Source: Alphaproteobacteria bacterium | GTDB lineage: Bacteria > Pseudomonadota > Alphaproteobacteria > Micropepsales > Micropepsaceae | Assembly (NCBI GenBank): GCA_025361185.1 | Contig: JANYAR010000095.1 | Coordinates: 1 to 64,000, forward strand | Direction: 5' to 3' | Length of the DNA: 64,000 nt | In this document: piece by piece, positions 1 to 64,000 of the stretch | Numbering within the stretch: position 1 is the stretch's first letter | Layout: the number at the start of each line of letters is the position of its first letter | Position numbers and translations under genes: made by a program | The notes under the pieces: generated by a model | What the model saw: the letters and a program-made list of their open reading frames with translations, nothing else | The model's database searches: none | Told to the model about the DNA's origin: nothing

Positions 1-2866
1 CGGATGCTTCTTCGCCCAGCACGTTCCAGGGTTCCAACGCATGGCGCAGTTCGAGGTGCATGCCGCGCGCCGTGATGGCCCCGATGAGGGGGAAACGGAA
101 TTCGAAATGGGGCGCGAACCAGGCCGGGTCAAAGGGATAGCCGGATTCGCGCAGAACGTCTTCAAAATCGAGCCGGATGAAGTGCGGGAGCATGAAACGG
201 TCATGCAGTTCGGTACCCCAGGGGATGAGTTCGCGCTTATAAGGCTCGCGCCAGAATTTGGAAATCAGCGCCCGAACCAGAAGCTGTTGCGACAGACTCA
301 TCTGCGCGTGCGGCGGCATTTCAAAGGCGCGCAGTTCCACCAGACCGAGCCGCGAGGAGGCGGATTCCGCCGGGTAGAGCTTGTCTATGCAGATTTCTGT
401 GCGGTGCGTGTTGCCGGTGAGATCGGTGAGCAGGTTCCGAAAGATGCGATCCACGAGCCAGGGGGCGATGTTGGGCTTGTCCTGGCTGGATTCATCGGTA
501 TCGGGCACCTGCTGGAAGGCGATTTGCAGTTCGTAGAGCGAATCGTGCCGGGCTTCATCAATGCGGGGGTGCTGGCTGGTGGGGCCGATGAAGAGGCCGG
601 AGAAAAGGTACGAAAGCGACGGATGATTCTGCCAGAAACCGACCAGGCTGCGGAGCAGATCGGGACGTCGCAGGAAGGCACTGTTTTCGGGCGTGGCGGC
701 ACCGATGACGAAATGATTGCCGCCGCCGGTGCCGGTGTGGCGGCCATCGAGCAGGAATTTTTCCGCGGAAAGACGGCACGCTGCGGCCTCTTCATAGAGC
801 GCCTTGGTGATGTCCACCTGTTCGCGCCAGTTCTTGGCGGGATGGATATTGACTTCGATGACGCCGGGATCGGGCGTCACTTTGATGACGTTGATGCGCG
901 GATCGAAGGGCGGTGGATAACCCTCGACATGCAGCGCCACGCCCAATTCTTCGGCGGAGTCTTCCACCGCGGCGAGCAGGGCGAAGTAGTCGTTGGCCGA
1001 GGGCACCGGCGGCATGAACACGCACAACCGGCCGTCGCGCGGCTCGACGGTCAGGGCGGTACGCACGGCCGGTTCGGCGATGCTGGGCTGCGGGACGATG
1101 GTTTTGCCGGCCGGCTTGAAACTTTCCGGACGGACCTCGCCGGCGAGGTTGCCGCCCCGATAGCTCTGTCCGATTTTGTCGGTCTGCTGCAACGGTGGAA
1201 GCGGGGCGAAGGGATCGGGCGGCGACACGAAGGTCCGCGCTTCCGGCGGCACATGCGGCAGCGAGTTCAGCGGCAGACGAAAACCGATTGCCGAGTCGCC
1301 CGGCAGCAGGAAGAGCTGGCCGGAGCGCGTCTTCCAAAGCTCGCTGATCCAGCGCGTGACGCTCTTTTCCACCGGCAAGACATAGCCCACCGCCTGGGTC
1401 AGGCCGCGCTCGAACACCCGCGCCAGCCGGGCGCGCAATTCGGGATCTTCCAGCTTGGAATCGCGCGTATTCACATTCACCGCCAGCGCGCGTTCCTGCG
1501 CCAGATGGTGCCAGAAATCCTCGAAGGCGGGGATGGCATAGGCGGTATCAAGGCCCAGACGTTTCGCCACCGCTTCGGTCAGCGCCTTGGCATCATCCTG
1601 GGTCGGCTTGTAGTTCACCTTCTCCGGCGCGATGCGCTCGGCGTTTTTCCACATCGGCACGCCGTCGGTGCGCCAATACAGACCGAAAGCCCAGCGCGGC
1701 AGGCTTTCGCCCGGATACCATTTGCCCTGGCCGTAATGCAGCATCCCGCCCGGCGCGAAACGGTCGCGCAGACGGCGGATCAGCGTATCGGCCAGCGCTC
1801 GCTTGGTGGGACCGACCGCGGCGGTGTGCCATTCCGCGCCGGAACGGTCGTCAATGGAAACGAAGGTCGGCTCGCCGCCCATGGTCAGGCGCACATCGTG
1901 ATTGGAGAGAACCTGCTCCACCGCATCACCCAGCTTTTCGATTTCGGCCCATTGCTCATCGCTATAGGGCTTGGTGACACGCGGTGGTTCCTTGACCCGC
2001 GTCACCGACATGTCGAAGTCGAACAGAACCTCGGCCGGTTCGACCGCGCCCGAGATCGGAGCGGCCTGTGTCGGATTGGCGGCGCAGGCCAGCGGAATAT
2101 GACCCTCGCCGGCAAACAGGCCCGAAGTGGGGTCCAACCCCACCCAGCCCGCGCCGGGCAGATAGACTTCGCACCAGGCATGCAGATCGGTGAAATCCTC
2201 CTTAGGCCCCGAAGGCCCGTCGAGCGATTTCACATCGGGCTTTAACTGAACCAGATAGCCGCTGGCGAAGCGCGCCGCCAAACCCAGATGGCGCAGCAAC
2301 TGGACCAGCAGCCAGGCGGTATCGCGGCAGGAGCCTGATGCTTTGCAAAGCGTATCTTCCGGCGTCTGGATGCCGGGCTCCATGCGGATCAGATAGCTGA
2401 TGTCGCGCGAAAGCTGCGCGTTGAGATCGAAGATGAAATTGGTGGTCTGCTTCTTGTCGCGCGAAATGCCGGCGAGATAACGCGCGAAGGCAGGGCCGGT
2501 GTCGCGGGTCGCGAGATAGGGCTCCAGCTCGGCTTTCAGTTCGGCGGAATAGGCGAAGGGAAAATTATCCGCGTCCGGCTCCAGAAAGAAGTCGAAGGGA
2601 TTGATCACATCCATTTCGACCGTCAGGTCGACGCTGACGGTGAAGTGGTCGGTCTTCTCGGGAAACACCACCCGCGCCAGCCAGTTCGACTGTGGATCCT
2701 GTTGCCAGTTGAGGAATTGTTCCTCCGGCTCGATCTTCAGCGAATAGGCCACCACCTTGGCGCGGGTGTGCGGCGCGGGGCGCAGGCGTATCGTCTGCGC
2801 GCCCAGCGTGATGGGCCGGTCATACCGGTAGCGGGTGACGTGGCGGAGGGCGGCCTGGATGCTCAT
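1..2866 (-). CDS. Transglutaminase-like / DUF2126 protein (3' end outside window)
   Basis: The frame is open from an ATG at 2866 to the left edge with no stop (955 codons seen), so the gene is truncated by the window. The N-terminal part starts MSIQAALRHVTRYRYDRPI, the N-terminal extension of bacterial transglutaminase-like proteins. The papain-type triad follows: Cys near residue 180 in GSCRDTAW, His in DLHAWCEVY and Asp in GLDPTSG. From about residue 320 comes the DUF2126 region (RLTMGGEPTFVSIDD, then HTGTGGGNHFVIGAATPENS and SLSYLFSGLFIGPTSQHPR). The family is usually about 1,100 residues, so roughly 150 are missing. Its role is unknown; related genes often sit with alpha-E (DUF403) and circularly permuted ATP-grasp genes and are suspected of peptide modification. 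The partners would lie left of the window. Confidence 0.9.
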   Translation of the reverse strand, partial: MSIQAALRHVTRYRYDRPITLGAQTIRLRPAPHTRAKVVAYSLKIEPEEQFLNWQQDPQSNWLARVVFPEKTDHFTVSVDLTVEMDVINPFDFFLEPDADNFPFAYSAELKAELEPYLATRDTGPAFARYLAGISRDKKQTTNFIFDLNAQLSRDISYLIRMEPGIQTPEDTLCKASGSCRDTAWLLVQLLRHLGLAARFASGYLVQLKPDVKSLDGPSGPKEDFTDLHAWCEVYLPGAGWVGLDPTSGLFAGEGHIPLACAANPTQAAPISGAVEPAEVLFDFDMSVTRVKEPPRVTKPYSDEQWAEIEKLGDAVEQVLSNHDVRLTMGGEPTFVSIDDRSGAEWHTAAVGPTKRALADTLIRRLRDRFAPGGMLHYGQGKWYPGESLPRWAFGLYWRTDGVPMWKNAERIAPEKVNYKPTQDDAKALTEAVAKRLGLDTAYAIPAFEDFWHHLAQERALAVNVNTRDSKLEDPELRARLARVFERGLTQAVGYVLPVEKSVTRWISELWKTRSGQLFLLPGDSAIGFRLPLNSLPHVPPEARTFVSPPDPFAPLPPLQQTDKIGQSYRGGNLAGEVRPESFKPAGKTIVPQPSIAEPAVRTALTVEPRDGRLCVFMPPVPSANDYFALLAAVEDSAEELGVALHVEGYPPPFDPRINVIKVTPDPGVIEVNIHPAKNWREQVDITKALYEEAAACRLSAEKFLLDGRHTGTGGGNHFVIGAATPENSAFLRRPDLLRSLVGFWQNHPSLSYLFSGLFIGPTSQHPRIDEARHDSLYELQIAFQQVPDTDESSQDKPNIAPWLVDRIFRNLLTDLTGNTHRTEICIDKLYPAESASSRLGLVELRAFEMPPHAQMSLSQQLLVRALISKFWREPYKRELIPWGTELHDRFMLPHFIRLDFEDVLRESGYPFDPAWFAPHFEFRFPLIGAITARGMHLELRHALEPWNVLGEEAS

Positions 2867-3223
2867 CGCAAGTCCTTTGGAAAAGAACTATGCCGCATGT
2901 GCGAAAGCGCGGCTACCAGCCGTCACGCCGCAGCCGGGCTATTCCGCCACCCACGCGCTGTTCCGCTTTAAGCCATTGAAAAAAAAGTGATTTATGCCCA
3001 GAGCGGCAAGCCGGCACCTTCAGGCAGTCGCTTCTTCAATTGCTGCACGGCGGTGAAAAATGCCTGGCCCCTCGGGGTTTGCGTCCATGCACGATGTCTA
3101 TTTGCGCGAATTAACCAGGATTTTGGCGATCGCTCGTGCGCCGGACTGTTTCAAAATAGAACATGCTATCTTGATACTGGCGATCGCATGCCCCGCGACA
3201 CACCTCGAATGAAGGACAGCGCG
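2867..3223. other. Divergent intergenic region
   Basis: This 357-bp gap separates the divergent DUF2126 and Pro/Ala-repeat genes and should hold both promoters. It is more AT-rich than its flanks around 2975-2995 and 3110-3180. An upstream extension of the repeat-protein frame runs through it from 2987 but lacks codon bias and a ribosome site, so I do not treat it as coding. I found no convincing -35/-10 pair, RNA gene or repeat. Confidence 0.4.
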
Positions 3224-4168
3224 ATGAGGGTTGGACTATTGACGGCGGGCTTTCTGTTGACGTCGGCGATCATGTCCAATGCGGCGATCGTGAATATGTC
3301 GCCTCCGCCACCGCCCAAATCGCAGACCCAGGGCCCGCCTCTGCCCCCAGTTCCAGTTTCGGCCCCAGCGCCGGCTCCTGCCGCAGCCAAGACGCCGGCT
3401 CCCGCTATAGTCAAAGCGCCGGCCCCAACTCCCGCTCCGGTCGCAACCAAGGCACCGGCTCCGGCCATAGCCAAAGCTCCGGCCCCAACTCCGGCTCCGG
3501 TCGCAACCAAAGCTCCGGCCCCAACTCCCGCTCCGGTCGCAGCCAAGGCGGCGGCTCTCGCCGTAGCCAAAGCTCCGGCCCCAACTCCGGCTCCGGTTGC
3601 AGCCAAGGCGCCGGCTCGGGCCATCGCCAAAGCTCCGGTCCCGACCCCGGCTCCGGTTTTAGCAAAGGCCCAGCCGAAGGTGATGTGCCCATCCGATTGC
3701 CCGAAAGGCCGAGTGGTCCGACGCAATGCCCGGGCGGATCCGGCGCCGCACCGCATGGCGCACCGTGTGTTTCGCCGCTATGCCGACAACGGCTATTACA
3801 ATTATGGCGCCGCCGCGCCGGTGACCCGGCACGAATGGCACGGACAATGGCGAGTGGTGCCCAACGATGCCACCATACCGGGCCCGATGGCCTATGGTCC
3901 GCCACCGCCCACTGGCTATGAGCCGGAAGGCATGCAGGTGGATGATCGCGGCTGGACAGGCGGTGTCGGCACCGCGTCCGATGGTGGTGGTGGCGGTGGT
4001 TTTGTCGACGGCTATGGCCAGGCGCATTTCGCCAATGGCGGCAGCATCGAAAACGGCCCGACCTATAACAGCACCAATCAAAGCTTCCAGTTCAATCCCA
4101 GCCAGGCAGGCCCTTTCCAGCCGCGGCTTATGGGCGGCTTCGCGCCATCCAGTTCAGGTTCGAGATAG
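3224..4168 (+). CDS. Secreted Pro/Ala-repeat protein of unknown function
   Basis: A 314-residue protein. I chose the ATG at 3224 because GAAGGA lies 7 nt upstream and it places a clean signal peptide first (MRVGLLTAGFLLTSAIMSNA), probably cleaved after SNA. An in-frame ATG at 3209 is the alternative. Residues about 25-150 are low complexity: a Pro run (PPPPPK), then repeats of the type KAPAPTPAPVA and KAPAPAIA with regularly spaced lysines. The rest has a short Cys pair (MCPSDCPKG), an Arg-rich patch, and a Gly/Tyr/Asn-rich tail with a Gly6 run. Pro/Ala/Lys repeats of this kind occur in cell-wall-spanning linkers such as the TonB periplasmic arm. No domain is recognised; an envelope or surface role is inference. 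Confidence 0.75.
   Translation: MRVGLLTAGFLLTSAIMSNAAIVNMSPPPPPKSQTQGPPLPPVPVSAPAPAPAAAKTPAPAIVKAPAPTPAPVATKAPAPAIAKAPAPTPAPVATKAPAPTPAPVAAKAAALAVAKAPAPTPAPVAAKAPARAIAKAPVPTPAPVLAKAQPKVMCPSDCPKGRVVRRNARADPAPHRMAHRVFRRYADNGYYNYGAAAPVTRHEWHGQWRVVPNDATIPGPMAYGPPPPTGYEPEGMQVDDRGWTGGVGTASDGGGGGGFVDGYGQAHFANGGSIENGPTYNSTNQSFQFNPSQAGPFQPRLMGGFAPSSSGSR
3361..3672 (+). repeat. Degenerate in-frame tandem repeat encoding Pro/Ala/Lys
   Basis: The coding sequence holds imperfect copies of a roughly 36-bp unit (AAAGCTCCGGCCCC, then AACTCC, then GGCTCCGGTCGCA) that encodes the 12-residue block KAPAPTPAPVAT, mixed with shorter 24- to 27-bp derivatives. Differences between copies are mostly third-base or single changes such as GTC to GTT and GGC to CGC. 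This suggests expansion by slippage or unequal recombination followed by drift. Copy number may vary between strains. Confidence 0.8.
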
Positions 4169-4204
4169 ACGAAGACACCGGCTTTCTTCCCGTGAGGCCG
4201 ATCA

Positions 4205-4310
4205 GCGAAAGGTCCGGTGGACCTTTCGCCGGCCGAACGCGCGAAGCGCCTAACGCGGGGGAAGATGTCGCAGCGAGGTGTTTGCGTCTTCGCAAACCCG
4301 AGCTGCGACA
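4205..4310 (+). repeat. Paired hairpins downstream of the Pro/Ala-repeat gene (GTCC-GGN-GGAC family, copy 1)
   Basis: 4205-4215 (GCGAAAGGTCC) and 4219-4229 (GGACCTTTCGC) form a perfect 11-bp stem with a GGT loop. A second hairpin follows: outer arms TGTCGCAGC (4266-4274) and GCTGCGACA (4302-4310), inner arms GTTTGCG (4280-4286) and CGCAAAC (4291-4297) around TCTT. It begins 37 nt after the stop codon, between convergent genes, so it could act as an mRNA 3'-end structure, although there is no U-run. Copies with the same core are at 12329 and 17650. Confidence 0.75.
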
Positions 4311-4328
4311 GATGGGGGCAGGATTACT

Positions 4329-5135
4329 TCAGGAAATCTCTTTGGCCGCGTATCGGGGATGATGCGCCACGATCGCGAACGGAATCGAGGCCACATAAAT
4401 CAACAGGCCCACCGTCATGGTCGCCCAGGGCCAGGCTATCAATAGCGCCGTCAATCCCGCGAAGCAGGCTGCCGCCAGGATGCGATGCTGGCGTTGCAGC
4501 TTCATGTATTTGATCGACGGTGTGGGCAATCGGCTGACCATCAAGCCCGAGGTGATGGCGATCACAACGCCCGTGATCCAGGGTTCGCGCACCGAAGGAT
4601 CATTCCACTGGAAGGAAACCAGCAACGGCAGCAGCATCATGCAGGCAGCGGCCGGCGTCGGCAGGCCGGTGAAATAGGGATTGCCCTTGGTGGCGCCTTC
4701 ATCGCGCACGCTTTCGACATTGAATCGGGCAAGCCGGATAGCGGCGCAGGCGCAGAAGATCAGGGCGGCGATCCAGCCGGCATTGCCCATATTCTTCAAG
4801 CTCCACATGTACATGATGATGCCCGGCGCAACGCCAAAACTGACCAGATCGGCCAGACTGTCCAGTTGCGCGCCAAAGCGGCTGTCGGCTCCAAGCCAGC
4901 GAGCGGCCCGGCCGTCCAGCATGTCCAGGATCATGGCGCCGATCACAAAGGTGACGGCCGTGGGCCATTGGTCATCCAAGCCGAAGCGAATGGCGGTAAC
5001 GCCGCAGCACAGCGCCAGCAGGGTGAGGATCGAAGGTACAAGCTTGCCGACGCTGAGGTCTTCCAGCCGTTCCAGCCGCGCCGCAACAATCTGGCGGGCG
5101 CGTTTGCGGCGGGACATGCGATCAGGCGGCTGCAA
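4329..5135 (-). CDS. pssA: CDP-diacylglycerol--serine O-phosphatidyltransferase
   Basis: A 268-residue membrane enzyme that makes phosphatidylserine from CDP-diacylglycerol and L-serine, the first committed step to phosphatidylethanolamine. The CDP-alcohol phosphatidyltransferase signature DG-x2-AR-x8-G-x3-D-x3-D is complete (DGRAAR, then G, D and D in FGAQLDSLAD, near residues 92-114). About six to eight hydrophobic segments follow, as in the family. The start is taken as TTG at 5135 because AAGAGG lies 8 nt upstream; an ATG at 5117 is possible. It is directly downstream of psd (12-nt gap), so the two consecutive steps are co-transcribed. Confidence 0.93.
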   Translation of the reverse strand: MQPPDRMSRRKRARQIVAARLERLEDLSVGKLVPSILTLLALCCGVTAIRFGLDDQWPTAVTFVIGAMILDMLDGRAARWLGADSRFGAQLDSLADLVSFGVAPGIIMYMWSLKNMGNAGWIAALIFCACAAIRLARFNVESVRDEGATKGNPYFTGLPTPAAACMMLLPLLVSFQWNDPSVREPWITGVVIAITSGLMVSRLPTPSIKYMKLQRQHRILAAACFAGLTALLIAWPWATMTVGLLIYVASIPFAIVAHHPRYAAKEIS

Positions 5136-5147
5136 AAGGATTGCCTC

Positions 5148-5795
5148 TTATAAAAAGCGGGCCAACACGGTTTCCCCCGCCCGGGTCGTCATTCCCGGCA
5201 CCGCAAGGACTTCCGTGCCCGGCGGCAGATAAACGTCTACCCGGCTGCCGAAGCGGATAATGCCAAATCTATTGCCCCGGCGCACCCCCTCCCCCTGGGC
5301 CAGATCGCAGACAATACGGCGCGCGACCAGCCCGGCGATCTGAACCACCGCCAGATCGCGGCTATCGCCGCTTTCGCCGTCGGGACGCAGGCGGACGGAC
5401 ATGCGCTCATTGTCGATGCTGGCCTTGTCGAAGCTGGCATTGAAAAACTTGCCGGGACGGTAGGACAAGGTGACGACATTGCCCGACACCGGATTTCGGT
5501 TCACATGCACGTTGAACACGTTCATGAAGATGGACAGGCGCGGCCGGGGCGTATTTCCCATCCCCAATTCCGCGGGTGGCGCGGCATTCACCACGGGAAG
5601 CAATTTGCCATCGGCGGGGCAGATGATCAGCCCCACGTCCTGGGGCGTCTTGCGCTCGGGATCCCGGAAGAAGGCGACACACCAGAGGGTAACCGGCAGC
5701 AGCAGCCAGCCCAACCATGCGGCGAGCAGAAAGGCCAGCAGATTGATCGCCGCGAAGATTGCAATAAACGGATAGCCTTCGCGGTGAATCTTCAA
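5148..5795 (-). CDS. psd: Phosphatidylserine decarboxylase proenzyme (short form)
   Basis: This enzyme decarboxylates phosphatidylserine to phosphatidylethanolamine at the membrane. The protein self-cleaves at the Gly-Ser of FGSR (in FGIIRFGSRVDVYLPPG, near residue 183), and the Ser becomes the pyruvoyl group; FGSR in place of LGST is normal for alphaproteobacterial short forms. There is no ATG near the family's usual N-terminus. I take TTG at 5795, giving a start at KIHREGYPFIA, because GGAG sits 6 nt upstream and 215 residues is the usual length. The longer frame to 5930 would overlap the upstream gene by 77 bp. It precedes pssA in one operon. Confidence 0.9.
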   Translation of the reverse strand: MKIHREGYPFIAIFAAINLLAFLLAAWLGWLLLPVTLWCVAFFRDPERKTPQDVGLIICPADGKLLPVVNAAPPAELGMGNTPRPRLSIFMNVFNVHVNRNPVSGNVVTLSYRPGKFFNASFDKASIDNERMSVRLRPDGESGDSRDLAVVQIAGLVARRIVCDLAQGEGVRRGNRFGIIRFGSRVDVYLPPGTEVLAVPGMTTRAGETVLARFL

Positions 5796-5853
5796 ATTCT
5801 GCTCCCAAAGCAAAAAGGGCAGCCGCGAGCGACTACCCCTATCACGCCTTGTA

Positions 5854-6153
5854 TCAGGCGGTACGGTTGCCCGAGAAGGGAAATGAGCCAAAAGAGCCGG
5901 CCTTGACGCTGCCGGACAGTTTGTCGCCATCCACCGTGCCGGAGAAATCCAAGGTCAATGGCATAGGGTTGGTGATCTTGGCCGACCAGCTGACCGCGTT
6001 TCCGTCAACCTTGCCATTCTCCAATGGCCCGGAGCCTTGCTGTGCTGTCTGGGTGCCGGACAGGCTGTTGCCGTTGGTGGCGATGTCCAAACTGGCCTTT
6101 TGCGCGCCCAGGGGCGAATTGATGACGATTTCCCATTTTCCGTCCACGGCCAT
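5854..6153 (-). CDS. Conserved hypothetical protein, about 99 residues
   Basis: A small protein starting MAVDGKWEIVINSPLGAQKA at an ATG with GGGAG 7 nt upstream; an in-frame ATG at 6195 has no such site. It has alternating polar and hydrophobic residues and repeated Gly-rich turns (NGNSLSGTQTA, SGTVDGDKLSGSVKAGSFG), which suggests a small all-beta fold. There is no signal peptide or catalytic motif. I recognise the type as a conserved alphaproteobacterial hypothetical, but no function is known to me. It lies 58 nt upstream of psd in the same direction and may share its transcript. Confidence 0.7.
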   Translation of the reverse strand: MAVDGKWEIVINSPLGAQKASLDIATNGNSLSGTQTAQQGSGPLENGKVDGNAVSWSAKITNPMPLTLDFSGTVDGDKLSGSVKAGSFGSFPFSGNRTA

Positions 6154-6231
6154 GCTGTTCTCCCGGCTTGCAAGGCGGGCATCTAAGGACGCCATGGACG
6201 CGTGCGCAAGGGGGCTGTACAGGTCTCAGCC

Positions 6232-7413
6232 ATGTCGAGAAAAAGCATCATTCTGCCGAAGATTTCCAAGGGGGGGCGGCGCGCCCGCAGCGGCTCGCCC
6301 TGGATATTTTCCAACGAGATTCGCATGGACGAAGCCGCCAAGGCGATAGTGCCGGGCGCGGTGGTCAATGTGCGGGGCGAAGACGGGCGCGCGTTCGGCA
6401 CGGGCTATTTCAACAGCAAAAGCCTGATCGCGGTGCGGCTCCTGGCCGAGGATTGCGATGCCGCGATCGACGCGGATTTTTTTGCGGCCCGCCTTGGGCG
6501 CGCCCTGGCGTTGCGCGACAGGATTTATGACAAGCCTTTTTATCGGTTGTGCCACGCCGAAGGCGACGGTTTGCCCGGACTGGTGATTGACCGCTTCGGC
6601 GACACGCTGACGGTCCAGACCGGCACCGCGGGCATGGAACGGCAGATCGATCCTGTCATCGCGGCGCTGGAAAAAATTCTGGGGCCCAAGACCATCATCT
6701 TGCGCAACGACGCGCCCACCCGCGCGCTGGAGGGTCTGAGCCCTTATGTGAAGACGCTGAAAGGGGACTCCCACCGCATCACGGTGGAGGAGAATGGCGC
6801 GCGCTACGGCGCCGATCTGGCCGAAGGGCAGAAGACCGGCTGGTACTATGACCAGCGCGACAACCGCGCCTTCATCGCGCATCTCGCGAAGGGCAAAACC
6901 GTCTTGGATGCCTATTGCTATACCGGCGGCTTCGGCATTCTGGCGGCGAAGGCGGGCGCCAAGGAAGTCGTGTGCCTGGATTCCTCGGCGCCTGCCCTTG
7001 CCATCGCCGAAGAAAGTGCGCGCGCCAACGGCGTGACCATCAAGGCCGTTAAGGCCGATGTCTTCGAGGAATTGGAACGGCTGAAGGCGGCCGGCGAAAC
7101 ATTCGATATCGTGTTGGCCGATCCGCCGCCCTTTGTGAAATCCAGGAAGGATCTGGAGCCTGGGGCAAAGGCCTATCGCAAATTGGCGCGCCTGGCGGCC
7201 GATGTCACCGCGCCCGGCGGCGTTCTGATGGTGGCGTCCTGCTCCCACAATATCCCGCAGGAACGCTTTGCGCAGGAATGCGCCCAAGGCCTCTTGCGCG
7301 CCGGGCGTCGTGCCGCGCTGATCCGGCAAGCCGGCGCCGGGCCCGATCATCCGGTGCATCCGCTGCTGCCGGAGTCGGCCTATTTGAAGGCGTTGTTTTA
7401 CGCGCTGGATTAA
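6232..7413 (+). CDS. Class I rRNA cytosine-C5 methyltransferase, RlmI/RlmO type
   Basis: A 393-residue SAM-dependent methyltransferase with an N-terminal PUA-like domain (about 1-80), a linker domain and a C-terminal Rossmann methyltransferase. Motif I is VLDAYCYTGGFGILAA (near residues 223-238), followed by the acidic loop VCLDSSAPAL and the catalytic-region motif LADPPPFVKSRKDL. The late Cys in VASCSHN is where the family's second Cys falls. RlmI of E. coli methylates C1962 of 23S rRNA; that target is inferred here. I chose the ATG at 6232 (MSRKSIILPK) over an in-frame GTG at 6202. Its stop overlaps the convergent kup stop by 4 bp. Confidence 0.88.
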   Translation: MSRKSIILPKISKGGRRARSGSPWIFSNEIRMDEAAKAIVPGAVVNVRGEDGRAFGTGYFNSKSLIAVRLLAEDCDAAIDADFFAARLGRALALRDRIYDKPFYRLCHAEGDGLPGLVIDRFGDTLTVQTGTAGMERQIDPVIAALEKILGPKTIILRNDAPTRALEGLSPYVKTLKGDSHRITVEENGARYGADLAEGQKTGWYYDQRDNRAFIAHLAKGKTVLDAYCYTGGFGILAAKAGAKEVVCLDSSAPALAIAEESARANGVTIKAVKADVFEELERLKAAGETFDIVLADPPPFVKSRKDLEPGAKAYRKLARLAADVTAPGGVLMVASCSHNIPQERFAQECAQGLLRAGRRAALIRQAGAGPDHPVHPLLPESAYLKALFYALD

Positions 7414-9296
7414 ATACTGACCTGCGTTCCCAGCTCCACCACGCGCCCCGGCGGCAGATGATAGAAGCGTGCGGGCGATAGCGCATTGGATGCCAGCCAC
7501 ATATAGATCGCCACCCGCCAGCTTTTCATGCTGGGCTTTTCGCCCGGCACCAGGGTCTCTCGCCCCAGGAAATAGGTGGTGGCATCGGGCTCCAGCGCCA
7601 GACCCTGGCTGCGGGCCAGGGCCAGGGCTTCGGGAATATCAGGCGTCTCGAAAAAGCCGTAGGAGATCCGTACCGCGAAAAAGCCCTTGCCCAGTTTGTC
7701 CACGGTGACGCGCTTGGCTTTGGAAACAATAGGCGTGTCGGCCACGGTCACGGTGCAGATGATCACCCGCTCATGCAGGACCTTATAGTGCTTCAAGCTG
7801 TGCAACAGCGGGTTGGGTGCCACGTCCAGGCGCGGTGACAGAAACACGGCGGTGCCGGCGATACGCTGGCTGAACTTGTCGGCGCGTTCCAGGAAAAGAT
7901 CCAGGGTCAGCGCATTGTCGCGCATGGCCTCCAGATGCACCCGCCGTCCCATCCGCCAGGTGTCCATCACCACAAACGTGGCGCCGGCCACCGCCAAAGG
8001 CAGCCAGCCGCCCTGCACGATCTTCAGGGCATTGGAGCTCATGAAGGCGACGTCGATCAGGCCCAGCGTACCGAACACGGCGATCACGGTGGATGTCCGC
8101 CAGTTCCAGCGATAACGCGCCACCACCGCCACCAGGGCCGTGGAAATCACCATCACGCCCGTTACCGCGATGCCGTAGGCCGCGGCCAGCGCATCGGAGC
8201 TTTTGAAGATCAACACGATCAACACCACGCCTGCCGCCAGCATGGCGTTGCTCTTGGGTACATAGATCTGGCCCCTTTCCGCGGCGCTGGTGTGGCGTAT
8301 TTCCATGCGCGGCAACTGGCCCAGCTGCACCGCCTGACGGGTGATGGAAAAGACGCCCGAGATCACCGCCTGCGACGCGATGATGGTGGCGATGGTCGCC
8401 AACACCACCATGGGATAGTGCAGCCAGCCCGGCACCATGGCATAGAACAGGAAGGGCGCTGCGGCGGGGTTGGACAGCAGAAGCGCGCCCTGGCCGAAAT
8501 AATTCAGCACCAGCGCCGGGAAGGCTATGTAGAGCCAGGCCCAGCGAATCGCGCGCGCGCCGAAATGGCCCATGTCGGCATACAGCGCCTCGCAGCCGGT
8601 GACCGCCAGCACCACCGAGCCCAGCGCCACAAAGGCGGTCCAGGGCTCATTTGCGAACAGCGCAATGGCATAGCGCGGATCGGCGGCGAAAAGTATTTGC
8701 GGCTGCTTGACGATTTCCAACGCCCCCAGCACCGCCAGTACGATGAACCACAGCACCATCACTGGCCCAAACACTTTTCCGATCTTGTCGGTACCGCGGC
8801 TCTGCACCAAAAACAGCGCCACCAGGATCACCAAGGTCAGCGGCACGATCCAGGTTTTGAAAGTGTCCGAGGCACCCAAGCCTTCCATGGCCGACAAGAC
8901 CGAGATGGCGGGTGTCAGCATGCCGTCGCCGTAAAACAGCGCCAGGCCCAACAGCGCCGCCACGCCGATCGCGGTCTTGGCGGGGCGCGATACCGGTGCG
9001 CGATGCGCCAGTGCGGCCAGTGCCATCACCCCGCCTTCGCCATTGTTGTCAGCGCGCATGATGAAGCCGACATATTTAAGCGTCACCACAATCACCAGTG
9101 CCCAGAAGATCAAGGACAGCGCGCCATAGACGGCCGCCTGGCTTGCGGCATGCCCGCCCACGGCAAGGGCGGATTCGCGCATCGCATAAAGCGGGCTGGT
9201 GCCGATGTCGCCGAACACAACGCCCAGCGCGCCAAGGGTGAGCGCCAGGTCGCGTTTAAGGGAACGCCCGAGGGGCGCCTTGATATCTTGTTTCAT
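7410..9296 (-). CDS. kup: Kup potassium uptake protein (copy 1)
   Basis: A 628-residue inner-membrane K+/H+ symporter of the KUP/HAK/KT family, about 12 membrane segments followed by a cytoplasmic tail of roughly 170 residues. The N-terminal family signature is present (ALGVVFGDIGTSPLYAMRES, near residues 18-37), as are YVGFIMRADNNGEGG and FYGDGMLTPAISVLSAMEG. The C-terminal end has the family's YHLPPGRVVELGTQVSI. It sits 90 nt downstream of a second kup in the same direction. Confidence 0.95.
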   Translation of the reverse strand: MKQDIKAPLGRSLKRDLALTLGALGVVFGDIGTSPLYAMRESALAVGGHAASQAAVYGALSLIFWALVIVVTLKYVGFIMRADNNGEGGVMALAALAHRAPVSRPAKTAIGVAALLGLALFYGDGMLTPAISVLSAMEGLGASDTFKTWIVPLTLVILVALFLVQSRGTDKIGKVFGPVMVLWFIVLAVLGALEIVKQPQILFAADPRYAIALFANEPWTAFVALGSVVLAVTGCEALYADMGHFGARAIRWAWLYIAFPALVLNYFGQGALLLSNPAAAPFLFYAMVPGWLHYPMVVLATIATIIASQAVISGVFSITRQAVQLGQLPRMEIRHTSAAERGQIYVPKSNAMLAAGVVLIVLIFKSSDALAAAYGIAVTGVMVISTALVAVVARYRWNWRTSTVIAVFGTLGLIDVAFMSSNALKIVQGGWLPLAVAGATFVVMDTWRMGRRVHLEAMRDNALTLDLFLERADKFSQRIAGTAVFLSPRLDVAPNPLLHSLKHYKVLHERVIICTVTVADTPIVSKAKRVTVDKLGKGFFAVRISYGFFETPDIPEALALARSQGLALEPDATTYFLGRETLVPGEKPSMKSWRVAIYMWLASNALSPARFYHLPPGRVVELGTQVSI

Positions 9297-9386
9297 GTTG
9301 GGAAAATGCCTCGCCGATAAAGCTAGCAGGCCGGGCGGTGAGTAGTCGCCGTCAGGTCTCTCATGTTTTCCGTGCGGTGCACGGAC

Positions 9387-11372
9387 TCAGATTGCGATCT
9401 GAGTGCCCAATTCTACCACCCGGTTGGGCGGCAGGTGATAGAACAGGGCGGGTGATAATGCCGCACCCGCCATGGCGCGATAGAGCCGGTTTCTGAAGCT
9501 GCCAAGCTCGGAGCGTTCCGCCTGTATCAAAGTCTCCCGTCCGATGAAGAAAGTCGCGGTGTCCACGTCCAGCGCCAGGCCGAAGCGGCGCGCGTCGCGC
9601 AACGCCTGCGGTACGTCCGGCGTTTCAAAGAAGCCGTGATGCACCCGAACGGTGTAAAAACCCTTGCCCAGCTTTTCCACTTCAAGCCGCTGCGCCGGCG
9701 CCACCAGGGGCGTATCGTCCACCACCACATTGGCGATAACCACGCGCTCATGCAGCACCTTGTTGTGCTTGAGATTGTGCAAGAGCGCGCCCGGCACCAC
9801 GTCGGTGCGCGATGACAGGAAAACGCCCAAGCCTGCCACCCGGGTGGTGCTCTTGTCGGCGCGTTCCAGGAACAGCGACAGCGGCAGGGATTCCGAGCGG
9901 ACTTTTTCCAGATGGACGCGGCGGCCGCGGCGCCAGGTGTCCATCATCACGAAAACGCAGGCCGCAATGAACAAAGGCAGCCAGCCGCCTTCCGGAATTT
10001 TCAGGCTGTTGGAGATAAAGAACAGCAGATCGCTGATCCCCATCGCGCCAAAAAGGCCGATGACCAGAAGGGGCGCCCAGCGCCACTGCTTGCCCGCCAC
10101 GATTCCGGCATTGAAGGTATCGATCACCATGACGCCGGTCACCGCTATGCCATAGGCGGCGGTGAGCGCATTGGAGCTCTTGAAGATCAGCACGATCAGG
10201 ACCACGCCGATGCCGAGCGCCAGATTCATCCGCGGCACGAAAATCTGGCCATAGTCGGTGGCGCTGGTGTGGCGGATTTCCATGCGCGGCAGCTGGCCCA
10301 GCTGCACGGCCTGCTGGGTCATGGAGAAGACGCCGGTAATCACCGCCTGCGAGGCAATAATGGCGGCCAGGGCCGCGAGCGCCACCACCGGCATATGCGC
10401 CCAATGCGGTATGACGGAGAAGAATGCGATATTGGCCTGTTCGGGATTGCGCAGCAGGGCCGCGCCCTGGCCGAAATAATTCAGCATCAGGGCGGGAAGG
10501 GCGACGAACAGCCAGGCGAACTGAATGGGACGGCGGCCGAAATGGCCCATATCGGCATACAGCGCCTCGCAGCCCGTGACCGCCAGAACCACCGCGCCCA
10601 AAGAAACAAACGCCACCCAGGGCGCGTGCAGGAACATCAACAGCGCGTACCAGGGATTGACAGCCGCCAGGATGCCCGGCGTTTTGACCAGCGATACGGC
10701 GCCAAAGCCGGCAAGCACCGCAAACCACAACAGCATCACCGGCCCGAACAGGCGTCCAAGCTTGTGGGTGCCGCGGCTTTGGATCAGGAACAGGCTCACC
10801 AGGATCACCAGCGCCAGCGGCACCACCAGGGGCGCAAAGCTATTGCTCTCCACCGTCAGTCCTTCGACCGCGGACAGCACCGTGATCGCCGGCGTCAGCA
10901 TGCCGTCGCCGAAGAACAGCGCCAGACCGACAATGGCTCCGATGCCGATCGTGGCCTTGATTCTGCGCGTCATGCCGGGAGAACGATGCGCCAGCGCCGC
11001 AAGCGCCAGGGTGCCGCCTTCGCCATTGTTGTCGGCGCGCATGATGATGAGGACATATTTGACGGTCACCACCAGGATCAGCGCCCAGAAGATCATCGAG
11101 AGCGAGCCCATCACGGCGATGTGATTGGGCAAGCCGCCTTCGGTGGCCAGCACCGTGGCGCGCAGGGCGTAAAGCGGTGAGGTGCCGATGTCGCCGAACA
11201 CCACGCCCATGGCGCCCAGCATCAGGCCGAACATGTCGCGGCGGTCATTGGCAGGCGATCTGGAATGCTCGCCATCGCCATGATGTTCGGGCGCCCCCGC
11301 CAGCGGATCGCTGGAATGGCTTTCCACCAACGGCTCCGGTGTCAGTCCCGTATCAGGCTGATGGGCGATCAC
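9387..11372 (-). CDS. kup: Kup potassium uptake protein (copy 2)
   Basis: A 661-residue KUP-family K+ transporter, paralogous to the next gene downstream. It has the same signatures (MGVVFGDIGTSPLYALRATV, VLIIMRADNNGEGG, FFGDGMLTPAITVLSAVEGL) and the same C-terminal YHLPPNRVVELGTQIAI. It differs by an N-terminal extension of about 35 polar residues containing SHSSDPLAGAPEHHGDGEHS before the first helix. I see no riboswitch-like fold in the 160 nt upstream. The tandem pair most likely arose by an old duplication. Confidence 0.95.
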   Translation of the reverse strand: MIAHQPDTGLTPEPLVESHSSDPLAGAPEHHGDGEHSRSPANDRRDMFGLMLGAMGVVFGDIGTSPLYALRATVLATEGGLPNHIAVMGSLSMIFWALILVVTVKYVLIIMRADNNGEGGTLALAALAHRSPGMTRRIKATIGIGAIVGLALFFGDGMLTPAITVLSAVEGLTVESNSFAPLVVPLALVILVSLFLIQSRGTHKLGRLFGPVMLLWFAVLAGFGAVSLVKTPGILAAVNPWYALLMFLHAPWVAFVSLGAVVLAVTGCEALYADMGHFGRRPIQFAWLFVALPALMLNYFGQGAALLRNPEQANIAFFSVIPHWAHMPVVALAALAAIIASQAVITGVFSMTQQAVQLGQLPRMEIRHTSATDYGQIFVPRMNLALGIGVVLIVLIFKSSNALTAAYGIAVTGVMVIDTFNAGIVAGKQWRWAPLLVIGLFGAMGISDLLFFISNSLKIPEGGWLPLFIAACVFVMMDTWRRGRRVHLEKVRSESLPLSLFLERADKSTTRVAGLGVFLSSRTDVVPGALLHNLKHNKVLHERVVIANVVVDDTPLVAPAQRLEVEKLGKGFYTVRVHHGFFETPDVPQALRDARRFGLALDVDTATFFIGRETLIQAERSELGSFRNRLYRAMAGAALSPALFYHLPPNRVVELGTQIAI

Positions 11373-11534
11373 GGATAGGTGCGGTTTTGCATCGAAAAAA
11401 CGCGGCCCTTGTATTCTAGTTGAGGCGTCCTGATTGCGCAGGTCCCCGACAGGCCGGAGCGCGGGACCATATGCCTTGACCCGCCACGCTCCCAGCGGGA
11501 CGAGGCAGAATAGCGCAGGAATAACTCTAAGTCC

Positions 11535-12161
11535 CTATCGAAACGCGTTTATTTCGCTGGCCAGGGCGGTCGCGCCCATGTGCTGGCCCGGCCCTCCGTC
11601 TGCCACCAGGTCGGGGTGGTCCGCGTTGTTGTCGTCATTGCGGTCCGGCATGCGGCCGGCCGGTTCGATGAAGCCCTGGACCGGATAAAGCTTGCCGCCC
11701 CACCCCCCGGTCTTGAGGTTATAGACGCGCACCACCGACCAATCATTGTCGCCGCTGACGTCTTCGATCGGATTGTTGATATAGATCGAGCCGTCATCCA
11801 GCCAATTGGCATGGTCCACCCGTATCTCGCGCGCACTCATCACCTGGCGCACCACCGCCACATGACCGCGGGTTGCGCCGGCATAATTGTTCAGCACCAT
11901 CACCGCGCCGGCTTGCGGAAGCGTGCCGCGCGGATATTTTCCGGCGGCCTTGTCCCACCAGGTATAGGCGTCGCCGTAAATCTTGATCGCGGAATGTTCG
12001 CGCGCATAGGGCACGCATTGCAGCGGCTTGTGGCCGTCATTTTCCACACGCGCCTGACCGCGCTCGCGCGGCATCTCGCTGTAATCCATCACAGCGCTGG
12101 CGCAGCCTTGAAGGCCAAGCGCCAACAGCGCCGCCGCTACCAATTTTCCGAATGCCCGCAT
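11535..12161 (-). CDS. CHAP-domain lipoprotein (putative cell-wall amidase/endopeptidase)
   Basis: A 208-residue protein with a lipoprotein signal (MRAFGKLVAAALLALGLQGC), lipobox LQGC, so it is probably anchored in a membrane facing the periplasm. The following domain resembles CHAP/NlpC-P60 cysteine peptidases: nucleophile Cys in LQCVPYAREHS, His in RGHVAVVRQV and a polar residue in DHANWLDDG. Such domains cleave amide bonds in peptidoglycan. The ATG at 12161 is preferred over an upstream TTG at 12188 because it starts the signal peptide. Downstream of the GT2 glycosyltransferase gene in the same direction, separated by about 226 nt with repeat hairpins. Confidence 0.78.
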   Translation of the reverse strand: MRAFGKLVAAALLALGLQGCASAVMDYSEMPRERGQARVENDGHKPLQCVPYAREHSAIKIYGDAYTWWDKAAGKYPRGTLPQAGAVMVLNNYAGATRGHVAVVRQVMSAREIRVDHANWLDDGSIYINNPIEDVSGDNDWSVVRVYNLKTGGWGGKLYPVQGFIEPAGRMPDRNDDNNADHPDLVADGGPGQHMGATALASEINAFR

Positions 12162-12328
12162 CGTCACTTGCCCATGATCCGCGGCCAAACTAGTGGGCGT
12201 GGCTCAAGGCAGGGCTAGGCGGATACTTCGGATTTTAGGAATTAAAAGGCGCGGGAGATTTTTAAGGCGGTGTTTACTATGGAGTTTGCTGCCGTTGCGC
12301 CTCGCCCGTGCTCGGCGCGCTCGCTGCT

Positions 12329-12379
12329 CATTTTGGTCCACCGGACCAAAATGTCGGAATCGGCTTCGCCGCTTCCGAC
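12329..12379 (-). repeat. Paired hairpins downstream of the GT2 gene (GTCC-GGN-GGAC family, copy 2)
   Basis: 12329-12339 (CATTTTGGTCC) and 12343-12353 (GGACCAAAATG) form a perfect 11-bp stem with a 3-nt loop, ACC on the plus strand and GGT in the sense of the upstream gene. A companion hairpin has arms GTCGGAA (12353-12359) and TTCCGAC (12373-12379), with inner CGGC/GCCG pairing. It starts 9 nt after the glycosyltransferase stop codon. The core is the same as at 4205 and 17650, but the outer arms differ and still pair, which shows compensatory change. Confidence 0.75.
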
Positions 12380-12387
12380 CGCAGCTC

Positions 12388-13827
12388 TCACTCGCCGGGC
12401 GTAATTTGCTGGCGCACGGCGCGTGGCGCGATCGCGCCCATGGTGCCGATGGATACCAGGCCGGACACAGCAAAGAAGAAGAACAGCGCGCTCCAGTTGG
12501 ATTCGGCGAAGGCGAATACCGGCAGCACCACGCCCACCACCAGTTCCGGCACGCCGCGCCAGCCGCCCTTTTGGATCTCGCCCACCCGGGTGGTGCGGTT
12601 GAAATCCATGCGGCTGGAGAAGAAGGCGTCGAAGGTGGCGCGGGTGTTTGCCAGGATGAGGCCGGAAGGAAACACCACCGCCAGCAGCAGGGAAGGCACC
12701 AGCTTGGACTCGCGCTGGCGGCCCAGCATGCGCTGCCCGAGATAGAGATAGCCAATGGAGGAAACGATGCCCAGCGCGGTCACCATAAGCCCCAGCCATT
12801 CGACGCCGGGATAATAGACCACGCCCATGCCCATCAACGTCAGCGAAACCGCGGCGCTGGCGAAAGCCAACATATAAAAAGTGAACTGGCACATCTGCAG
12901 CGTCATCGCCGCCTTCTTCCATACCGGCATGGCGCTGGACCAGATCACGGGCAAAAGCTTGCGCGCCACCTGGGCATGGCCTTTTGTCCAACGGGCTTGC
13001 TGTGCTCTCCACGCCGCAGCGGTCTGGGGCAGTTCGCCGGGCACAACTAGGTCGGAAACCATCGCACCGCGCCAGCCCTGCATCATGCAGCGCATGGAGA
13101 GGTCCAGATCTTCGGTCAATGTGTCACCGGTCCAGCCGCCACCCTGTTCGATGGCGGTGCGGTTCCACACGCCTGCACTGCCGTTGAACGACAGCGGCAG
13201 TCCGGCGCGGAAACGCGCTTCCTGTTCCACTGAGAAATGGGCATCCAGCAGCAGGCCCTGCACCCTGGTCAGCCAGTTGGCGGCGCGATTGGCATGGCCC
13301 CAGCGCGTCTGCACAAAGGCAAGCCCGCTGTCGGCCAGCAGCACCGGCACGGTCCGGCGCAGGAAATCGGGTGGCGGTACGAAATCGGCATCCAGCACCG
13401 CCACGAACGGCGCATCGGCATGGTTGAGACCAAAAGCCAGGTTGCCGGCCTTGAAACCCTTGCGGTCGCCGCGCCGCAGAATCTGGAAATTCACCTCATC
13501 GGGCACCACGGCACGCACGCTTGCCGCCAAGGCTTCATGCGCATCGCTGCCGCCGTCATCCAGCAGTTGAATGACGAGGCGGTCGAGCGGCCAGTTCATG
13601 CGTGCCGCGCTGGCGGCGACGCGCACGGCTAGCGGACCTTCATTGCAGACCGGCAGCTGCACCAGCACATGCGGCAAGTCTGCTTCATCCATTTCAGCAA
13701 GCTTGAGCTGCGGGCGTTTGCGGAAGACGCGCACCCAAGCCAGCGCCGCGAGCTGTACGGAAAGCGTGCAGACGCAAACCAGGACGATGCAGAGGGCAAA
13801 CTGAAGGAATTGAGAAACACCGTGCAT
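12388..13827 (-). CDS. Membrane processive glycosyltransferase, family 2 (cellulose-synthase-like)
   Basis: A 479-residue integral membrane glycosyltransferase. One N-terminal helix is followed by a cytosolic GT2 domain with the D,D,D,QxxRW set: LLDDGGSD, DADFVPP, TEDLDLSMR and QQARW (between residues about 90 and 290). Three to four C-terminal helices follow (FTFYMLAFASAAVSLTLMGMG onward). This order matches CslA/mannan-synthase-like enzymes, which polymerise and export a beta-linked polysaccharide. The product cannot be read from sequence. There are no bcsB-, bcsC- or alginate-type partners alongside, so it stands alone apart from the CHAP lipoprotein gene downstream. Confidence 0.88.
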   Translation of the reverse strand: MHGVSQFLQFALCIVLVCVCTLSVQLAALAWVRVFRKRPQLKLAEMDEADLPHVLVQLPVCNEGPLAVRVAASAARMNWPLDRLVIQLLDDGGSDAHEALAASVRAVVPDEVNFQILRRGDRKGFKAGNLAFGLNHADAPFVAVLDADFVPPPDFLRRTVPVLLADSGLAFVQTRWGHANRAANWLTRVQGLLLDAHFSVEQEARFRAGLPLSFNGSAGVWNRTAIEQGGGWTGDTLTEDLDLSMRCMMQGWRGAMVSDLVVPGELPQTAAAWRAQQARWTKGHAQVARKLLPVIWSSAMPVWKKAAMTLQMCQFTFYMLAFASAAVSLTLMGMGVVYYPGVEWLGLMVTALGIVSSIGYLYLGQRMLGRQRESKLVPSLLLAVVFPSGLILANTRATFDAFFSSRMDFNRTTRVGEIQKGGWRGVPELVVGVVLPVFAFAESNWSALFFFFAVSGLVSIGTMGAIAPRAVRQQITPGE

Positions 13828-14156
13828 GGCGATCGTTCAGGCCCCCACAAGGCTGTTTTTCTTAACCGGCGAACCGGCCGTTCTGGCCCGAACTGGACCT
13901 CCGCCCGGCATTTAGGCTCCGGTTGGGGCGAACTTCTCCTGCCCAGCGGTCTTTAGCAAGAGGGTGCAGTGCAAAATGACCGCCCGTCGCCCGGGGAAGC
14001 CCCATGATTTCAAGGTCCTGCGGGGCACCCCCAGGGCATCAAAATGGCCCATAAACCGCACCGGGAACTGGAATTTGGGTACGACCGTTCTCATATTAAG
14101 ATCGGGGGGCTGTGATAAGATCACAGCGCCGTGAGGGGCACGGACAGGAGCTTACG
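13828..14156. other. Divergent intergenic region upstream of GT2 and CC0125-type lipoprotein genes
   Basis: This 329-bp gap separates divergently transcribed genes and should carry both promoters. Apart from the palindrome at 14110-14126, I see no RNA gene, insertion sequence or recognisable repeat. An open frame of 70 codons on the minus strand (13912-14124) has no ribosome site or family resemblance and is not called. Confidence 0.4.
14110..14126. promoter_or_regulatory. 17-bp palindrome, CTGTGAT-AAG-ATCACAG, possible operator
   Basis: A perfect 7-bp inverted repeat around a 3-nt centre, 30 nt upstream of the lipoprotein start codon. It contains TGTGA and TCACA half-sites like those of CRP/FNR-family regulators, but with a 5-nt spacer where E. 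coli CRP uses 6. It could be an operator of a CRP/FNR relative or a 5'-UTR hairpin. No -10 box could be assigned with confidence. Confidence 0.4.
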
Positions 14157-14717
14157 ATGATTAGACTTAACCCTATTTCTCGCCTTTCGGCGACACTTGG
14201 GGCCCGGGCGCTTTGCTTGGGCTTGGTGGTGTGCCTGACGGGGTGCATGACGCCCACGCCCTATGCCCCGCGCCAGGAAGGTGAGCGGACCGGCTATACC
14301 GACCGGTCGCTGACCCAGAACCGTTATCGGGTTACCTTCACCGGCAATAGCGCGACCCCGCGTGAGACGGTTGAAACCTATCTGCTGCTGCGGGCGGCCG
14401 AAGTGACACGGGCGGCCGGCTATTCCAGCTTTGTGTTCGATACCCGTAATACCAGGGCCAATCAGACGTACGACACGGTGCCCTACGGCCCGCCCGATCC
14501 TTACTTCGGCGTCCGCCGGGGTTTCGGCTATTGGGGCGGGTATGGCTTTGCCTATGACCCGATGGTGGATGTGGTGGTGCACACCAACTATGAGGCCTAT
14601 GCCGAAATCGTGCTTTTGACCCCGGACCAGGCCGCCAAGGAGCCGCGGGCGGTCAATGCGACGGAAGTGATCGGCCGCGTGGGTCCTGAGGCCGCACCCA
14701 AGCCGACTCATACCTAG
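14157..14717 (+). CDS. CC0125/CC1285-family lipoprotein
   Basis: A 186-residue lipoprotein: signal segment ending in the lipobox LTGC (near residue 32), then a family-typical segment GYTDRSLTQNRYRVTFTGNS followed by a stretch around ETVETYLLLRAAEVTRA. A Gly/Tyr-rich central part (FGVRRGFGYWGGYGFAYDP) precedes a C-terminal strand region. The start at 14157 is chosen because GGAG lies 7 nt upstream in ACAGGAGCTTACG. The family, named after Caulobacter proteins, has no known function. It is convergent with the TusA-like gene, 7 bp apart. Confidence 0.87.
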   Translation: MIRLNPISRLSATLGARALCLGLVVCLTGCMTPTPYAPRQEGERTGYTDRSLTQNRYRVTFTGNSATPRETVETYLLLRAAEVTRAAGYSSFVFDTRNTRANQTYDTVPYGPPDPYFGVRRGFGYWGGYGFAYDPMVDVVVHTNYEAYAEIVLLTPDQAAKEPRAVNATEVIGRVGPEAAPKPTHT

Positions 14718-14724
14718 AACCCCT

Positions 14725-14946
14725 CTAGACTTTTCGCAGACGGAATTCGCTGTAGCCATCGCGCGAGGCGACGCCGTCCACGGCATGGCCTTCGCTGTGA
14801 CACATGTGCGGAATATCGACCACTGACATCGGGTCATCGGCCAGCACCGTCAGGGCGGCGCCGGAGCCAAGCCGCGCCAGCGTCTTCTTCGCCAACAACG
14901 CGGGCAAAGGGCATTTCAGGCCGCGCAGGTCCAATATCTCATCCAT
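14725..14946 (-). CDS. TusA-family sulfurtransferase-like protein
   Basis: A 73-residue protein with the SirA/TusA/YedF fold signature: DLRGLKCPLPALLAKKTLA, including the conserved Cys-Pro-x-Pro (CPLP, Cys near residue 11) that carries persulfide sulfur in TusA. The C-terminal part ADDPMSVVDIPHMCHSEGH matches the family's second strand-helix unit. TusA relays sulfur for tRNA thiolation, molybdenum-cofactor synthesis or sulfur oxidation; which applies here is not known. The ATG at 14946 fits the family's length; the frame could extend to 14997. It is divergent from the acyl-CoA synthetase gene, 74 bp apart. Confidence 0.88.
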   Translation of the reverse strand: MDEILDLRGLKCPLPALLAKKTLARLGSGAALTVLADDPMSVVDIPHMCHSEGHAVDGVASRDGYSEFRLRKV

Positions 14947-15020
14947 GACTTTATCTTGATTAGAACACTTCTTGATTGGAAGAGGGGCGCGGCTCAAACT
15001 CGCGAATCGGGAGACACGCT

Positions 15021-16799
15021 TTGGGTTTAAGGCGCGAGTATATCTATCTCACCTGCATCGCGCGCACCCTGTGGCTGTTGCGTCTGGTCAAGCCCAATGC
15101 CACCCGAAGCATCGTGGATATCGTCGAGCGCCAGGCGCGCCGGCGGCCCGGCAACGCCGCGATTTTCTATCTCGACCAGCGCATGAGCTATGCCGAGCTG
15201 GACCGCTGCGCTAACCGCTATGCCCATTGGGCCTTGGCGCAGGGCATCGGGCGCGGCAGCACGGTGGCCCTTCTGATGGAAAATCGCCCCGACTACATCT
15301 GTGCCTGGCTTGGCTTGTTCAAGGTCGGCGCACAAGTCGCGCTCATCAATACCAATCTGGCGGGCGCGGCGCTCGCCCATTCCATCGCCATCTCAGGCGC
15401 CAGGCACGCGATCGTGGGCGCGGAGCTGGCGGAGAGTTTCCGCAGTGCGCCGTTCGAGACAGCGCCCGCTCTTTGGGTTGAGGGGTTGCCTAGCGACAGC
15501 GTAGGCAACGGCGGCAATCTCAGCGCCGCCCTGGCAGCCGCCCCCGATACATCGCCGGGCAAGGCGGCACGGGCCGGCGTCACGCTGAAGGACCGCGCCT
15601 TCTTCATCTATACCTCCGGCACCACCGGCATGCCCAAGGCCGCCAACTTCAGCCATATGCGCATGCTGTTCATGATGAGCGGCTTTGTCGGCGCGCTCCG
15701 CCCGCGGCAAAGCGACCGCATCTATAGTCCCTTGCCGCTCTATCACTCCACCGGCGGGATCTGCGCCGTGGGCATGGCGTTTTTCTCGGGCGGGGCGCTG
15801 ATCCTCAAACGCAAATTTTCGGTGCATGAATTCTGGAGCGATGTGCATCAGTTCGGTGCCACTATTTTCGAATATATCGGTGAAATCTGCCGCTATCTTC
15901 TCAATGCGCCGCCATCGGCCCTGGACAAGGGGCACCGCATCCGGGCCATCACTGGCAATGGCCTGCGTCCGGAAATCTGGCGCGAATTCCAGGATCGTTT
16001 CGCCATCCCCCGCATCGTGGAATTCTATGGCGCCACCGAAGGCAATGTCTCGATGCTCAATTATGACGGAACGGTCGGCGCGGTGGGCCGGGTGCCGGAC
16101 TATCTGGAATGGCTGCTGCCCAGCCGTATTGTGCGCTTTGATGTGGAAAAGGAAATGCCCGTGCGGGGTCCGGATGGGCTGTGCATCGAATGCGGCCCCG
16201 ACGAAGTGGGCGAGACGCTCGGTGGCATCTCGACTCGCGCGGGCCGCGAGTTCGAAGGCTATACCAACCGCGCCGACAGCGAAAAAAAGATGCTGCGCGA
16301 TGTCTTTCGCAAAGGCGATCTGTGGTTTCGCACCGGCGATTTGATGCGGCGCGACAGCTACGGTTATTTCTATTTTGTGGACCGCATCGGCGATACGTTC
16401 CGCTGGAAGGGCGAGAATGTCTCCACCGGCGAAGTGGGTGAAGTGCTTGCGGCGGTGCCCGGCATTCTGGAGGCCAATGTCTATGGCGTAGCGGTGCCGG
16501 GCGTGGACGGGCGCGCCGGCATGGCATCGTTGGTGGTGAACGCCGACTTCAACTTGAGCAATCTGCCCCAGCGGTTGAAGGCGCTGGTACCATATGCCCG
16601 GCCTATCTTCCTGCGCCTGTCGCCGCGCATTGAAGTCACCGGCACCTTCAAGCAGCGCAAGGTGGATCTGGTCCGCCAGGGCTTCGACCCCGCCGCCATT
16701 GCCGATCCGCTCTATTTTCTGGAGCCCGATACAGGAAAGTATGAGCGGCTGGTGCCGGCGCGTTATGCGGACATCGTGGAAGGCCGCGTGAAGTTATAG
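15021..16799 (+). CDS. Long/very-long-chain acyl-CoA synthetase (FATP-type, AMP-binding)
   Basis: A 592-residue adenylate-forming enzyme that activates fatty acids to acyl-CoA with ATP. The AMP-binding motif FIYTSGTTGMPKAA lies near residues 195-208, YGATEGN near 336, TGDL near 442 and a C-terminal Lys-rich hinge (GTFKQRKVDL) near 541. The N-terminal hydrophobic segment and FATP-like spacing (ITGNGLRPEIW) place it with FadD/FATP enzymes of the long-chain-acyl-CoA synthetase type. There is no ATG near the conserved N-terminus; TTG at 15021 has GGGAG 7 nt upstream. A palindrome shared with an intergenic repeat lies within the gene at 15485-15509. Confidence 0.88.
   Translation: MGLRREYIYLTCIARTLWLLRLVKPNATRSIVDIVERQARRRPGNAAIFYLDQRMSYAELDRCANRYAHWALAQGIGRGSTVALLMENRPDYICAWLGLFKVGAQVALINTNLAGAALAHSIAISGARHAIVGAELAESFRSAPFETAPALWVEGLPSDSVGNGGNLSAALAAAPDTSPGKAARAGVTLKDRAFFIYTSGTTGMPKAANFSHMRMLFMMSGFVGALRPRQSDRIYSPLPLYHSTGGICAVGMAFFSGGALILKRKFSVHEFWSDVHQFGATIFEYIGEICRYLLNAPPSALDKGHRIRAITGNGLRPEIWREFQDRFAIPRIVEFYGATEGNVSMLNYDGTVGAVGRVPDYLEWLLPSRIVRFDVEKEMPVRGPDGLCIECGPDEVGETLGGISTRAGREFEGYTNRADSEKKMLRDVFRKGDLWFRTGDLMRRDSYGYFYFVDRIGDTFRWKGENVSTGEVGEVLAAVPGILEANVYGVAVPGVDGRAGMASLVVNADFNLSNLPQRLKALVPYARPIFLRLSPRIEVTGTFKQRKVDLVRQGFDPAAIADPLYFLEPDTGKYERLVPARYADIVEGRVKL
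15485..15509 (+). repeat. Hairpin repeat with loop GCGACAGCG inside a coding sequence
   Basis: Arms GTTGCCTA (15485-15492) and TAGGCAAC (15502-15509) flank the 9-nt loop GCGACAGCG. The identical loop, plus adjacent TA/TA, occurs in the intergenic hairpin at 16846-16868 with different but paired outer arms. Here the repeat is translated in frame as about eight residues (LPSDSVGN) between the N-terminal domain and the AMP-binding motif, probably in a surface loop. Confidence 0.7.
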
Positions 16800-16805
16800 C
16801 TCTGC

Positions 16806-16982
16806 TGTCATCCCCGGCGAGCGCGAACGCAGTGAGCGCGAGGGAGTTCGTAGCGACAGCGTACGAACGACTCAGGCTGTTTAATATCACGCGATGGTGG
16901 GAGCCTGGGTTCCCAACCGGCCGCTCGCTTATGCTCACGGCGTTCGTCGCTTTTCTGACGCAAAGCTCGGCCGAGAATGATA
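16806..16982. repeat. TGTCATCCCCGG-type intergenic repeat with internal hairpin
   Basis: The ends are imperfect inverted repeats: TGTCATCCCCGGC at the left and the complement of TATCATTCTCGGC at the right. Inside are GAGCGCGAACGCAGTGAGCG, a matching segment near the other end on the opposite strand, and the hairpin GTTCGTA (16846-16852), GCGACAGCG loop, TACGAAC (16862-16868). Elements with TGTCATCCCCGG ends are common between convergent genes in alphaproteobacteria. It fills the gap between the convergent acyl-CoA synthetase and DUF3501 genes. Confidence 0.65.
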
Positions 16983-16988
16983 TGGTGT

Positions 16989-17582
16989 TTAAGCAAAGTC
17001 CTTCGCCAGCGCCGCGCGCGCTTCGGCGGTCAGGACCGCCATATGGCCGTAGTTGGGATGCGACAGACCCAGCACCACCCGCTCGCTGCTGCCCCGGAAA
17101 TGGGCGATCTGGTCAGGGGTCAGCTTGAAGCGCAGCCAGTGGACCGATGAAGTTTTGCCGTCCGCCGTGGTGCGGTCGTCATAGTCGGTGGGTGTGGCAG
17201 CGATCACATCACCGCCGATTTCCAGGAACACGTTTTCCTCGATTCCGCCCAGGGTCAGCAGCACGGTATTGCGGCGGTTTGCGTCTTCGATCTCCAGCAT
17301 CATGGTGGCGATCAATTCATCGCCCTGCGGGATCAGGGGATTGTAGACTTCCAGCTCACCGGCGATCTGCTCCTCGCCGCCTTTTTCGATGCGCAGCATT
17401 TCCTGCACCTGCAGCCACATGGTGGCGTAATTCTCGAAATAAAAGGTGGCGAACGGCCCAACCTCGACGCGGCGCAGCTTCTTCATCGGCACCAGATTGG
17501 CCTTCAGCGACTTGCGCTGCTGGTCATATTCGGGGACCGAGAGAATGTCGGCTTGTGTGATCTTGCGTTGGGCTTCGGGCAT
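16989..17582 (-). CDS. DUF3501 family protein
   Basis: A 197-residue soluble protein starting MPEAQRKITQADILSVPEY at an ATG with GGAG 6 nt upstream. The family's conserved parts are visible: RRVEVGPFATFYFENYATMW, a Glu/Met-rich helix (VQEMLRIEKG) and the C-terminal HWLRFKLTPDQ and LGLSHPNYGH. No catalytic motif is known and there is no signal peptide. In other proteobacteria the family travels with the Fe-S/CCG-domain gene that lies directly upstream here (110-nt gap) and with rubrerythrin. Together with the Irr/ICE context, that points to iron or peroxide physiology; this is inference. Confidence 0.9.
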   Translation of the reverse strand: MPEAQRKITQADILSVPEYDQQRKSLKANLVPMKKLRRVEVGPFATFYFENYATMWLQVQEMLRIEKGGEEQIAGELEVYNPLIPQGDELIATMMLEIEDANRRNTVLLTLGGIEENVFLEIGGDVIAATPTDYDDRTTADGKTSSVHWLRFKLTPDQIAHFRGSSERVVLGLSHPNYGHMAVLTAEARAALAKDFA

Positions 17583-17649
17583 GTCGGGCTCCTGCTATTC
17601 TTCTGCTGCAATCTCCGGCCACTCGCTTTGGCGCGTGGCGTTCGCAACT

Positions 17650-17688
17650 CGGAACAGTCCCCCGGACTGTTCCGCCCGCCTTTGGCGG
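17650..17688 (-). repeat. Paired hairpins downstream of the Fe-S gene (GTCC-GGN-GGAC family, copy 3)
   Basis: 17650-17660 (CGGAACAGTCC) and 17664-17674 (GGACTGTTCCG) form a perfect 11-bp stem around CCC (GGG in the sense of the upstream gene). A small companion hairpin, CCGCC-TTT-GGCGG, is at 17676-17688, only 4 nt after the Fe-S gene stop codon. The element lies between the Fe-S and DUF3501 genes, which are probably co-transcribed, so it could stabilise or partly terminate the message. Confidence 0.75.
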
Positions 17689-17692
17689 TCCG

Positions 17693-19042
17693 TTACTCAC
17701 ACTTCAGGCCAAAGGCGCGGGCCATGATCTGGATGGGATGTTCGGGCTCGCGCGCGGGCGTGTCGGCCCCGTTTGATTCAAGATGGGAGACGATATGCAT
17801 GGCGGCCAGCGGGCAATCTGAAACAATGTGACCCCGCGGCTTAGCGCCCGCCGCCTTGAATACCGGCTTGCCCACCTTCACGGCCAGATCATGGGTCGGT
17901 TTGACCACGCCGAAGGTGCCGCCATGACCCGAGCAGCGCTCGATCACGTCAACCGGCGTGTCCGGAATCATCTTCAGCATTTCCGCCGCCTTGGGGCCCA
18001 TATTCTGGGCCCGGGCATGGCAGGCCAGATGTACCGTGACGCCTTCGGGCAGGGGCGTGAGGCCTGGCGGCAAGCCTTCTTTCTTGGCGACATCCACCAC
18101 ATATTCGTCGATGTCGAAGGTGTTTTCCTGCACGCGCTTGATGTCCGGATTGTCGGGACAAATCAGCGCCCATTCGAATTTCAGCATCAACCCGCAGGAG
18201 GCGGTGAGGGCGACGATGTCAAATCCCTGGTCGATCAGCTTGCAGAGTTCCCTGGAGACCTTGGCGGCATTCTGCGCCACGCGGTCCAGCTCGGCCCGTT
18301 CCAGAAACGGCATGCCGCAGCAGCCGGGATAGGCGATTTTGGTTTCCACGCCGATGTGGTTGAGCACGGCGCGGGCATCCATGCCGGTTTCCGGCTTGTT
18401 ATAATTGACAAAGCAGGTGGCATAGAGCGCGGCCTTGCGTTTGCCGAAGGCAGGAGCGGCGGCGTTGACCTCGTTTTCCTTCTGCTTGGCGGTGGAAACG
18501 AAAGTGCGGGCATGGAATTTCGGCAAAGTCGCCTTGGCGTCGATGCCGGCGGTCTTTTCCATCAGCGCCCGCACCGGCTTGTTCTTCTTGTCCGACGCCC
18601 AATTGATGATCGGCGAGGCGAAGCGCGCCATTGTGCCGTTGCGGTCCATCTCCGCAAGCTGGGCTTGCGTGAAGTCTTTGTGGCCCTTTTGGGCTTCGAC
18701 AAAACGGTGACGCAGCATCAGATGCGGGAAATCCAGCATGAAGGAATGCGGCGGCACATAGGGACATTTGGTCATGAAGCACATGTCGCAAAGCGTGCAG
18801 GCTTCGACCACGGGTTTGAAATCGTCGGATTCCAGGTGCTCGACATCTTCCTTGGGACTGTTGTCGATCAGGTCGAACAGGCGCGGAAAGGAATCGCAGA
18901 GATTGAAGCAACGCCGGCAGCCGTGGCAGATGTCGAACACCCGGCGCATTTCCGCGTCCAGCTTCGCCGCATCGGCAAAGTCGGGATCCTGCCATTTGAT
19001 GATCTCGCGGGTAGGGGCGCCCAGGCTGCCTTCGCCGGTCAT
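17693..19042 (-). CDS. Heterodisulfide-reductase-type Fe-S protein with CCG domains
   Basis: A 449-residue protein. The N-terminal 8Fe ferredoxin-like module has CHGCRRCFNLC (near residues 39-49) and CTLCDMCFMTKCP (near 81-93), each able to bind a 4Fe-4S cluster. The C-terminal half has two CCG-type segments: GCCGMPFLE with an earlier Cys in YATCFVN, and ERCSGHGGTFG with an upstream Cys-His in HLACHARAQ. This resembles GlpC, LutA/GlcF and HdrD, subunits that pass electrons to or from quinones or thiols. There are no membrane segments. With rubrerythrin upstream and DUF3501 downstream, it may be the electron carrier of a peroxide-reducing system, which is inference. Confidence 0.88.
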   Translation of the reverse strand: MTGEGSLGAPTREIIKWQDPDFADAAKLDAEMRRVFDICHGCRRCFNLCDSFPRLFDLIDNSPKEDVEHLESDDFKPVVEACTLCDMCFMTKCPYVPPHSFMLDFPHLMLRHRFVEAQKGHKDFTQAQLAEMDRNGTMARFASPIINWASDKKNKPVRALMEKTAGIDAKATLPKFHARTFVSTAKQKENEVNAAAPAFGKRKAALYATCFVNYNKPETGMDARAVLNHIGVETKIAYPGCCGMPFLERAELDRVAQNAAKVSRELCKLIDQGFDIVALTASCGLMLKFEWALICPDNPDIKRVQENTFDIDEYVVDVAKKEGLPPGLTPLPEGVTVHLACHARAQNMGPKAAEMLKMIPDTPVDVIERCSGHGGTFGVVKPTHDLAVKVGKPVFKAAGAKPRGHIVSDCPLAAMHIVSHLESNGADTPAREPEHPIQIMARAFGLKCE

Positions 19043-19077
19043 GACAATCCATCGGTGAAAAGCGTTGGAGAAAAAAC

Positions 19078-19102
19078 GGCCGCGCGAATGATCCGCGCGG
19101 CC
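19078..19102. terminator. Bidirectional rho-independent terminator after rubrerythrin
   Basis: GGCCGCGCG (19078-19086) and CGCGCGGCC (19094-19102) form a perfect 9-bp stem with a 7-nt loop. It has six A upstream (U-run for the minus strand) and CTTTTTT a few bases downstream. It starts 21 bp after the rubrerythrin stop, in the gap before the Fe-S gene on the same strand. Rubrerythrin may thus be expressed more than the downstream genes. Confidence 0.85.
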
Positions 19103-19123
19103 GCGACTTTTTTAAAAACGGCG

Positions 19124-19546
19124 TTAGCTGCCGAGCGTGTCCAGCGCCTTCTGGAAGCGGCCGGCATGGGACTTTTCCGCCTTTGCCAAAGTCTCGAACC
19201 AGTCGGCGATTTCATCAAAGCCTTCGCCGCGCGCGGTCTTGGCCATGCCCGGATACATGTCGGTATATTCGTGGGTCTCGCCCGCGATCGAGGCCTTGAG
19301 GTTGGCGTCGGTAGCGCCGATGGGCTGGCCGGTCGCCGGATCGCCCACTTCCTCCAGATATTCCAGATGGCCATGGGCGTGGCCGGTTTCGCCTTCCGCG
19401 GTCGAGCGGAACACGGCGGCGACGTCGTTATGGCCTTCCACATCGGCCTTCTGGGCAAAATAGAGATAGCGGCGGTTCGCCTGGCTTTCGCCCGCGAAGG
19501 CCTCTTTGAGATTTTCCCAGGTCTTGGTGTTTTTCAGTGCGGGCAT
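19124..19546 (-). CDS. Rubrerythrin family protein
   Basis: A 140-residue ferritin-like diiron protein. The start [17 protein letters not shown] is chosen for the AAGGAGAG site 5-7 nt upstream. Metal ligands are visible in the E-x2-x2 helices: [16 protein letters not shown] (Glu near 20), [15 protein letters not shown] (EGE..H) and later [20 protein letters not shown] (E..H). It lacks the C-terminal rubredoxin domain of classical rubrerythrin, so it needs an external electron donor; the Fe-S gene downstream is a candidate. Rubrerythrins reduce hydrogen peroxide in the cytosol. An ICE-type Irr operator lies 61-77 nt upstream of the start. Confidence 0.92.
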
Positions 19547-19606
19547 GTGGCTCTCCTTGCAAAATTTCGGCGCCAGACTGACCCCATCCCAAGAGGAAGT
19601 CAACAG

Positions 19607-19623
19607 TTTAGAATAATTCTAAT
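19607..19623. promoter_or_regulatory. ICE-type Irr operator upstream of rubrerythrin
   Basis: The sequence TTTAGAA-TAA-TTCTAAT matches 13 of the 14 defined positions of the iron control element TTTAGAA-N3-TTCTAAA; the inner 15 bp are a perfect palindrome. It lies 61 nt upstream of the rubrerythrin start, just upstream of a possible -35 hexamer TTGACT (19603-19598, minus strand). Irr binds ICE sites when iron is scarce and represses or activates depending on position. The irr gene itself starts about 460 bp away. Confidence 0.8.
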
Positions 19624-19649
19624 ATAAGAAAACGACTCGCAAGAAGCGG

Positions 19650-20081
19650 CTAAGTCCGCCGGACGCGGACGACGACATCGACGCGGTCCACCGACAAGCC
19701 GGGCGGCGGTGTGGGAACGCCCGCCACGGCGATGCTTTCGCCGGGGATGTCGATCAGCAATCCTTCGCTTTCCAGGAAAAAATGCTGGTGGTCACCGGTA
19801 TTGGTATCGAAATAGCTGCGCGCCGCATCGACGATGACCTGCCGCAGCAGGCCGGCTTGCGTGAATTGATGCAGGGTGTTGTAGACGGTGGCGAGCGAGA
19901 CTTTCACGCCCGACTTGGTGACTTGGTCATGCAGGCTTTCGGCGGTGACATGCCGGTCACAGTCCAAAAACAGAAGCCCCGCCAACTCCACCCGCTGGCG
20001 GGTTGGACGCAGGCCCGCCTGGCGCAGCCGCCCTGTTGCCAGGGCCGCCAAAGCTTTGCCGTTGCGAGAGGCTTTGCCCAT
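19650..20081 (-). CDS. irr: Iron response regulator Irr (Fur family)
   Basis: A 143-residue Fur-superfamily regulator. The winged helix includes LRPTRQRVELAGLLF and VSLATVYNTLHQFTQAGLLRQV. The dimerisation domain has SYFDTNTGDHQHFFLESEG, the His-rich region of Irr (often HHH, here HQH), and ends LLIDIPGESI. It lacks the CxxC zinc pairs of Fur and PerR, as is normal for Irr. In rhizobia Irr senses haem status, is active in low iron and binds ICE motifs. Here one ICE lies 75 nt upstream of irr itself and one before rubrerythrin, which implies autoregulation plus control of the neighbouring unit. Confidence 0.87.
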   Translation of the reverse strand: MGKASRNGKALAALATGRLRQAGLRPTRQRVELAGLLFLDCDRHVTAESLHDQVTKSGVKVSLATVYNTLHQFTQAGLLRQVIVDAARSYFDTNTGDHQHFFLESEGLLIDIPGESIAVAGVPTPPPGLSVDRVDVVVRVRRT

Positions 20082-20155
20082 GAACTTGCGTCCCTCGTTT
20101 GGCTTGACCCGCCTATAAGTGGCGCGGCAACCCTGCTAGACTGTAAAAGATATAT

Positions 20156-20172
20156 GTTAGAACCTTTCTAAG
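20156..20172. promoter_or_regulatory. ICE-type Irr operator between irr and fabA
   Basis: GTTAGAA-CCT-TTCTAAG keeps the full inner palindrome TTAGAA-N3-TTCTAA and differs from the ICE consensus only at the two outermost bases. It lies 75 nt upstream of the irr start and 93 nt upstream of fabA. Autoregulation of irr is the likelier reading. An effect on fabA cannot be excluded. Confidence 0.75.
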
Positions 20173-20264
20173 CAAGCAGCCTGGCGTTCGCGGGTAGCCC
20201 ATCGCGTACTTTTGGGGTAGGGAACCTCCCGGAAACGCCAAAGTTTTCAAGGAAGAACACCGAA

Positions 20265-20822
20265 GTGGACACCCCCTTGCGCAAATCCTCTTTCGATCTT
20301 CAGGGTCTTTTGGCCTGTGGCCGGGGAGAGTTGTTCGGGCCCGGCAATGCGCAATTGCCGCTGCCTCCCATGCTGATGTTCGACCGCATTACCGCCATCA
20401 GCGAGGACGGCGGTTCCGACGGCAAGGGCGAAGTCGTGGCGGAGTTCGATATCCATCCCGATCTCTGGTTCTTCAAATGCCATTTCCAGGGCGATCCGGT
20501 GATGCCAGGCTGCCTGGGGTTGGACGCTCTGTGGCAGCTGGTGGGCTTTTTCCTGGGCTGGATGGGCGGGCCCGGCAGGGGCCGCGCCTTGGGCGTGGAC
20601 GAGGTCAAGTTCACCGGCATGGTGCTGCCCACCGCCAAGAAGATCACCTACATCGTCAACCTCAAGCGCGTGATCATGCGCAGGTTGGTCCTGGGTATTG
20701 CCGACGGCATCATGAAAGTGGACGGCAAGGTCATCTATGAGGCCAAGGGGCTTCGCGTCGGTCTGTTCACCGACGCGGCCGTGGCCTTGGCGCAAAGCGG
20801 AGCGGCGCCGGCTTCCGCCTGA
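20265..20822 (+). CDS. fabA: 3-hydroxydecanoyl-ACP dehydratase/isomerase
   Basis: A 185-residue hot-dog-fold enzyme that dehydrates 3-hydroxydecanoyl-ACP and isomerises trans-2- to cis-3-decenoyl-ACP, the entry to unsaturated fatty acids. Catalytic His73 ([14 protein letters not shown]) and Asp87 (GLDALWQL) are both present at family spacing. The start is GTG at 20265, preceded by AAGGAAG at 9 nt; the N-terminus [17 protein letters not shown] matches the family. First gene of fabA-fabB-fabI, with 13 nt to fabB. Confidence 0.95.
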
Positions 20823-20835
20823 CGCTGAGGGTTTC

Positions 20836-22056
20836 ATGAAAAGAGTGGTCGTCACCGGCCTCGGTATTGTGTCTTCCATCGGCAACAATGCCGAAGAAGT
20901 CACCGAATCGCTGCGCACCGCGCGCTCGGGCATCGTCGCGGCGGAAGATTATATCCGTTTGGGTTTCCGCTCCCAGATTCACGGGTCGCTGAAGATCAAC
21001 CTGGATGAAGTGGTGGACCGCCGCGCCCGCCGGTTCCAGGGCGATGGCGCGGGCTATTGCTGGGTGGCAATGAACCAGGCCATCGCCGACGCCGGGCTGG
21101 TAGAAAAAGACATTTCCAATCCGCGCACCGGGCTGATCGTTGGGTCCGGCGGCCCCAGCACCAAGGCCATCGTGGGCGCCGCCGACATCACCCGCCAGAA
21201 CAGCTCGCCCAGGCGGGTAGGGCCCTTCGCGGTGCCCAAGGCGATGTCGTCCACCTGCAGCGCCAATCTTTCCACCTGGTTCAAGACCAAGGGCTACAAC
21301 TATTCCATTTCCAGCGCCTGCTCGACGTCTGCCAACTGCATCGGCAACGCCTTTGAGCTGATCCAATGGGGCAAACAGGACATGATGTTCGCCGGCGGCG
21401 GCGAGGAGCTGGACTGGACCTTGAGTGAATTGTTCGACGCCATGGGCGCGATGTCGTCCAAGTTCAACGCCTCGCCCGAAAGCGCCTCCAGAGCCTATGA
21501 CATCAACCGCGACGGCTTCGTGATTTCCGGCGGCGGCGGCATCTTGGTGCTGGAAGAGCTGGAGCACGCACGCGCGCGCGGCGCCAAGATTTATGCCGAA
21601 ATGACCGGCTATGGCGCCACCGCCGACGGCGCCGACATGGTGGCGCCGTCGGGCGAAGGCGCGGTGCGCTGCATGAAGATGGCGCTGGAAAATATCAAAG
21701 CGCCGGTCGACTACATAAATCCACACGCCACCTCGACGCCGGTGGGCGATGTTCCCGAAATCAACGCCATCAAGACGGTGTTTGGCGCCAAGACGCCGGC
21801 GATCAGCGCCACCAAGTCGCTGACCGGCCACAGCCAGGGCGCGGCCGGCGTGCATGAGGCGATCTATACCTTGCTGATGATGAAGAACAATTTCATCTGC
21901 GAAAGCGCCAATATCGTGGAACTGGACCCGGCCGTGGCAGGCGCCAATATCGTGCGCCAGCGCATCGACAACGCCGAGATCAACACCGCTCTGTCCAACA
22001 GCTTTGGCTTCGGCGGCACCAATGCCTGCCTGGTGTTCCAGCGTTTTGAGCAGTGA
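20836..22056 (+). CDS. fabB: 3-oxoacyl-ACP synthase I
   Basis: A 406-residue condensing enzyme that elongates cis-3-decenoyl-ACP and longer unsaturated acyl-ACPs. The catalytic triad is Cys162 ([14 protein letters not shown]), His in [12 protein letters not shown] and His in [11 protein letters not shown]. The start [16 protein letters not shown] at 20836 follows fabA by 13 nt. The C-terminal [13 protein letters not shown] is the usual glycine-rich loop. The fabA-fabB pairing marks the anaerobic route of unsaturated fatty acid synthesis. Confidence 0.95.
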
Positions 22057-22062
22057 TGGCCC

Positions 22063-22944
22063 ATGGAACAGAAAACGCCTCGGGATCACATCATGGATGA
22101 AGCAAGAACCGGTCTAATGGCCGGTAAGCGCGGATTGGTGATGGGCGTGGCCAACGACCACTCCATCGCCTGGGGCATCGCCCAGACGCTGTCGAGCCAG
22201 GGCGCCGAAATCGCCTTTACCTATCAGGGCGACGCCCAGAAAAAACGGCTGGGGCCGTTGGCGTCTTCCATTGGCTCAACTTTGGTCATGCCGGCGGATG
22301 TGGAAAGCGACGAGCAGCTGGACGCGGTCTTCGACAGTCTGAAAAGGGAATGGGGCACCATCGATTTTCTGGTGCACGCCATCGCCTTTTCCGACCGCGA
22401 CGAATTGAAGGGCCGCTATGTCGACACCTCGCGCGCCAACTTCGCCAGAAGTCTGGATATTTCCTGCTATTCCTTCACCGCGGTGGCCCAGCGCGCCGCC
22501 CGGCTGATGCCCCAGGGCGGCAGCTTGGTGACGCTGACTTATCTCGGCGCCCAGCGGGTGATGCCCAGCTATAACGTCATGGGGGTGGCCAAGGCGGCGC
22601 TGGAAGCCAGCGTCCGCTATCTCGCCGCCGATCTGGGCCGCGACAATATCCGCGTCAACGCCATTTCCGCCGGCCCCATGCGAACCCTGGCCGGTGCGGC
22701 GGTGGGTGACGCCCGCATGGTGTTCAAATGGGCCAAGAATACCTCTCCACTCAAGAAATCGGTCGAGCTTAACCATGTCGGTGGAGCAGCCTTGTATTTG
22801 CTCAGCGATCTGGCAGGAGGTGTGACTGGCGAAGTGCATTTCGTCGACGCCGGATTCAATGTAGTCGGCATGCCGCCGACCGCGGATCTGAAGGGCTGGA
22901 CGCCGCAGGAGAATGGTCACTCCGATGGGACTGCCGACAGTTAA
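22063..22944 (+). CDS. fabI: Enoyl-ACP reductase (NADH), FabI type
   Basis: A 293-residue short-chain dehydrogenase that performs the last reduction of the fatty acid elongation cycle and is the family targeted by triclosan. The N-terminal GKRGLVMGVANDHSIAWGIA carries the cofactor loop; the catalytic pair is Tyr-x6-Lys in SYNVMGVAKAALE, with the upstream Tyr in TLTYLGAQRV. The start at 22063 is 6 nt after fabB; an ATG at 22093 (MDEARTGLM) gives a more typical N-terminus and may be the true start. The 3' end overlaps the DUF4893 gene by 20 bp. Confidence 0.93.
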   Translation: MEQKTPRDHIMDEARTGLMAGKRGLVMGVANDHSIAWGIAQTLSSQGAEIAFTYQGDAQKKRLGPLASSIGSTLVMPADVESDEQLDAVFDSLKREWGTIDFLVHAIAFSDRDELKGRYVDTSRANFARSLDISCYSFTAVAQRAARLMPQGGSLVTLTYLGAQRVMPSYNVMGVAKAALEASVRYLAADLGRDNIRVNAISAGPMRTLAGAAVGDARMVFKWAKNTSPLKKSVELNHVGGAALYLLSDLAGGVTGEVHFVDAGFNVVGMPPTADLKGWTPQENGHSDGTADS

Positions 22945-23536
22945 GTTTTCCACGGCGCTGGCGCTTTGCCTGGCGCTGCTTGCGATTCCCACCATCGCGC
23001 TGGCCGGCTGGCAAGATTACGTGTCGCCCGCCGACAGAGACCGGCTGGAACAATTGCCGCAAATCCGCGATGCCGCCCTGGCCGATGCCAAGCATGGCCG
23101 CGGCCATGGCGATGCGCGCGTCGTTGCGCGCGTGATGGGCCCGCAAGGCCATACCATCAATGCCAATGACCTGGTGGGGCACTGGCGCTGCCGCCAGATC
23201 AAGCTGGGGCGCATGGAATCTTACGTGGTCTATGACCGCTGGTTCGACTGCAACATCCGCGCGCTGGGCAATGGACTGATGCTGGAAAAAACCGACGGCA
23301 GCCAGCGCCTCGCCGGCCGGCTGTTTCCCGACAATGGCGCCTGGATTTACGTGGGGGCGTCGCGAATTCGCGGCGAACACCGGCACAATTATTCCGGCGC
23401 CTCGCCCGGCCTTGGCGCGGCTGTCACGCCCGACGATCAGGTCGGCCTGCTGACCGGCATTGGCGACAACCATCTACGGCTGGAGATTCCGGCGGTGCAG
23501 GAGTCGCTGCTCGATGTCGTCGAGTTTAAGCGCTAA
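22925..23536 (+). CDS. Exported DUF4893 protein
   Basis: About 203 residues. A signal peptide (MGLPTVKFSTALALCLALLA through IALAGW) is followed by DUF4893 features: WQDYVSPADRDRLEQLPQIR, the signature VGHWRCRQIKLG, a Cys in DRWFDCNIR, and LEKTDGSQRLAGRLFPDNG. The paired Cys suggest a periplasmic disulfide. Function is unknown. Two starts are possible (22913 or 22925); GGAG at 22908-22911 is only 1 nt from the first, so I prefer the second. Translationally coupled to fabI and convergent with carA, the two stop codons overlapping. Confidence 0.85.
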   Translation: MGLPTVKFSTALALCLALLAIPTIALAGWQDYVSPADRDRLEQLPQIRDAALADAKHGRGHGDARVVARVMGPQGHTINANDLVGHWRCRQIKLGRMESYVVYDRWFDCNIRALGNGLMLEKTDGSQRLAGRLFPDNGAWIYVGASRIRGEHRHNYSGASPGLGAAVTPDDQVGLLTGIGDNHLRLEIPAVQESLLDVVEFKR

Positions 23537-24726
23537 GCGCGCTTCTTCGCCGCTTCCGCAAAGCGTTCAAACAGATAATGCGAGTCCATCGGCCCCGGCG
23601 ACGCTTCGGGGTGATACTGCACGCTGAACACGTCCTTGCCGTCCAGCCGCAAGCCGCAATTGGTGCCGTCGAACAACGAGACATGGGTCTCGCTGACGCC
23701 CTTGGGCAACGTCTCACGGTCCACCGTGAAACCGTGATTCATCGACACGATCTCCACCTTACCGGTAGTCAGGTCCTTGACCGGATGATTGGCGCCGTGA
23801 TGGCCCTGCGCCATCTTCTTGGTCTTGGCGCCCAGCGCCAGCCCCAGCATCTGATGGCCCAGACAGATGCCGAATACCGGCGTGCCGGTGTTGATCACGC
23901 CCTTGATGGTGGGAATGGCATAGACGCCCGTCGCTGCCGGATCGCCGGGTCCGTTGGACAACAGCACGCCATGCGGCTTGTGGCGCATCACGTCTTCGGT
24001 TGTGGCATTGGCAGGCACCACGGTGATATCGGCACCCATCCCCGCCAAAAGCCGCAGGATGTTGCGCTTCACACCATAGTCGATGACGGTGACGCGAAAG
24101 CTGGGTTTGCCTTCCGTCTTGTAACCTTCGCCCCAGACCCAGGGCGTCTCGTTCCATGTGCTGGTCTGGCGTGCGGTGACCTCCTTGGCTAGGTCCAGTC
24201 CTTCCAGTCCGGCAAAGGATTTGGCCTGCTTGATCAGCGCCTCGCGGTTGGGCTCTGCATCGCCCAGATTGGCCACCACACCATGCGGCATGCCCTTTTC
24301 GCGGATCAGCGCGGTCAAGGCGCGGGTGTCGATGCCGGCGATCGCCGGGATATTGTGCTTCTTCAGCCAGCCATCCAGCGCCAGCAGGTTGCGATAGTTG
24401 GAAGGGTGCTGCGCATCGGCGCGCACGATCAGCCCGCGCACCGCCGGCGTGATCGTCTCGATATCCTCATCATTGGTGCCGACAATGCCGATATGGGGGA
24501 AGGTGAAGGCGACGATCTGCCCCGCATAGGACGGATCGCTGAGGATTTCCTGATAGCCGGTCATGGCGGTGTTGAAGCAGACTTCGCCGACCGCCGAGGT
24601 CTGCGCGCCAAAGCCGGTGCCCTCGAAGAAGGTGCCGTCGGCCAGCATAAGTCCTCCTTTGGAAAAGGGGGCGCGCGAAAATACGCTCGCCGCGGCGGCG
24701 GCGTGGGCTTTGGGTGCGTCGGTCAT
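23533..24726 (-). CDS. carA: Carbamoyl-phosphate synthase small (glutaminase) subunit
   Basis: A 397-residue protein: N-terminal CPSase small-chain domain (LADGTFFEGTGFG, GEVCFNTAMTGYQEILSDPSY) and C-terminal class I glutamine amidotransferase domain. The nucleophile Cys is in FGICLGHQMLGLA and the His-x-Glu partner in YHPEASPGP. It releases ammonia from glutamine and channels it to CarB for arginine and pyrimidine synthesis. carB is not in the window. The gene is divergent from yqeY, 136 bp apart, and convergent with DUF4893. Confidence 0.96.
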   Translation of the reverse strand: MTDAPKAHAAAAASVFSRAPFSKGGLMLADGTFFEGTGFGAQTSAVGEVCFNTAMTGYQEILSDPSYAGQIVAFTFPHIGIVGTNDEDIETITPAVRGLIVRADAQHPSNYRNLLALDGWLKKHNIPAIAGIDTRALTALIREKGMPHGVVANLGDAEPNREALIKQAKSFAGLEGLDLAKEVTARQTSTWNETPWVWGEGYKTEGKPSFRVTVIDYGVKRNILRLLAGMGADITVVPANATTEDVMRHKPHGVLLSNGPGDPAATGVYAIPTIKGVINTGTPVFGICLGHQMLGLALGAKTKKMAQGHHGANHPVKDLTTGKVEIVSMNHGFTVDRETLPKGVSETHVSLFDGTNCGLRLDGKDVFSVQYHPEASPGPMDSHYLFERFAEAAKKRA

Positions 24727-24862
24727 GGGAGGCCTCGGATTTGCGCGAAAATAGGTATGCGCCTCCGTCCCGTCAACCAGAACTTATTGTTGGATTTCAA
24801 CAGGTTGGAATTATCCACCGATTCCAGATAGGTTCGCCGCGTCTTTTTGAAGCGAGAATCTC

Positions 24863-25327
24863 ATGTCCCTGCGCGCCCAGCTTACCGATGCCATGAAAGA
24901 GGCGATGAAGGCCAAGGACGCCAAGCGCCTGGCCACGGTGCGCCTGATGCTGGCGGCGCTGAAGGACCGCGATATCGCCGCGCGCAGCGAAACCAGCCGG
25001 GAACTTTTGGGCGATGATGAGATTCTCGGCCTGCTGGCCAAGATGATCAAACAGCGCGAGGAATCGGCCACGGCTTATGACACGGGCAACCGCCCGGAAC
25101 TGGCGGCGGGCGAGCGCGAGGAGATCGTCATTATTCGTTCCTTCATGCCCACCCAGATGGATGAAGCGGCGATGAAGGCTGCCGTGGCCAAGATCATCGC
25201 GGAAGTCGGCGCTGCCTCGATCAAGGACATGGGCAAGGTGATGGCCGTGCTGAAAGAGCGCTATGCCGGCCAGATGGATTTTTCCAAGGCCAGTGCCGCC
25301 ACCAAGGATGCTTTAAGCGGGAACTAG
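24863..25327 (+). CDS. GatB/YqeY domain protein
   Basis: A 154-residue helical protein, full length for YqeY. It starts MSLRAQLTDAMKEAMKAKD and carries the family motif RLATVRLMLAALKDRDIAARS, with the C-terminal DMGKVMAVLKERYAGQMDFSKAS. The domain matches the tail of GatB, which binds tRNA; free-standing YqeY is proposed to affect amidotransferase or tRNA function but this is unproven. In many alphaproteobacteria yqeY lies between carA and dnaG, as here. Confidence 0.92.
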   Translation: MSLRAQLTDAMKEAMKAKDAKRLATVRLMLAALKDRDIAARSETSRELLGDDEILGLLAKMIKQREESATAYDTGNRPELAAGEREEIVIIRSFMPTQMDEAAMKAAVAKIIAEVGAASIKDMGKVMAVLKERYAGQMDFSKASAATKDALSGN

Positions 25328-26110
25328 CTAAGCGGGAACTGGCGGTTTTGGCTTGCGGAGCGCTTTCAGGTCGGCGATCAGCTGTTTGCGTCTGAGGCCG
25401 CTCCGGCTCCTGCCGTGCAGCAGCGCATCGACCGAGACATAAACAATGGCTTCGTCGCTGTAGCGCTTGTAAAACCGGGGCGTCATGCGCTGAATCCGGC
25501 CCCAGCTGACCACGATGATGTTGCCGTCCTTGTCACGGCCGATGCCGGGCACATAATGCCCCCCGGTGATGCGTGAGCCCTTCACCACGCTCCAAGGTTT
25601 TTCGCGGTCAAATTGGCCGTCGGCGGTATTGGGCAGCTTGAGACCGATGCCGACCGCGCCAAACAGGTACATGGCCAGCGCCAGCTCATCGATATCGCCT
25701 GGCTTCAGCGCCAAATAGGCGAGAATCCTGTGTTTCCTGCCCCCGGCATCGACGATGCCGGTCTTGCGCCTCCAGGAAGCCGCCCTCTGCATGTCGGTGC
25801 CGCCGTCGGTCTTGGGCAGATAAGGATTGAATCCCGTGGCCTTGGCATAATCCGTCAACACCGATTCCTTGGTGAAGGTCACCTCGCGGTGCGCCATGCG
25901 CTTCCACAGCATGGTTTCGTGCGCCGCACCGGCCCACACACAATCGCCATAGTCGGTATTGCCTAATAGCCTCCAGTGGCCATGCATCAATTTCTGGTAA
26001 CCGAAGACCGCCGGAGGCGTCGGAAGCGCGTCCTCCATGACATAGGCGGCTAATTGAAAGCTCACCGCTCCGGGGCGCGCCGGTTTCTTACCCCGCCTGT
26101 ACGCTGCCAT
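25328..26110 (-). CDS. Putative papain-like cysteine protein of phage/actinobacterial type
   Basis: A 260-residue cytosolic protein without signal peptide, basic at both ends. The segment LLGNTDYGDCVWAGAAHETM places Cys57 before a helix as in papain-fold enzymes. GGHYVPGIGRDKDG gives His185, and VVSWG (202-204 are SWG) resembles papain's Asn-Ser-Trp-Gly, although the Asn position is Val here. Similar proteins with a GNDxYGDC signature occur in phages and actinobacteria, function unknown to me. It is convergent with yqeY (stops adjacent) and divergent from dnaG. The fold assignment is inference; a non-catalytic role is possible. Confidence 0.6.
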   Translation of the reverse strand: MAAYRRGKKPARPGAVSFQLAAYVMEDALPTPPAVFGYQKLMHGHWRLLGNTDYGDCVWAGAAHETMLWKRMAHREVTFTKESVLTDYAKATGFNPYLPKTDGGTDMQRAASWRRKTGIVDAGGRKHRILAYLALKPGDIDELALAMYLFGAVGIGLKLPNTADGQFDREKPWSVVKGSRITGGHYVPGIGRDKDGNIIVVSWGRIQRMTPRFYKRYSDEAIVYVSVDALLHGRSRSGLRRKQLIADLKALRKPKPPVPA

Positions 26111-26268
26111 ATGTTCCCCTCAAGCCTGCAGCCCTTGCCGACAGTAGCGGCGAAGGCCTTGACCGTCAGCGGCTCTTTAAAAAATCATGCACAGCTTGAG
26201 AACTGTCCCGGCCGCCGGGGGATGCAAAAACCCCTGAAAACCGGGGGATTTGCCGATAGACTGTCTCC

Positions 26269-28098
26269 ATGCGCTATGGCGAAGGCTTGTTGGAGGAAAT
26301 CAGGCGGCGGACCGATCTGGTCGCGCTGGTGGGCCGCCGCGTCAAGCTGGTGCGCAAGGGCCGGGTGATGTGGGGCTGCTGCCCCTTCCACCAGGAAAAA
26401 TCCGCCAGCTTCAAGGTCGAAAATGAGCGGCGCACCTACAAATGCTTCGGCTGCGGCAAGGGCGGCGATGCCTTCAAATGGCTGGTCGAAACCGAGGGCC
26501 TGAGCTTTCCGGAGGCTGTGGAGAAACTGGCGGGCGAGGCGGGGGTGGAGTTGCCCAAATGGTCGCCCGACGATGAAGCCCGCGAGCAGAAGCGCAAATC
26601 GCTCTACGACATCGTCGAACTGGCGGCCAAATTCTATGAAGCCCAATTGTTCGAGCCCGGCGGGCGTGAAGCGCGTGACTATCTGAAGGGGCGCGGGCTG
26701 GACGGGGCGGCGGCCAAGCAATTCCGCCTGGGCTATGCGCCTTCCGGTAACGCTGCCCTGATCAACCATCTCACGGCGCAGAACATCACCCAGGAGGACA
26801 TCATCGCGGCAGGACTTGCGCGGCCTGCGGAAGAAAACCGCCCGATGCGCGACTTTTTCTTCAACCGGGTGATGTTTCCCATTGCCGACGGCCGCGGCCG
26901 CGTCATCGCCTTCGGCGCGCGCGCCCTGGAAGCCGACGCCAAGCCCAAATACATCAATACCGGCGAAACCACGCTGTTTTCCAAGGGTACCCAGCTTTAC
27001 AATTTTGCCACCGCGCGCGCCGCCGCCATCAAGACCGGCACCATCATCCTGGCGGAAGGCTATATGGATGTGATCGCGCTGGTGCGCGCCGGTTTCGCGC
27101 ACGCCGTGGCGCCGCTGGGCACGGCGCTCACCGAAGACCAGTTGCACCTTCTGTGGAGTACCGCGCCCGAACCGATCCTGGCCTTTGACGGCGATGCAGC
27201 GGGATTGAAGGCGGCGCACCGTGCCGCCCATCTCGCCTTGCCCTATCTGAGGCCCGGCTATTCGCTGCGCTTTGCCTTCCTGCCGTCGGGCGAAGATCCT
27301 GACAGCTACATCGCCGCCAATGGTGCGGGGGCGATGACGGTGCTGCTGGAAGCGGCCCTGCCTTTGTCCGGGCTGCTGTGGCGCGCCGAAACCGAAGGTA
27401 AGGACTTCTCCACCCCCGAACGCCGCGCCGGCCTGGAACACAGCCTGAAGGAGATCGTGGACCGCATCGCCGATGGCAAGATCGCCGATTATTACCGCCG
27501 CAACTTCGACCAGCTGGTGTTCGAGAGCTTCAAGCGGCGATCAGCTCAGCCAAGGGCAGATCGCGATGGGGCTCGATACCCCGGCCGGGCTTCCATGGCC
27601 GGGACAAGTAAGCCCGGCGGCAAGTTCCGGGGCGACTTCAAGCCGCGCCCCCTGCCGGGCACCCCGGAGGCGGTTTCGGCCAGTGTCCAGACCTCGGCTC
27701 TGGTGCGGACCGGCCAGGCGGGCGCCCGCCATACCAAGGAAATGGAGCTGGGGCGGCTTTTGGCTGAATCCCCGGAAATCGTGCTCGTGGGGGCAGAATC
27801 CCTGGCAGATCTGGATCTGACCGATCCATCGCTTGACAGGCTGCGCCACGAGCTTCTAAACCTCGCCGCCTCCGGCTCCAGCCTTGAAAAAGCTGGGGTT
27901 CAAGCCCACTTCATGCGTAAAGGAACGGCCGACTTGCTGGCGCGTTTTGCAGGCAGCACGGTCGACGATCCCCAAGCCAGTTTTCAGCGCGCCATGGCTG
28001 ATCTGCGTGAGCTGTCTGGGCACAGGAGCGATGCGCGGCGTCTGTTGGAACGCCGCAAAGAGCGCTTCCAACGGCCCGGTGACGGGCACGGGCAATAG
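26269..28098 (+). CDS. dnaG: DNA primase
   Basis: A 609-residue primase that makes RNA primers for replication. The zinc-binding domain has CPFHQEK and YKCFGCGKGGD (Cys38, His41, Cys59, Cys62). The catalytic core follows with RVIAFGARAL and the TOPRIM motifs ILAEGYMDVIAL and LAFDGDAAG. The C-terminal part, from about residue 420, is a variable linker and helicase-binding region. First gene of a dnaG-rpoD unit, with 14 nt to rpoD, the macromolecular-synthesis order seen in many bacteria (without rpsU here). Confidence 0.95.
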   Translation: MRYGEGLLEEIRRRTDLVALVGRRVKLVRKGRVMWGCCPFHQEKSASFKVENERRTYKCFGCGKGGDAFKWLVETEGLSFPEAVEKLAGEAGVELPKWSPDDEAREQKRKSLYDIVELAAKFYEAQLFEPGGREARDYLKGRGLDGAAAKQFRLGYAPSGNAALINHLTAQNITQEDIIAAGLARPAEENRPMRDFFFNRVMFPIADGRGRVIAFGARALEADAKPKYINTGETTLFSKGTQLYNFATARAAAIKTGTIILAEGYMDVIALVRAGFAHAVAPLGTALTEDQLHLLWSTAPEPILAFDGDAAGLKAAHRAAHLALPYLRPGYSLRFAFLPSGEDPDSYIAANGAGAMTVLLEAALPLSGLLWRAETEGKDFSTPERRAGLEHSLKEIVDRIADGKIADYYRRNFDQLVFESFKRRSAQPRADRDGARYPGRASMAGTSKPGGKFRGDFKPRPLPGTPEAVSASVQTSALVRTGQAGARHTKEMELGRLLAESPEIVLVGAESLADLDLTDPSLDRLRHELLNLAASGSSLEKAGVQAHFMRKGTADLLARFAGSTVDDPQASFQRAMADLRELSGHRSDARRLLERRKERFQRPGDGHGQ

Positions 28099-28112
28099 TT
28101 AGGTAGATCTGA

Positions 28113-30539
28113 GTGACCAAAGCGTCCCATTCCAAGAAACCGGCAAAACATATCAAGAAGCCGGCCGCGAAAGCCGCCGCTTCCAAATCGGCGCCTGCCA
28201 AGAAGGCCCCCGCCAAGCCTGTGAAGGCTGCGGCGAAGCACGCCAAGCCGGCCGCCAAAATGCCGCTCAAGGCAAAGACACCGCTCAAGCCCGTCAAGGT
28301 CGAAAAGCTGACCAAGGCGCAGCTCGCCGCCAAGGCGAAGGAAGAAAAGCTCAAGGCCAAGGCCGCAGCCGCCAAGGTTGATCCCAAGAAGGCCGCCGCC
28401 GCGACGCCCAATGCGTTGGGGGTGCCGCCGCCCAAGCCCGGCAGCAAGACGCTGGCGAAAAAGCCGGGCGAGAATGAAACGCCAGGCGACGCGGATTCGC
28501 CCTTGCTGGACATGTCGGATGTCGGCGTCCGCAAGATGATCGCGAAAGCCAAGGCGCGCGGCTACGTCACCTATGACGAACTGAACAAGGTGCTGCCGTC
28601 GGACAAGACCTCGTCCGAGCAGATCGAAGACACGATGGCGATGCTCAACGAGATGGGCATCAATGTCATCGAAAGCGAAGAGGCCGAGGAAGGCGAAGAG
28701 GGCGGCGCGCTCGTCGAAGCCACCGGCAGCAAGGCGCTGGCCACAACCGCCAAGGCGGGCGAGCAGTATGACCGCACCGACGATCCGGTGCGCATGTATC
28801 TGCGCGAGATGGGCAGTGTCGAGCTTCTGTCGCGCGAAGGCGAAATCGCCATCGCCAAGCGCATCGAGGCGGGGCGCGAACTGATGATCGGCGCCTTGTG
28901 CGAAAGCCCGCTGACCTTCGAGGCGCTCACCGTGTGGCGCGACGAACTCAATGAAGGCAAGGTTCTGCTGCGCGATATCATCGACCTGGAAGCCATGTAT
29001 GGCGCCGGTCCCGATGGCCAGCCCGCCAATGTCCCGCCGCCGGTGGGCCCCGACGGCCAGCCGCTCAACAATGGCCTGAACAATACAATGGGAACGCCGG
29101 GTAACGGCGCGCCGCCGGTCACGGAATTCAGGAAGCCGGTTCCGCCGCCGCCCCCGCCGCCGCCCAAACCCGCCGAACACGCCTCTCCCAAAGTGGGGGC
29201 CGAAGGCGAAACCACCGAAGGCGGCGAGACGCCCGCCGCCGATGACGGCGATGATTTCGACGACGAGGGCAATCTGCCGCTGTCGGCTATGGAAGCGGCG
29301 CTCAAGCCGCAGGTGCTGGCCTCGCTGGATGCGATCGCCGGCCTCTACAAGAAGCTGGGCAAGCTGCAGGACGCTAGCGTCGAAGCGGCGCTGGCGTCCG
29401 ACGAACTCTCGACGGGACAGGAACGCCGTTTCAAGAAGCTGCGCAACGAGACCATGGATCTGGTCAAGTCGCTCAAGCTCAACAACAACCGCATCGAAGC
29501 CCTGGTCGATCAGATGTACGGCATCAACCGCCGTCTGGTCGGGCTGGAAGGCAAGCTGCTGCGCCTGGCCGAAAGCCATGGCGTGGACCGCGCTGAATTC
29601 CTCAAACAGTATTTCAGCAATGAACTGGACCCCAACTGGGCGCGCCGCGTCGGCCGTCTGTCGGGCCTGGGCTGGCATGAATTCGTCACCGACGAACGCG
29701 ACAAGATCAAGGCGCTGCGCGACGAGATCCAGCAACTGGCGCAGGAAACCCGCCAGTCCGTCAGCGAATTCCGCCGCAACGTCCAGACCGTGCAGAAGGG
29801 CGAGCGCGAATCCGGCGTCGCCAAGAAGGAAATGATCGAGGCCAATTTGCGCCTGGTCATCTCCATCGCCAAGAAATACACCAATCGCGGTCTGCAGTTC
29901 CTGGATCTGATCCAGGAAGGTAATATCGGCTTGATGAAGGCGGTCGATAAGTTCGAATACCGCCGCGGCTACAAATTCTCGACCTATGCCACCTGGTGGA
30001 TCAGGCAGGCCATCACCCGCTCCATCGCCGACCAGGCGCGCACCATCCGCATTCCGGTGCACATGATCGAGACCATCAACAAGCTGGTGCGCACGTCGCG
30101 CCAGATGCTGCATGAGATCGGCCGCGAACCCACCCCCGAAGAGCTGGCCGAACGCCTGGCCATGCCGCTGGAAAAGGTGCGCAAGGTTCTCAAGATCGCC
30201 AAGGAGCCGATCAGTCTTGAGACCCCCATCGGCGATGAGGAAGACAGCCATCTGGGCGACTTTATCCAGGACCCCAATGTGGTGCTGCCGATCGATGCCG
30301 CCATCCAGGCCAATTTGCGCGAAACCACGACCCGCGTGCTGGCGACCCTGACGCCGCGCGAGGAACGCGTGCTGCGCATGCGCTTTGGCATCGGCATGAA
30401 CACCGACCACACGCTGGAAGAAGTGGGCCAGCAGTTCAGCGTCACCCGCGAGCGTATTCGCCAGATCGAGGCGAAGGCGCTTCGCAAGCTCAAGCACCCC
30501 TCTCGCTCACGCAAGCTGCGGTCGTTTCTGGACAACTGA
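28113..30539 (+). CDS. rpoD: Primary sigma factor RpoD (sigma-70), with long basic N-terminal extension
   Basis: An 808-residue primary sigma factor. Region 1.1 lies near 130-190 ([22 protein letters not shown]), region 1.2 near 215-245 ([20 protein letters not shown]), region 2 near 565-665 ([20 protein letters not shown]) and region 4 near 740-800 ([20 protein letters not shown]). Two features are unusual. Residues 1-115 are Lys/Ala/Pro-rich and histone-H1-like ([16 protein letters not shown]). The non-conserved region contains an eight-proline run followed by acidic residues, near 347-390. Usual alphaproteobacterial length is about 620-690. The start is GTG at 28113. The stop overlaps the panD start. 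Confidence 0.95.
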
Positions 30540-30913
30540 TGCTGCTGACACTGCTCAAAGCCAAGATTCACCGTGCCACGGTGACCCAATGCGACCTTCA
30601 TTATGAAGGCTCGATCTCGGTGGATGCGGCGCTGCTGGAACGCTCCGGCATCCTGGCCCACGAGCAGGTCGATGTTCTGAACATCAACAACGGTGAGCGC
30701 TTTACCACTTATGCCATTCCCGCGCCGGCCGGTTCGGGCATGATCGGCGTCAATGGCGCCGCGGCCCGGCTGACGCAGAAGGGCGATCTGGTCATCATCG
30801 TCGCCTATGCCCGCATGGAAGAGGCCGAAGCCAAGAGTTTTACGCCCCGCGTGCTGCTGGTGGATTCCGCCAATCGCGCGATGGCGCCTTCGTTACGCAT
30901 CCTGGAAACCTGA
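30539..30913 (+). CDS. panD: Aspartate 1-decarboxylase proenzyme
   Basis: A 124-residue pyruvoyl enzyme that makes beta-alanine from aspartate for pantothenate and CoA. Self-cleavage occurs at Gly24-Ser25 in HYEGSISVD. The other family residues are visible: [11 protein letters not shown], Thr-Tyr in RFTTYAIPA and NGAAARL. The ATG overlaps the rpoD TGA by one base (TGATG), so translation is likely coupled. Whether PanD needs a PanM/PanZ maturation factor is not clear from the window. Confidence 0.94.
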
Positions 30914-30928
30914 GAAGATCCCTAAAAC

Positions 30929-31321
30929 ATGCCCCCTCGCTTAGATAACGAAAAATTCTCCAATCGCCTGGATACGGCCGCCAAGGCGCGCGCCGAAATG
31001 CTGGCCAAGGCCAAGGCCCGCGTCGAGGCCGCCAAGGCCACGGCCGGAGATCGCAACAAGGAGCGGCTGGCCATCGCCGCCGCGCGCGATGAGCGCGCCG
31101 CCCGGCGCACTGAGGAAAAGCGCCTCGCCGCCATTGAAGCGGAAAAGCGACGCGCCCAGGACGAAGAACATCGCCGGCTGGCCGCAATCGAAGCCAAGGC
31201 GCAGGCCGAGCGTGAGCATGACGAACGCATTTTGGCGCTGGAAGCCTTGGAAGTGGAACAAAAGGCCCGCCGCGACGCGCGTTATGCCGCCCGCAAGGCG
31301 CAGAAGAAAAAAGGCCGCTGA
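30929..31321 (+). CDS. DUF6481 family charged helical protein
   Basis: A 130-residue protein made almost entirely of Ala, Arg, Lys and Glu, with heptad-like runs (KRLAAIEAEKRRAQDEEHRR). This predicts a long single helix or coiled coil. The N-terminal FSNRLDTAAKARAEMLAKAK is the recognisable part of the DUF6481 family of alphaproteobacteria. There is no signal peptide or membrane segment; the C-terminus is very basic (KAQKKKGR). Function unknown; RNA or ribosome association is a guess from charge. It follows panD by 15 nt and is probably in the dnaG-rpoD-panD transcript. Confidence 0.82.
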   Translation: MPPRLDNEKFSNRLDTAAKARAEMLAKAKARVEAAKATAGDRNKERLAIAAARDERAARRTEEKRLAAIEAEKRRAQDEEHRRLAAIEAKAQAEREHDERILALEALEVEQKARRDARYAARKAQKKKGR

Positions 31322-31474
31322 TCAAGGCGGCTGCCTCAAAATTGCCGTTCCCATCGGCGTACAATCCGGTCTAGGCTTTGCCTGGGTCGAGCCCCGCTCC
31401 CTTACCTATGCCGTCGCGCAGAAGTTCCCGCTTCGCCCGGTTCGACCGTTAATCCGCAAGAAGGACGAATCCGC

Positions 31475-31690
31475 ATGGCGTATGTGGAAGAAAAGCAGTT
31501 CAAATACCCGGCCGAGGAAGAGTGCCTGGTCCGCCGGCTGGGTTCGGCGGTGATCGCGGCCTGGCCGCACCTGCCGCGCGAGGTGCAGGAAACGATTTTC
31601 GCGGAAGCCAAGACCGTCTGGGACCGGGAACATTTCGTTTCCAAGCTTCCCTCCAAGCTGGATGCCATCATCCGGCGGCGGCACGCCTAG
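31475..31690 (+). CDS. Small conserved hypothetical protein
   Basis: A 71-residue acidic/basic helical protein starting MAYVEEKQFKYPAEEECLVR, with AAGGACG 8 nt upstream. A Trp-Pro motif (AAWPHLPREVQETIFAEAK) resembles small conserved proteins found widely in alphaproteobacteria, for which I know no function. No signal or membrane segment. Its end overlaps the convergent MAPEG gene by 4 bp. Confidence 0.7.
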   Translation: MAYVEEKQFKYPAEEECLVRRLGSAVIAAWPHLPREVQETIFAEAKTVWDREHFVSKLPSKLDAIIRRRHA

Positions 31691-32094
31691 GCCAGTGCGG
31701 CCATCAGCACCATCACCAGCCCGGCGATGGACACAGCCCAGACCAGGGTGCGCACCACCGGCAGGCCCGCGGCATAGACCGGCACATAGGCGACACGCGC
31801 CCAGAAATAGAGCTGCGCGCCCAGCGCCGAGGTTGGGCTGTTCTTGGCCAGGGCCGTGACCACCAGCACCGAAACGGCGAAATAGACAAAGGTCTCGCGG
31901 AAATTGCGGAAGGTGCGCTGCAGGCGCCCGGCAATAATACCGACCGGCGGCGGCGGCAGATCGCGCGGGCTGAGATTGTAGGGCAGGCCTTGGTCCTTGT
32001 TCGCCAAGGTCGTGGCGATGACCAGCTGGACCAGGCCCAGCACCACGCTACAGCACAGCATCTGGATTTCAATCGAACCGGCAAAGATGTTCAT
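31687..32094 (-). CDS. MAPEG family membrane protein
   Basis: A 135-residue protein with about four hydrophobic segments. The family signature is near the centre: GRLQRTFRNFRETFVYFAV (Arg-Asn-Glu-x-F pattern) followed by LYFWARVAYVPVYAAG. MAPEG proteins are membrane-bound glutathione transferase/leukotriene synthase relatives; bacterial members mostly lack assigned substrates. The start MNIFAGSIEIQMLCCSVVLG is kept, though RBS support is weak. Monocistronic by context. Confidence 0.85.
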   Translation of the reverse strand: MNIFAGSIEIQMLCCSVVLGLVQLVIATTLANKDQGLPYNLSPRDLPPPPVGIIAGRLQRTFRNFRETFVYFAVSVLVVTALAKNSPTSALGAQLYFWARVAYVPVYAAGLPVVRTLVWAVSIAGLVMVLMAALA

Positions 32095-32213
32095 GACGCC
32101 CTCCCTTTTTTATGGTCGCGCGGCGAGGCGTTTCTACACTGTCGCTAGAAACGGGTTCGCCGACGCTCCTGTTGTTGTTCTGGCGCGAGCATAGCGCCAA
32201 ACAGGGCACGGTG

Positions 32214-32822
32214 TCAGTCCAGCCGGTAGTTGAAACTCACCGACACCCGCTGCCCCCGCGCGCCATTGGGCTCAACCCCATGGCGCAGCCAGCTTTCCCA
32301 TAAGAGCAGCATCCCGGTCTTGGGCGTCACGTCCACAAAGGTCCGGTTTTCAGGGCGGGCATTGGCTTTGCGTAGGGGCGCCGCCATCATCATGGGCAGG
32401 CGCGGGTCTTCAAAGCGGATGACGCCCGATCCCGGCGGCGCCGTCACATAATAGGTGCCGCTGATCACCGAATGGGGATGGATATGGGGGGTGTGGACCG
32501 CGCCCTTGTTCATCACATTGACCCACAGACTGTCCAGCTTCAGCCGTCCGCCCTCGAACTGCAGCTCGCGGGCAAAGCCCCCAACCTGTTTGGCGATTGC
32601 GCTTTCCAGATCGGCGAAAATGCTGGCGCGCCGGGTCAGATCATTGAGCGAGGCATAGGAGGTATAGCCGCCATAGCCGTGTTCGCGCGACCAGCGCTGT
32701 CCGGCCTTGTCCTCCGCCGCCAGACCCAGGCAGGTTTTTTCCAGGTCGCGGGGTGGGGTGATGCGGCCCTTATAGAGCCGGGTGACAAACAGCGGTTCTG
32801 AACTTTTGGGCATCCCGTCCAT
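32214..32822 (-). CDS. 2-oxoglutarate/Fe(II)-dependent oxygenase-like protein (TIGR02466 type)
   Basis: About 202 residues. The double-stranded beta-helix motif is visible: HTPHIHPHSVISGTYYV (first His and partner), RFEDPRLPM, and GMLLLWESWLRHGVEPN with the distal His, followed by Arg in GQRVSVSFNYRLD that would bind 2-oxoglutarate. This layout matches the TIGR02466/2OG-FeII_Oxy_5 family. Substrates are unknown; members occur in phages and marine bacteria. A start three codons downstream (32813) is also possible. Confidence 0.85.
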   Translation of the reverse strand: MDGMPKSSEPLFVTRLYKGRITPPRDLEKTCLGLAAEDKAGQRWSREHGYGGYTSYASLNDLTRRASIFADLESAIAKQVGGFARELQFEGGRLKLDSLWVNVMNKGAVHTPHIHPHSVISGTYYVTAPPGSGVIRFEDPRLPMMMAAPLRKANARPENRTFVDVTPKTGMLLLWESWLRHGVEPNGARGQRVSVSFNYRLD

Positions 32823-32895
32823 TCCCGGTTAGCAAAATTTTTGCCATTGGGCCGCTAAGCTTGGGACCTGTCAAATGAAGTCAGGAGAACAGGTC

Positions 32896-33078
32896 ATGAA
32901 TTCCATCACCGGCGCGCCGGTTACCGCCGCGGTGGTTGCCGCCCTGACCCTTCTTCTGTCGGGCTGTATCGCCTATGACGCCGCCAGCGCCGCGGCCGGT
33001 GCGGGGATTTCGGTGGTCTCGACCGCCGGCGACATTGTGACCTCGCCGTTTGGCAGCGGCGATTCTGAGAAGAAGTAA
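32896..33078 (+). CDS. Small lipoprotein
   Basis: A 60-residue lipoprotein. The ATG at 32896 is 8 nt after GGAG. The signal segment VTAAVVAALTLLLSGC has lipobox LLSGC, leaving about 36 residues after cleavage (Ala/Gly/Ser-rich, ending GSGDSEKK). Small lipoproteins of this kind are common in alphaproteobacteria; no function known. Convergent with gloB, stops 3 nt apart. Confidence 0.8.
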   Translation: MNSITGAPVTAAVVAALTLLLSGCIAYDAASAAAGAGISVVSTAGDIVTSPFGSGDSEKK

Positions 33079-33081
33079 GCG

Positions 33082-33840
33082 CTAGAATTTATCCTTCCGC
33101 GCCCTGATCTCGCCGAACACCGCGACAGTGTCCGCCTTTTCCATTCCCAGGCTGCGGCGGATTTCGGCATTGTCGGGTCGCAGGAATGGGTTGGTCTTTT
33201 TCTCCAGCCCCATGGTCGATGGCACCGTCGGCTTGCCCGCCTGACGGGCGGCGTTCACCTCGTCCATCCGCGCTTTCAGCGCCGCGTTGCCGGGCTCCAA
33301 GGTCAGGGCGAAACGGCCATTGCTCTGGGTATATTCATGCCCGCAATAGACGCGGGTTTCGTCCGGCAATGTCATCAGCTTGGACAGGCTGGTCCACATC
33401 ATGGCGGGATCGCCTTCGAACAGCCGCCCGCAGCCCATTGCGAACAGTGTGTCGCCGGTAAAGGCGTTGGCGTCGATCACAAAGGTGATGGCGCCGCGCG
33501 TATGCGCCGGTACTTCCAACACTTGCACCTTGCGGCCGTCAAACACCCAGCTCGAGGATTCGTCCACGCCCACATCCAGGCCGGGAATGCGCGCGGCATC
33601 CTTGCCCGGCCCCACGATTTGCGCGCCAGTCTCCTCTTTCAAGGCGATATTGCCGCCGGTGTGATCCAGGTGATGATGGGTGTTGAGGATATGGGTCAGC
33701 TTCCAGCCCGTTCTGGCGAGCGCGGCGCGCACCGGCCCCGGTTCCGACGGATCGACCACGGCGCAGCTAGCGCCCGATTTTACCAGATAGGCGTAGTTGT
33801 CGGACAGGCAGGCAACGATCTCGATCTGGCAGGGGGGCAT
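33082..33840 (-). CDS. gloB: Hydroxyacylglutathione hydrolase (glyoxalase II)
   Basis: A 252-residue metallo-beta-lactamase-fold enzyme that hydrolyses S-lactoylglutathione to lactate and glutathione, the second step of methylglyoxal detoxification. The metal motif is THHHLDHTGGN (HxHxDH) near residues 57-67. Further ligands are His in PAHTRGAI, Asp in FTGDTLFAMGCGRLFEG and His in YCGHEYTQSN. The C-terminal domain (NPFLRPDN) binds substrate. The ATG at 33840 has AAGGAG 5-6 nt upstream; the longer frame upstream is not coding. Confidence 0.94.
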   Translation of the reverse strand: MPPCQIEIVACLSDNYAYLVKSGASCAVVDPSEPGPVRAALARTGWKLTHILNTHHHLDHTGGNIALKEETGAQIVGPGKDAARIPGLDVGVDESSSWVFDGRKVQVLEVPAHTRGAITFVIDANAFTGDTLFAMGCGRLFEGDPAMMWTSLSKLMTLPDETRVYCGHEYTQSNGRFALTLEPGNAALKARMDEVNAARQAGKPTVPSTMGLEKKTNPFLRPDNAEIRRSLGMEKADTVAVFGEIRARKDKF

Positions 33841-33938
33841 GGCGTCTCCTTGAAGGGCAAAGACTAGCAAAGCTTTTCGCAAACCGCGCGCCTTTGAACA
33901 ATTGCGTCCGGCGTCCATCCGGCGTTTATTCTGCCCCC

Positions 33939-34640
33939 ATGCCGCAAGATGCTCGCGACCTTGCCGCCTTCTATGACGCGCCACTGGGCCGGCTGGCGCG
34001 GCGCGCGATCCTGCATGAAATTCTGGGCCTGTGGCCCAGTCTGCGCAACTACCGGCTGCTGGGCTATGGCTTCGCCATTCCCTATCTGCCCGCCTTTACC
34101 GGTACCGAACGCTCCATCGCCGCCGTGCCGGCGCCCATGGGTGTCATCGGCTGGCCGGAGGGCAAGAACACCACCCTGTTGTGCGAGGAAGACGCACTGC
34201 CATTCCCCGATGTGTTTTTCGATCGCATCCTGATCGTGCATGGGCTGGAGTCGTCCGACAGTCTGCGCGCGCTGCTGCGCCAGCTTTGGCGGGTGCTGGC
34301 GCCGGAAGGGCGCATCCTGATGGTGGTGCCCAATCGCGCCAGCCTGTGGGCCCAGGTCCAGAAATCGCCCTTCGGCCATGGCCGCCCTTTTTCCCGCATG
34401 GAGCTGCAAGGCCTGCTCAAGGATGCGCTGTTCGAGCCGGTGCGTTGGGGGCGCGCGCTCTATGCGCCGCCTTTTGAAAGCGTCACGCGCTCCGGCACGG
34501 GCTGGGAGAAAATGGGCGCCCGGCTGTTTCCCGGTGTCGGCGGGGTGCATGTGGTGGAAGCGGCCAAGTCGCTTTACGCCGCGGCAACGCCGCTGCCCAA
34601 GGGCGCGAAAGTGTCACTGGAAACCGCCCGGGATTATTAG
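33939..34640 (+). CDS. SAM-dependent methyltransferase-domain protein
   Basis: A 233-residue class I methyltransferase-like protein. After FYDAPLGRLARRAILHEIL comes a degenerate motif I (RLLGYGFAIPYL). FPDVFFDRILIVHGLESSD and RVLAPEGRILMVVPNR match motifs post-II and IV-V of methyltransferase_11 proteins. The substrate is unknown. In alphaproteobacteria this gene is regularly found between gloB and metW, as here. Divergent from gloB; the stop overlaps the metW stop by 4 bp. Confidence 0.82.
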   Translation: MPQDARDLAAFYDAPLGRLARRAILHEILGLWPSLRNYRLLGYGFAIPYLPAFTGTERSIAAVPAPMGVIGWPEGKNTTLLCEEDALPFPDVFFDRILIVHGLESSDSLRALLRQLWRVLAPEGRILMVVPNRASLWAQVQKSPFGHGRPFSRMELQGLLKDALFEPVRWGRALYAPPFESVTRSGTGWEKMGARLFPGVGGVHVVEAAKSLYAAATPLPKGAKVSLETARDY

Positions 34641-35263
34641 CTTTTCTTGAGCAAAAACACGCCGCCCTGGGCGAACAGGTTGGGGCCCCCAAAGCCATGC
34701 GTCAGGCTTTTGGGGCTCATCACCGATGCGGTGCCCTTGTCGCTGAGGGCATGGGCCTCCACGATGGTGGCGCCGCATTCGCGCGTCAGGTCGACGAAAT
34801 CGGCCAGGGTGCACAGATGGATGTTGGGCGTCTCCCACCAGGAATACTCCAGCGCGCGGGTATGGGGCATCCGCCCGCCGATCAGAAGCGAGGCCCGCAC
34901 CTTCCAATAGCCGAAATTGGGCAGCGAAATGGCGGTGCGCCGGCCGATGCGCAGCAGATGCTCCAGCACCGCGCGCGGTTTTTCGGTGGCCTGAATGGTC
35001 TGGGACAGGATCACCGCATCGAACACCTGGGCGGGATAATCCACCAGGTCGGTGTCGGCGTCGCCCTGCATCACTGAAAGGCCCCGCGCCACACAGGCAT
35101 TCACATTGGCCTGGGAAATCTCGATGCCGCGGCCGTCCACATTCTTGGTCTTGAGATGCTCCAGCAGGGCGCCGTCGCCGCAGCCCACATCCAGCACCCG
35201 CGCGCCGGGACGGATCATGGCCGCGATCGCGGCAAGGTCAGGACGCAAGGCGGACGCGCTCAT
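34637..35263 (-). CDS. metW: Methionine biosynthesis protein MetW
   Basis: A 208-residue methyltransferase-fold protein. Motif I is [15 protein letters not shown], followed by [19 protein letters not shown] and [15 protein letters not shown], all typical of MetW. It works with MetX in making acylhomoserine for methionine; the exact contribution of MetW is debated. The ATG overlaps the metX stop by 4 nt (ATGA), so the two are translationally coupled. Confidence 0.94.
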
Positions 35264-36432
35264 ACCCCACTTCCTGATGATAAGTCCTGCGCCGCATGAT
35301 TGAGGAATCCGCGCACCGTGGCGAACATTTCCGGCTCGTCCAGCAGGAAGGCGTCGTGACCTTTGTCGCTCTTGATCTCGACAAAACTCACCTGCGCCGC
35401 CACCGCGTTCAACGCGTGCGCAATGCGCTTGTTTTCCACCGGCGGAAACAGCCAGTCGCTGGTGAAGGAGACGATGCAGAAGCGCGCGGAATTCACGCGG
35501 AACACGTCCGACAATTGCCCGCCATGCTCCTCGGCCAAGTCGAAATAGTCCATGGCGCGGGTGATGTAGAGATAGGAATTGGCGTCGAAGCGGTCCACGA
35601 AACTGGCGCCCTGGTGATGGAGATAAGATTCAATCTGAAAATCCGGCGCGAACTGGAAAGACAGCGCGTCACGGTTTTGCAGATTGCGGCCGAATTTGCG
35701 CTGCAGCGCCATCTCCGAGACATAGGTGATGTGGGCGGCCATGCGCGCCACCGCCAGGCCCTTGGACGGCGTGGTGCCTTGCAGCTGATATTCGCCGCCC
35801 TTCCAGTCGGGGTCGGCCATGATCGCCTGGCGGCCGACTTCGTGAAAAGCGATGTTCTGCGCCGAGTGACGGGCGGCGCAGGCGATCGGCACCACGGCGC
35901 GCACGGATTCGGCATAGGACGCGGCCCATTGCAGCGCCTGCATGCCGCCCATCGAGCCGCCTACCACCGCCAGCAATTTGTCGATTCCCAGATGATCGAT
36001 CAGCCGCTTCTGCGCCCGCACCATGTCGCGCACGGTGACCAGCGGAAAACTCAGGCCATAGGGTTTGGCTGTGGCCGGATCGAGCTCGGCGGGACCGGTC
36101 GAGCCCATGCAGCCGCCCAATACATTGGCGCAGATCACAAAGAAACGGTCGGTGTCGATCGGCTTGCCCGGCCCCACCATGGTGGTCCACCAGCCGGGCT
36201 TGCCGGTGATGGGATGGTCGGACGCCACGAACTGGTCGCCGGTCAGGGCATGGCAGATCAGCACGGCATTGCTTTTCTGCGCGTTCAGCTTGCCATAGGT
36301 CATGTAGGCGATGGTGAAGGGCGCAAGCTCGCGGCCGCAGTCCAGCGGCAGCGGTGTCTCGAAGGTGACGGCCATCCCGACATCGGCCGATGGCGCGGTC
36401 ACCGGGCGCAGGAAACGAGGGGCCTCGGTCAT
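35260..36432 (-). CDS. metX: Homoserine O-acyltransferase
   Basis: A 390-residue alpha/beta-hydrolase-fold acyltransferase that acylates homoserine at the start of methionine synthesis. The nucleophile is Ser160 in [15 protein letters not shown]; the family motif [12 protein letters not shown] precedes it, and the C-terminal Asp and His are in SDWLFPP and [13 protein letters not shown]. Annotated as acetyltransferase in most alphaproteobacteria; use of succinyl-CoA cannot be excluded. I looked for a SAM-II riboswitch in the 169 nt upstream and saw none. Divergent from hisC. Confidence 0.95.
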
Positions 36433-36601
36433 CGGTAAATCCTTGAAGAACCGTAGCTAAGGCGCACCTGGGATGAAGTCAACGAATGGCAGCCCTGCTT
36501 TGCTTTTGGCACGCTGCCGCCCTATCAATACCGGCCTTTTTTAACGGGGCGGTCTGGCTCACGCCTAACGCCCTTCTTGAGCGCCCAAGAGTTCGACCCT
36601 T

Positions 36602-37732
36602 ATGGACCCCACGCCAAAGCCCGGCATTCTGGACATCTCGCCCTATGTGGGCGGGCGTTCCTCCGTGCCCGGCGTGGCCAAGGCGGTCAAGCTGTCGTCC
36701 AACGAGTCGCCGCTTGGTCCTTCGCCGAAGGCGCTGGCGGCGCTGGACGAGGCCAAGGCGAGCATTTCGCTCTATCCCGAAGGCTCGGGGCGCATGCTGC
36801 GCGAGGCGATCGGCGAAGCCTTTGGCCTGGACCCGGCGCGCATTGTTACATCCGGCGATGGCTCCGACGCGCTGCTCACCATGATGGCCAATGCCTTCCT
36901 TCAGCCGGGCGACGAATGCATTTTCAGCGAGCACGCCTTCCTAGTCTACAAGATCGCGACCCTGGCCAACAGCGCGGTGCCGGTGATCGTGCCGGAAAAG
37001 ACCACCAACAACGCCATCAAGGTCGATGTCGACGTCCTGCTGGCGGCGGTGACGCCCAAGACGCGGATGGTCTATATCGCCAACCCCAACAATCCCACCG
37101 GTTCCTATCTGAATCGTGACGAGATGGAGCGGCTGCACAAAGGCCTGCCGGAAAATGTTTTGCTGGTGATCGACGCCGCCTATGGCGAATATGTCACCGC
37201 CAAGGACTATGAATCCGGCATGGAAATGGTCGGCCGCTATCCCAATGTCGTCATGACCCGTACCTTCTCCAAGCTTTACGGCTTGGCGGGCCTGCGGATC
37301 GGCTGGATGTACGCCTCGGCTTCGGTCTGTGATGTGATCAACCGGATTCGCGGACCGTTCAATACCGCGCTGATGCAGCAGCTGGTCGGTATTGCGGCCT
37401 TGCGCGACCGCGACCATTTCTGGGCGGCGGTGAAGCACAACAACACATGGCTGCCCTGGATCACGGCCGAAATCCGCAAGACCGGTCTTCGTGTGGACGA
37501 CAGCGCGGCCAATTTCGTGCTGATCCATTTTCCGGCGCCCGGCGCCGCAGGCGCCAAAGGGAATGAAGAAAAAAAGACAGCGGCCAAGGCCGATGCATTC
37601 CTCAATCAGCATGGCGTCATTCTGCGGCCGGTGATAAATTACGGCCTTCCCGATTGCCTGCGCATGACCGTGGGCACCGAGGAACAGAACCGGCTGGCTG
37701 TGTCCCTGCTTACGCAATTCATGGCGGCCTGA
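36602..37732 (+). CDS. hisC: Histidinol-phosphate aminotransferase
   Basis: A 376-residue PLP enzyme of aminotransferase class I/II. Key residues: IANPNNPTGSYL (PLP contacts), VIDAAYGEY and the Schiff-base Lys in TRTFSKLYGLAGLRIGW. The N-terminal LDISPYVGGRSSVPGVAKAVKLSSNESPLG region matches HisC. It makes histidinol phosphate and, being next to tyrA, may also transaminate aromatic precursors, as HisC-type enzymes often do. The downstream tyrA starts 2 nt after its stop. A short Lys-rich insertion (GNEEKKTAAK) near residue 325 is unusual. Confidence 0.93.
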   Translation: MDPTPKPGILDISPYVGGRSSVPGVAKAVKLSSNESPLGPSPKALAALDEAKASISLYPEGSGRMLREAIGEAFGLDPARIVTSGDGSDALLTMMANAFLQPGDECIFSEHAFLVYKIATLANSAVPVIVPEKTTNNAIKVDVDVLLAAVTPKTRMVYIANPNNPTGSYLNRDEMERLHKGLPENVLLVIDAAYGEYVTAKDYESGMEMVGRYPNVVMTRTFSKLYGLAGLRIGWMYASASVCDVINRIRGPFNTALMQQLVGIAALRDRDHFWAAVKHNNTWLPWITAEIRKTGLRVDDSAANFVLIHFPAPGAAGAKGNEEKKTAAKADAFLNQHGVILRPVINYGLPDCLRMTVGTEEQNRLAVSLLTQFMAA

Positions 37733-37734
37733 AG

Positions 37735-38808
37735 ATGAAAGTGATGAAAAAGATCGCCATCATCGGATTGGGGCTGATCGGCTCCTCGATCGCCCATGCG
37801 GCGCGGCGGGCAAAGCTGGCAGGTGAAATCGCCGGCCATGACGCCAGCGCCGATGTGCTGGAACGGGCGCGCGCAATCGGCTTCTGCGACACGCTCCATG
37901 CCGATGTGGCGACAGCGGTCAAAGGCGCTGAGCTGGTTATTCTCTGCGCGCCGGTCGGCGCGTACAAAAGCATCGCGCCGGCCATCGCCCCGCACCTGAT
38001 GAAAGGCGCGATCCTGTCCGATGTCGGCTCGGTCAAGGGCGCGGTGATCCGCGATGTGGGGCCGCATGTGCCGCCCGGCGTGCATTTCATTCCCGCCCAC
38101 CCTATCGCCGGTACCGAATTTTCCGGTCCGGAGGCGGGCTTCGCCAGCCTGTTCGACGGGCGCTGGACGATCCTGACACCCCCCTCTTCCAATCAAAATG
38201 GCGGCAGCGATCCCAAGGCGGTGGAGAAGCTCAAGAATTTCTGGCTGAAGCTGGGCAGCCAGGTGGATGTGATGGAAAGCGGCCATCACGATCTGGTGCT
38301 GGCGATCACCTCCCATTTGCCGCATCTGATCGCCTACAACATCGTGGGCACCGCCCATGACCTGGAAAAGGTCACCGAAGGCGAAGTCATCAAATATTCC
38401 GCCAGCGGCTTTCGCGATTTCACCCGCCTCGCCTCCAGCGATCCCACCATGTGGCGGGACGTATTTTTGAACAATCGTGCCGCGGTGCTGGAAGTTCTGG
38501 GACGCTTCAATGAGGATCTGAGTCAGCTGCAGCGCGCGGTGCGCAACGGCGACGGCCCGACCTTGTTCGACCGTTTCACCCGGACCCGCGCCATCCGGCG
38601 TGCGATTATCGATATCGGCCAGGATACCGCGGCGCGCAATTTCGGCCGCCTGCCGTTTCAGGTCTATGTCCCGCCGCCCAAAAAGACCAAAGCCCGCAAC
38701 GGCCCGAAAAAGAAAAGCGCCAAGCCCGGCGCAGCAAGGAAAGCAGCCCGGCAGGCAAAGAAAAGCGCCGGCAAACCGGGCCGCGCCAAGGCCTCCAGGC
38801 GCAAGTGA
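37735..38808 (+). CDS. tyrA: Prephenate/arogenate dehydrogenase with Lys-rich tail
   Basis: A 357-residue NAD(P)-dependent dehydrogenase of tyrosine synthesis. The Rossmann motif is KIAIIGLGLIGSSIAHA at the N-terminus; HPIAGTEFSGPEAGF and SHLPHLIAYNIV hold the catalytic His residues of the TyrA family. Whether it prefers prephenate or arogenate is not decidable. The last 45 residues form a basic Lys/Ala/Arg tail (KKTKARNGPKKKSAKPGAAR onwards), absent from most homologues. It is directly coupled to hisC (2-nt gap) and convergent with DUF2125. Confidence 0.92.
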   Translation: MKVMKKIAIIGLGLIGSSIAHAARRAKLAGEIAGHDASADVLERARAIGFCDTLHADVATAVKGAELVILCAPVGAYKSIAPAIAPHLMKGAILSDVGSVKGAVIRDVGPHVPPGVHFIPAHPIAGTEFSGPEAGFASLFDGRWTILTPPSSNQNGGSDPKAVEKLKNFWLKLGSQVDVMESGHHDLVLAITSHLPHLIAYNIVGTAHDLEKVTEGEVIKYSASGFRDFTRLASSDPTMWRDVFLNNRAAVLEVLGRFNEDLSQLQRAVRNGDGPTLFDRFTRTRAIRRAIIDIGQDTAARNFGRLPFQVYVPPPKKTKARNGPKKKSAKPGAARKAARQAKKSAGKPGRAKASRRK

Positions 38809-38814
38809 TTGTCG

Positions 38815-39540
38815 CTAGTAGAGCGGCGACAAGTCCGGCGGCGTTCCGATAATCTGTGACAGGTTGGCTTTTCCGCCCTTGGCCCGCCATTCGGCGTCGG
38901 CCTGCGGCCACGACATCTCCCCGCGCAACAGCGATGCCCATGCGCCCGCTTGGCTCAAGCTGGCATAGACCTGGAAGTTGGCGGTCTTCGCCAGGGAATC
39001 GGCTAGCATCAAATCCAGGCCGGTGGCACCGCGGCGCATATGGAATTGAAATCGCGTGAAGGCGAAATCCTGTCCGGCCATATCGACAATGTCGAGGTCG
39101 AAACGCTTGAGGCCTTGGGCATCCAAAATGCTGCTGCCGCGCATGCTGCCGGGCAGGAAGGACGCAGCATGGCTGCTGCCGTCCGCCCCGGTCCAGTTCA
39201 CCTGTTGCCGCCCCGCCGCCTCATAGACATTCTGGCTGCGGCCATAGGTCAGGCCATGGAGCGCGAATTTTTCGGCGGTCCAGGTGGCGGGTCCATGCGC
39301 GCCCGCGCCGGTGATGCGGAAATTGGTGAAATCGGCATCCAGCCGGAAGGGAAAGCCGCCGACCTGGACGCTGGTCCACTCCAGGGTCACGCCCGGGATG
39401 GCCTCATGGCCCTCCAGCGCGGCGAGTCTTTTTTCGAATGCGTCCGCCGCCAGCCGCCAGTGAATCATCACGGCTATGGCCAGTGTCAGGAACAGAAGAG
39501 TGGGCGCGTAGAGCCAGAAGCGGCTGGAATATTTGAACAC
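38815..39540 (-). CDS. DUF2125 protein
   Basis: A 241-residue protein with one N-terminal membrane helix (FWLYAPTLLFLTLAIAVMIHW) and a periplasmic beta-rich domain. GVTLEWTSVQVGGFPFRLDA matches the DUF2125 family of alphaproteobacteria, which is commonly placed beside tyrA, as here. Related folds are seen in AsmA-like and lipid-transfer proteins, but no role has been shown. It is 5 nt downstream of nrdJ in the same direction and convergent with tyrA. Confidence 0.88.
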   Translation of the reverse strand: MFKYSSRFWLYAPTLLFLTLAIAVMIHWRLAADAFEKRLAALEGHEAIPGVTLEWTSVQVGGFPFRLDADFTNFRITGAGAHGPATWTAEKFALHGLTYGRSQNVYEAAGRQQVNWTGADGSSHAASFLPGSMRGSSILDAQGLKRFDLDIVDMAGQDFAFTRFQFHMRRGATGLDLMLADSLAKTANFQVYASLSQAGAWASLLRGEMSWPQADAEWRAKGGKANLSQIIGTPPDLSPLY

Positions 39541-39545
39541 GGTCC

Positions 39546-41870
39546 CTAGCTACACTTCGAATAGCCACAAGACAAACAGGAATCGCAGCCTTCCAGCTTG
39601 ACGAAGCTGGCGTCGCCGCAGCGCGGGCAGAAGCGGGCGCGGGCGCCTTCGGCGGGCACATTGGCTTCCGGAACCAGGCTGGGCCCGCGCTGGCCCAAAA
39701 AACCGATATCGATCATGTGGCGTTCGATGATCTCGCCGATCGCCGCCATCAGCGAGGGGACATAATGGCCGTTCATCCATTGCCCGCCACGCGGATCGAA
39801 GATGGCTTTCAGCTCGTCCACCACAAAGGACACGTCGCCGCCGCGCCGGAACACTGCCGAGATCATGCGGGTCAAAGCCAGCGCCCAGGCATAGGCTTCC
39901 ATATTCTTGGAATTGATGAAGATCTCGAAAGGCCGGTGCCGGCCGTCTCTCTCGATATCGTTGATGGTGATGTAGAAGGCGTGATCGCTTTCCAGCCATT
40001 TGATCTTGTAGGTGCGCCCCGGCAAGTCCTCGGGCCGGTCCAGCGGACGCGTCATATAGACAATCCCGCCTCTTTCGCTGGCGATGCGCGGTTCCGGAAC
40101 GGCCAAGGGCAGTTCCGGCTCCCTGGGGTCGGGCACCGGCGCGGCGGCCACCCTCGCTGCTTCGACCGACAGGACCGAGCCCCTCACCGCGCTGGGGCGA
40201 TAGGTGGTGCAACCCTTGCAGCCCTTTTCATAGGCCTGGCGGTAGATATCGGTGAAGTCCTGGAAGGAAATCGCCGCCGGAACATTGATGGTCTTGGAAA
40301 TGGCGCTGTCGATGAAGGGCTGCGCCGCCGCCTGCACCGCCAGGTGATCGGCCGGGATGAGGGTCTGGGCGTTGACGAAATAATCAGGCAACGCGCTCGC
40401 GGGCTCGCCGCCGAATTGGTCGTGGAAGGCGCGCACGGCATAATCGCTGACCAGCTCCTCGTGCCTGCTGCCGTCGGGTTGCAGGATCTTGCGGTGATAG
40501 TCGAAGGCGAAGACCGGCTCGATGCCGCTGGAGACATTGCCGGCGAGCAGCGAGATCGTGCCGGTGGGCGCGATGGATGTCAGCAGCGCATTGCGGATGC
40601 CATGCGCGGCGATGGCATTGTAGATGTCCGGCGGCAGTGCCTGGATAAAGGGGCGCGCCAAAAAGGCGTCCCTGTCGTAAAGCGGGAAGGGCCCTTTTTC
40701 CTTCGCCAGCTCCACACTCATGCGGTAGGCGGCCTGGCTGATGGTGGCCAGCCAGCTCTGGATCAGCTCGATGCTGCGCGCCGATCCATATTTCACCCGG
40801 CAGAAGATCAACGCATCCGCCAGCCCCGTCACGCCCAGCCCGATCCGGCGCTTGGCGCGGGCCTCATGCGCCTGCGCCTCCAGGGGAAAGCGCGATACGT
40901 CAATGGCGTTGTCCAACATGCGCACGGCGGTGCCGGCAAGCTGTTCCAGCTCGGTCAGGTCCATCGCCGCATCGGCTTCAAAGGGGCGGCGCACCAGCTT
41001 GGCCAGGTTGATAGAGCCCAAAAGACAGGCGCCATAGGGCGGCAGGGGCTGTTCGCCGCAGGGATTGGTGGCGGCAATAGTCTCGCAATAGCTGAGATTG
41101 TTCACGGCGTTGATGCGGTCGATGAAGATCACGCCGGGTTCGGCATAATCATAGGTCGAGCGCATGATGGTGTCCCACAGGGCTTTGGCCTTGATGGTGC
41201 GATAGATCTTGCCGCCGAAGCTCAGCGCCCAGTCGCCATCACCCTTCACGGCTGCCATGAAGGCATCGCTCACCAGCACCGACAGGTTGAAATTTGTCAG
41301 CCGGCCGGCGGTGCGCTTGGCGGCGATGAATTCCTCGATATCGGGATGGTCCACAGCCAAGGTCGCCATCATGGCGCCGCGGCGCGAGCCGGCGCTCATG
41401 ATGGTGCGGCACATGGCATCCCACACATCCATGAATGAGACCGGGCCGGATGCATCCGCGCCCACGCCCGCGACAGCAGCGCCTCTGGGCCGCAAGCTCG
41501 AAAAGTCATAGCCGATGCCGCCGCCCTGTTGCAGTGTCAAAGCGGCTTCGCGCAAGGCGGAAAAAATTCCGTCCATCGAATCTTCGATGGTGCCCATCAC
41601 GAAGCAGTTGAACAGGGTTACGTTGCGCCCCGTGCCCGCACCGGCCAGGATCCGTCCGGCGGGAAGAAATTTGTGGCCCGACAGCGCGTGGGCGAATTTC
41701 TTGGCGCGCGCGATCCGTTGATCGGGCGCTTCGGCCTGCGCCAGCGCCAGCGCCACGCGCGCCCAGCTGTCGGCCATGTCGCGGTCTATCGGCGTGCCGT
41801 CTTGTGCCTTCAGCCGGTACTTCATGTCCCATATCGCATGGGAAATGGCCTGATGGGAGGGCTCGCTCAT
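39546..41870 (-). CDS. nrdJ: Adenosylcobalamin-dependent ribonucleotide reductase
   Basis: A 774-residue class II ribonucleotide reductase that makes deoxyribonucleotides with a B12-derived radical. The active-site motif ATNPCGEQPLPPYGACLLGS has the radical Cys and Glu. The redox Cys pair includes NCFVMGT. APTGTISLLAGNVSSGIEP is the phosphate-binding part. The C-terminal zinc/relay tail is CPRCGDASF and CDSCLSCGYSKCS. Many alphaproteobacterial NrdJ proteins are about 1,200 residues; this is the compact form. No cobalamin riboswitch fits the 91-nt gap upstream. Being oxygen-independent, it works in air or without. Confidence 0.95.
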   Translation of the reverse strand: MSEPSHQAISHAIWDMKYRLKAQDGTPIDRDMADSWARVALALAQAEAPDQRIARAKKFAHALSGHKFLPAGRILAGAGTGRNVTLFNCFVMGTIEDSMDGIFSALREAALTLQQGGGIGYDFSSLRPRGAAVAGVGADASGPVSFMDVWDAMCRTIMSAGSRRGAMMATLAVDHPDIEEFIAAKRTAGRLTNFNLSVLVSDAFMAAVKGDGDWALSFGGKIYRTIKAKALWDTIMRSTYDYAEPGVIFIDRINAVNNLSYCETIAATNPCGEQPLPPYGACLLGSINLAKLVRRPFEADAAMDLTELEQLAGTAVRMLDNAIDVSRFPLEAQAHEARAKRRIGLGVTGLADALIFCRVKYGSARSIELIQSWLATISQAAYRMSVELAKEKGPFPLYDRDAFLARPFIQALPPDIYNAIAAHGIRNALLTSIAPTGTISLLAGNVSSGIEPVFAFDYHRKILQPDGSRHEELVSDYAVRAFHDQFGGEPASALPDYFVNAQTLIPADHLAVQAAAQPFIDSAISKTINVPAAISFQDFTDIYRQAYEKGCKGCTTYRPSAVRGSVLSVEAARVAAAPVPDPREPELPLAVPEPRIASERGGIVYMTRPLDRPEDLPGRTYKIKWLESDHAFYITINDIERDGRHRPFEIFINSKNMEAYAWALALTRMISAVFRRGGDVSFVVDELKAIFDPRGGQWMNGHYVPSLMAAIGEIIERHMIDIGFLGQRGPSLVPEANVPAEGARARFCPRCGDASFVKLEGCDSCLSCGYSKCS

Positions 41871-41961
41871 GGGCTGAAAAAGATCATATTGGGGGGGCCT
41901 GCGCCACAGCTATAGAGTGGCATGGTTGCCCAACTCACAAGCCGGACAAGGCATTGAAAAT

Positions 41962-42657
41962 TCAGGGTAAAAGCGCCGCAGTGGCGGCTTCGATCCGCTG
42001 CTCGAGCAGTGTCATGAAGGCGTCGCGTTTCAATCCCGGCTCGATCGGCTCCAGAAATTGCAAAGTGATGGTTCCGGGGCGCTTGAGAAAACCGGTCCAA
42101 TAGACACCGGAATTTAGCGCCACCGGCACGCAGGCCACATCCAGCAAGGCATAAAGAGCCGCCACGCCCGGTTTGTAATCCGGCGCGGCACCCGGCTTTT
42201 TGCGCGTGCCCTCGGGGAAGATGAGGATGGGGCGGCCTTCCGCCAGGACCTTTTTTGCCGCGTTGGACATTTCGCGCAGGGCCCGCGCGCCGCCGGCGCG
42301 GTCGACAGCGATGGCCGTCGATTTCCACAGGAACCAGCCATAGAAGGGAATGCGCAGCAGTTCACGCTTGAGCACGGTGGCGGGCTGATCCAACGCCAGA
42401 TAGAGAGCCAGCGTGTCCCACATGCTCATATGTTTGGATGCCACCAGCACCGGACCCTTGGGCGGTCGCCCGCGAATTTCGAAATCGATTCCGGCCAAGA
42501 CCTTCAGCCCCCAGAGCGTGACGTGCGACCAGATGCGTGCCAGCGACACGGTCGCAGCCCGAGGCAGAATCAACACGGGCAGGAAAATCAGCGACAAGAT
42601 TGTGGTGACGAGCACAAACCACAGCAGGAACAAGGCCGAGCGCAACCAGAGAATCAT
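41962..42657 (-). CDS. plsC: 1-acyl-sn-glycerol-3-phosphate acyltransferase
   Basis: A 231-residue membrane acyltransferase (PlsC family). Motif I is SKHMSMWDTLALY (H-x4-D), with FLWKSTAIAVDRAG (motif II), FPEGTR (motif III) and VPVALNSGVYW (motif IV). It adds the second acyl chain to make phosphatidic acid, feeding pssA-type phospholipid synthesis. The ATG at 42657 overlaps the ydcF stop by 4 nt (ATGA). The longer upstream frame is a shadow of ydcF. Last gene of an ftsE-ftsX-ydcF-plsC run. Confidence 0.93.
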   Translation of the reverse strand: MILWLRSALFLLWFVLVTTILSLIFLPVLILPRAATVSLARIWSHVTLWGLKVLAGIDFEIRGRPPKGPVLVASKHMSMWDTLALYLALDQPATVLKRELLRIPFYGWFLWKSTAIAVDRAGGARALREMSNAAKKVLAEGRPILIFPEGTRKKPGAAPDYKPGVAALYALLDVACVPVALNSGVYWTGFLKRPGTITLQFLEPIEPGLKRDAFMTLLEQRIEAATAALLP

Positions 42658-43274
42658 CGCGCCAACCGCGTGGTCACCAGGCTGGCGAGATATTTGACAT
42701 ATTCGCGGTGCAACAGTTGAGCGGTGCGCGGATGCCGCCACCAACCGTTCAGTTCGACGCGGCTCTGATCCACCGGATAGGCGATCAGGGAAACGTCCGG
42801 CAGTACGGCGGAGAATTCGCGCATGGTGCGCGGCATGTGATAGCGGCCGGTGACGATCACCAGGCTGGAAAAACGATTCTCCCGCGCCCACTGCGCAGCC
42901 TCCTGGGCATTGCCGTGGGTATCCTCGGCGGCATAGCCGATATCGGCGCAGCAGGCGAAACGTGGCCCCCCTTCCGACATCTTGCCCACGGTCTCCTTGG
43001 TGGTTTCCTGAGCGACGCCGCTGACCAACAGCCGCTTGCCCACGCCGCGTTCGAGCAGCGCCACGGCGGTATCCAGCCGTTCATTGCCGCCCGTGAGGGC
43101 GACGATGCCTTCGGCGGTGGGCAGGGTGGTGGGTGTGGGCGGCAGGTGGCTGACGAACAGCACAAAGCCCAGCCCGTAACCCAGCACCGCCAGAAAAATC
43201 ACGGCCAGAAAGACGCGCAAATCAGGGCTCCGGTTGGCGGAACAAGGATAGCAAACAGCTTTCGCCGCGCTCAA
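42654..43274 (-). CDS. YdcF/ElyC-family membrane protein (DUF218)
   Basis: A 206-residue protein with one N-terminal membrane helix (VFLAVIFLAVLGYGLGFVLFV) and a DUF218 domain: GIVALTGGNERLDTAVALLE, then AQEAAQWARENRFSSLVIVT and YHMPRTMREF. SanA/ElyC relatives act in envelope integrity and undecaprenyl metabolism in E. coli; the role here is inferred from family only. It sits 7 nt after ftsX and overlaps plsC, an order conserved in alphaproteobacteria. Confidence 0.88.
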   Translation of the reverse strand: MSAAKAVCYPCSANRSPDLRVFLAVIFLAVLGYGLGFVLFVSHLPPTPTTLPTAEGIVALTGGNERLDTAVALLERGVGKRLLVSGVAQETTKETVGKMSEGGPRFACCADIGYAAEDTHGNAQEAAQWARENRFSSLVIVTGRYHMPRTMREFSAVLPDVSLIAYPVDQSRVELNGWWRHPRTAQLLHREYVKYLASLVTTRLAR

Positions 43275-43281
43275 GCCGTTG

Positions 43282-44175
43282 CTAGTAGATGGCTTTAACG
43301 ACGGATAAAACTGAAATTCGCGCTGTGGCCCAGGCGATCAGCGATGTGGCCATCGGTACGGCGCCGAGCCAGGGAAATTCGATCCATTTCAGGGATAGCG
43401 GCGGCAGGAAGGGCACGGCCTCGACGCCGAATATTTCCAGACCGCCCGCGCCCAGAAAGAACAACGTCGCACACAAGGTGCCCAGGGCGGCGGCGAACAG
43501 GGCCGACAGGAAGTAATGCCATTCCACCGCACGGGCGATGAAACTGGGCAGAGCACCCATCTGATGCAGCAGCGCCACCATCTCATGATGGGCGTCAAGA
43601 CCGGCGCGGGTGGCAAAGGAAACCGCGGCCGCGGTGGCACCCGCGATCAGCAGCAATATCCCATAGGCGGAAAACCGCACCGCATCCGCCACCCCATGCA
43701 GCCGCGAGATCCAGCGCCGGTGGTCGTCCACACTGGCATGCGGCGCGGCCTTTTTCAGTTTCGCCGCCAGCCCATTCACGTCGATACTTTCGCCCGGCAC
43801 GATGGTGGCGTCGATCAGCCGGGGCAAAGGAATGCCTGACACTGCGCCGTCCTTGCCGATCCAGGGTTCCACCAGGGCGTTGATCTGCGCATCCGACAAC
43901 AGGCTCGCATGGGCTATGCCGGGGGTCGCATCCAACACCGACAGTGTAACCTTGGTTTCGCTATCCAGGCCGGCGCGCGCATCGCCCTGTTCGGGCGGCA
44001 TCACCTGCACCGTGATGCGATCGGACAATCCGCTCTGCCAGCCATGGGCCGCGCGTGTCGCCACCAGCGATGCGCCCAATGCCAATGCTGCCAGGAACGC
44101 CATCACGGCGATGACGAAGTCCAAGGGTGCGGCGCCTTTGTCGCGCGGCAGGATATAGGTGGCCCGGTCGCTCAT
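43282..44175 (-). CDS. ftsX: Cell division protein FtsX
   Basis: A 297-residue membrane protein with four transmembrane helices: one near residues 18-40, then three C-terminal ones (FSAYGILLLIAGATAAAVSF, AVEWHYFLSALFAAALGTLC and the last). The large periplasmic loop lies between helices 1 and 2. FtsX with FtsE controls peptidoglycan hydrolases at the septum. The alphaproteobacterial FtsX lacks the strong motifs of other ABC permeases; identity rests on topology and position 24 nt after ftsE. Confidence 0.88.
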   Translation of the reverse strand: MSDRATYILPRDKGAAPLDFVIAVMAFLAALALGASLVATRAAHGWQSGLSDRITVQVMPPEQGDARAGLDSETKVTLSVLDATPGIAHASLLSDAQINALVEPWIGKDGAVSGIPLPRLIDATIVPGESIDVNGLAAKLKKAAPHASVDDHRRWISRLHGVADAVRFSAYGILLLIAGATAAAVSFATRAGLDAHHEMVALLHQMGALPSFIARAVEWHYFLSALFAAALGTLCATLFFLGAGGLEIFGVEAVPFLPPLSLKWIEFPWLGAVPMATSLIAWATARISVLSVVKAIY

Positions 44176-44199
44176 AAGAGTTCGCTCATGGGAATATGC

Positions 44200-44868
44200 T
44201 CATAGCGGCGTTCTCAATTCCACCAGCCGGCCTTCGATCAATCGCATCTCGCGCGCCCGCGTCGCCTCGACCAGAGCGCGGTCGTGGGTGGCGATCAGAA
44301 CGGTGGTGCCCAGGCGGTTGAGTTCGGCGATCAGCCGGATCAGGCGCGCGCCCATTTCCGGATCGACATTTCCGGTCGGTTCGTCGGCGATCAGCAGGTC
44401 GGGGCGCGCCACAACGGCGCGGGCGATGGCTACGCGTTGCTGCTCGCCGCCCGACAAGGTCGGGGGCCTGGCCTGCATCCGGTCGCCCAGCCCCACCCAG
44501 GACAACAGCTCGCTCACGTCATGGGAAAAATCGCTGACCCGCTTGCCGGCCAGGCGCAGTGGCAGCGCGACATTGTCGAAGGCCGACAGATGGTCCAGCA
44601 GCCGGAAGTCCTGAAACACCACCCCGATGCGGCGGCGCAGGCCCGGCAAATCACGGCGCCGGGCCGTGGCCAGTTCGGCGCCAAACAGGGTGATCAGGCC
44701 GCGGCTTGGCGGCTCGGCGACATAGATCAGCTTCAAAAGCGTGGTTTTGCCCGCGCCCGACAGGCCGGTCAGGAAGGTGAATGACCCCGGTTCCAGCGAG
44801 AAGCTGATGTCGCGCAATACCTCCGGTCCCGAGCCATAGCGCATGCCGACATTTTCGAAGCGAACCAT
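44200..44868 (-). CDS. ftsE: Cell division ATP-binding protein FtsE
   Basis: A 222-residue ABC ATPase. Walker A is GLSGAGKTTLLKL, the signature LSGGEQQRVAIARAV, Walker B LLIADEPTG and the switch His in IATHDR. The spacing FQDFRLLDHLSAFDNVALPL is characteristic of FtsE. It powers the FtsX septal complex. Divergent from the zinc-ribbon gene, 127 bp apart. No obvious promoter motif was found. Confidence 0.93.
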   Translation of the reverse strand: MVRFENVGMRYGSGPEVLRDISFSLEPGSFTFLTGLSGAGKTTLLKLIYVAEPPSRGLITLFGAELATARRRDLPGLRRRIGVVFQDFRLLDHLSAFDNVALPLRLAGKRVSDFSHDVSELLSWVGLGDRMQARPPTLSGGEQQRVAIARAVVARPDLLIADEPTGNVDPEMGARLIRLIAELNRLGTTVLIATHDRALVEATRAREMRLIEGRLVELRTPL

Positions 44869-44995
44869 TGGGCGAACATAACCATATTTTGGTGCGAAAG
44901 CAGGGCTGTATGCCGCGCGGTGGCGCGAAATTTCCCCACCGCTTGCGATGATGGCCCCCGCCCCCTATTTTCGCTCCACATTCCACAGGCTTGGC

Positions 44996-45697
44996 ATGAT
45001 TCTCACCTGCACCTCTTGCGGTACACGCTATTCGGTTGACGGGTCGAAGTTTCCCGCTGCCGGGCGGACCGTGCGCTGTGCCAAATGCGGTCACAGTTGG
45101 CACCAGGCCGGCGAAACCGCGGAAGGCGAACCCGCGCCGCAGCCGGCCGCGGCCCCGGATGTGGCCGCTGATGCGCCAGAGTCCGATCCCGGCCCCTCGC
45201 CGACCCGCAGCTTTGCGCCCATGTCTGTGGCCGCTGAACCGCGCGCACCGATGGGACCCAAGATCGCGGCGGTCGCGGGCTGGGCCGGGCTGTTCGCCGT
45301 GGTGCTGCTGATCGTGGGCGCGGCGGTGCGCTATCGCCAGGACATCGTAAGCATCTGGCCGCAATCCGCCGGCGTCTATTCCAGCCTGGGGTTGCACGTA
45401 AATGCCAGCGGCATCGATTTCCGTCAGGTGGACTATCGCCGCGAGAACGAGGATGGCCAGGTCGTGCTGGCGGTGTCGGGCGTGATCGTCAATACCGGAT
45501 CGCGCCAGCTGCCGGTGCCGCAGACCGTGCGTGTCACCTTGAGCGATGCCAGCAGCCATGAGATTTATCACTGGTCCTTCAAGCCCAATACCACGGTACT
45601 GGCTGGCGGGCAGTCGGTGCCGTTTGTGACGCGGCTTGCCAGCCCGCCCGCCGCCGCGCGCCATCTGGAAGTGCGCTTCGCCAAAGACGGGTCTTGA
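44996..45697 (+). CDS. MJ0042 zinc-ribbon / DUF3426 protein
   Basis: A 233-residue protein. The N-terminal zinc ribbon is MILTCTSCGTRYSVDG and VRCAKCGHSWHQ (two CxxC pairs). A Pro/Ala linker follows, then one membrane helix (AVAGWAGLFAVVLLIVGAAV, near 103-122) and a DUF3426 extracytoplasmic domain (AVSGVIVNTGSRQLPVPQTV). The ATG at 44996 is preferred over one at 44948 because it begins the ribbon. It is known in alphaproteobacteria opposite ftsE and before a phosphoribosyltransferase gene, as here. Role unknown; membrane-bound regulation is a guess. Confidence 0.88.
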   Translation: MILTCTSCGTRYSVDGSKFPAAGRTVRCAKCGHSWHQAGETAEGEPAPQPAAAPDVAADAPESDPGPSPTRSFAPMSVAAEPRAPMGPKIAAVAGWAGLFAVVLLIVGAAVRYRQDIVSIWPQSAGVYSSLGLHVNASGIDFRQVDYRRENEDGQVVLAVSGVIVNTGSRQLPVPQTVRVTLSDASSHEIYHWSFKPNTTVLAGGQSVPFVTRLASPPAAARHLEVRFAKDGS

Positions 45698-46212
45698 TGG
45701 CGCCTGACGTTCTTTTTTCCGCCGAGCAGATCCAGGAGCGGGTGAGGGCGGTGGCGCGGCAGATCGCGGGCGCGCCCCTGGTGCCCGACATCGCCATGCC
45801 GGTGCTGGTGGGCGGCTTTGTCTTTGCCGCCGACCTGCTGCGGGCGCTGGTCTGGGAAGGCGTATCGATGGACGTGGAGATGATCTGGTTGCGCTCCTAT
45901 GGCGATAAGCGGGTGGCCAGCGCCATTTCGATGATCGCGGGCCCCTCCGAGCAGATTACGGGCCGGCATGTGCTGGTAATCGACGGCGTACTGGATGCGG
46001 GGCGTACCATCGCCAAGGCCGTGTCGCTGATCCAGGCGGCGGGCGCCGCCAGCGTGCAGGTGGCGGTGATGCTGGACAAGCAGCGCAGCGATGCCGTGGC
46101 CAAGGCGGATTATGTCGGCTTTACCGCCGGCAATGATTTTGTCGTGGGCTATGGCATGGACGATGCGGGCCGGTATCGTGGGTTGCCCTATATTGGCAAG
46201 GTGCCGAGCTAA
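45697..46212 (+). CDS. Phosphoribosyltransferase (hypoxanthine type)
   Basis: A 171-residue type I phosphoribosyltransferase. The PRPP loop is VLVIDGVLDAGRTIAKAV, with Gly in the second acidic position, where hypoxanthine enzymes have Asp-Asp or Glu-Asp. Elsewhere LVGGFVFAADLLRAL and the substrate hood YVGFTAGNDFVVGYGMDDAGRYRGLPY match HPRT. It likely salvages hypoxanthine or guanine with PRPP, though the changed acidic pair makes activity less certain. Coupled to the zinc-ribbon gene: its ATG overlaps that gene's stop by one base (TGATG). Confidence 0.85.
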   Translation: MAPDVLFSAEQIQERVRAVARQIAGAPLVPDIAMPVLVGGFVFAADLLRALVWEGVSMDVEMIWLRSYGDKRVASAISMIAGPSEQITGRHVLVIDGVLDAGRTIAKAVSLIQAAGAASVQVAVMLDKQRSDAVAKADYVGFTAGNDFVVGYGMDDAGRYRGLPYIGKVPS

Positions 46213-46245
46213 CTTCACCACTCGACAACTTAGTGCGCGACCGGG

Positions 46246-48582
46246 TCAGAACGCCTTCAGCAGCCGGTCCAGATAATCGCGCTCGGCTTGCGGCCGGTTC
46301 ATCTGGGCGGCGCGGCGGCGCAATTCTTCCAGAATCTGCCGGGCGCGGGCCAGATCGGTGGCGCCGGGAATCTTGACGCCGGAACTGCCCAATGGCGAAG
46401 CGCTGCGCCCCAGCGGATCCTCGCGTCCACCACCTTGCGTGCTTCTGCCCTGTTGTGCCTCGTCGGCCAGCGCCTGCGCGCCCTGGCGCAAGGCGTCCAG
46501 CGCCTGGTTCTGCGAGCTTCCCGCATTGCTCAAATCCTTGCGGCCCAGCGAGCTTTGCGCCTCGCCCATCGCCTTGCCCGCCTCGCGCAGTTTCTGCCCC
46601 GATTTTCCCTCCATGCCCTTGAGCGAATCCTGCAATTCCTTTTCCAGGTCATTCTGCTGCTTTTGCAGGCCCTGGGTGCCGCCATCCTTGGGATCGGCCT
46701 GGCCCTGTTGCTGGCGGAAGGTCTTGTCCAGCAGCGCGCGCTGCTTGCCCATCAGATTGCCGAATTTCTGCAGTTTTTCGTTCTGCGCCTTGTTCTGGCC
46801 GTCGCCCTTGCCGCTTTGGGTCATGCGCATGTTTTCCAGCATCGATTGCAGCATCGCCAGAAGCTGGGCGGCTTTCTGGCGCTCGCCGGCCTGCGACAAT
46901 TTCTGGATCATCTGCATGAGTTGCTGGACATCGTTCATGCCCAGCATCTTGGTGTCGGGCGACATGGGCTGCTGACCCGGCGGCGGCGGATTGGCGGCCA
47001 GGGCATCGACATAACGCTTCATGGCCTCGTTGTAGCGTTTTAAAAGTTCATCAATCACTTCCTGCGGTGCGCCCGAGGCCAGCGCGGCGGTGATCATCAT
47101 TTGCAGCTTGCGTAGCTCTTCCGCCGCCGACAGCAGCCCGCCGCGTTCCAGTTTCAGCGCGGTCTGCCACAACAGGTCTTCCACGCGTGCGATATCGGCG
47201 TCGCTTCGGGCGTTTTTCACCCCGTTAAAGGCGCTGCGCAGGGCGAGGAAGATGTCGTTCTTGCCCTGGTAGAAACGCTCCGGGTCTATCGCCAGCGCGT
47301 CCAGGGTCAGCACCACGGTCTTGCGGCCCGCCGCATCAAAGGTCGCCAGATGTTGGCGCTGTTCTATCAGGGCGCGGGCCAGGGGATCGGTGAAGATGCG
47401 CGCGGGCAGCCGGAAATTGAACGGCGCGCTCATCCCTTTTTGGCCGATGGCATCGCGCGCCTCAAGCCGTCCCTCCACCATCAATCCGGCATAGGGATGA
47501 CCCGTAAGGTCCAGGTAACTGTTCTGGTCCACATGCCGGACATTGGCCCCCGGCAAGGGCAATTCCACCACCAACGCCTTGCCATGGCCGCCTTTGGGCA
47601 TCAGCACGGCGCGCGCACTGGCAATGCCGTAATCATCGTCACTTTTGAAAGCGAATTTGGTGGCAAGCTGCTCGGTGCGCGATGGCTGGGCGGTCAAGGC
47701 GATGACGGGTGCCGTGTCCGCGGCCGCCTGGATATTCCATCTGCCGATGGCATGTCCGCCCACCTGCACCCGAACCCGCGCATCGCTGGACAGGATCACA
47801 TTGCTGGAATATTCGCCGTCCTCGCCGGTAAAACGCGGCGCGGCATTGTTGCCGGCGGCCAGACCCGGGGTGCGCGGCGCGCCATGAACGCGCAGATTCA
47901 AGACCGAACCCTGCGGCACCCGGATCACCTGGTTGTCGTCCATGTGCAATGACGTCAGCGGCATTCCGGTATAGGGCGGCGGGTCGATCCAGGCATCCAG
48001 CGTGGCGTTGGCGCCTGCACCGCTGTCAAAGGCGCCCGCCAATCGCGCGCCGATATCCCCTCGCGCCAGTACCAGACCCGCCAACAGAGCGATCACGACG
48101 ATCCAGCGCAAGCCATGCGGGTCGCGGGCGGCAATATCGGCATGGGGCAGCGCGATGCGGAAGCTGCCGGGCAAAGGGCGTGAGCGGTGCAGCGCCCACA
48201 AGGCGCGGGAAAAAGGATCGTCGCCCACCAGCACGTCATGCCGCTCGGAAATCGGACGATGCGCAAACCCGCTATCACGTTCCAGGCGGCGCGCCGCGTC
48301 AAGGCTGCGGGGCCAGGCGAAATCCTCAAAGCCGTCATAAAGCGATAGCGCGCTTGCGGTGACGGTGGCGGCCAAGAGCAGCGCCTGCAGCGGCCATGGC
48401 ACAAAGGCGAACAGGCCGGCCAGCGCCAGGGCAAGATAAAAACCGATACAGCCGAGCGCCGGCCAGAGCCGCGGCAGCACGTGCTCGATCGCCAAGATCG
48501 CGCGCGCCAGCGCGATCTTGGTGGCCGGCGGATCAGTCCACCAGCCAGTCTGGGATGCGGTCCTTGGCGATGAGGTCGGCAT
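46246..48582 (-). CDS. DUF4175 / TIGR02302 family membrane protein
   Basis: About 778 residues. Two N-terminal membrane helices (LWPALGCIGFYLALALAGLF and the next, near 20-75) precede a large region with WIDPPPYTGMPL, typical of the family. A long C-terminal coiled-coil follows that is rich in Gln, Lys and Met (QQQGQADPKDGGTQGLQKQQ). It ends ERDYLDRLLKAF. TIGR02302 proteins are alphaproteobacterial and unassigned. The start is uncertain: ATG at 48582 with GGGAG 4 nt upstream, overlapping lysA by 50 nt; no ATG lies after the lysA stop. It follows lysA in the argH-lptM-lysA run. Confidence 0.85.
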   Translation of the reverse strand: MPTSSPRTASQTGWWTDPPATKIALARAILAIEHVLPRLWPALGCIGFYLALALAGLFAFVPWPLQALLLAATVTASALSLYDGFEDFAWPRSLDAARRLERDSGFAHRPISERHDVLVGDDPFSRALWALHRSRPLPGSFRIALPHADIAARDPHGLRWIVVIALLAGLVLARGDIGARLAGAFDSGAGANATLDAWIDPPPYTGMPLTSLHMDDNQVIRVPQGSVLNLRVHGAPRTPGLAAGNNAAPRFTGEDGEYSSNVILSSDARVRVQVGGHAIGRWNIQAAADTAPVIALTAQPSRTEQLATKFAFKSDDDYGIASARAVLMPKGGHGKALVVELPLPGANVRHVDQNSYLDLTGHPYAGLMVEGRLEARDAIGQKGMSAPFNFRLPARIFTDPLARALIEQRQHLATFDAAGRKTVVLTLDALAIDPERFYQGKNDIFLALRSAFNGVKNARSDADIARVEDLLWQTALKLERGGLLSAAEELRKLQMMITAALASGAPQEVIDELLKRYNEAMKRYVDALAANPPPPGQQPMSPDTKMLGMNDVQQLMQMIQKLSQAGERQKAAQLLAMLQSMLENMRMTQSGKGDGQNKAQNEKLQKFGNLMGKQRALLDKTFRQQQGQADPKDGGTQGLQKQQNDLEKELQDSLKGMEGKSGQKLREAGKAMGEAQSSLGRKDLSNAGSSQNQALDALRQGAQALADEAQQGRSTQGGGREDPLGRSASPLGSSGVKIPGATDLARARQILEELRRRAAQMNRPQAERDYLDRLLKAF

Positions 48583-49801
48583 AGGTCTCCCGGGGCCGCA
48601 CGATGCCCCATTGCTCGCCCGACACCAAGACTTCTGGGGCGGCGGGCCGCGCATTGTAATCGCTGGCCATCACCGCGCCATAGGCGCCGGCCGACAGGAT
48701 TGCCACAAGATCGCCATTTTTGAGTTCCGGCAGCGCCCGTCCTGCCGCGAACAGGTCGGATGTCTCGCACACCGGTCCTACCACGTCATATTCGGGGCGT
48801 GGCGAGCCGACAGCGGGCTGCGCCACGGCCACGATGTGGTGATAGGCGTCATACATGGCGGGGCGGATCAGATCGTTCATGCCCGCATCGATGATCAGGA
48901 AAGTCTTGGCCTCGCCGCGCTTGACGTAGATCACGCGGCTGACCAGCACGCCGGCATTGGCGGCGATCAGACGGCCGGGCTCAAACGACAGGGAGCAACC
49001 CAGCTTCTTGGTCACCCGCGCCACCATCGCGCCATATTCGCTGGGGTCCGGCGGCGGCATATTGCTGTTCTCGTAAGGAACACCCAGTCCGCCGCCCAGA
49101 TCCAGGCGGGTAATGTTGTGGCCGTCGGCGCGCAGCTGCGGCACCAATTCGGCGACCCGGCGGAACGCGGCCTCGAACGGCGCCAGATCGGTGATCTGGC
49201 TGCCGATATGCACATCGATCCCGACAATTTCGATATGCGCCAGTTTGGCCGCATGGCTATAGGCTTCTTGCGCGCGGCGGAAGGGAATGCCGAACTTGGT
49301 TTCCGCCGTGCCGGTTGTGATCTTGGCGTGCGTCTTGGCATCCACATCGGGATTGATGCGCAAGGTGACCGGCGCGCGCATGTTCAGACCACGGGCGACC
49401 TCGTCCAGTGCCGCAAGCTCGGGCTCGCTTTCGACATTGAACTGATAGATGCCGGCCTCGAGGGCGCTGTGCATCTCCGCTTGCGTCTTGCCGACGCCGG
49501 AGAACACGATTTTACCGGCGGGAATGCCGGCCGCCAACGCCTTGGCCAGCTCTCCGCCCGACACGACATCGGCGCCCGCGCCCAATTTGGCCAATGTTTT
49601 GAGCACCGCCATATTGCCGTTGGCCTTGACCGAGAAGGCGATCAGCGAGCCTTGCGGCAAGGCATCGGAAAAAACCCTGTAATGGCGTTCCAGGGTGGCG
49701 GTGGAATAGCAATAAAACGGCGTGCCGACCGCCTCGGCCAGCAGGTCCAGCCGCACGCTTTCCGCGCACAGCACGCCATCTCTGTATTCAAAATGATTCA
49801 T
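48533..49801 (-). CDS. lysA: Diaminopimelate decarboxylase
   Basis: A 422-residue fold-III PLP enzyme that decarboxylates meso-diaminopimelate to L-lysine. The Schiff-base Lys59 is in IAFSVKANGN; the PLP phosphate loop is LGGGLGVPY. The active-site region GPVCETSDLFAAGR provides the conserved Cys and Glu from the partner subunit. YGAVMASDYNARP is the C-terminal Tyr-containing motif. The ATG at 49801 (MNHFEYRDGVL) fits the family. Between lptM and DUF4175 in an alphaproteobacterial conserved order. Confidence 0.95.
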   Translation of the reverse strand: MNHFEYRDGVLCAESVRLDLLAEAVGTPFYCYSTATLERHYRVFSDALPQGSLIAFSVKANGNMAVLKTLAKLGAGADVVSGGELAKALAAGIPAGKIVFSGVGKTQAEMHSALEAGIYQFNVESEPELAALDEVARGLNMRAPVTLRINPDVDAKTHAKITTGTAETKFGIPFRRAQEAYSHAAKLAHIEIVGIDVHIGSQITDLAPFEAAFRRVAELVPQLRADGHNITRLDLGGGLGVPYENSNMPPPDPSEYGAMVARVTKKLGCSLSFEPGRLIAANAGVLVSRVIYVKRGEAKTFLIIDAGMNDLIRPAMYDAYHHIVAVAQPAVGSPRPEYDVVGPVCETSDLFAAGRALPELKNGDLVAILSAGAYGAVMASDYNARPAAPEVLVSGEQWGIVRPRETYADLIAKDRIPDWLVD

Positions 49802-49823
49802 GGTGCTCGATTTGGGGCCGCGA

Positions 49824-49967
49824 TCAACGGCCCAGCGGATAGGGAGGCTTGGAAGGATCATGTTCGTCGCGCGGCGTGGCTTTGCCGCCCGGCTTCACCA
49901 GATCGTTTTTGACGCCGCAGCCCGCCAGCAAAAGCGCCGTCAAGGCGACAAGCAGAACGCGTTTCAT
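49824..49967 (-). CDS. lptM: LPS translocon maturation chaperone LptM (YifL-type lipoprotein)
   Basis: A 47-residue lipoprotein: [20 protein letters not shown] with lipobox LLAGC, then a short Pro-rich tail ([20 protein letters not shown]). This is the YifL/LptM pattern. In E. coli LptM promotes oxidative maturation of the LptD outer-membrane LPS translocon. The gene overlaps argH by 4 nt (ATGA), and the argH-lptM-lysA order is conserved in alphaproteobacteria. Easily missed because of its size. Confidence 0.88.
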
Positions 49968-51346
49968 CTCAGGATGCTCCGCCAATGGTGCAGCTGTTCC
50001 TTGACCCGCGCGGGTGCGGTACCGCCCAGGCTCATGCGCGAATTCACGCTGGCCTCCGGCGAAAGAACCTTGAACACTTCGGCGGTGATGGCGGGCTCGA
50101 TCGCCTGCATGTCGGCCAGAGCCAGCTTGTCCAAACTCACACCCTTGTCTTCGGCGACCTTCACAATCGAACCGGCGATGTGATGGGCCTCGCGGAACGG
50201 TTTTTTGAGAACCCGCACCACCCAGTCGGCCAGATCGGTGGCGGTGGGAAAGCCGGGCTCGCAGGCGGCGCGCATCTTTTCCGCATTTGCCGTCAGGTCC
50301 GCCACCATCGCCGCCATCGCCGCCAGCGACAGTTCCAGCGTGTCGGCGGCGTCGAACACCCGTTCCTTGTCTTCCTGCAAATCGGTGCCATAGGTCAGCA
50401 CAAGGCCCTTGACCACCGTGGCCAGTGCCACGAAGTCGCCCAGCACCCGGCCGGTCTTGCCGCGGATCAGTTCGGCGGCATCGGGATTGCGCTTCTGCGG
50501 CATGATCGACGAGCCGGTGGTGAAAGCGTCCGACAGTCGCACAAAGCCGAAGGCAGGCGTCGACCATTGCACGATCTCGCCCGCCAGGCGCGACAGATGC
50601 GTGGCCGCGATCGTCGCCGCCGCCAGATATTCCAGGGCAAAGTCGCGCGCCGAGACCGCATCGAGCGAATTGCGCATCGGCCGCGCGAAGCCGAGCGCCT
50701 TGGACGTCACATCGCGATCGATCGGAAACGGCGTGCCTGCGAGTGCTGCCGCGCCGAGTGGCGACTCGTTCAGGCGCTTGCTCGCATCGGAAAAACGCCC
50801 GCGGTCGCGATAGAACATCTCGACATAGGCCAGGCAGTGATGGCCGAACGTCACCGGTTGTGCGGGCTGCATGTGGGTGTAGCCCGGCATGATCGTGGCG
50901 TAGTGCGCTTCCGCCTGTCCGTGCAGTGCACGCTGCAAGGCTTCGAGTCCCTGATCGGCGCGAACGCACGCCTCGCGCAGCCACAACCGGAAGTCGGTTA
51001 CGACCTGGTCGTTGCGCGAGCGAGCCGTGTGCAGCCGCCCCGCCGCATCGCCGATCAGCTCCCTGAGCCGCGACTCGATGTTGAGATGGATGTCCTCGAG
51101 CGCGCGGCTGAATGCGAATGTGCCGTCCGCGATCTCGTTCTCGATCAGGTCGAGGCCGCGGATAATCGCCTCGCAATCGGCTTGTCCGATGATCTGCTGC
51201 ATGGCGAGCATGCGCGCATGGGCTTTGGAGCCGGCGATGTCCTGCACCGCCAGCCGTTTGTCGAAATCGATGGAGGGCGTTATGACCTCCATGATGGATG
51301 CGGGACCGCGTGCGAACCGGCCGCCCCACATTTTGTTCGTAACCAT
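49964..51346 (-). CDS. argH: Argininosuccinate lyase
   Basis: A 460-residue fumarase/aspartase-superfamily enzyme that splits argininosuccinate to arginine and fumarate. The signature [12 protein letters not shown] is intact, with the flexible-loop Ser. The N-terminal [20 protein letters not shown] and [14 protein letters not shown] (catalytic His) are also present. ATG at 51346 is preferred over an upstream start at 51376 that would overlap the divergent tlpA. The base and codon style of the N-terminal half looks different from the C-terminal half. Confidence 0.95.
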
Positions 51347-51355
51347 GAGCCGCCC

Positions 51356-51940
51356 GTGACGCTCTCTCGTTGGCATTACATTGTAATAGGAGCCGCCGTC
51401 CTGAGTGTAGCGGTGCTAGCTGTTCTATATGTGATGCCGGGCCGCAGTGTCCACGACGCGGCAGTCCCGCCGGCCGAACTGGCGCCGTTTACGGCGGACC
51501 AGAGCCCGTTAGCCCTCCCGCCGGTGGCCTTCAACGATTCGACGGGAAAGCTTGTGTCGCTGACCGGGTTCCGGGGCCGCTATGTGCTGCTCAATCTGTG
51601 GGCGCCGTGGTGTGCACCCTGTGTGCGCGAGCTGCCGTCGCTGGCAAAGCTCAAATCCGCCCTCCCGCCTGGTTGGTTCGAAGTCATCGCCGTCGATGTC
51701 GGCCGCGACACGGCCGCCGATGCGCGCAGCTTTCTGGATGCGCACGACGCAAAGGCGCTGGCGACCTATGTCGATTCCAAACTCGCGCTGCTGCGCGCCT
51801 TTGGGGCCTATGGCCTGCCGCTGACGGTACTGATTGATCCGCAAGGCCGCGAGATCGGCCGCGCGCTTGGACCTGCAACCTGGGACTCGCCGGAATCGAT
51901 CGACTATTTCCGCACACTGGCGGCGGCGAAGACGGAGTGA
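51356..51940 (+). CDS. tlpA: TlpA-family thiol:disulfide interchange protein
   Basis: A 194-residue membrane-anchored thioredoxin. An N-terminal signal anchor ([20 protein letters not shown]) is followed by a thioredoxin fold with the active site [12 protein letters not shown] (Cys86 and Cys89) and the cis-Pro region [10 protein letters not shown]. It acts in the periplasm, reducing cytochrome c or copper-protein thiols in related bacteria. No ATG is available; GTG at 51356 starts the frame. The start lies 9 bp from the argH start on the other strand, a divergent arrangement conserved in related genomes. Confidence 0.9.
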
Positions 51941-51959
51941 GCTTCAACGCTCTCCTCAA

Positions 51960-52089
51960 TGTCATGGCCCGCCGGAGTGCGGGCCACTCAGATGGGGACA
52001 TGCTCGGAACAGAAAGTTTGGTCGCAGTCCTTGCTTGTGAATGCTACGCCCTTCATCACCTGGGTGGCCCGCAGTCGCGGGCCATGACA
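51960..52089. repeat. MITE-like palindromic element (paired CATGGCC hairpins, copy 1)
   Basis: Both ends are related hairpins. The left is TCATGGCCCGC-CGGAGT-GCGGGCCAC; the right is GTGGCCCGC-AGTC-GCGGGCCATGA. The two ends are also inverted repeats of one another over about 30 bp. The interior of about 70 bp has no gene. It fills the gap between convergent tlpA and the oxidoreductase gene. A relative lies at 57894-57994. Confidence 0.75.
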
Positions 52090-52112
52090 GTTAAGAAGCT
52101 GAGTTGGACCGG

Positions 52113-53279
52113 CTACGTCGCGATCGCCCGAGCTGCGTCATAATCTTCCCACATTGACGTACAATCGATCAGCGCGCGCTCGCGCATGGCGCGGTCGATG
52201 GCCATGACGGTGAGGCCGGCTTCCATCGAATCGTGCACCGTGACCGGAAACGGCGCGCGGCCTTCGAGCGCGGCAAGCAGGTCCGTGGCCATGGCCTGGT
52301 CGGCGCCGTTGTGATTGTCGTCGGTGCGGCCCGCATAGTCGATGCGCTCGGGCTTGTTCTTGTCCATCGCGCCGCGGACCATCAGCTTGTTGCGCACCAG
52401 GTCGGCGATCAAGGTGCCGCTGGTGCCGGCAATGTACCAGCGCCGCTCGCCAAGGCTGACGTGACTGTTGGAGTGAAACGACAGCTGCATGCCGCCGGAA
52501 TATTCCACGATCGCCGTCTGGTGGTCGGCGACGTCCATGTCGGAATGAAAGGCGTCATTGGCGCCCGCCCAACCGGCATCGCGCATGGCGTAGGCGGGTG
52601 AGCCATCGCTGTATGTCCGCGCCACATCCGTGCGGCTCGAATTGAAGATGCGTTTGCCGCCGAAGCTGGCCACGCGCAGCGGACGTGCCCGCGTCAGGCG
52701 CCCGAAAATATCGAAATCATGGCACACCTTGTCGAGGAAGTAGGAGCCGCCCCACTCTTCCTTGCGCCGCCAGTTGCGCGCCAGATACCCGCCATGTTCG
52801 GGCGGCAGATGTTCGGTCGCATCCATCGAGACCAGATCACCGAGCTGGCCGGAGTCCACACGCGCGATGGTCTCGCGCACGATCGGCATGGAGCGCATTA
52901 CCAGTCCGATGTGCAGCGGCGGGATTTTCTTGGCTGCGAGATGCCGCGCCAGCGCATAGGTCTCCTCCTGCGTGCGCACGATCGGCTTCTCGGCAAAGAT
53001 GGGATAGCCGGCCTCGAAGGCGGCGAGCAGATGCTCGTAGTGCAGATGGTTGGGCGAGCCGATCATCACCAGATCGAATGGCCCGTCGGCGAACAGCGCC
53101 TTGATGCTGGGATAGGACATACCCGGTGCGATATCGCGTTCTGCCAGGATGGGAAGTCCGACGGGCCGGGGATCGACATAGCCCGCGACATTCAACTTCC
53201 AGCCGACCTCGTCCATGGCACGCAGGACGTGCGCGATGCGTTGGCCCAGACCGATGACAGCGATGCGATAGGTTTTCAT
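52113..53279 (-). CDS. Gfo/Idh/MocA-family oxidoreductase
   Basis: A 388-residue NAD(P)-dependent oxidoreductase. The Rossmann motif is IAVIGLGQRIAHVLRAM near the N-terminus, then LVMIGSPNHLHYEHLLAAFE and the family EKP motif in FAEKPIVRTQEE. The catalytic Lys-His pair is plausible in VCHDFDIFGRL, and the C-terminal domain is alpha/beta (MATDLLAALEGRAPFPVTVHD). Such enzymes oxidise sugars or inositols; no sugar operon is adjacent, so the substrate is unknown. ATG at 53279 (MKTYRIAVIGLG) is preferred over GTG at 53288. Confidence 0.9.
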   Translation of the reverse strand: MKTYRIAVIGLGQRIAHVLRAMDEVGWKLNVAGYVDPRPVGLPILAERDIAPGMSYPSIKALFADGPFDLVMIGSPNHLHYEHLLAAFEAGYPIFAEKPIVRTQEETYALARHLAAKKIPPLHIGLVMRSMPIVRETIARVDSGQLGDLVSMDATEHLPPEHGGYLARNWRRKEEWGGSYFLDKVCHDFDIFGRLTRARPLRVASFGGKRIFNSSRTDVARTYSDGSPAYAMRDAGWAGANDAFHSDMDVADHQTAIVEYSGGMQLSFHSNSHVSLGERRWYIAGTSGTLIADLVRNKLMVRGAMDKNKPERIDYAGRTDDNHNGADQAMATDLLAALEGRAPFPVTVHDSMEAGLTVMAIDRAMRERALIDCTSMWEDYDAARAIAT

Positions 53280-53404
53280 GCCCGCCACGCTAGCCGCTGC
53301 CGCCAGAGCGAGAAAGGCTTTTTCCCGGGCACAATTGATGATTGCCCAGCGACAGCCGATGAAATCTAATAAGCCGCGTAGACAGCACTGAAGGGAGTGA
53401 TGTC

Positions 53405-54112
53405 ATGACTGCTCACAAGATCGTCGCACACGATGCCTGGCTTGCTGCGCGCAAGGCGTTTCTCGCGAAGGAGAAGGAACTCACTCGGCTACGCGATCAG
53501 CTCAGCGCCGAACGCCGCGCCCTGCCATGGGAGAAGGTCGAAAAGACCTATCATTTCACCGGTCCGAACGGCGAGACCAGCCTCTCCGACCTGTTCGCGG
53601 ACAAGAGCCAGCTCGTGGTCTATCACTTCATGATGGGACCGGACTGGGCGGAGGGCTGCAAGTCCTGTTCTTTCTGGGCCGACAATTTCGATGGCATTGG
53701 AATCCATCTGAAGCATCGCGATGTGAGTTTCATGGCCGTTTCCCGCGCGCCACTGGCCAAGCTTCTGGACTATCGCAGGCGCATGGGCTGGTCGTTTCCC
53801 TGGGTGTCGTCGTTCGGCAGCGATTTCAATTTCGACTATCAGGTTTCGTTCACGCCGCAGCAGCTCGCGGCGGGCGAGGCCTATCACAACTACGAGGTCC
53901 ATCCCAACACGATGACGGAGCTCGCCGGCTTCAGCGTGTTCTTCAAGGACGAGTCCGGCGCGATCTTCCATACCTATTCGACCTATGCGCGCGGTCTGGA
54001 CATGCTCAACGGCGCCTACCACATCCTCGACCTGGTACCGAAGGGCCGCGACGAGGGCGCTCTCAAGGCCACCATGGAATGGCTGCGCCGCCACGACCAG
54101 TACGAAGACTGA
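53405..54112 (+). CDS. DUF899 thioredoxin-like protein
   Basis: A 235-residue protein of the DUF899 family, a thioredoxin-superfamily branch. Typical parts: RKAFLAKEKELTRLRDQLSA, WEKVEKTYHF and MMGPDWAEGCKSCSFWADNFDG with a Cys-Lys-Ser-Cys pair. Later VSRAPLAKLLDYRRRMGWSF and VFFKDESGAIFHTYSTYARG match the family. Redox activity is likely but unproven. A ribosome site GAAGGGAG lies 7-8 nt before the ATG. Confidence 0.92.
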   Translation: MTAHKIVAHDAWLAARKAFLAKEKELTRLRDQLSAERRALPWEKVEKTYHFTGPNGETSLSDLFADKSQLVVYHFMMGPDWAEGCKSCSFWADNFDGIGIHLKHRDVSFMAVSRAPLAKLLDYRRRMGWSFPWVSSFGSDFNFDYQVSFTPQQLAAGEAYHNYEVHPNTMTELAGFSVFFKDESGAIFHTYSTYARGLDMLNGAYHILDLVPKGRDEGALKATMEWLRRHDQYED

Positions 54113-54119
54113 GCCCGGC

Positions 54120-54926
54120 TCAGATCTTCGTCGCGTTGAGGATCAGCGACAGCGGCACGAACGGTGCGCCGGGCGGCAAGGTCCAATAGTCTTCGTCCGC
54201 CTTGATCAGCTGCTGAAGTCCTTGCCAGGGGATGTGGCAGCCTTCCTCGATGCCGTCGATGCGAAAGCCGGCGGCGATGGCGCAATTGAGGATTTTCGCC
54301 ATGCCGTGGAGGAACATGACGTTGCGATGCGCCTTCAGGCTTCCCGGACCTGCATAGTCACCCTGGTTGGCGAGCTTCAACGGCACGTCGCTGTCATAGT
54401 CGTAGCGCACGCTGAAAGGCAGCGCAGGTTCGCGCGGGTGATCGTCGAGACTCATCAGATAGGGATGTGCTTCGGCGAGGAACAGACGCCCGCCGCGCTT
54501 GAGCGCCTTGGCAGCCGTACGCATCCAACTCGCCATGTCATGCATCCAGCAGATCGCCCCCCAGGATGCGAAGACGATGTCGAACCCTTTGAGCTCCGGC
54601 GGCGGGGTCAGAACGTTGGCGCGAACGAACTTCGCCGTCAGTCCCGTTTCCTTGGCGAGCGCACGTGCCGTGGCGATCGCGTCCTTGGAAAAGTCGAGCC
54701 CCGTCACATCGGCGCCCATGCGTGCGAGTGACAGCGTGTCGAGTCCGAAATGACATTGCAGATGCAGCAGCTTCTTGCCGCGCACCTTGCCGATGCCGTC
54801 GCGCACGATGGGATCGAGAATATTCTCGCCGCGCCGGAATGCCGCCGTGCGGTAGCCCGGCGAGTCCACATGGCGCCGCGCCATCTCGTTCCAGTAGGCG
54901 AGGTTGGTTTTGGTGTAGTTGGCCAT
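54120..54926 (-). CDS. Class I SAM-dependent methyltransferase
   Basis: A 268-residue methyltransferase_11/25-type protein. Motif I is KKLLHLQCHFGLDTLSLARM with Gly reduced to the Q-C-H-F-G form common in this group; motif II is VTGLDFSKDAIATARALA and motif III FDIVFASWGAICWM. The C-terminal YDSDVPLKLANQGDYAGPG and FLHGMAKILN region matches uncharacterised alphaproteobacterial homologues. Small-molecule substrate unknown. Convergent with DUF899, 7 bp apart. Confidence 0.88.
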   Translation of the reverse strand: MANYTKTNLAYWNEMARRHVDSPGYRTAAFRRGENILDPIVRDGIGKVRGKKLLHLQCHFGLDTLSLARMGADVTGLDFSKDAIATARALAKETGLTAKFVRANVLTPPPELKGFDIVFASWGAICWMHDMASWMRTAAKALKRGGRLFLAEAHPYLMSLDDHPREPALPFSVRYDYDSDVPLKLANQGDYAGPGSLKAHRNVMFLHGMAKILNCAIAAGFRIDGIEEGCHIPWQGLQQLIKADEDYWTLPPGAPFVPLSLILNATKI

Positions 54927-55011
54927 CGTGCGCCCCGGAGCAATGGCCCGCTTCCTAACAGCGCAAGGCTCCTCGCGCTACGAGGCCGCCGGAAAACGGG
55001 GCGCGGGAGCT

Positions 55012-55887
55012 TTACCGTGTCGGAACGGGATGTTCGCCGCGATAGTCGTAGAAACCCCGGCCGGTCTTCTGGCCGAGCCAGCCGGCTTCGACATATTTCA
55101 CCAGCAGCGGGCAGGGCCGGTACTTGGAATCCGCAAGGCCTTCGTAGAGCACTTGCATGATCGACAGACAGGTATCCAGCCCGATGAAGTCGGCAAGTTG
55201 CAGCGGGCCCATCGGATGGTTGGCGCCGAGCCGCATGGCCGTGTCGATCGCCTCGACATTTCCGACGCCCTCATAGAGCGTGTAGACCGCCTCGTTGATC
55301 ATCGGCTGCAGGATGCGGTTGACGATGAAGGCCGGGAAATCTTCGGCATAGGCGGCGGTCTTGCCGACGCGTTTGACGATCTCCAGCGCCGCCTGAAACG
55401 TCGTGTCGTCGGTGGCGATGCCGCGGATCACTTCCACCAGCTGCATCATCGGCACCGGATTCATGAAGTGAATGCCGATGAAATGCTCGGGACGATCGGT
55501 CGCCGTGGCCAAACGCGTCACCGAGATCGACGAGGTGTTGGTCGCCACCAGCGTATTGGGCGAAAGACGCGGGCAAAGTTCCTGGAAGATCTTCTTCTTG
55601 GTCGCTTCATCCTCGGTGGCGGCCTCGATGACCAGATCGCGGTCCTTCATGTCGTCCAGCGCCTGGGTAACGCGAATGCGCTTCAATGCCGGCGCGATGA
55701 GTTCGTCCTTGATCAGGCCGCGCGCCGCCTGGCGGTGCATGTTCTTGTCGATCCGCTCCAGCGCCTTGGCCAGCGTTTCTTTGTTGATGTCGTCGAGAAC
55801 CACGTCATATCCCGCCAGCGCGAGCACGTGCGCGATGCCGTTGCCCATCTGGCCGGCGCCGATGACGCCGATGCGTTCAATTGTCAT
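55012..55887 (-). CDS. hbd: 3-hydroxybutyryl-CoA dehydrogenase
   Basis: A 291-residue NAD(P)-dependent dehydrogenase. The dinucleotide fold is IGVIGAGQMGNGIAHVLALA; the catalytic region is HFIGIHFMNPVPMMQLVEVI with the active-site His, and the C-terminal HCDH domain has DFPAFIVNRILQPMINEA and LGANHPMGPLQLADFIGLD. It interconverts 3-hydroxybutyryl-CoA and acetoacetyl-CoA in fatty-acid or butanoate metabolism. The gene is 17 nt downstream of etfA, consistent with coupling of acyl-CoA oxidation to the electron-transfer flavoprotein. Confidence 0.93.
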   Translation of the reverse strand: MTIERIGVIGAGQMGNGIAHVLALAGYDVVLDDINKETLAKALERIDKNMHRQAARGLIKDELIAPALKRIRVTQALDDMKDRDLVIEAATEDEATKKKIFQELCPRLSPNTLVATNTSSISVTRLATATDRPEHFIGIHFMNPVPMMQLVEVIRGIATDDTTFQAALEIVKRVGKTAAYAEDFPAFIVNRILQPMINEAVYTLYEGVGNVEAIDTAMRLGANHPMGPLQLADFIGLDTCLSIMQVLYEGLADSKYRPCPLLVKYVEAGWLGQKTGRGFYDYRGEHPVPTR

Positions 55888-55904
55888 GCGCTTCGATCCT
55901 CGGA

Positions 55905-56849
55905 CTATTTATAGCCCATCTTCGTCAGCTCTTCGTCCATCTCAGGCACTGCTTTGAACAAATCCGCGACAAGCCCGTAGTCGGCGACCTGGAAGATCGG
56001 CGCCTCTTCGTCCTTGTTGATCGCGGCGATGACCTTGGAATCCTTCATGCCCGCCAGATGCTGGATCGCGCCGGAAATGCCGACGGCGATGTAGAGCTCC
56101 GGCGCCACGACCTTGCCGGTCTGGCCCACCTGGTAGTCGTTCGGGGCGAAACCGGCGTCGACCGCAGCGCGACTGGCGCCGACGGCGGCGTGCAGCTTGT
56201 CGGCGATCTTGTCGAGCATGTGGAAGTTGTCGCCCGACTGCATGCCGCGCCCGCCGGAGATCACGATCTTGGCGGAGGTCAGCTCGGGACGTTCGGACTT
56301 CGACAACTCCTCGCCAACGAATTTGGACATGCCCGGATCGGTCGCGGTGGAGATTTTCTCGATTGCCGCCGAACCGCCTTCACCCGCCGCCTTGAAGGTG
56401 GTGGTGCGCACGGTGATGACCTTCTTGCCGCCGCCGGACTGGACCGTGGCGATAGCGTTGCCGGCATAGATCGGGCGCTGGAACGTGTCGGCGTTGTCGA
56501 CCGCGATGATCTCGGAAATCTGCGCCACGTCGAGCTTGGCGGCAACCCGCGGCATGTAGTTCTTGCCGTTGGTAGTAGCGGGCGCGAGGATCGCGTCATA
56601 TTTGTCCGCGAGCGACAGGATCAACGTCTCCATCGTCTCGGCGACCATCTTCGCATAGAGCGGATCGTCGGCGAGAAGAACCTTTTCCACACCCGCGATC
56701 TTGGCAGCCGCGGTGGCGACGGCGTCCGCGCCCTGTCCCGCAACGAGCACATGCACCGGTCCGCCGACCTGGGCGGCGGCGGTCACCACCTTCGCGGTCG
56801 CTTCCTTGAGAATCTTGTTGTCGTGTTCGGCAATAACGAGCGAAGCCAT
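55905..56849 (-). CDS. etfA: Electron transfer flavoprotein alpha subunit
   Basis: A 314-residue FAD-binding subunit. It starts [20 protein letters not shown]. The ETF-alpha FAD signature is in the C-terminal half: [51 protein letters not shown] and [20 protein letters not shown]. With EtfB it takes electrons from acyl-CoA dehydrogenases to ETF:quinone oxidoreductase. Two nt separate it from etfB. The longer open frame upstream is a shadow of etfB. Confidence 0.95.
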
Positions 56850-56851
56850 CT

Positions 56852-57601
56852 TCAGATCACTCCCGCTTCGTTCTTGAGCTTGTCGAGCAGCTCGGCCACG
56901 GTCTTCACCTTGACCCCGGCCTGGCGCTTCGGCGGTTCGCTGACTTTGAGAACCTTCAGCTTGGGTGCGATGTCCACGCCATAGTCGGCGGGCGATTTCT
57001 CGTCGATCGGTTTCTTCTTGGCCTTCATGATGTTGGGCAGGGAGGCGTAGCGTGGCTCGTTGAGGCGAAGGTCGACGGTCATCACTGCGGGAAGTTTCAC
57101 TTCGACGGTTTGCAGGCCGCCGTCGATCTCGCGCTCGATCTGGGCGGTGCTGTCGCCGAGCTCCAGCTTGTGCGCGAAAGTGCCTTGCGCCCAGCCAAGC
57201 AACGAGGCCAGCATCTGGCCGGTCTGGTTGCTGTCGTCGTCGATCGCCTGCTTGCCGGTGATGACCAGCTGTGGCTTTTCGATATCGCAGATGGCTTTGA
57301 GGATCTTGGCGACCGCAAGGGGTTCGACCTCGGCGTCGGTCTTCACCAGGATGCCGCGGTCGGCGCCCATGGCGAGCGCGGTGCGGATGGTTTCGCTCGC
57401 CTGTTGCGGGCCGATGGATACGGCGATGACTTCGGTGGCTTTGCCTTTTTCCTTCAGGCGCACCGCTTCTTCGACGCAGATCTCGTCGAACGGGTTCATG
57501 GACATTTTGACATTGGCGAGGTCCACGCCGGACTGATCCGCCTTCACGCGAACCTTCACGTTGTAGTCGATCACCCGCTTGACGGGCACCAGTACCTTCA
57601 T
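56852..57601 (-). CDS. etfB: Electron transfer flavoprotein beta subunit
   Basis: A 249-residue subunit, starting [20 protein letters not shown]. The family signature is [21 protein letters not shown], and the AMP-binding part is [41 protein letters not shown] completes the pattern. First gene of etfB-etfA-hbd. A possible stem-loop (57715-57766) lies in its upstream region. Confidence 0.95.
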
Positions 57602-57714
57602 GTCTGCGAATTTCCCTGATCGATGGCGGTTGGTTTAGCTTGGGCGCGCGATGCGCGTGCCGCGTTTTTAGGTGACCGCCCCCTCTTGTGCGGCGCAAAA
57701 ACTAGGTCCGGCCC

Positions 57715-57766
57715 TTGGCCCTGTCAACGAACCGTCATTCCGGTTTCGTTGAGGAAACAAGGCCAA
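57715..57766. promoter_or_regulatory. Long imperfect stem-loop upstream of etfB
   Basis: Outer arms TTGGCC (57715-57720) and GGCCAA (57761-57766) enclose inner arms CAACGAA (57725-57731) and TTCGTTG (57745-57751), the latter extended by CCG/CGG with one bulge. Nothing like a U-run follows. It lies 114 nt upstream of the etfB start and could be a leader structure or terminator of upstream transcription. No known riboswitch is recognised. Confidence 0.35.
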
Positions 57767-57893
57767 TGAATCCTTCGGTATTTTGGGTGCGATGCAGCAT
57801 TTTGTGGATATGTGCGTCATTCCGCCGCAAGACGGCAGAGAGAGACGGTGAGACTGAACTTATCCGAAGTCGGATCCCGCCAGAGCCCCTTTT

Positions 57894-57994
57894 CACCATG
57901 GCCGGCCTCCGAGCCGGCCACCCAGCGCTTGAACAAGTCTTCCAGCGCGCCGACGCGCGCTGACTAGGTGGCCGCCTCAAGGGCGGCCATGGTG
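57894..57994. repeat. MITE-like palindromic element (paired CATGGCC hairpins, copy 2)
   Basis: The left hairpin is CCATGGCCGGC-CTCCGA-GCCGGCCAC, the right GTGGCCGCC-TCAA-GGGCGGCCATGG. The outermost CACCATGGCC (57894-57903) and GGCCATGGTG (57985-57994) are perfect inverted repeats. Layout, loop size and the conserved CATGGCC and GGCCAC blocks match the element at 51960-52089, with compensating changes in the stems. It ends 25 bp before the lipoprotein gene stop. Confidence 0.7.
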
Positions 57995-58019
57995 TTGAGG
58001 AGTGTAATTTGAAAACGCG

Positions 58020-58466
58020 TTAGCGAGTCGTTTCGTCGAGCAGCCGATCCGTCTGCGCACAAAGCGCGTCTTGGCCAATCGCGTGCGCTTCGGCGATGAC
58101 GTGCGGCGCGCCGGATGGATCGGAGCCAAAGATGAGGATCTGTTTCCAATAGGCGATGCCGCCATGTTCGTACCACGCGTACCAGCGCTCGCCGATCTCG
58201 CCGCCGCGGATGAAGCGATCGAACGGCGCCGGCTTTGTCACCACGTCGCCATTGTTGAAGAACTCGCCGCGGTCGGCCATCTCGCCGACGCGATCATGCA
58301 GCGCTTTTTGAATCGGGCCGGGCAGTTGCTTGAGCGAGGCCACGCTCGTCGAACGATGCACGAAGGTGCAGGTGAAGTCGGGATTGGCTGGTTCGACCGG
58401 CTTGGCGGCGACACAGCCACAGAGTCCAAATGCCGCCATCGCTGCCGCGGCAGCGCGCGCCATCAT
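58020..58466 (-). CDS. Hypothetical lipoprotein
   Basis: A 148-residue protein with a short lipoprotein signal (MMARAAAAAMAAFGLCGC, lipobox LCGC). The mature part has TCTFVHRSTSVASLKQLPGP and a Trp/Tyr-rich stretch (ERWYAWYEHGGIAYWKQILI). Two Cys residues could form a disulfide. No family is recognised. It overlaps the cytochrome c gene stop (ATGA-type), so it is translated from the same message; a role near the cytochrome is possible but unproven. Confidence 0.75.
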   Translation of the reverse strand: MMARAAAAAMAAFGLCGCVAAKPVEPANPDFTCTFVHRSTSVASLKQLPGPIQKALHDRVGEMADRGEFFNNGDVVTKPAPFDRFIRGGEIGERWYAWYEHGGIAYWKQILIFGSDPSGAPHVIAEAHAIGQDALCAQTDRLLDETTR

Positions 58467-58828
58467 TTCAACGAACCGAGATAGGCGACGACGTCGTCCG
58501 CCTGCTTGGGATTGCTGATACCGCCGAACGCCATCTTGGTGCCGGGCACCAGGCGCGCCGGAGCGGTGATCCAGGACTTGAGCTTGTCGTTCGTCCAGGT
58601 GATGCCCGAATTCTTTAGCGCACCGGAGTACATAAAGCCGGGCGCCGAGGCGGATTTGCGGCCGGCCACACCGAACAGGTTCGGACCAAGGCCATTGGGC
58701 CCGCCCTTTTTCACCGTGTGGCAGATCGCACAGCGGGCGAAGATCGTCTTGCCGTTGCCGGCGTCTGCGGCGTGGGCCGACGAGACAAGCAACGCGATGG
58801 CCGCGGCGGACAGGAAAAGCGTGCGCAT
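58463..58828 (-). CDS. Class I cytochrome c
   Basis: A 121-residue periplasmic cytochrome. A signal peptide (MRTLFLSAAAIALLVSSAHA) is followed by the haem motif CAICH (Cys33, Cys36, His37). GLGPNLFGVAGRKSASAPGF is the usual loop, and Met99 in PGTKMAFGG the probable sixth ligand. The pattern matches cytochrome c2/c550 of alphaproteobacteria, an electron carrier between bc1 complex and oxidases or dehydrogenases. Confidence 0.93.
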   Translation of the reverse strand: MRTLFLSAAAIALLVSSAHAADAGNGKTIFARCAICHTVKKGGPNGLGPNLFGVAGRKSASAPGFMYSGALKNSGITWTNDKLKSWITAPARLVPGTKMAFGGISNPKQADDVVAYLGSLK

Positions 58829-58893
58829 GAAGGTCTCCGGATTGGTCCTCTGGATCATATTGAAAACTAAGGCATTGCGAAGGCGGGTACGCG

Positions 58894-59307
58894 TCAGCGC
58901 TTGGCGCCGCCCGATCTGGCGGATTCTATCGCGGCGCGAAATGCGACGGGATCGGCGATGTCGGGCAGGTCGATGTGATCGACGCCCGTACCCTCGATGC
59001 GCAGATGGCCGTAGCCCACGATCTGGCCCCAGAAGGTCTGCGTCATGCTCACGCCTTCGATATTCGGCAGCGCGACCTCGTAGGTCCTGATGTTGAACAG
59101 CCCGGTCTTCTCGACGAAGCGGTGCGTGGTGATGCCGATCTCGGTCGTCCGCTTGCGCACCATCATCCGCACGAAGATGACGATTCCGATGATGCACCAG
59201 CCCAGGAAGATCAGCGCCAGCCATGCCTTGAAGGAGTACCACCAGCTGAATTGGGCGCGCGCGACCAGCGTTTCCCCCTGGCCAAGTGATTGTTCGATGT
59301 AGGACAT
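58894..59307 (-). CDS. PH-domain membrane protein (bPH type)
   Basis: A 137-residue protein with one or two membrane segments (AWLALIFLGWCIIGIVIFVR) followed by a bacterial PH domain: TEIGITTHRFVEKTGLFNIR and EVALPNIEGVSMTQTFWGQIVGYG are the classic YdbT/bPH_2 strands. The start MSYIEQSLGQGETL has GGGAG 6 nt upstream. Function unknown. Confidence 0.88.
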   Translation of the reverse strand: MSYIEQSLGQGETLVARAQFSWWYSFKAWLALIFLGWCIIGIVIFVRMMVRKRTTEIGITTHRFVEKTGLFNIRTYEVALPNIEGVSMTQTFWGQIVGYGHLRIEGTGVDHIDLPDIADPVAFRAAIESARSGGAKR

Positions 59308-59412
59308 GAAGCTCTCCCGCGAAGCTAGCCGAAGCATAGCAAGCGATAGGACCAGTTGGCCGCAAACTCCGCTGTCATTTCCAGCAGAGCCAACCTTAGA
59401 AGTATCGCGCCC

Positions 59413-61830
59413 TCAATGATCCTCATGATCCGGCAAGAGGACCTCGCGAAGCCCCTTGTGATTGGGCCGCGAGACCACGCCGTCCTGCTCCATGCGTTCG
59501 ATCAGGCTGGCGGCGCGGTTGTAACCGATCTGCAGGCGGCGCTGGATGTAACTTGTCGTCGCCTTGCGTTCGCGCGCCACGATGGCGAGCGCCTTGTCGT
59601 AAAGATCGTCACCGGTGTTGCCGCCGCCCGACCCCATCAAGGCATAAGGATCGTCGACGTCCTCGTCCGGCTCTTCGGTCACCGCGTCGAGATATTCCGG
59701 CGTGCCTTGCGTCTTCAGGAAACGCACCACGTCCTCGACTTCGTGATCGGTTACGAACGGTCCGTGAATGCGCCGGATGCGGCCACCCGCCATCATGTAG
59801 AGCATGTCGCCCTGGCCGAGCAGCTGTTCGGCACCTTGTTCGCCGAGGATGGTTCGGCTGTCGATCTTGCTCGTCACCTGGAACGAGATGCGGGTCGGGA
59901 AATTCGCCTTGATCGTGCCGGTGATGACATCGACCGAAGGGCGCTGCGTGGCCGCGATCAAATGGATGCCGGCGGCGCGCGCCATCTGTGCCATGCGCTG
60001 CACCGCGCCTTCGATCTCCTTGCCCGAGATCATCATCAGGTCGGCGACTTCGTCGACCACCACGACGATGAACGGCATGAGCTCGAGTTCGAGCAATTCG
60101 TCTTCGTAGATCGGCTTGCCGGTCTCGCGATCAAATCCGGTCTGCACCGTGCGCTTGAGCTGCTCGCCCTTTTCCTTGGCCTTGCGGATGCGGTCGTTGA
60201 AGGCTTCGACGCCGCGCACGCCAAGCTTGGACATCTTGCGATAGCGCTCTTCCATTTCGCGCACCGCCCATTTGAGCGCGACCACGGCCTTGCGCGGATC
60301 GGTGACGACCGGGCACAGCAGATGCGGAATGCCGTCATAGACCGACAGTTCGAGCATCTTGGGATCGATCATGATCATGCGGCACTGATCCGGCGGCATG
60401 CGGTAGAGCAGGGACAGGATCATCGTGTTGAGGCCGACCGACTTGCCGGAACCCGTCGTGCCGGCCACGAGCAGGTGAGGCATCTTGGCGAGATCGGCCA
60501 TCACCGGCTCGCCGCCGATGGTCTTGCCGAGCGCCAAGGTCAGCGGTGCGCGCGCCTTGTCGTATTCCGCGCTCGACAGCATCTCGCGCAAGTACACAGT
60601 TTCGCGCGTCTGGTTGGGCAGTTCGATGCCGATCACATTGCGCCCCGGGATCACGGCGATACGCGCCGCCACCGCGCTCATCGAACGGGCCACGTCGTCG
60701 GAGAGCGAGATCACGCGGCTCGATTTGACGCCGGCGGCCGGCTCGAACTCATAAAGCGTCACCACCGGTCCCGGGCGCACCGCCATGATGCGGCCCTTGA
60801 CGCCGAAATCGGTCAGCACCGCTTCCAGCATGCGCGCATTTTCTTCCAGCGCATCGTCGGACAGCGCGGTCGCGTCGTGAACATGCACCGCCTCGTTCAG
60901 CAGGCCGAGCGCGGGAAGCTGATACTCGCTGGAGACGAGATCGAGTGCCGGCTGCCGGCCGCGCTTGGCGGGCGCCTGGGCGCGTCGCGCTTCGTCGCGC
61001 TTGACCCGGCTCTCGCGGCGTTCGGCAAGCCTGGTCGCGGCGATGGGCTGGGGCGCAACGTCGAGCGCATAACCATCGTCGTCGGAGTCCTCGTAGAACT
61101 CAGGCTCCAGTTCGTCATGGTCGTAGTCGCGCGCCAACGACAGGCGCGGGATATGGAGCAGCGATCCTGCCCAAAGCAATGCCGCCGGAATATTGGCAAG
61201 CCCGCGCAGGACCGGTTTGGCGCGCAAGCCGGTGGCGATGAAGGCCAGCGGCAAGCCAGCCGCCAGCAGCAGCAACGGCATGACGATTCCAATCCAGCTC
61301 TGGCCATATACCTCGCCGGCCCGCGCCGAGAGCCCAGCGACGGAGATGCCTATCAGTCCGCCCGTTCCGGCCGGCAACGTCAATGGCGCGGGAAAAATAC
61401 CAAGGCCGGCCGCGACCAGGAACGTTCCCATCGGCCAGGCGAAGCCGCGCCAGAACACGCGGCGCAAGGTCTTGCCGCGCATCGCAACGAACCCCCAGGA
61501 CAGCAGCGGCGCGAGGAACAGGATCGAGGCCAGACCGAAGCCTTGCAACAGCAGGTCCGCCGCCGTCGCACCAAGACCGCCCAGAAGATTGGAGGGTTCA
61601 ACGCCGGTTGCGTTGTTCAGGCTGGCGTCGCGCGAATCGTAACTGAACAGTGCGACGAGGGCGGCCGTCGTGCTCAGGATCAGCACCACCGCCACGCTGC
61701 GCCGTATGACGATCTGCGTCAGATGCGCCAGAGAGCGGCGCGCCTCGGCCAGCGCGTCCGCCATGGCTGCGCTTTTGGACCGCGGCTGGTAGACGCCGCC
61801 CGCCATCATCCGCCGCGTGGCTTGGCTCAT
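59413..61830 (-). CDS. ftsK: DNA translocase FtsK
   Basis: An 805-residue membrane-anchored DNA translocase that aligns chromosome termini for XerCD and acts at the septum. Four N-terminal membrane helices (VLILSTTAALVALFSY and following, about 45-225) are followed by a linker. The RecA-like motor carries Walker A GTTGSGKSVGLNTM and Walker B FIVVVVDEVADLMM. The C-terminal gamma domain is present (YIQRRLQIGYNRAASLIERM). The start overlaps the upstream aminotransferase stop by 4 nt. Confidence 0.95.
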   Translation of the reverse strand: MSQATRRMMAGGVYQPRSKSAAMADALAEARRSLAHLTQIVIRRSVAVVLILSTTAALVALFSYDSRDASLNNATGVEPSNLLGGLGATAADLLLQGFGLASILFLAPLLSWGFVAMRGKTLRRVFWRGFAWPMGTFLVAAGLGIFPAPLTLPAGTGGLIGISVAGLSARAGEVYGQSWIGIVMPLLLLAAGLPLAFIATGLRAKPVLRGLANIPAALLWAGSLLHIPRLSLARDYDHDELEPEFYEDSDDDGYALDVAPQPIAATRLAERRESRVKRDEARRAQAPAKRGRQPALDLVSSEYQLPALGLLNEAVHVHDATALSDDALEENARMLEAVLTDFGVKGRIMAVRPGPVVTLYEFEPAAGVKSSRVISLSDDVARSMSAVAARIAVIPGRNVIGIELPNQTRETVYLREMLSSAEYDKARAPLTLALGKTIGGEPVMADLAKMPHLLVAGTTGSGKSVGLNTMILSLLYRMPPDQCRMIMIDPKMLELSVYDGIPHLLCPVVTDPRKAVVALKWAVREMEERYRKMSKLGVRGVEAFNDRIRKAKEKGEQLKRTVQTGFDRETGKPIYEDELLELELMPFIVVVVDEVADLMMISGKEIEGAVQRMAQMARAAGIHLIAATQRPSVDVITGTIKANFPTRISFQVTSKIDSRTILGEQGAEQLLGQGDMLYMMAGGRIRRIHGPFVTDHEVEDVVRFLKTQGTPEYLDAVTEEPDEDVDDPYALMGSGGGNTGDDLYDKALAIVARERKATTSYIQRRLQIGYNRAASLIERMEQDGVVSRPNHKGLREVLLPDHEDH

Positions 61831-63029
61831 GCCCGCTCCGTGTCCAGGACTTCGACCATCCTTTCGAGTGCCGCCATAATGGTTGATAGGTCGTTAACGA
61901 GCGCCACACGGATGTAGGAAAAGCCAGGGTTTGTAAGGGTTTTCCCGGGTTCGATTTCTCGGCCCATATAGGCGCCGGGCAGCGTGCGCACACCGGCCTC
62001 GCGCCAGAGTTTCAGCGCCGTCTCCTCGCCATTGCCGACATCGAGCCAGAGGAAAAATCCGCCCTCCGGAATGCGAAATCCAGCGCGGTTGCCGAGCATG
62101 CGCTGCGCCAGGCGGAACTTTTCCCGATAGCCCTCGCGATTGGCGATCACATGCGCTTCATCGGACCACGCAGCGGTCGAAGCGGCGATGATCGGCAACG
62201 GCACTTGCGGTCCGGCATAGTTTCGAAAGCCACGGAAGCGTTCGATCATCTGCGCATCGCCTGCGACGATGCCCGAGCGCAATCCCGGCAGGCCGGAACG
62301 CTTCGAGAGCGAATGAAAAGTCAGCAGCCGCGCGTAGGGCGCGCCACGCATCGGCAGCGCGCTTGCTGGCGGTCGATTCAGATAGATGTCGGCATAGCAT
62401 TCGTCGGCGAACACGGCGAAGTCGTACTGCTCGGCAAGCGCGAACAGGCTGCGCCAATAACTTTCGCTGGCGCAGGCGCCCTCGGGATTGGACGGCGAGC
62501 AGATATAGACCGCCGCCGTGCGCTCCAGCACCGCTTTGGGCAACGACGCATAGTCGGGCAGAAAACCGGTGGCCGCCGTGGCCGGCACGAACACCGGCTC
62601 ACCGCCTGCGGAAAGCGCGGCCGCCGCGTAGCATTGATAGAACGGGTTCGGCAGCAAAACGACAGGTCGCTGTCCCGCTTTGCTTTCCGGCATCACAGTG
62701 AACAGTGCGAGAAAAAGACCTTCGCGCGTGCCGTTCAGCGGCAGCAGGTTTTTCTCAGGGTCGATCGCCGCGCCCGGCAAGCCAAAGCGCGTGACCAGCC
62801 ATTTCGCCGCCGCCTCACGCCATTCCTTGCTGCCATTGATCGGCGGATAGACGCCGAAGTCCTTGGCATGTTTCGCGATGGCTTCGCTGACAAAGGCCGG
62901 TACCGCGCCGTTCGGATCGCCGATCGCCAGACTGATCGGCGACTTTCCCGGCTGATGCGGATCGAGCAACGTCGCGAGCTGCGCGAAGGACGAGGGGGGA
63001 AGCGCGGAAAGGCGGCCGGGAAAGTGCAT
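61827..63029 (-). CDS. Class I/II PLP aminotransferase (DapC-like)
   Basis: A 400-residue aminotransferase. The PLP Lys is in LTFHSLSKRSGLPGLRSGIV; YICSPSNPEG and FADECYADIYLN are the cofactor-contacting motifs. FRNYAGPQVPLPIIAAS and SYIRVALVNDL match succinyl-diaminopimelate aminotransferase (DapC) homologues. With lysA elsewhere in the window, a role in lysine synthesis is plausible, but the substrate is not proven. It overlaps ftsK by 4 nt (ATGA). Confidence 0.88.
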   Translation of the reverse strand: MHFPGRLSALPPSSFAQLATLLDPHQPGKSPISLAIGDPNGAVPAFVSEAIAKHAKDFGVYPPINGSKEWREAAAKWLVTRFGLPGAAIDPEKNLLPLNGTREGLFLALFTVMPESKAGQRPVVLLPNPFYQCYAAAALSAGGEPVFVPATAATGFLPDYASLPKAVLERTAAVYICSPSNPEGACASESYWRSLFALAEQYDFAVFADECYADIYLNRPPASALPMRGAPYARLLTFHSLSKRSGLPGLRSGIVAGDAQMIERFRGFRNYAGPQVPLPIIAASTAAWSDEAHVIANREGYREKFRLAQRMLGNRAGFRIPEGGFFLWLDVGNGEETALKLWREAGVRTLPGAYMGREIEPGKTLTNPGFSYIRVALVNDLSTIMAALERMVEVLDTERA

Positions 63030-63139
63030 GGTGCAAAGAGGGCTTCGCGTTGGTCGACGCGGACGATAACACGTTTCCTCCCGCGTTCATGGGGTAGGGG
63101 GCATGCGGAGCGAAGCGGGCGCAATGCTATAACACCGCC

Positions 63140-63682
63140 ATGTCCAAACAGATCGCATTGTTGCGGGCGGTGAATGTCGGAGGCAGAGGCATAATTTCTT
63201 CCGTCGACCTCAAGACGTTTTTCGCATCGCTTGGCTTTTGCGACGCAGTGACACTGCTCAACTCCGGCAATGTCGTGTTCACAAGCCCAAAACGCGCGGG
63301 CGCAGGGCTTGAAAAACTCCTGCACGACGAAGCGGTGAAGCGTCTCAAACTCGACACCGATTTCCTCGTCCGCGATGCGAACGCGTGGCGGTGGGTGGTC
63401 GAGAGCAATCCGTTCCGCAAGGAAGCAGAGGCCGATCCCGCCCATCTTGTCGTGATGGCGCTGACCGGTGAGCCGGACCGCAGATCGCTCGGCGCTTTGC
63501 GAGCGGCAATCGTCGGACCGGAGAGATTCGAGGCCGTCGGCAAACAACTCTACATCGTCTATCCCCAGGGCACAGGCGGGTCCAAGTTCACCGTTGCGCT
63601 GATCAAGCGGCACCTGGGCGTGCGCGGGACGGGGCGAAACTGGAATACGACGCTCAAGCTCCTGGCGCTGGTGGAAGGCTGA
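63140..63682 (+). CDS. DUF1697 protein
   Basis: A 180-residue protein of the DUF1697 family: IALLRAVNVGGRGIISSVDL at the N-terminus, FTSPKRAG after LLNSGNVV, and C-terminal KFTVALIKRHLGVRGTGRNW with NTTLKLLAL. No catalytic residues are assigned. It is divergent from the aminotransferase gene and convergent with the ammonium-transporter gene. Confidence 0.93.
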   Translation: MSKQIALLRAVNVGGRGIISSVDLKTFFASLGFCDAVTLLNSGNVVFTSPKRAGAGLEKLLHDEAVKRLKLDTDFLVRDANAWRWVVESNPFRKEAEADPAHLVVMALTGEPDRRSLGALRAAIVGPERFEAVGKQLYIVYPQGTGGSKFTVALIKRHLGVRGTGRNWNTTLKLLALVEG

Positions 63683-63690
63683 AACAAAAA

Positions 63691-63712
63691 GGGCGCCCCT
63701 CGCGGAGCGCCC
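63691..63712 (-). terminator. Rho-independent terminator of the ammonium transporter gene
   Basis: Arms GGGCGC (63691-63696) and GCGCCC (63707-63712) form a GC-rich stem with a 10-nt loop. On the minus strand it is followed by TTTTTG (complement of AAACAAAAA at 63682-63690). It lies 25 nt downstream of the transporter stop codon. Confidence 0.8.
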
Positions 63713-63736
63713 CAGTTGGGGGAATTTTCTTGGCCG

Positions 63737-64000
63737 TCAGCCGTGCACGGTTTCGCCATGCAGGTTGATGTCGAGACCTTCGACTTCCACGTCGCGCGAG
63801 ACGCGCAGGCCGATGATCATGTCGATCACCTTGAGGATGATGAAGGTGCCGATGCCGCAATAGAGGAACACGATGCCGACATCCTCGAACTGGATCCACA
63901 TCTGGCCGAAATTGCCGTCGATCAGCCAGCCATGAGCCGACGAGTTGATCGCGTTGGACGCGAACATGCCCGTCATCATGGCGCCGAGCGCGCCGCCGAC
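63737..64000 (-). CDS. amtB: Ammonium transporter, C-terminal part (5' end outside window)
   Basis: The frame is open to the right edge, so only the last 87 residues are seen. They contain VFLYCGIGTFIILKVIDMII (last membrane helix) and the cytosolic tail GLRVSRDVEVEGLDINLHGE, the typical Amt/AmtB C-terminus that interacts with PII (GlnK). The glnK gene, if present, would lie upstream outside the window. The family is a trimeric ammonium channel. Confidence 0.85.
   Translation of the reverse strand, partial: VGGALGAMMTGMFASNAINSSAHGWLIDGNFGQMWIQFEDVGIVFLYCGIGTFIILKVIDMIIGLRVSRDVEVEGLDINLHGETVHG

Follow-up and report, generated by a model that had tools for sequence, protein, structure and literature searches.

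The stretch of DNA analysed here (the window; 64,000 nucleotides) carries on its minus strand a gene for a Fur-superfamily regulator, irr, and a rubrerythrin operon, with a palindrome of the ICE (Irr box) type upstream of each. The locus contains the following features; papers are cited by PMC number.

16989..17582, minus strand: DUF3501 protein of the rubrerythrin cluster (PF12007, 200 bits)
17693..19042, minus strand: RFO, a GlpC-like Fe-S oxidoreductase of the aerobic rubrerythrin cluster (family search; name after PMC5114695)
19124..19546, minus strand: rbr, rubrerythrin without rubredoxin domain (aerobic type), 140 aa (family search; type after PMC5114695)
19575..19580, minus strand: putative weak -10 element CAGTCT, 17 nt after TTGACT (by eye, from spacing only)
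19598..19603, minus strand: putative -35 element TTGACT, 4 nt downstream of the rbr ICE
19608..19622, minus strand: ICE/Irr box upstream of rbr (exact match; kept in the genus and at many irr-adjacent rbr loci of the class)
19627..19641, minus strand: degenerate Fur-like 7-1-7 box TGCGAGTCGTTTTCT, differing from TGNGAATNATTCNCA at four positions and lying upstream of the rbr ICE at 4 nt (less degenerate in some relatives, at roughly this position)
19650..20081, minus strand: irr, Fur-superfamily regulator Irr, 143 aa (curated Irr models; ligands H44, D92, H98, H100 and D111)
20157..20171, minus strand: ICE/Irr box between the divergent irr and fabA (exact match; 38 irr-side sites in the genus)
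20265..20822, plus strand: fabA, divergent from irr and a possible second client of the irr-side box (TIGR01749 above cut-off)

The two palindromes match TTAGAA-N3-TTCTAA exactly, as TTAGAATAATTCTAA on the rbr side (19608-19622) and as TTAGAACCTTTCTAA on the irr side (20157-20171). The distance to the ATG is 61 nt for rubrerythrin (19546, minus strand) and 75 nt for irr (20081, minus strand), so that both the perfect inner palindromes and the distances given in the original prediction are confirmed. The outer T/A pair of the longer form TTTAGAA-N3-TTCTAAA is incomplete at both sites: the rbr site has the T at 19607 and a T rather than an A at 19623, and the irr site has a G on both flanks. Each is thus perfect in its 12-base core only.

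Downstream of the rbr-side box, a rubrerythrin lacking the rubredoxin domain stands beside RFO and DUF3501, the composition described for the aerobic-type rubrerythrin cluster (PMC5114695). On the other side of irr, fabA-fabB-fabI run in the opposite direction from 20265, fabB and fabI being recognised from their frames only. The irr-side box lies 93 nt from the fabA start and could serve both irr and fabA, which makes an Irr influence on unsaturated fatty acid synthesis possible. The divergent arrangement of fabA and irr, which in the window encloses the interval 20157-20264, recurs in many loci.

The identity of the regulator was examined with curated family models. It passed NCBIfam IrrA (NF045678; 203.1 bits, cut-off 150) and NCBIfam Irr (NF045677; 189.9 bits, cut-off 170) and reached no PerR or Fur model cut-off (PerRB 66 of 250 bits, PerRA 52 of 200), in agreement with the earlier naming of the gene as irr. 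In an alignment to Bacillus subtilis PerR (2fe3), residues H44, D92, H98, H100 and D111 fell on PerR's five regulatory iron ligands (H37, D85, H91, H93 and D104), with D111 on the Asp at position 104 that Fur replaces by Glu. This H/D/H/H/D set was kept in 116/116 distinct Irr homologues taken from the collected loci (at least 60 bits to the window Irr; many closely related). The Cys residues 96 and 99 that hold structural zinc in PerR are L and E in the window Irr, and among the homologues a Cys was found at C96 in 9/116 and at C99 in 0/116. No relatives of Irr were found in viral contigs.

Two motifs linked to haem were also compared. The His-x-His haem/His-cluster motif is present (H98-Q-H100), with both His residues in all 116 homologues, and since it is kept a haem or iron input to the window Irr is possible. 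The Cys-Pro haem regulatory motif, a feature of the Bradyrhizobium type, is absent from the window Irr, and a CP near the N-terminus occurs in 2/116 homologues; this motif is not required in all Irr proteins (PMC7762939). In B. japonicum, Irr has the same iron ligands, and the first His is oxidised to 2-oxohistidine in a reaction fed by haem at the Cys-Pro motif (PMC4700492). The level of Irr drops under oxidative stress in D. shibae (PMC8007024), and in R. sphaeroides an irr mutant is more peroxide resistant and both Irr boxes serve stress genes (PMC3413700).

A scan of the whole assembly (3,532,971 bases) recovered two exact TTAGAA-N3-TTCTAA sites, both in the window, and no exact match to a reversed control pattern. 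The expectation that further hits would fall before iron and haem genes therefore failed, as no exact match lies elsewhere in this genome. Allowing one mismatch gave four sites compared with five for the reversed control, which marks these sites as noise in the window genome, and they were rejected as additional regulon members; the two extra ones had no evident iron or haem gene downstream as read from the frames. By exact box the regulon of the window genome comprises two sites, which can be attributed to its gene content: katG had no match in it, and the ahpC type of its relatives only a 36% match.

Conservation was next assessed across the genus. Among loci found by protein rather than by motif, an exact box was present at 18/19 rbr promoters and 17/18 irr promoters, the remaining one in each case having a single mismatch, and the half-sites were fixed while the middle three bases varied. 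Searching by motif, 89 exact sites were found in 41 genus genomes, compared with 3 for the reversed control, and 39 of the 41 contained at least one. Sites were assigned by tblastn with a protein panel together with frame reading, and example targets were checked against NCBIfam/Pfam. All but three of the 89 (86) precede irr (38, shared with the divergent fabA), rbr (29), katG (10) or an ahpC-type peroxiredoxin gene (9). One other lies at a contig edge without a gene call, and two (L034:1501 and L158:1972, in two genus members) lie about 183 nt before a poxB-type pyruvate oxidase gene. Haem-synthesis or iron-uptake genes followed none of the 88 assigned sites. At katG, 21 of 22 genus loci had a readable start (L301 was dropped), and these comprised 10 exact boxes, 2 with one mismatch, 2 with two mismatches and 7 without a box (at least four mismatches).

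The presence of Irr was checked in six of these genomes (G003, G018, G007, G010, G079 and the window genome). G003 and G018, which are the site-less genomes, had no Irr (best matches of 54 and 53 bits, respectively), although G018 is 89% complete and the absence is less certain there. G007 and G010 have only distant rubrerythrins (42% and 41%), yet both have kept Irr and the irr-side box. The sequence evidence supports both palindromes as conserved operators that follow Irr in their presence, a dependence seen as co-occurrence, and they would presumably be bound by it.

OxyR-like genes were surveyed in the same genomes. Among the matches listed, clear OxyR-like proteins occurred in 2/41, each divergent from a katG without ICE: G051 (C35, at about 310 kb; 235 bits) and G003 (C211, at about 6 kb; two adjoining matches of 116 and 102 bits). 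In G003 the OxyR-like and katG matches are both split across adjoining frames. All other genus matches listed scored at most 114 bits and were not separable from other LysR relatives, and one sub-threshold match (G017) was truncated where its contig ends. Among the matches listed, no genus genome passed the OxyR cut-off (329 bits), which belongs to an enteric-type model. For both reasons, the enteric-type cut-off and the restriction to listed matches, absence of OxyR from the other genus genomes is likely rather than proven.

To extend the comparison, 80 rbr loci were collected; irr was counted as adjacent if it lay upstream on the same strand within 1200 nt, and the box was sought within 200 nt. 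By this definition irr was adjacent to rbr in 59/80 loci. The box was exact in 23 of these 59 and had at most one mismatch in 38 (expectation from shuffled sequence, 0.12), the other 21 having two or more mismatches. Without an adjacent irr, 2/21 loci (L076 and L138) had a box with one mismatch; elsewhere in its genome the former has an Irr (214 bits) and the latter an Irr-like protein (140 bits). One genome (G125, locus L092) has an Irr of 199 bits and no good box at rbr (3 mismatches). Six rbr loci of other families (78-89% identity) yielded no exact box and one with a single mismatch. Parvibaculum sedimenti and Sneathiella chungangensis both have an exact box before rbr. The irr-side box was exact in only 5/80 loci, several of them from the window's own genus; of the two targets rbr is thus the more common one, and autoregulation through this exact box is local. 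The view of rubrerythrin as an Irr target is very probably right; it is a widespread putative target.

Several variant palindromes were seen in this collection. Four loci titled as gammaproteobacterial or proteobacterial (L096:2926, L116:2934, L129:2951 and L133:2953) have a sister palindrome, TTAGACT-N-AGTCTAA, at rbr, with one mismatch in L133; an Irr-like protein of 109-140 bits is encoded in the genomes of L096, L116, L129 and L138, and not in that of L133. L087 (PS1 clade by title) and L111 have TTATAATAATTATAA about 40 nt before irr, the sequence of the Bacillus PerR box. A near-box, TTAGAATAATTATAA, overlaps the predicted irr start in eight Pelagibacteraceae-titled loci (L126-L128, L131, L132 and L135-L137).

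A class-wide sample of 57 evenly drawn genomes, two of them from the window's genus, was then searched. Irr was detected at 132 bits or more in 34 of the 57, with 31 over the cut-off. The exact motif occurred in 21 genomes, 19/34 with Irr and 2/23 without (Fisher p = 2.7e-4; own genus counted in), and 15 of the 34 Irr genomes had no exact site. Outside the genus, 30 exact sites stood against 34 for the reversed control. As this raw number is not above the control, the class-wide case rests on the placement of the sites and on their split by Irr: the Irr genomes had 27 motif sites and 10 control sites, the Irr-less genomes 3 and 24. Of the 30 sites, 19 precede peroxide-linked genes (rbr 7, two of them in one promoter; peroxiredoxin 5; katG/catalase 4; dps 3). 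Two precede Fe-S genes of G083, one iscR-like and one nfuA-like, neither of which reaches its NCBIfam cut-off. The other 9 are of other or unassigned type with no peroxide link, and include all three sites of Irr-less genomes. No haem-synthesis or iron-uptake gene was found among the assigned class sites. These assignments were made by frame reading and panel matches rather than by a curated scan of each, and gene neighbours were read for the motif sites only. A second set of 22 genomes, chosen for carrying rbr and biased in that most have an exact box, gave 27 sites (reversed control, 1): 17 at rbr, one at irr (G066, which is genus genome G046 again) and nine others, namely two each at katG, dps and VIT-family transporter genes, single ones at a catalase and a peroxiredoxin gene, and one where a trkA-like frame ends, before a trkH-like frame.

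The class-wide raw count, 30 to 34, is what would be expected if the palindromes had arisen by chance. Against this stand the 89 to 3 ratio in the genus, the fixed half-sites with a variable N3 at loci chosen by protein, and the 38 of 59 irr-adjacent rbr loci where 0.12 were expected. We regard the probability of chance palindromes as negligible, and for the window and the genus a chance origin was rejected on the strength of conservation.

The geometry of the promoters bears on the sign of regulation. TTGAC follows the box at a distance of 4-7 nt in 56/60 distinct exact rbr sites (4 nt in 39, 5 nt in 9, 6 nt in 6 and 7 nt in 2). Of the four sites outside this range, one is at L100 and the others are additional boxes in L130 and L234, two promoters at which three and two tandem Irr boxes, respectively, flank TTGAC. 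A TATATT-like -10 at about 17 nt was noted by eye in several other rbr loci. At ahpC, TTGAC lies 10-11 nt before the box in 4/12 sites, which places the box between -35 and -10. The katG sites are divided among a box upstream of -35 (4/14), a box over -10 (4/14) and no TTGAC (6/14), and of the three catalase sites one has the box upstream of -35 and one between -35 and -10. A box between these elements or over -10 is compatible with repression.

Activation, too, is compatible with a site fixed immediately upstream of -35, and this is a point against reading Irr as a PerR-like repressor. Irr might activate rbr by recruiting polymerase at this position while repressing irr, ahpC and katG; the rigid 4-7 nt spacing is as such a mechanism would predict, and Irr is described as acting positively or negatively depending on the position of ICE (PMC7762939). 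However, the katG and catalase boxes lie either upstream of -35 or over or between -35 and -10, and as both layouts occur at the same gene types, a single sign would fit them only if it were repression. Activation of peroxide defence by a regulator that peroxide destroys would also make little sense. We consider activation of rbr unlikely, and repression from both positions is the reading adopted below.

A second palindrome was found at some rbr promoters. TGNGAAT-N-ATTCNCA, with at most two mismatches, lies upstream of the Irr box in 22/59 rbr sites (for example L012, L017, L065, L089 and L168), at 4 nt in 14 of the 22, compared with an expectation of 0.08 from mononucleotide shuffles; one of the 22 (L130) is itself an ICE. 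At the same threshold it was found in 0/42 irr, 0/14 katG, 0/12 ahpC and 0/5 dps sites. In the Pelagibacteraceae-titled L079 and L091 it stands at 8 nt and resembles the classical Fur box consensus. Among Irr-less alphaproteobacterial rbr loci, TGCGAAT-N-ATTCGCA with at most one mismatch was present in 5/11. The simple reading is that rbr would be under dual Fur and Irr control in some lineages, the Irr half having been lost where Irr was lost.

This raises the question of whether another Fur-family protein, Fur or PerR, could be the one that binds the palindromes. A Fur-like box just upstream of ICE at some rbr promoters would be in keeping with this, as would the second Fur-family protein, of about 40-60 bits, in most genomes. 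The Irr-less genomes argue otherwise. In the 13 examined (G003, G018 and 11 rbr-carrying genomes, most of these titled sphingomonad or caulobacter) good boxes were lacking, although a Fur-type paralogue was found in 12, and the window regulator itself reached no PerR family cut-off (66 bits vs 250). Binding by another member of the family is in our view very improbable.

The classic rhizobial model offers a different account of the input, in which Irr senses haem and iron, and rbr would be an iron-linked target repressed at low iron and released when haem is plentiful. The regulator belongs to the Irr family and keeps the His-x-His haem site; binding of ICE by apo-Irr is relieved by haem in rhizobia (PMC7762939); mbfA, which is rubrerythrin-like, has been verified as a target of Irr (PMC3413700); and the box precedes Fe-S genes in one class genome (G083). 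The targets of Brucella Irr are iron genes as well: seven DAP-seq targets are described as iron metabolism genes, and the available text contains no catalase or peroxide term (PMC10374146). On the other hand, no exact site precedes haem or iron-uptake genes in the window genome, the 88 assigned genus sites or the assigned class sites, and the Cys-Pro motif is absent here and rare in the homologues (2/116). Haem- and iron-dependent control of the rhizobial kind is a real, if doubtful, possibility for this locus.

We think it likely instead that Irr here runs a PerR-like peroxide-defence regulon, of which the aerobic rubrerythrin operon would be the most widespread target. The proposal builds on the observed conservation of the operator, its dependence on the presence of Irr, the classes of target gene, the promoter geometry and the conservation of the ligands. 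In this model, Irr encoded between the two palindromes would bind both as operators and, when bound, restrain its own gene and the rbr-RFO-DUF3501 operon. Oxidation of its iron site by peroxide (or by haem plus oxygen), or loss of Irr, would release the operon, and the rubrerythrin system thus produced would remove peroxide. The same operator is present in relatives at part of the katG, ahpC-type peroxiredoxin, catalase and dps genes, and Irr would act like a PerR in these non-rhizobial alphaproteobacteria. The original suggestion that rubrerythrin links haem or iron status to peroxide reduction is supported in part: its peroxide half is favoured by the peroxide-defence targets, and its haem and iron half is weaker, none of the assigned sites standing before a gene for haem synthesis or iron uptake. 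Since the assigned sites lie mainly at peroxide-scavenging and iron-sequestering genes, the link would be primarily to peroxide defence, and judged from the sequences the functional label should shift in that direction, away from haem/iron status. Several observations weigh against the model: the 15 of 34 Irr genomes in the class sample that have no exact site, the 21 of 59 irr-adjacent rbr loci with a poor box, the 7 of 21 box-less katG loci, and P. ubique, where rbr rises 1.57-fold under iron limitation with Irr abundance unchanged, contrary to the prediction for a low-iron Irr repressor (PMC2864753).

A broader hypothesis, which we advance tentatively and hold at somewhat less than even confidence, is that Irr is at root a peroxide regulator of Alphaproteobacteria: a PerR-type sensor without structural zinc, with the aerobic rubrerythrin promoter as its most widespread site. 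Lineage by lineage katG, ahpC, catalase and dps would have been recruited, in some replacing OxyR; the rhizobial haem-iron regulon would be a later elaboration, and this history would take in the Irr-like proteins of gammaproteobacteria that have a sister box at rbr. Two reports count against this hypothesis and against the peroxide-defence model alike: in Magnetospirillum, katG and dps are credited to OxyR, and IrrB is also present (PMC12912731), and the Brucella Irr targets are iron-metabolism genes (PMC10374146).

Knowledge of Irr as a haem/iron regulator comes from work on rhizobia and Brucella. If the peroxide-defence role holds across other alphaproteobacteria, Irr fills a post held elsewhere by OxyR or PerR, the poorly understood rubrerythrin-RFO-DUF3501 system gains a regulator, and the origin of Irr becomes a testable question for which cultivable species can be named (Parvibaculum sedimenti and Sneathiella chungangensis). 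A literature search for Irr with catalase, PerR-like or katG found no such regulon described, which is weak evidence of novelty as most subscription papers lie outside its coverage. The genus and class pattern appears to be new, and part of it may be known from Rodionov 2006 or RegPrecise.

Compared with the rhizobial Irr/ICE regulon of Bradyrhizobium and Rhizobium (PMC7762939), the window regulator scores above the cut-offs of the curated Irr models, and the core of the box is identical. It differs in that no exact box was seen at haem or iron-uptake genes, the assigned targets are mainly peroxide enzymes and the Cys-Pro motif is missing. Rhodobacter sphaeroides Irr resembles the present case in having a very small regulon, and its targets there, mbfA and ccpA (cytochrome c peroxidase), both have oxidative-stress roles (PMC3413700); here the target would be rbr, joined in relatives by katG, ahpC and dps. 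In Rhodobacter OxyR is active as well (PMC8007024). The aerobic-type rubrerythrin cluster has the identical three genes, and its description makes no mention of Irr in the main text (PMC5114695). The Irr operator and the adjacency of irr are added to it by the present analysis.

The Bacillus subtilis PerR regulon comprises catalase, ahpC and dps-type targets together with autoregulation, and its box is of the form TTATAAT... The window Irr is not a PerR by family score, lacks the structural zinc Cys 96/99 and has the box TTAGAAT... rather than TTATAAT... The two systems are alike in the five iron ligands, including the Asp at position 104, and in their peroxide-defence targets and autoregulation, which for Irr are putative; the placement of the operators would fit control of peroxide-defence genes of the PerR kind.
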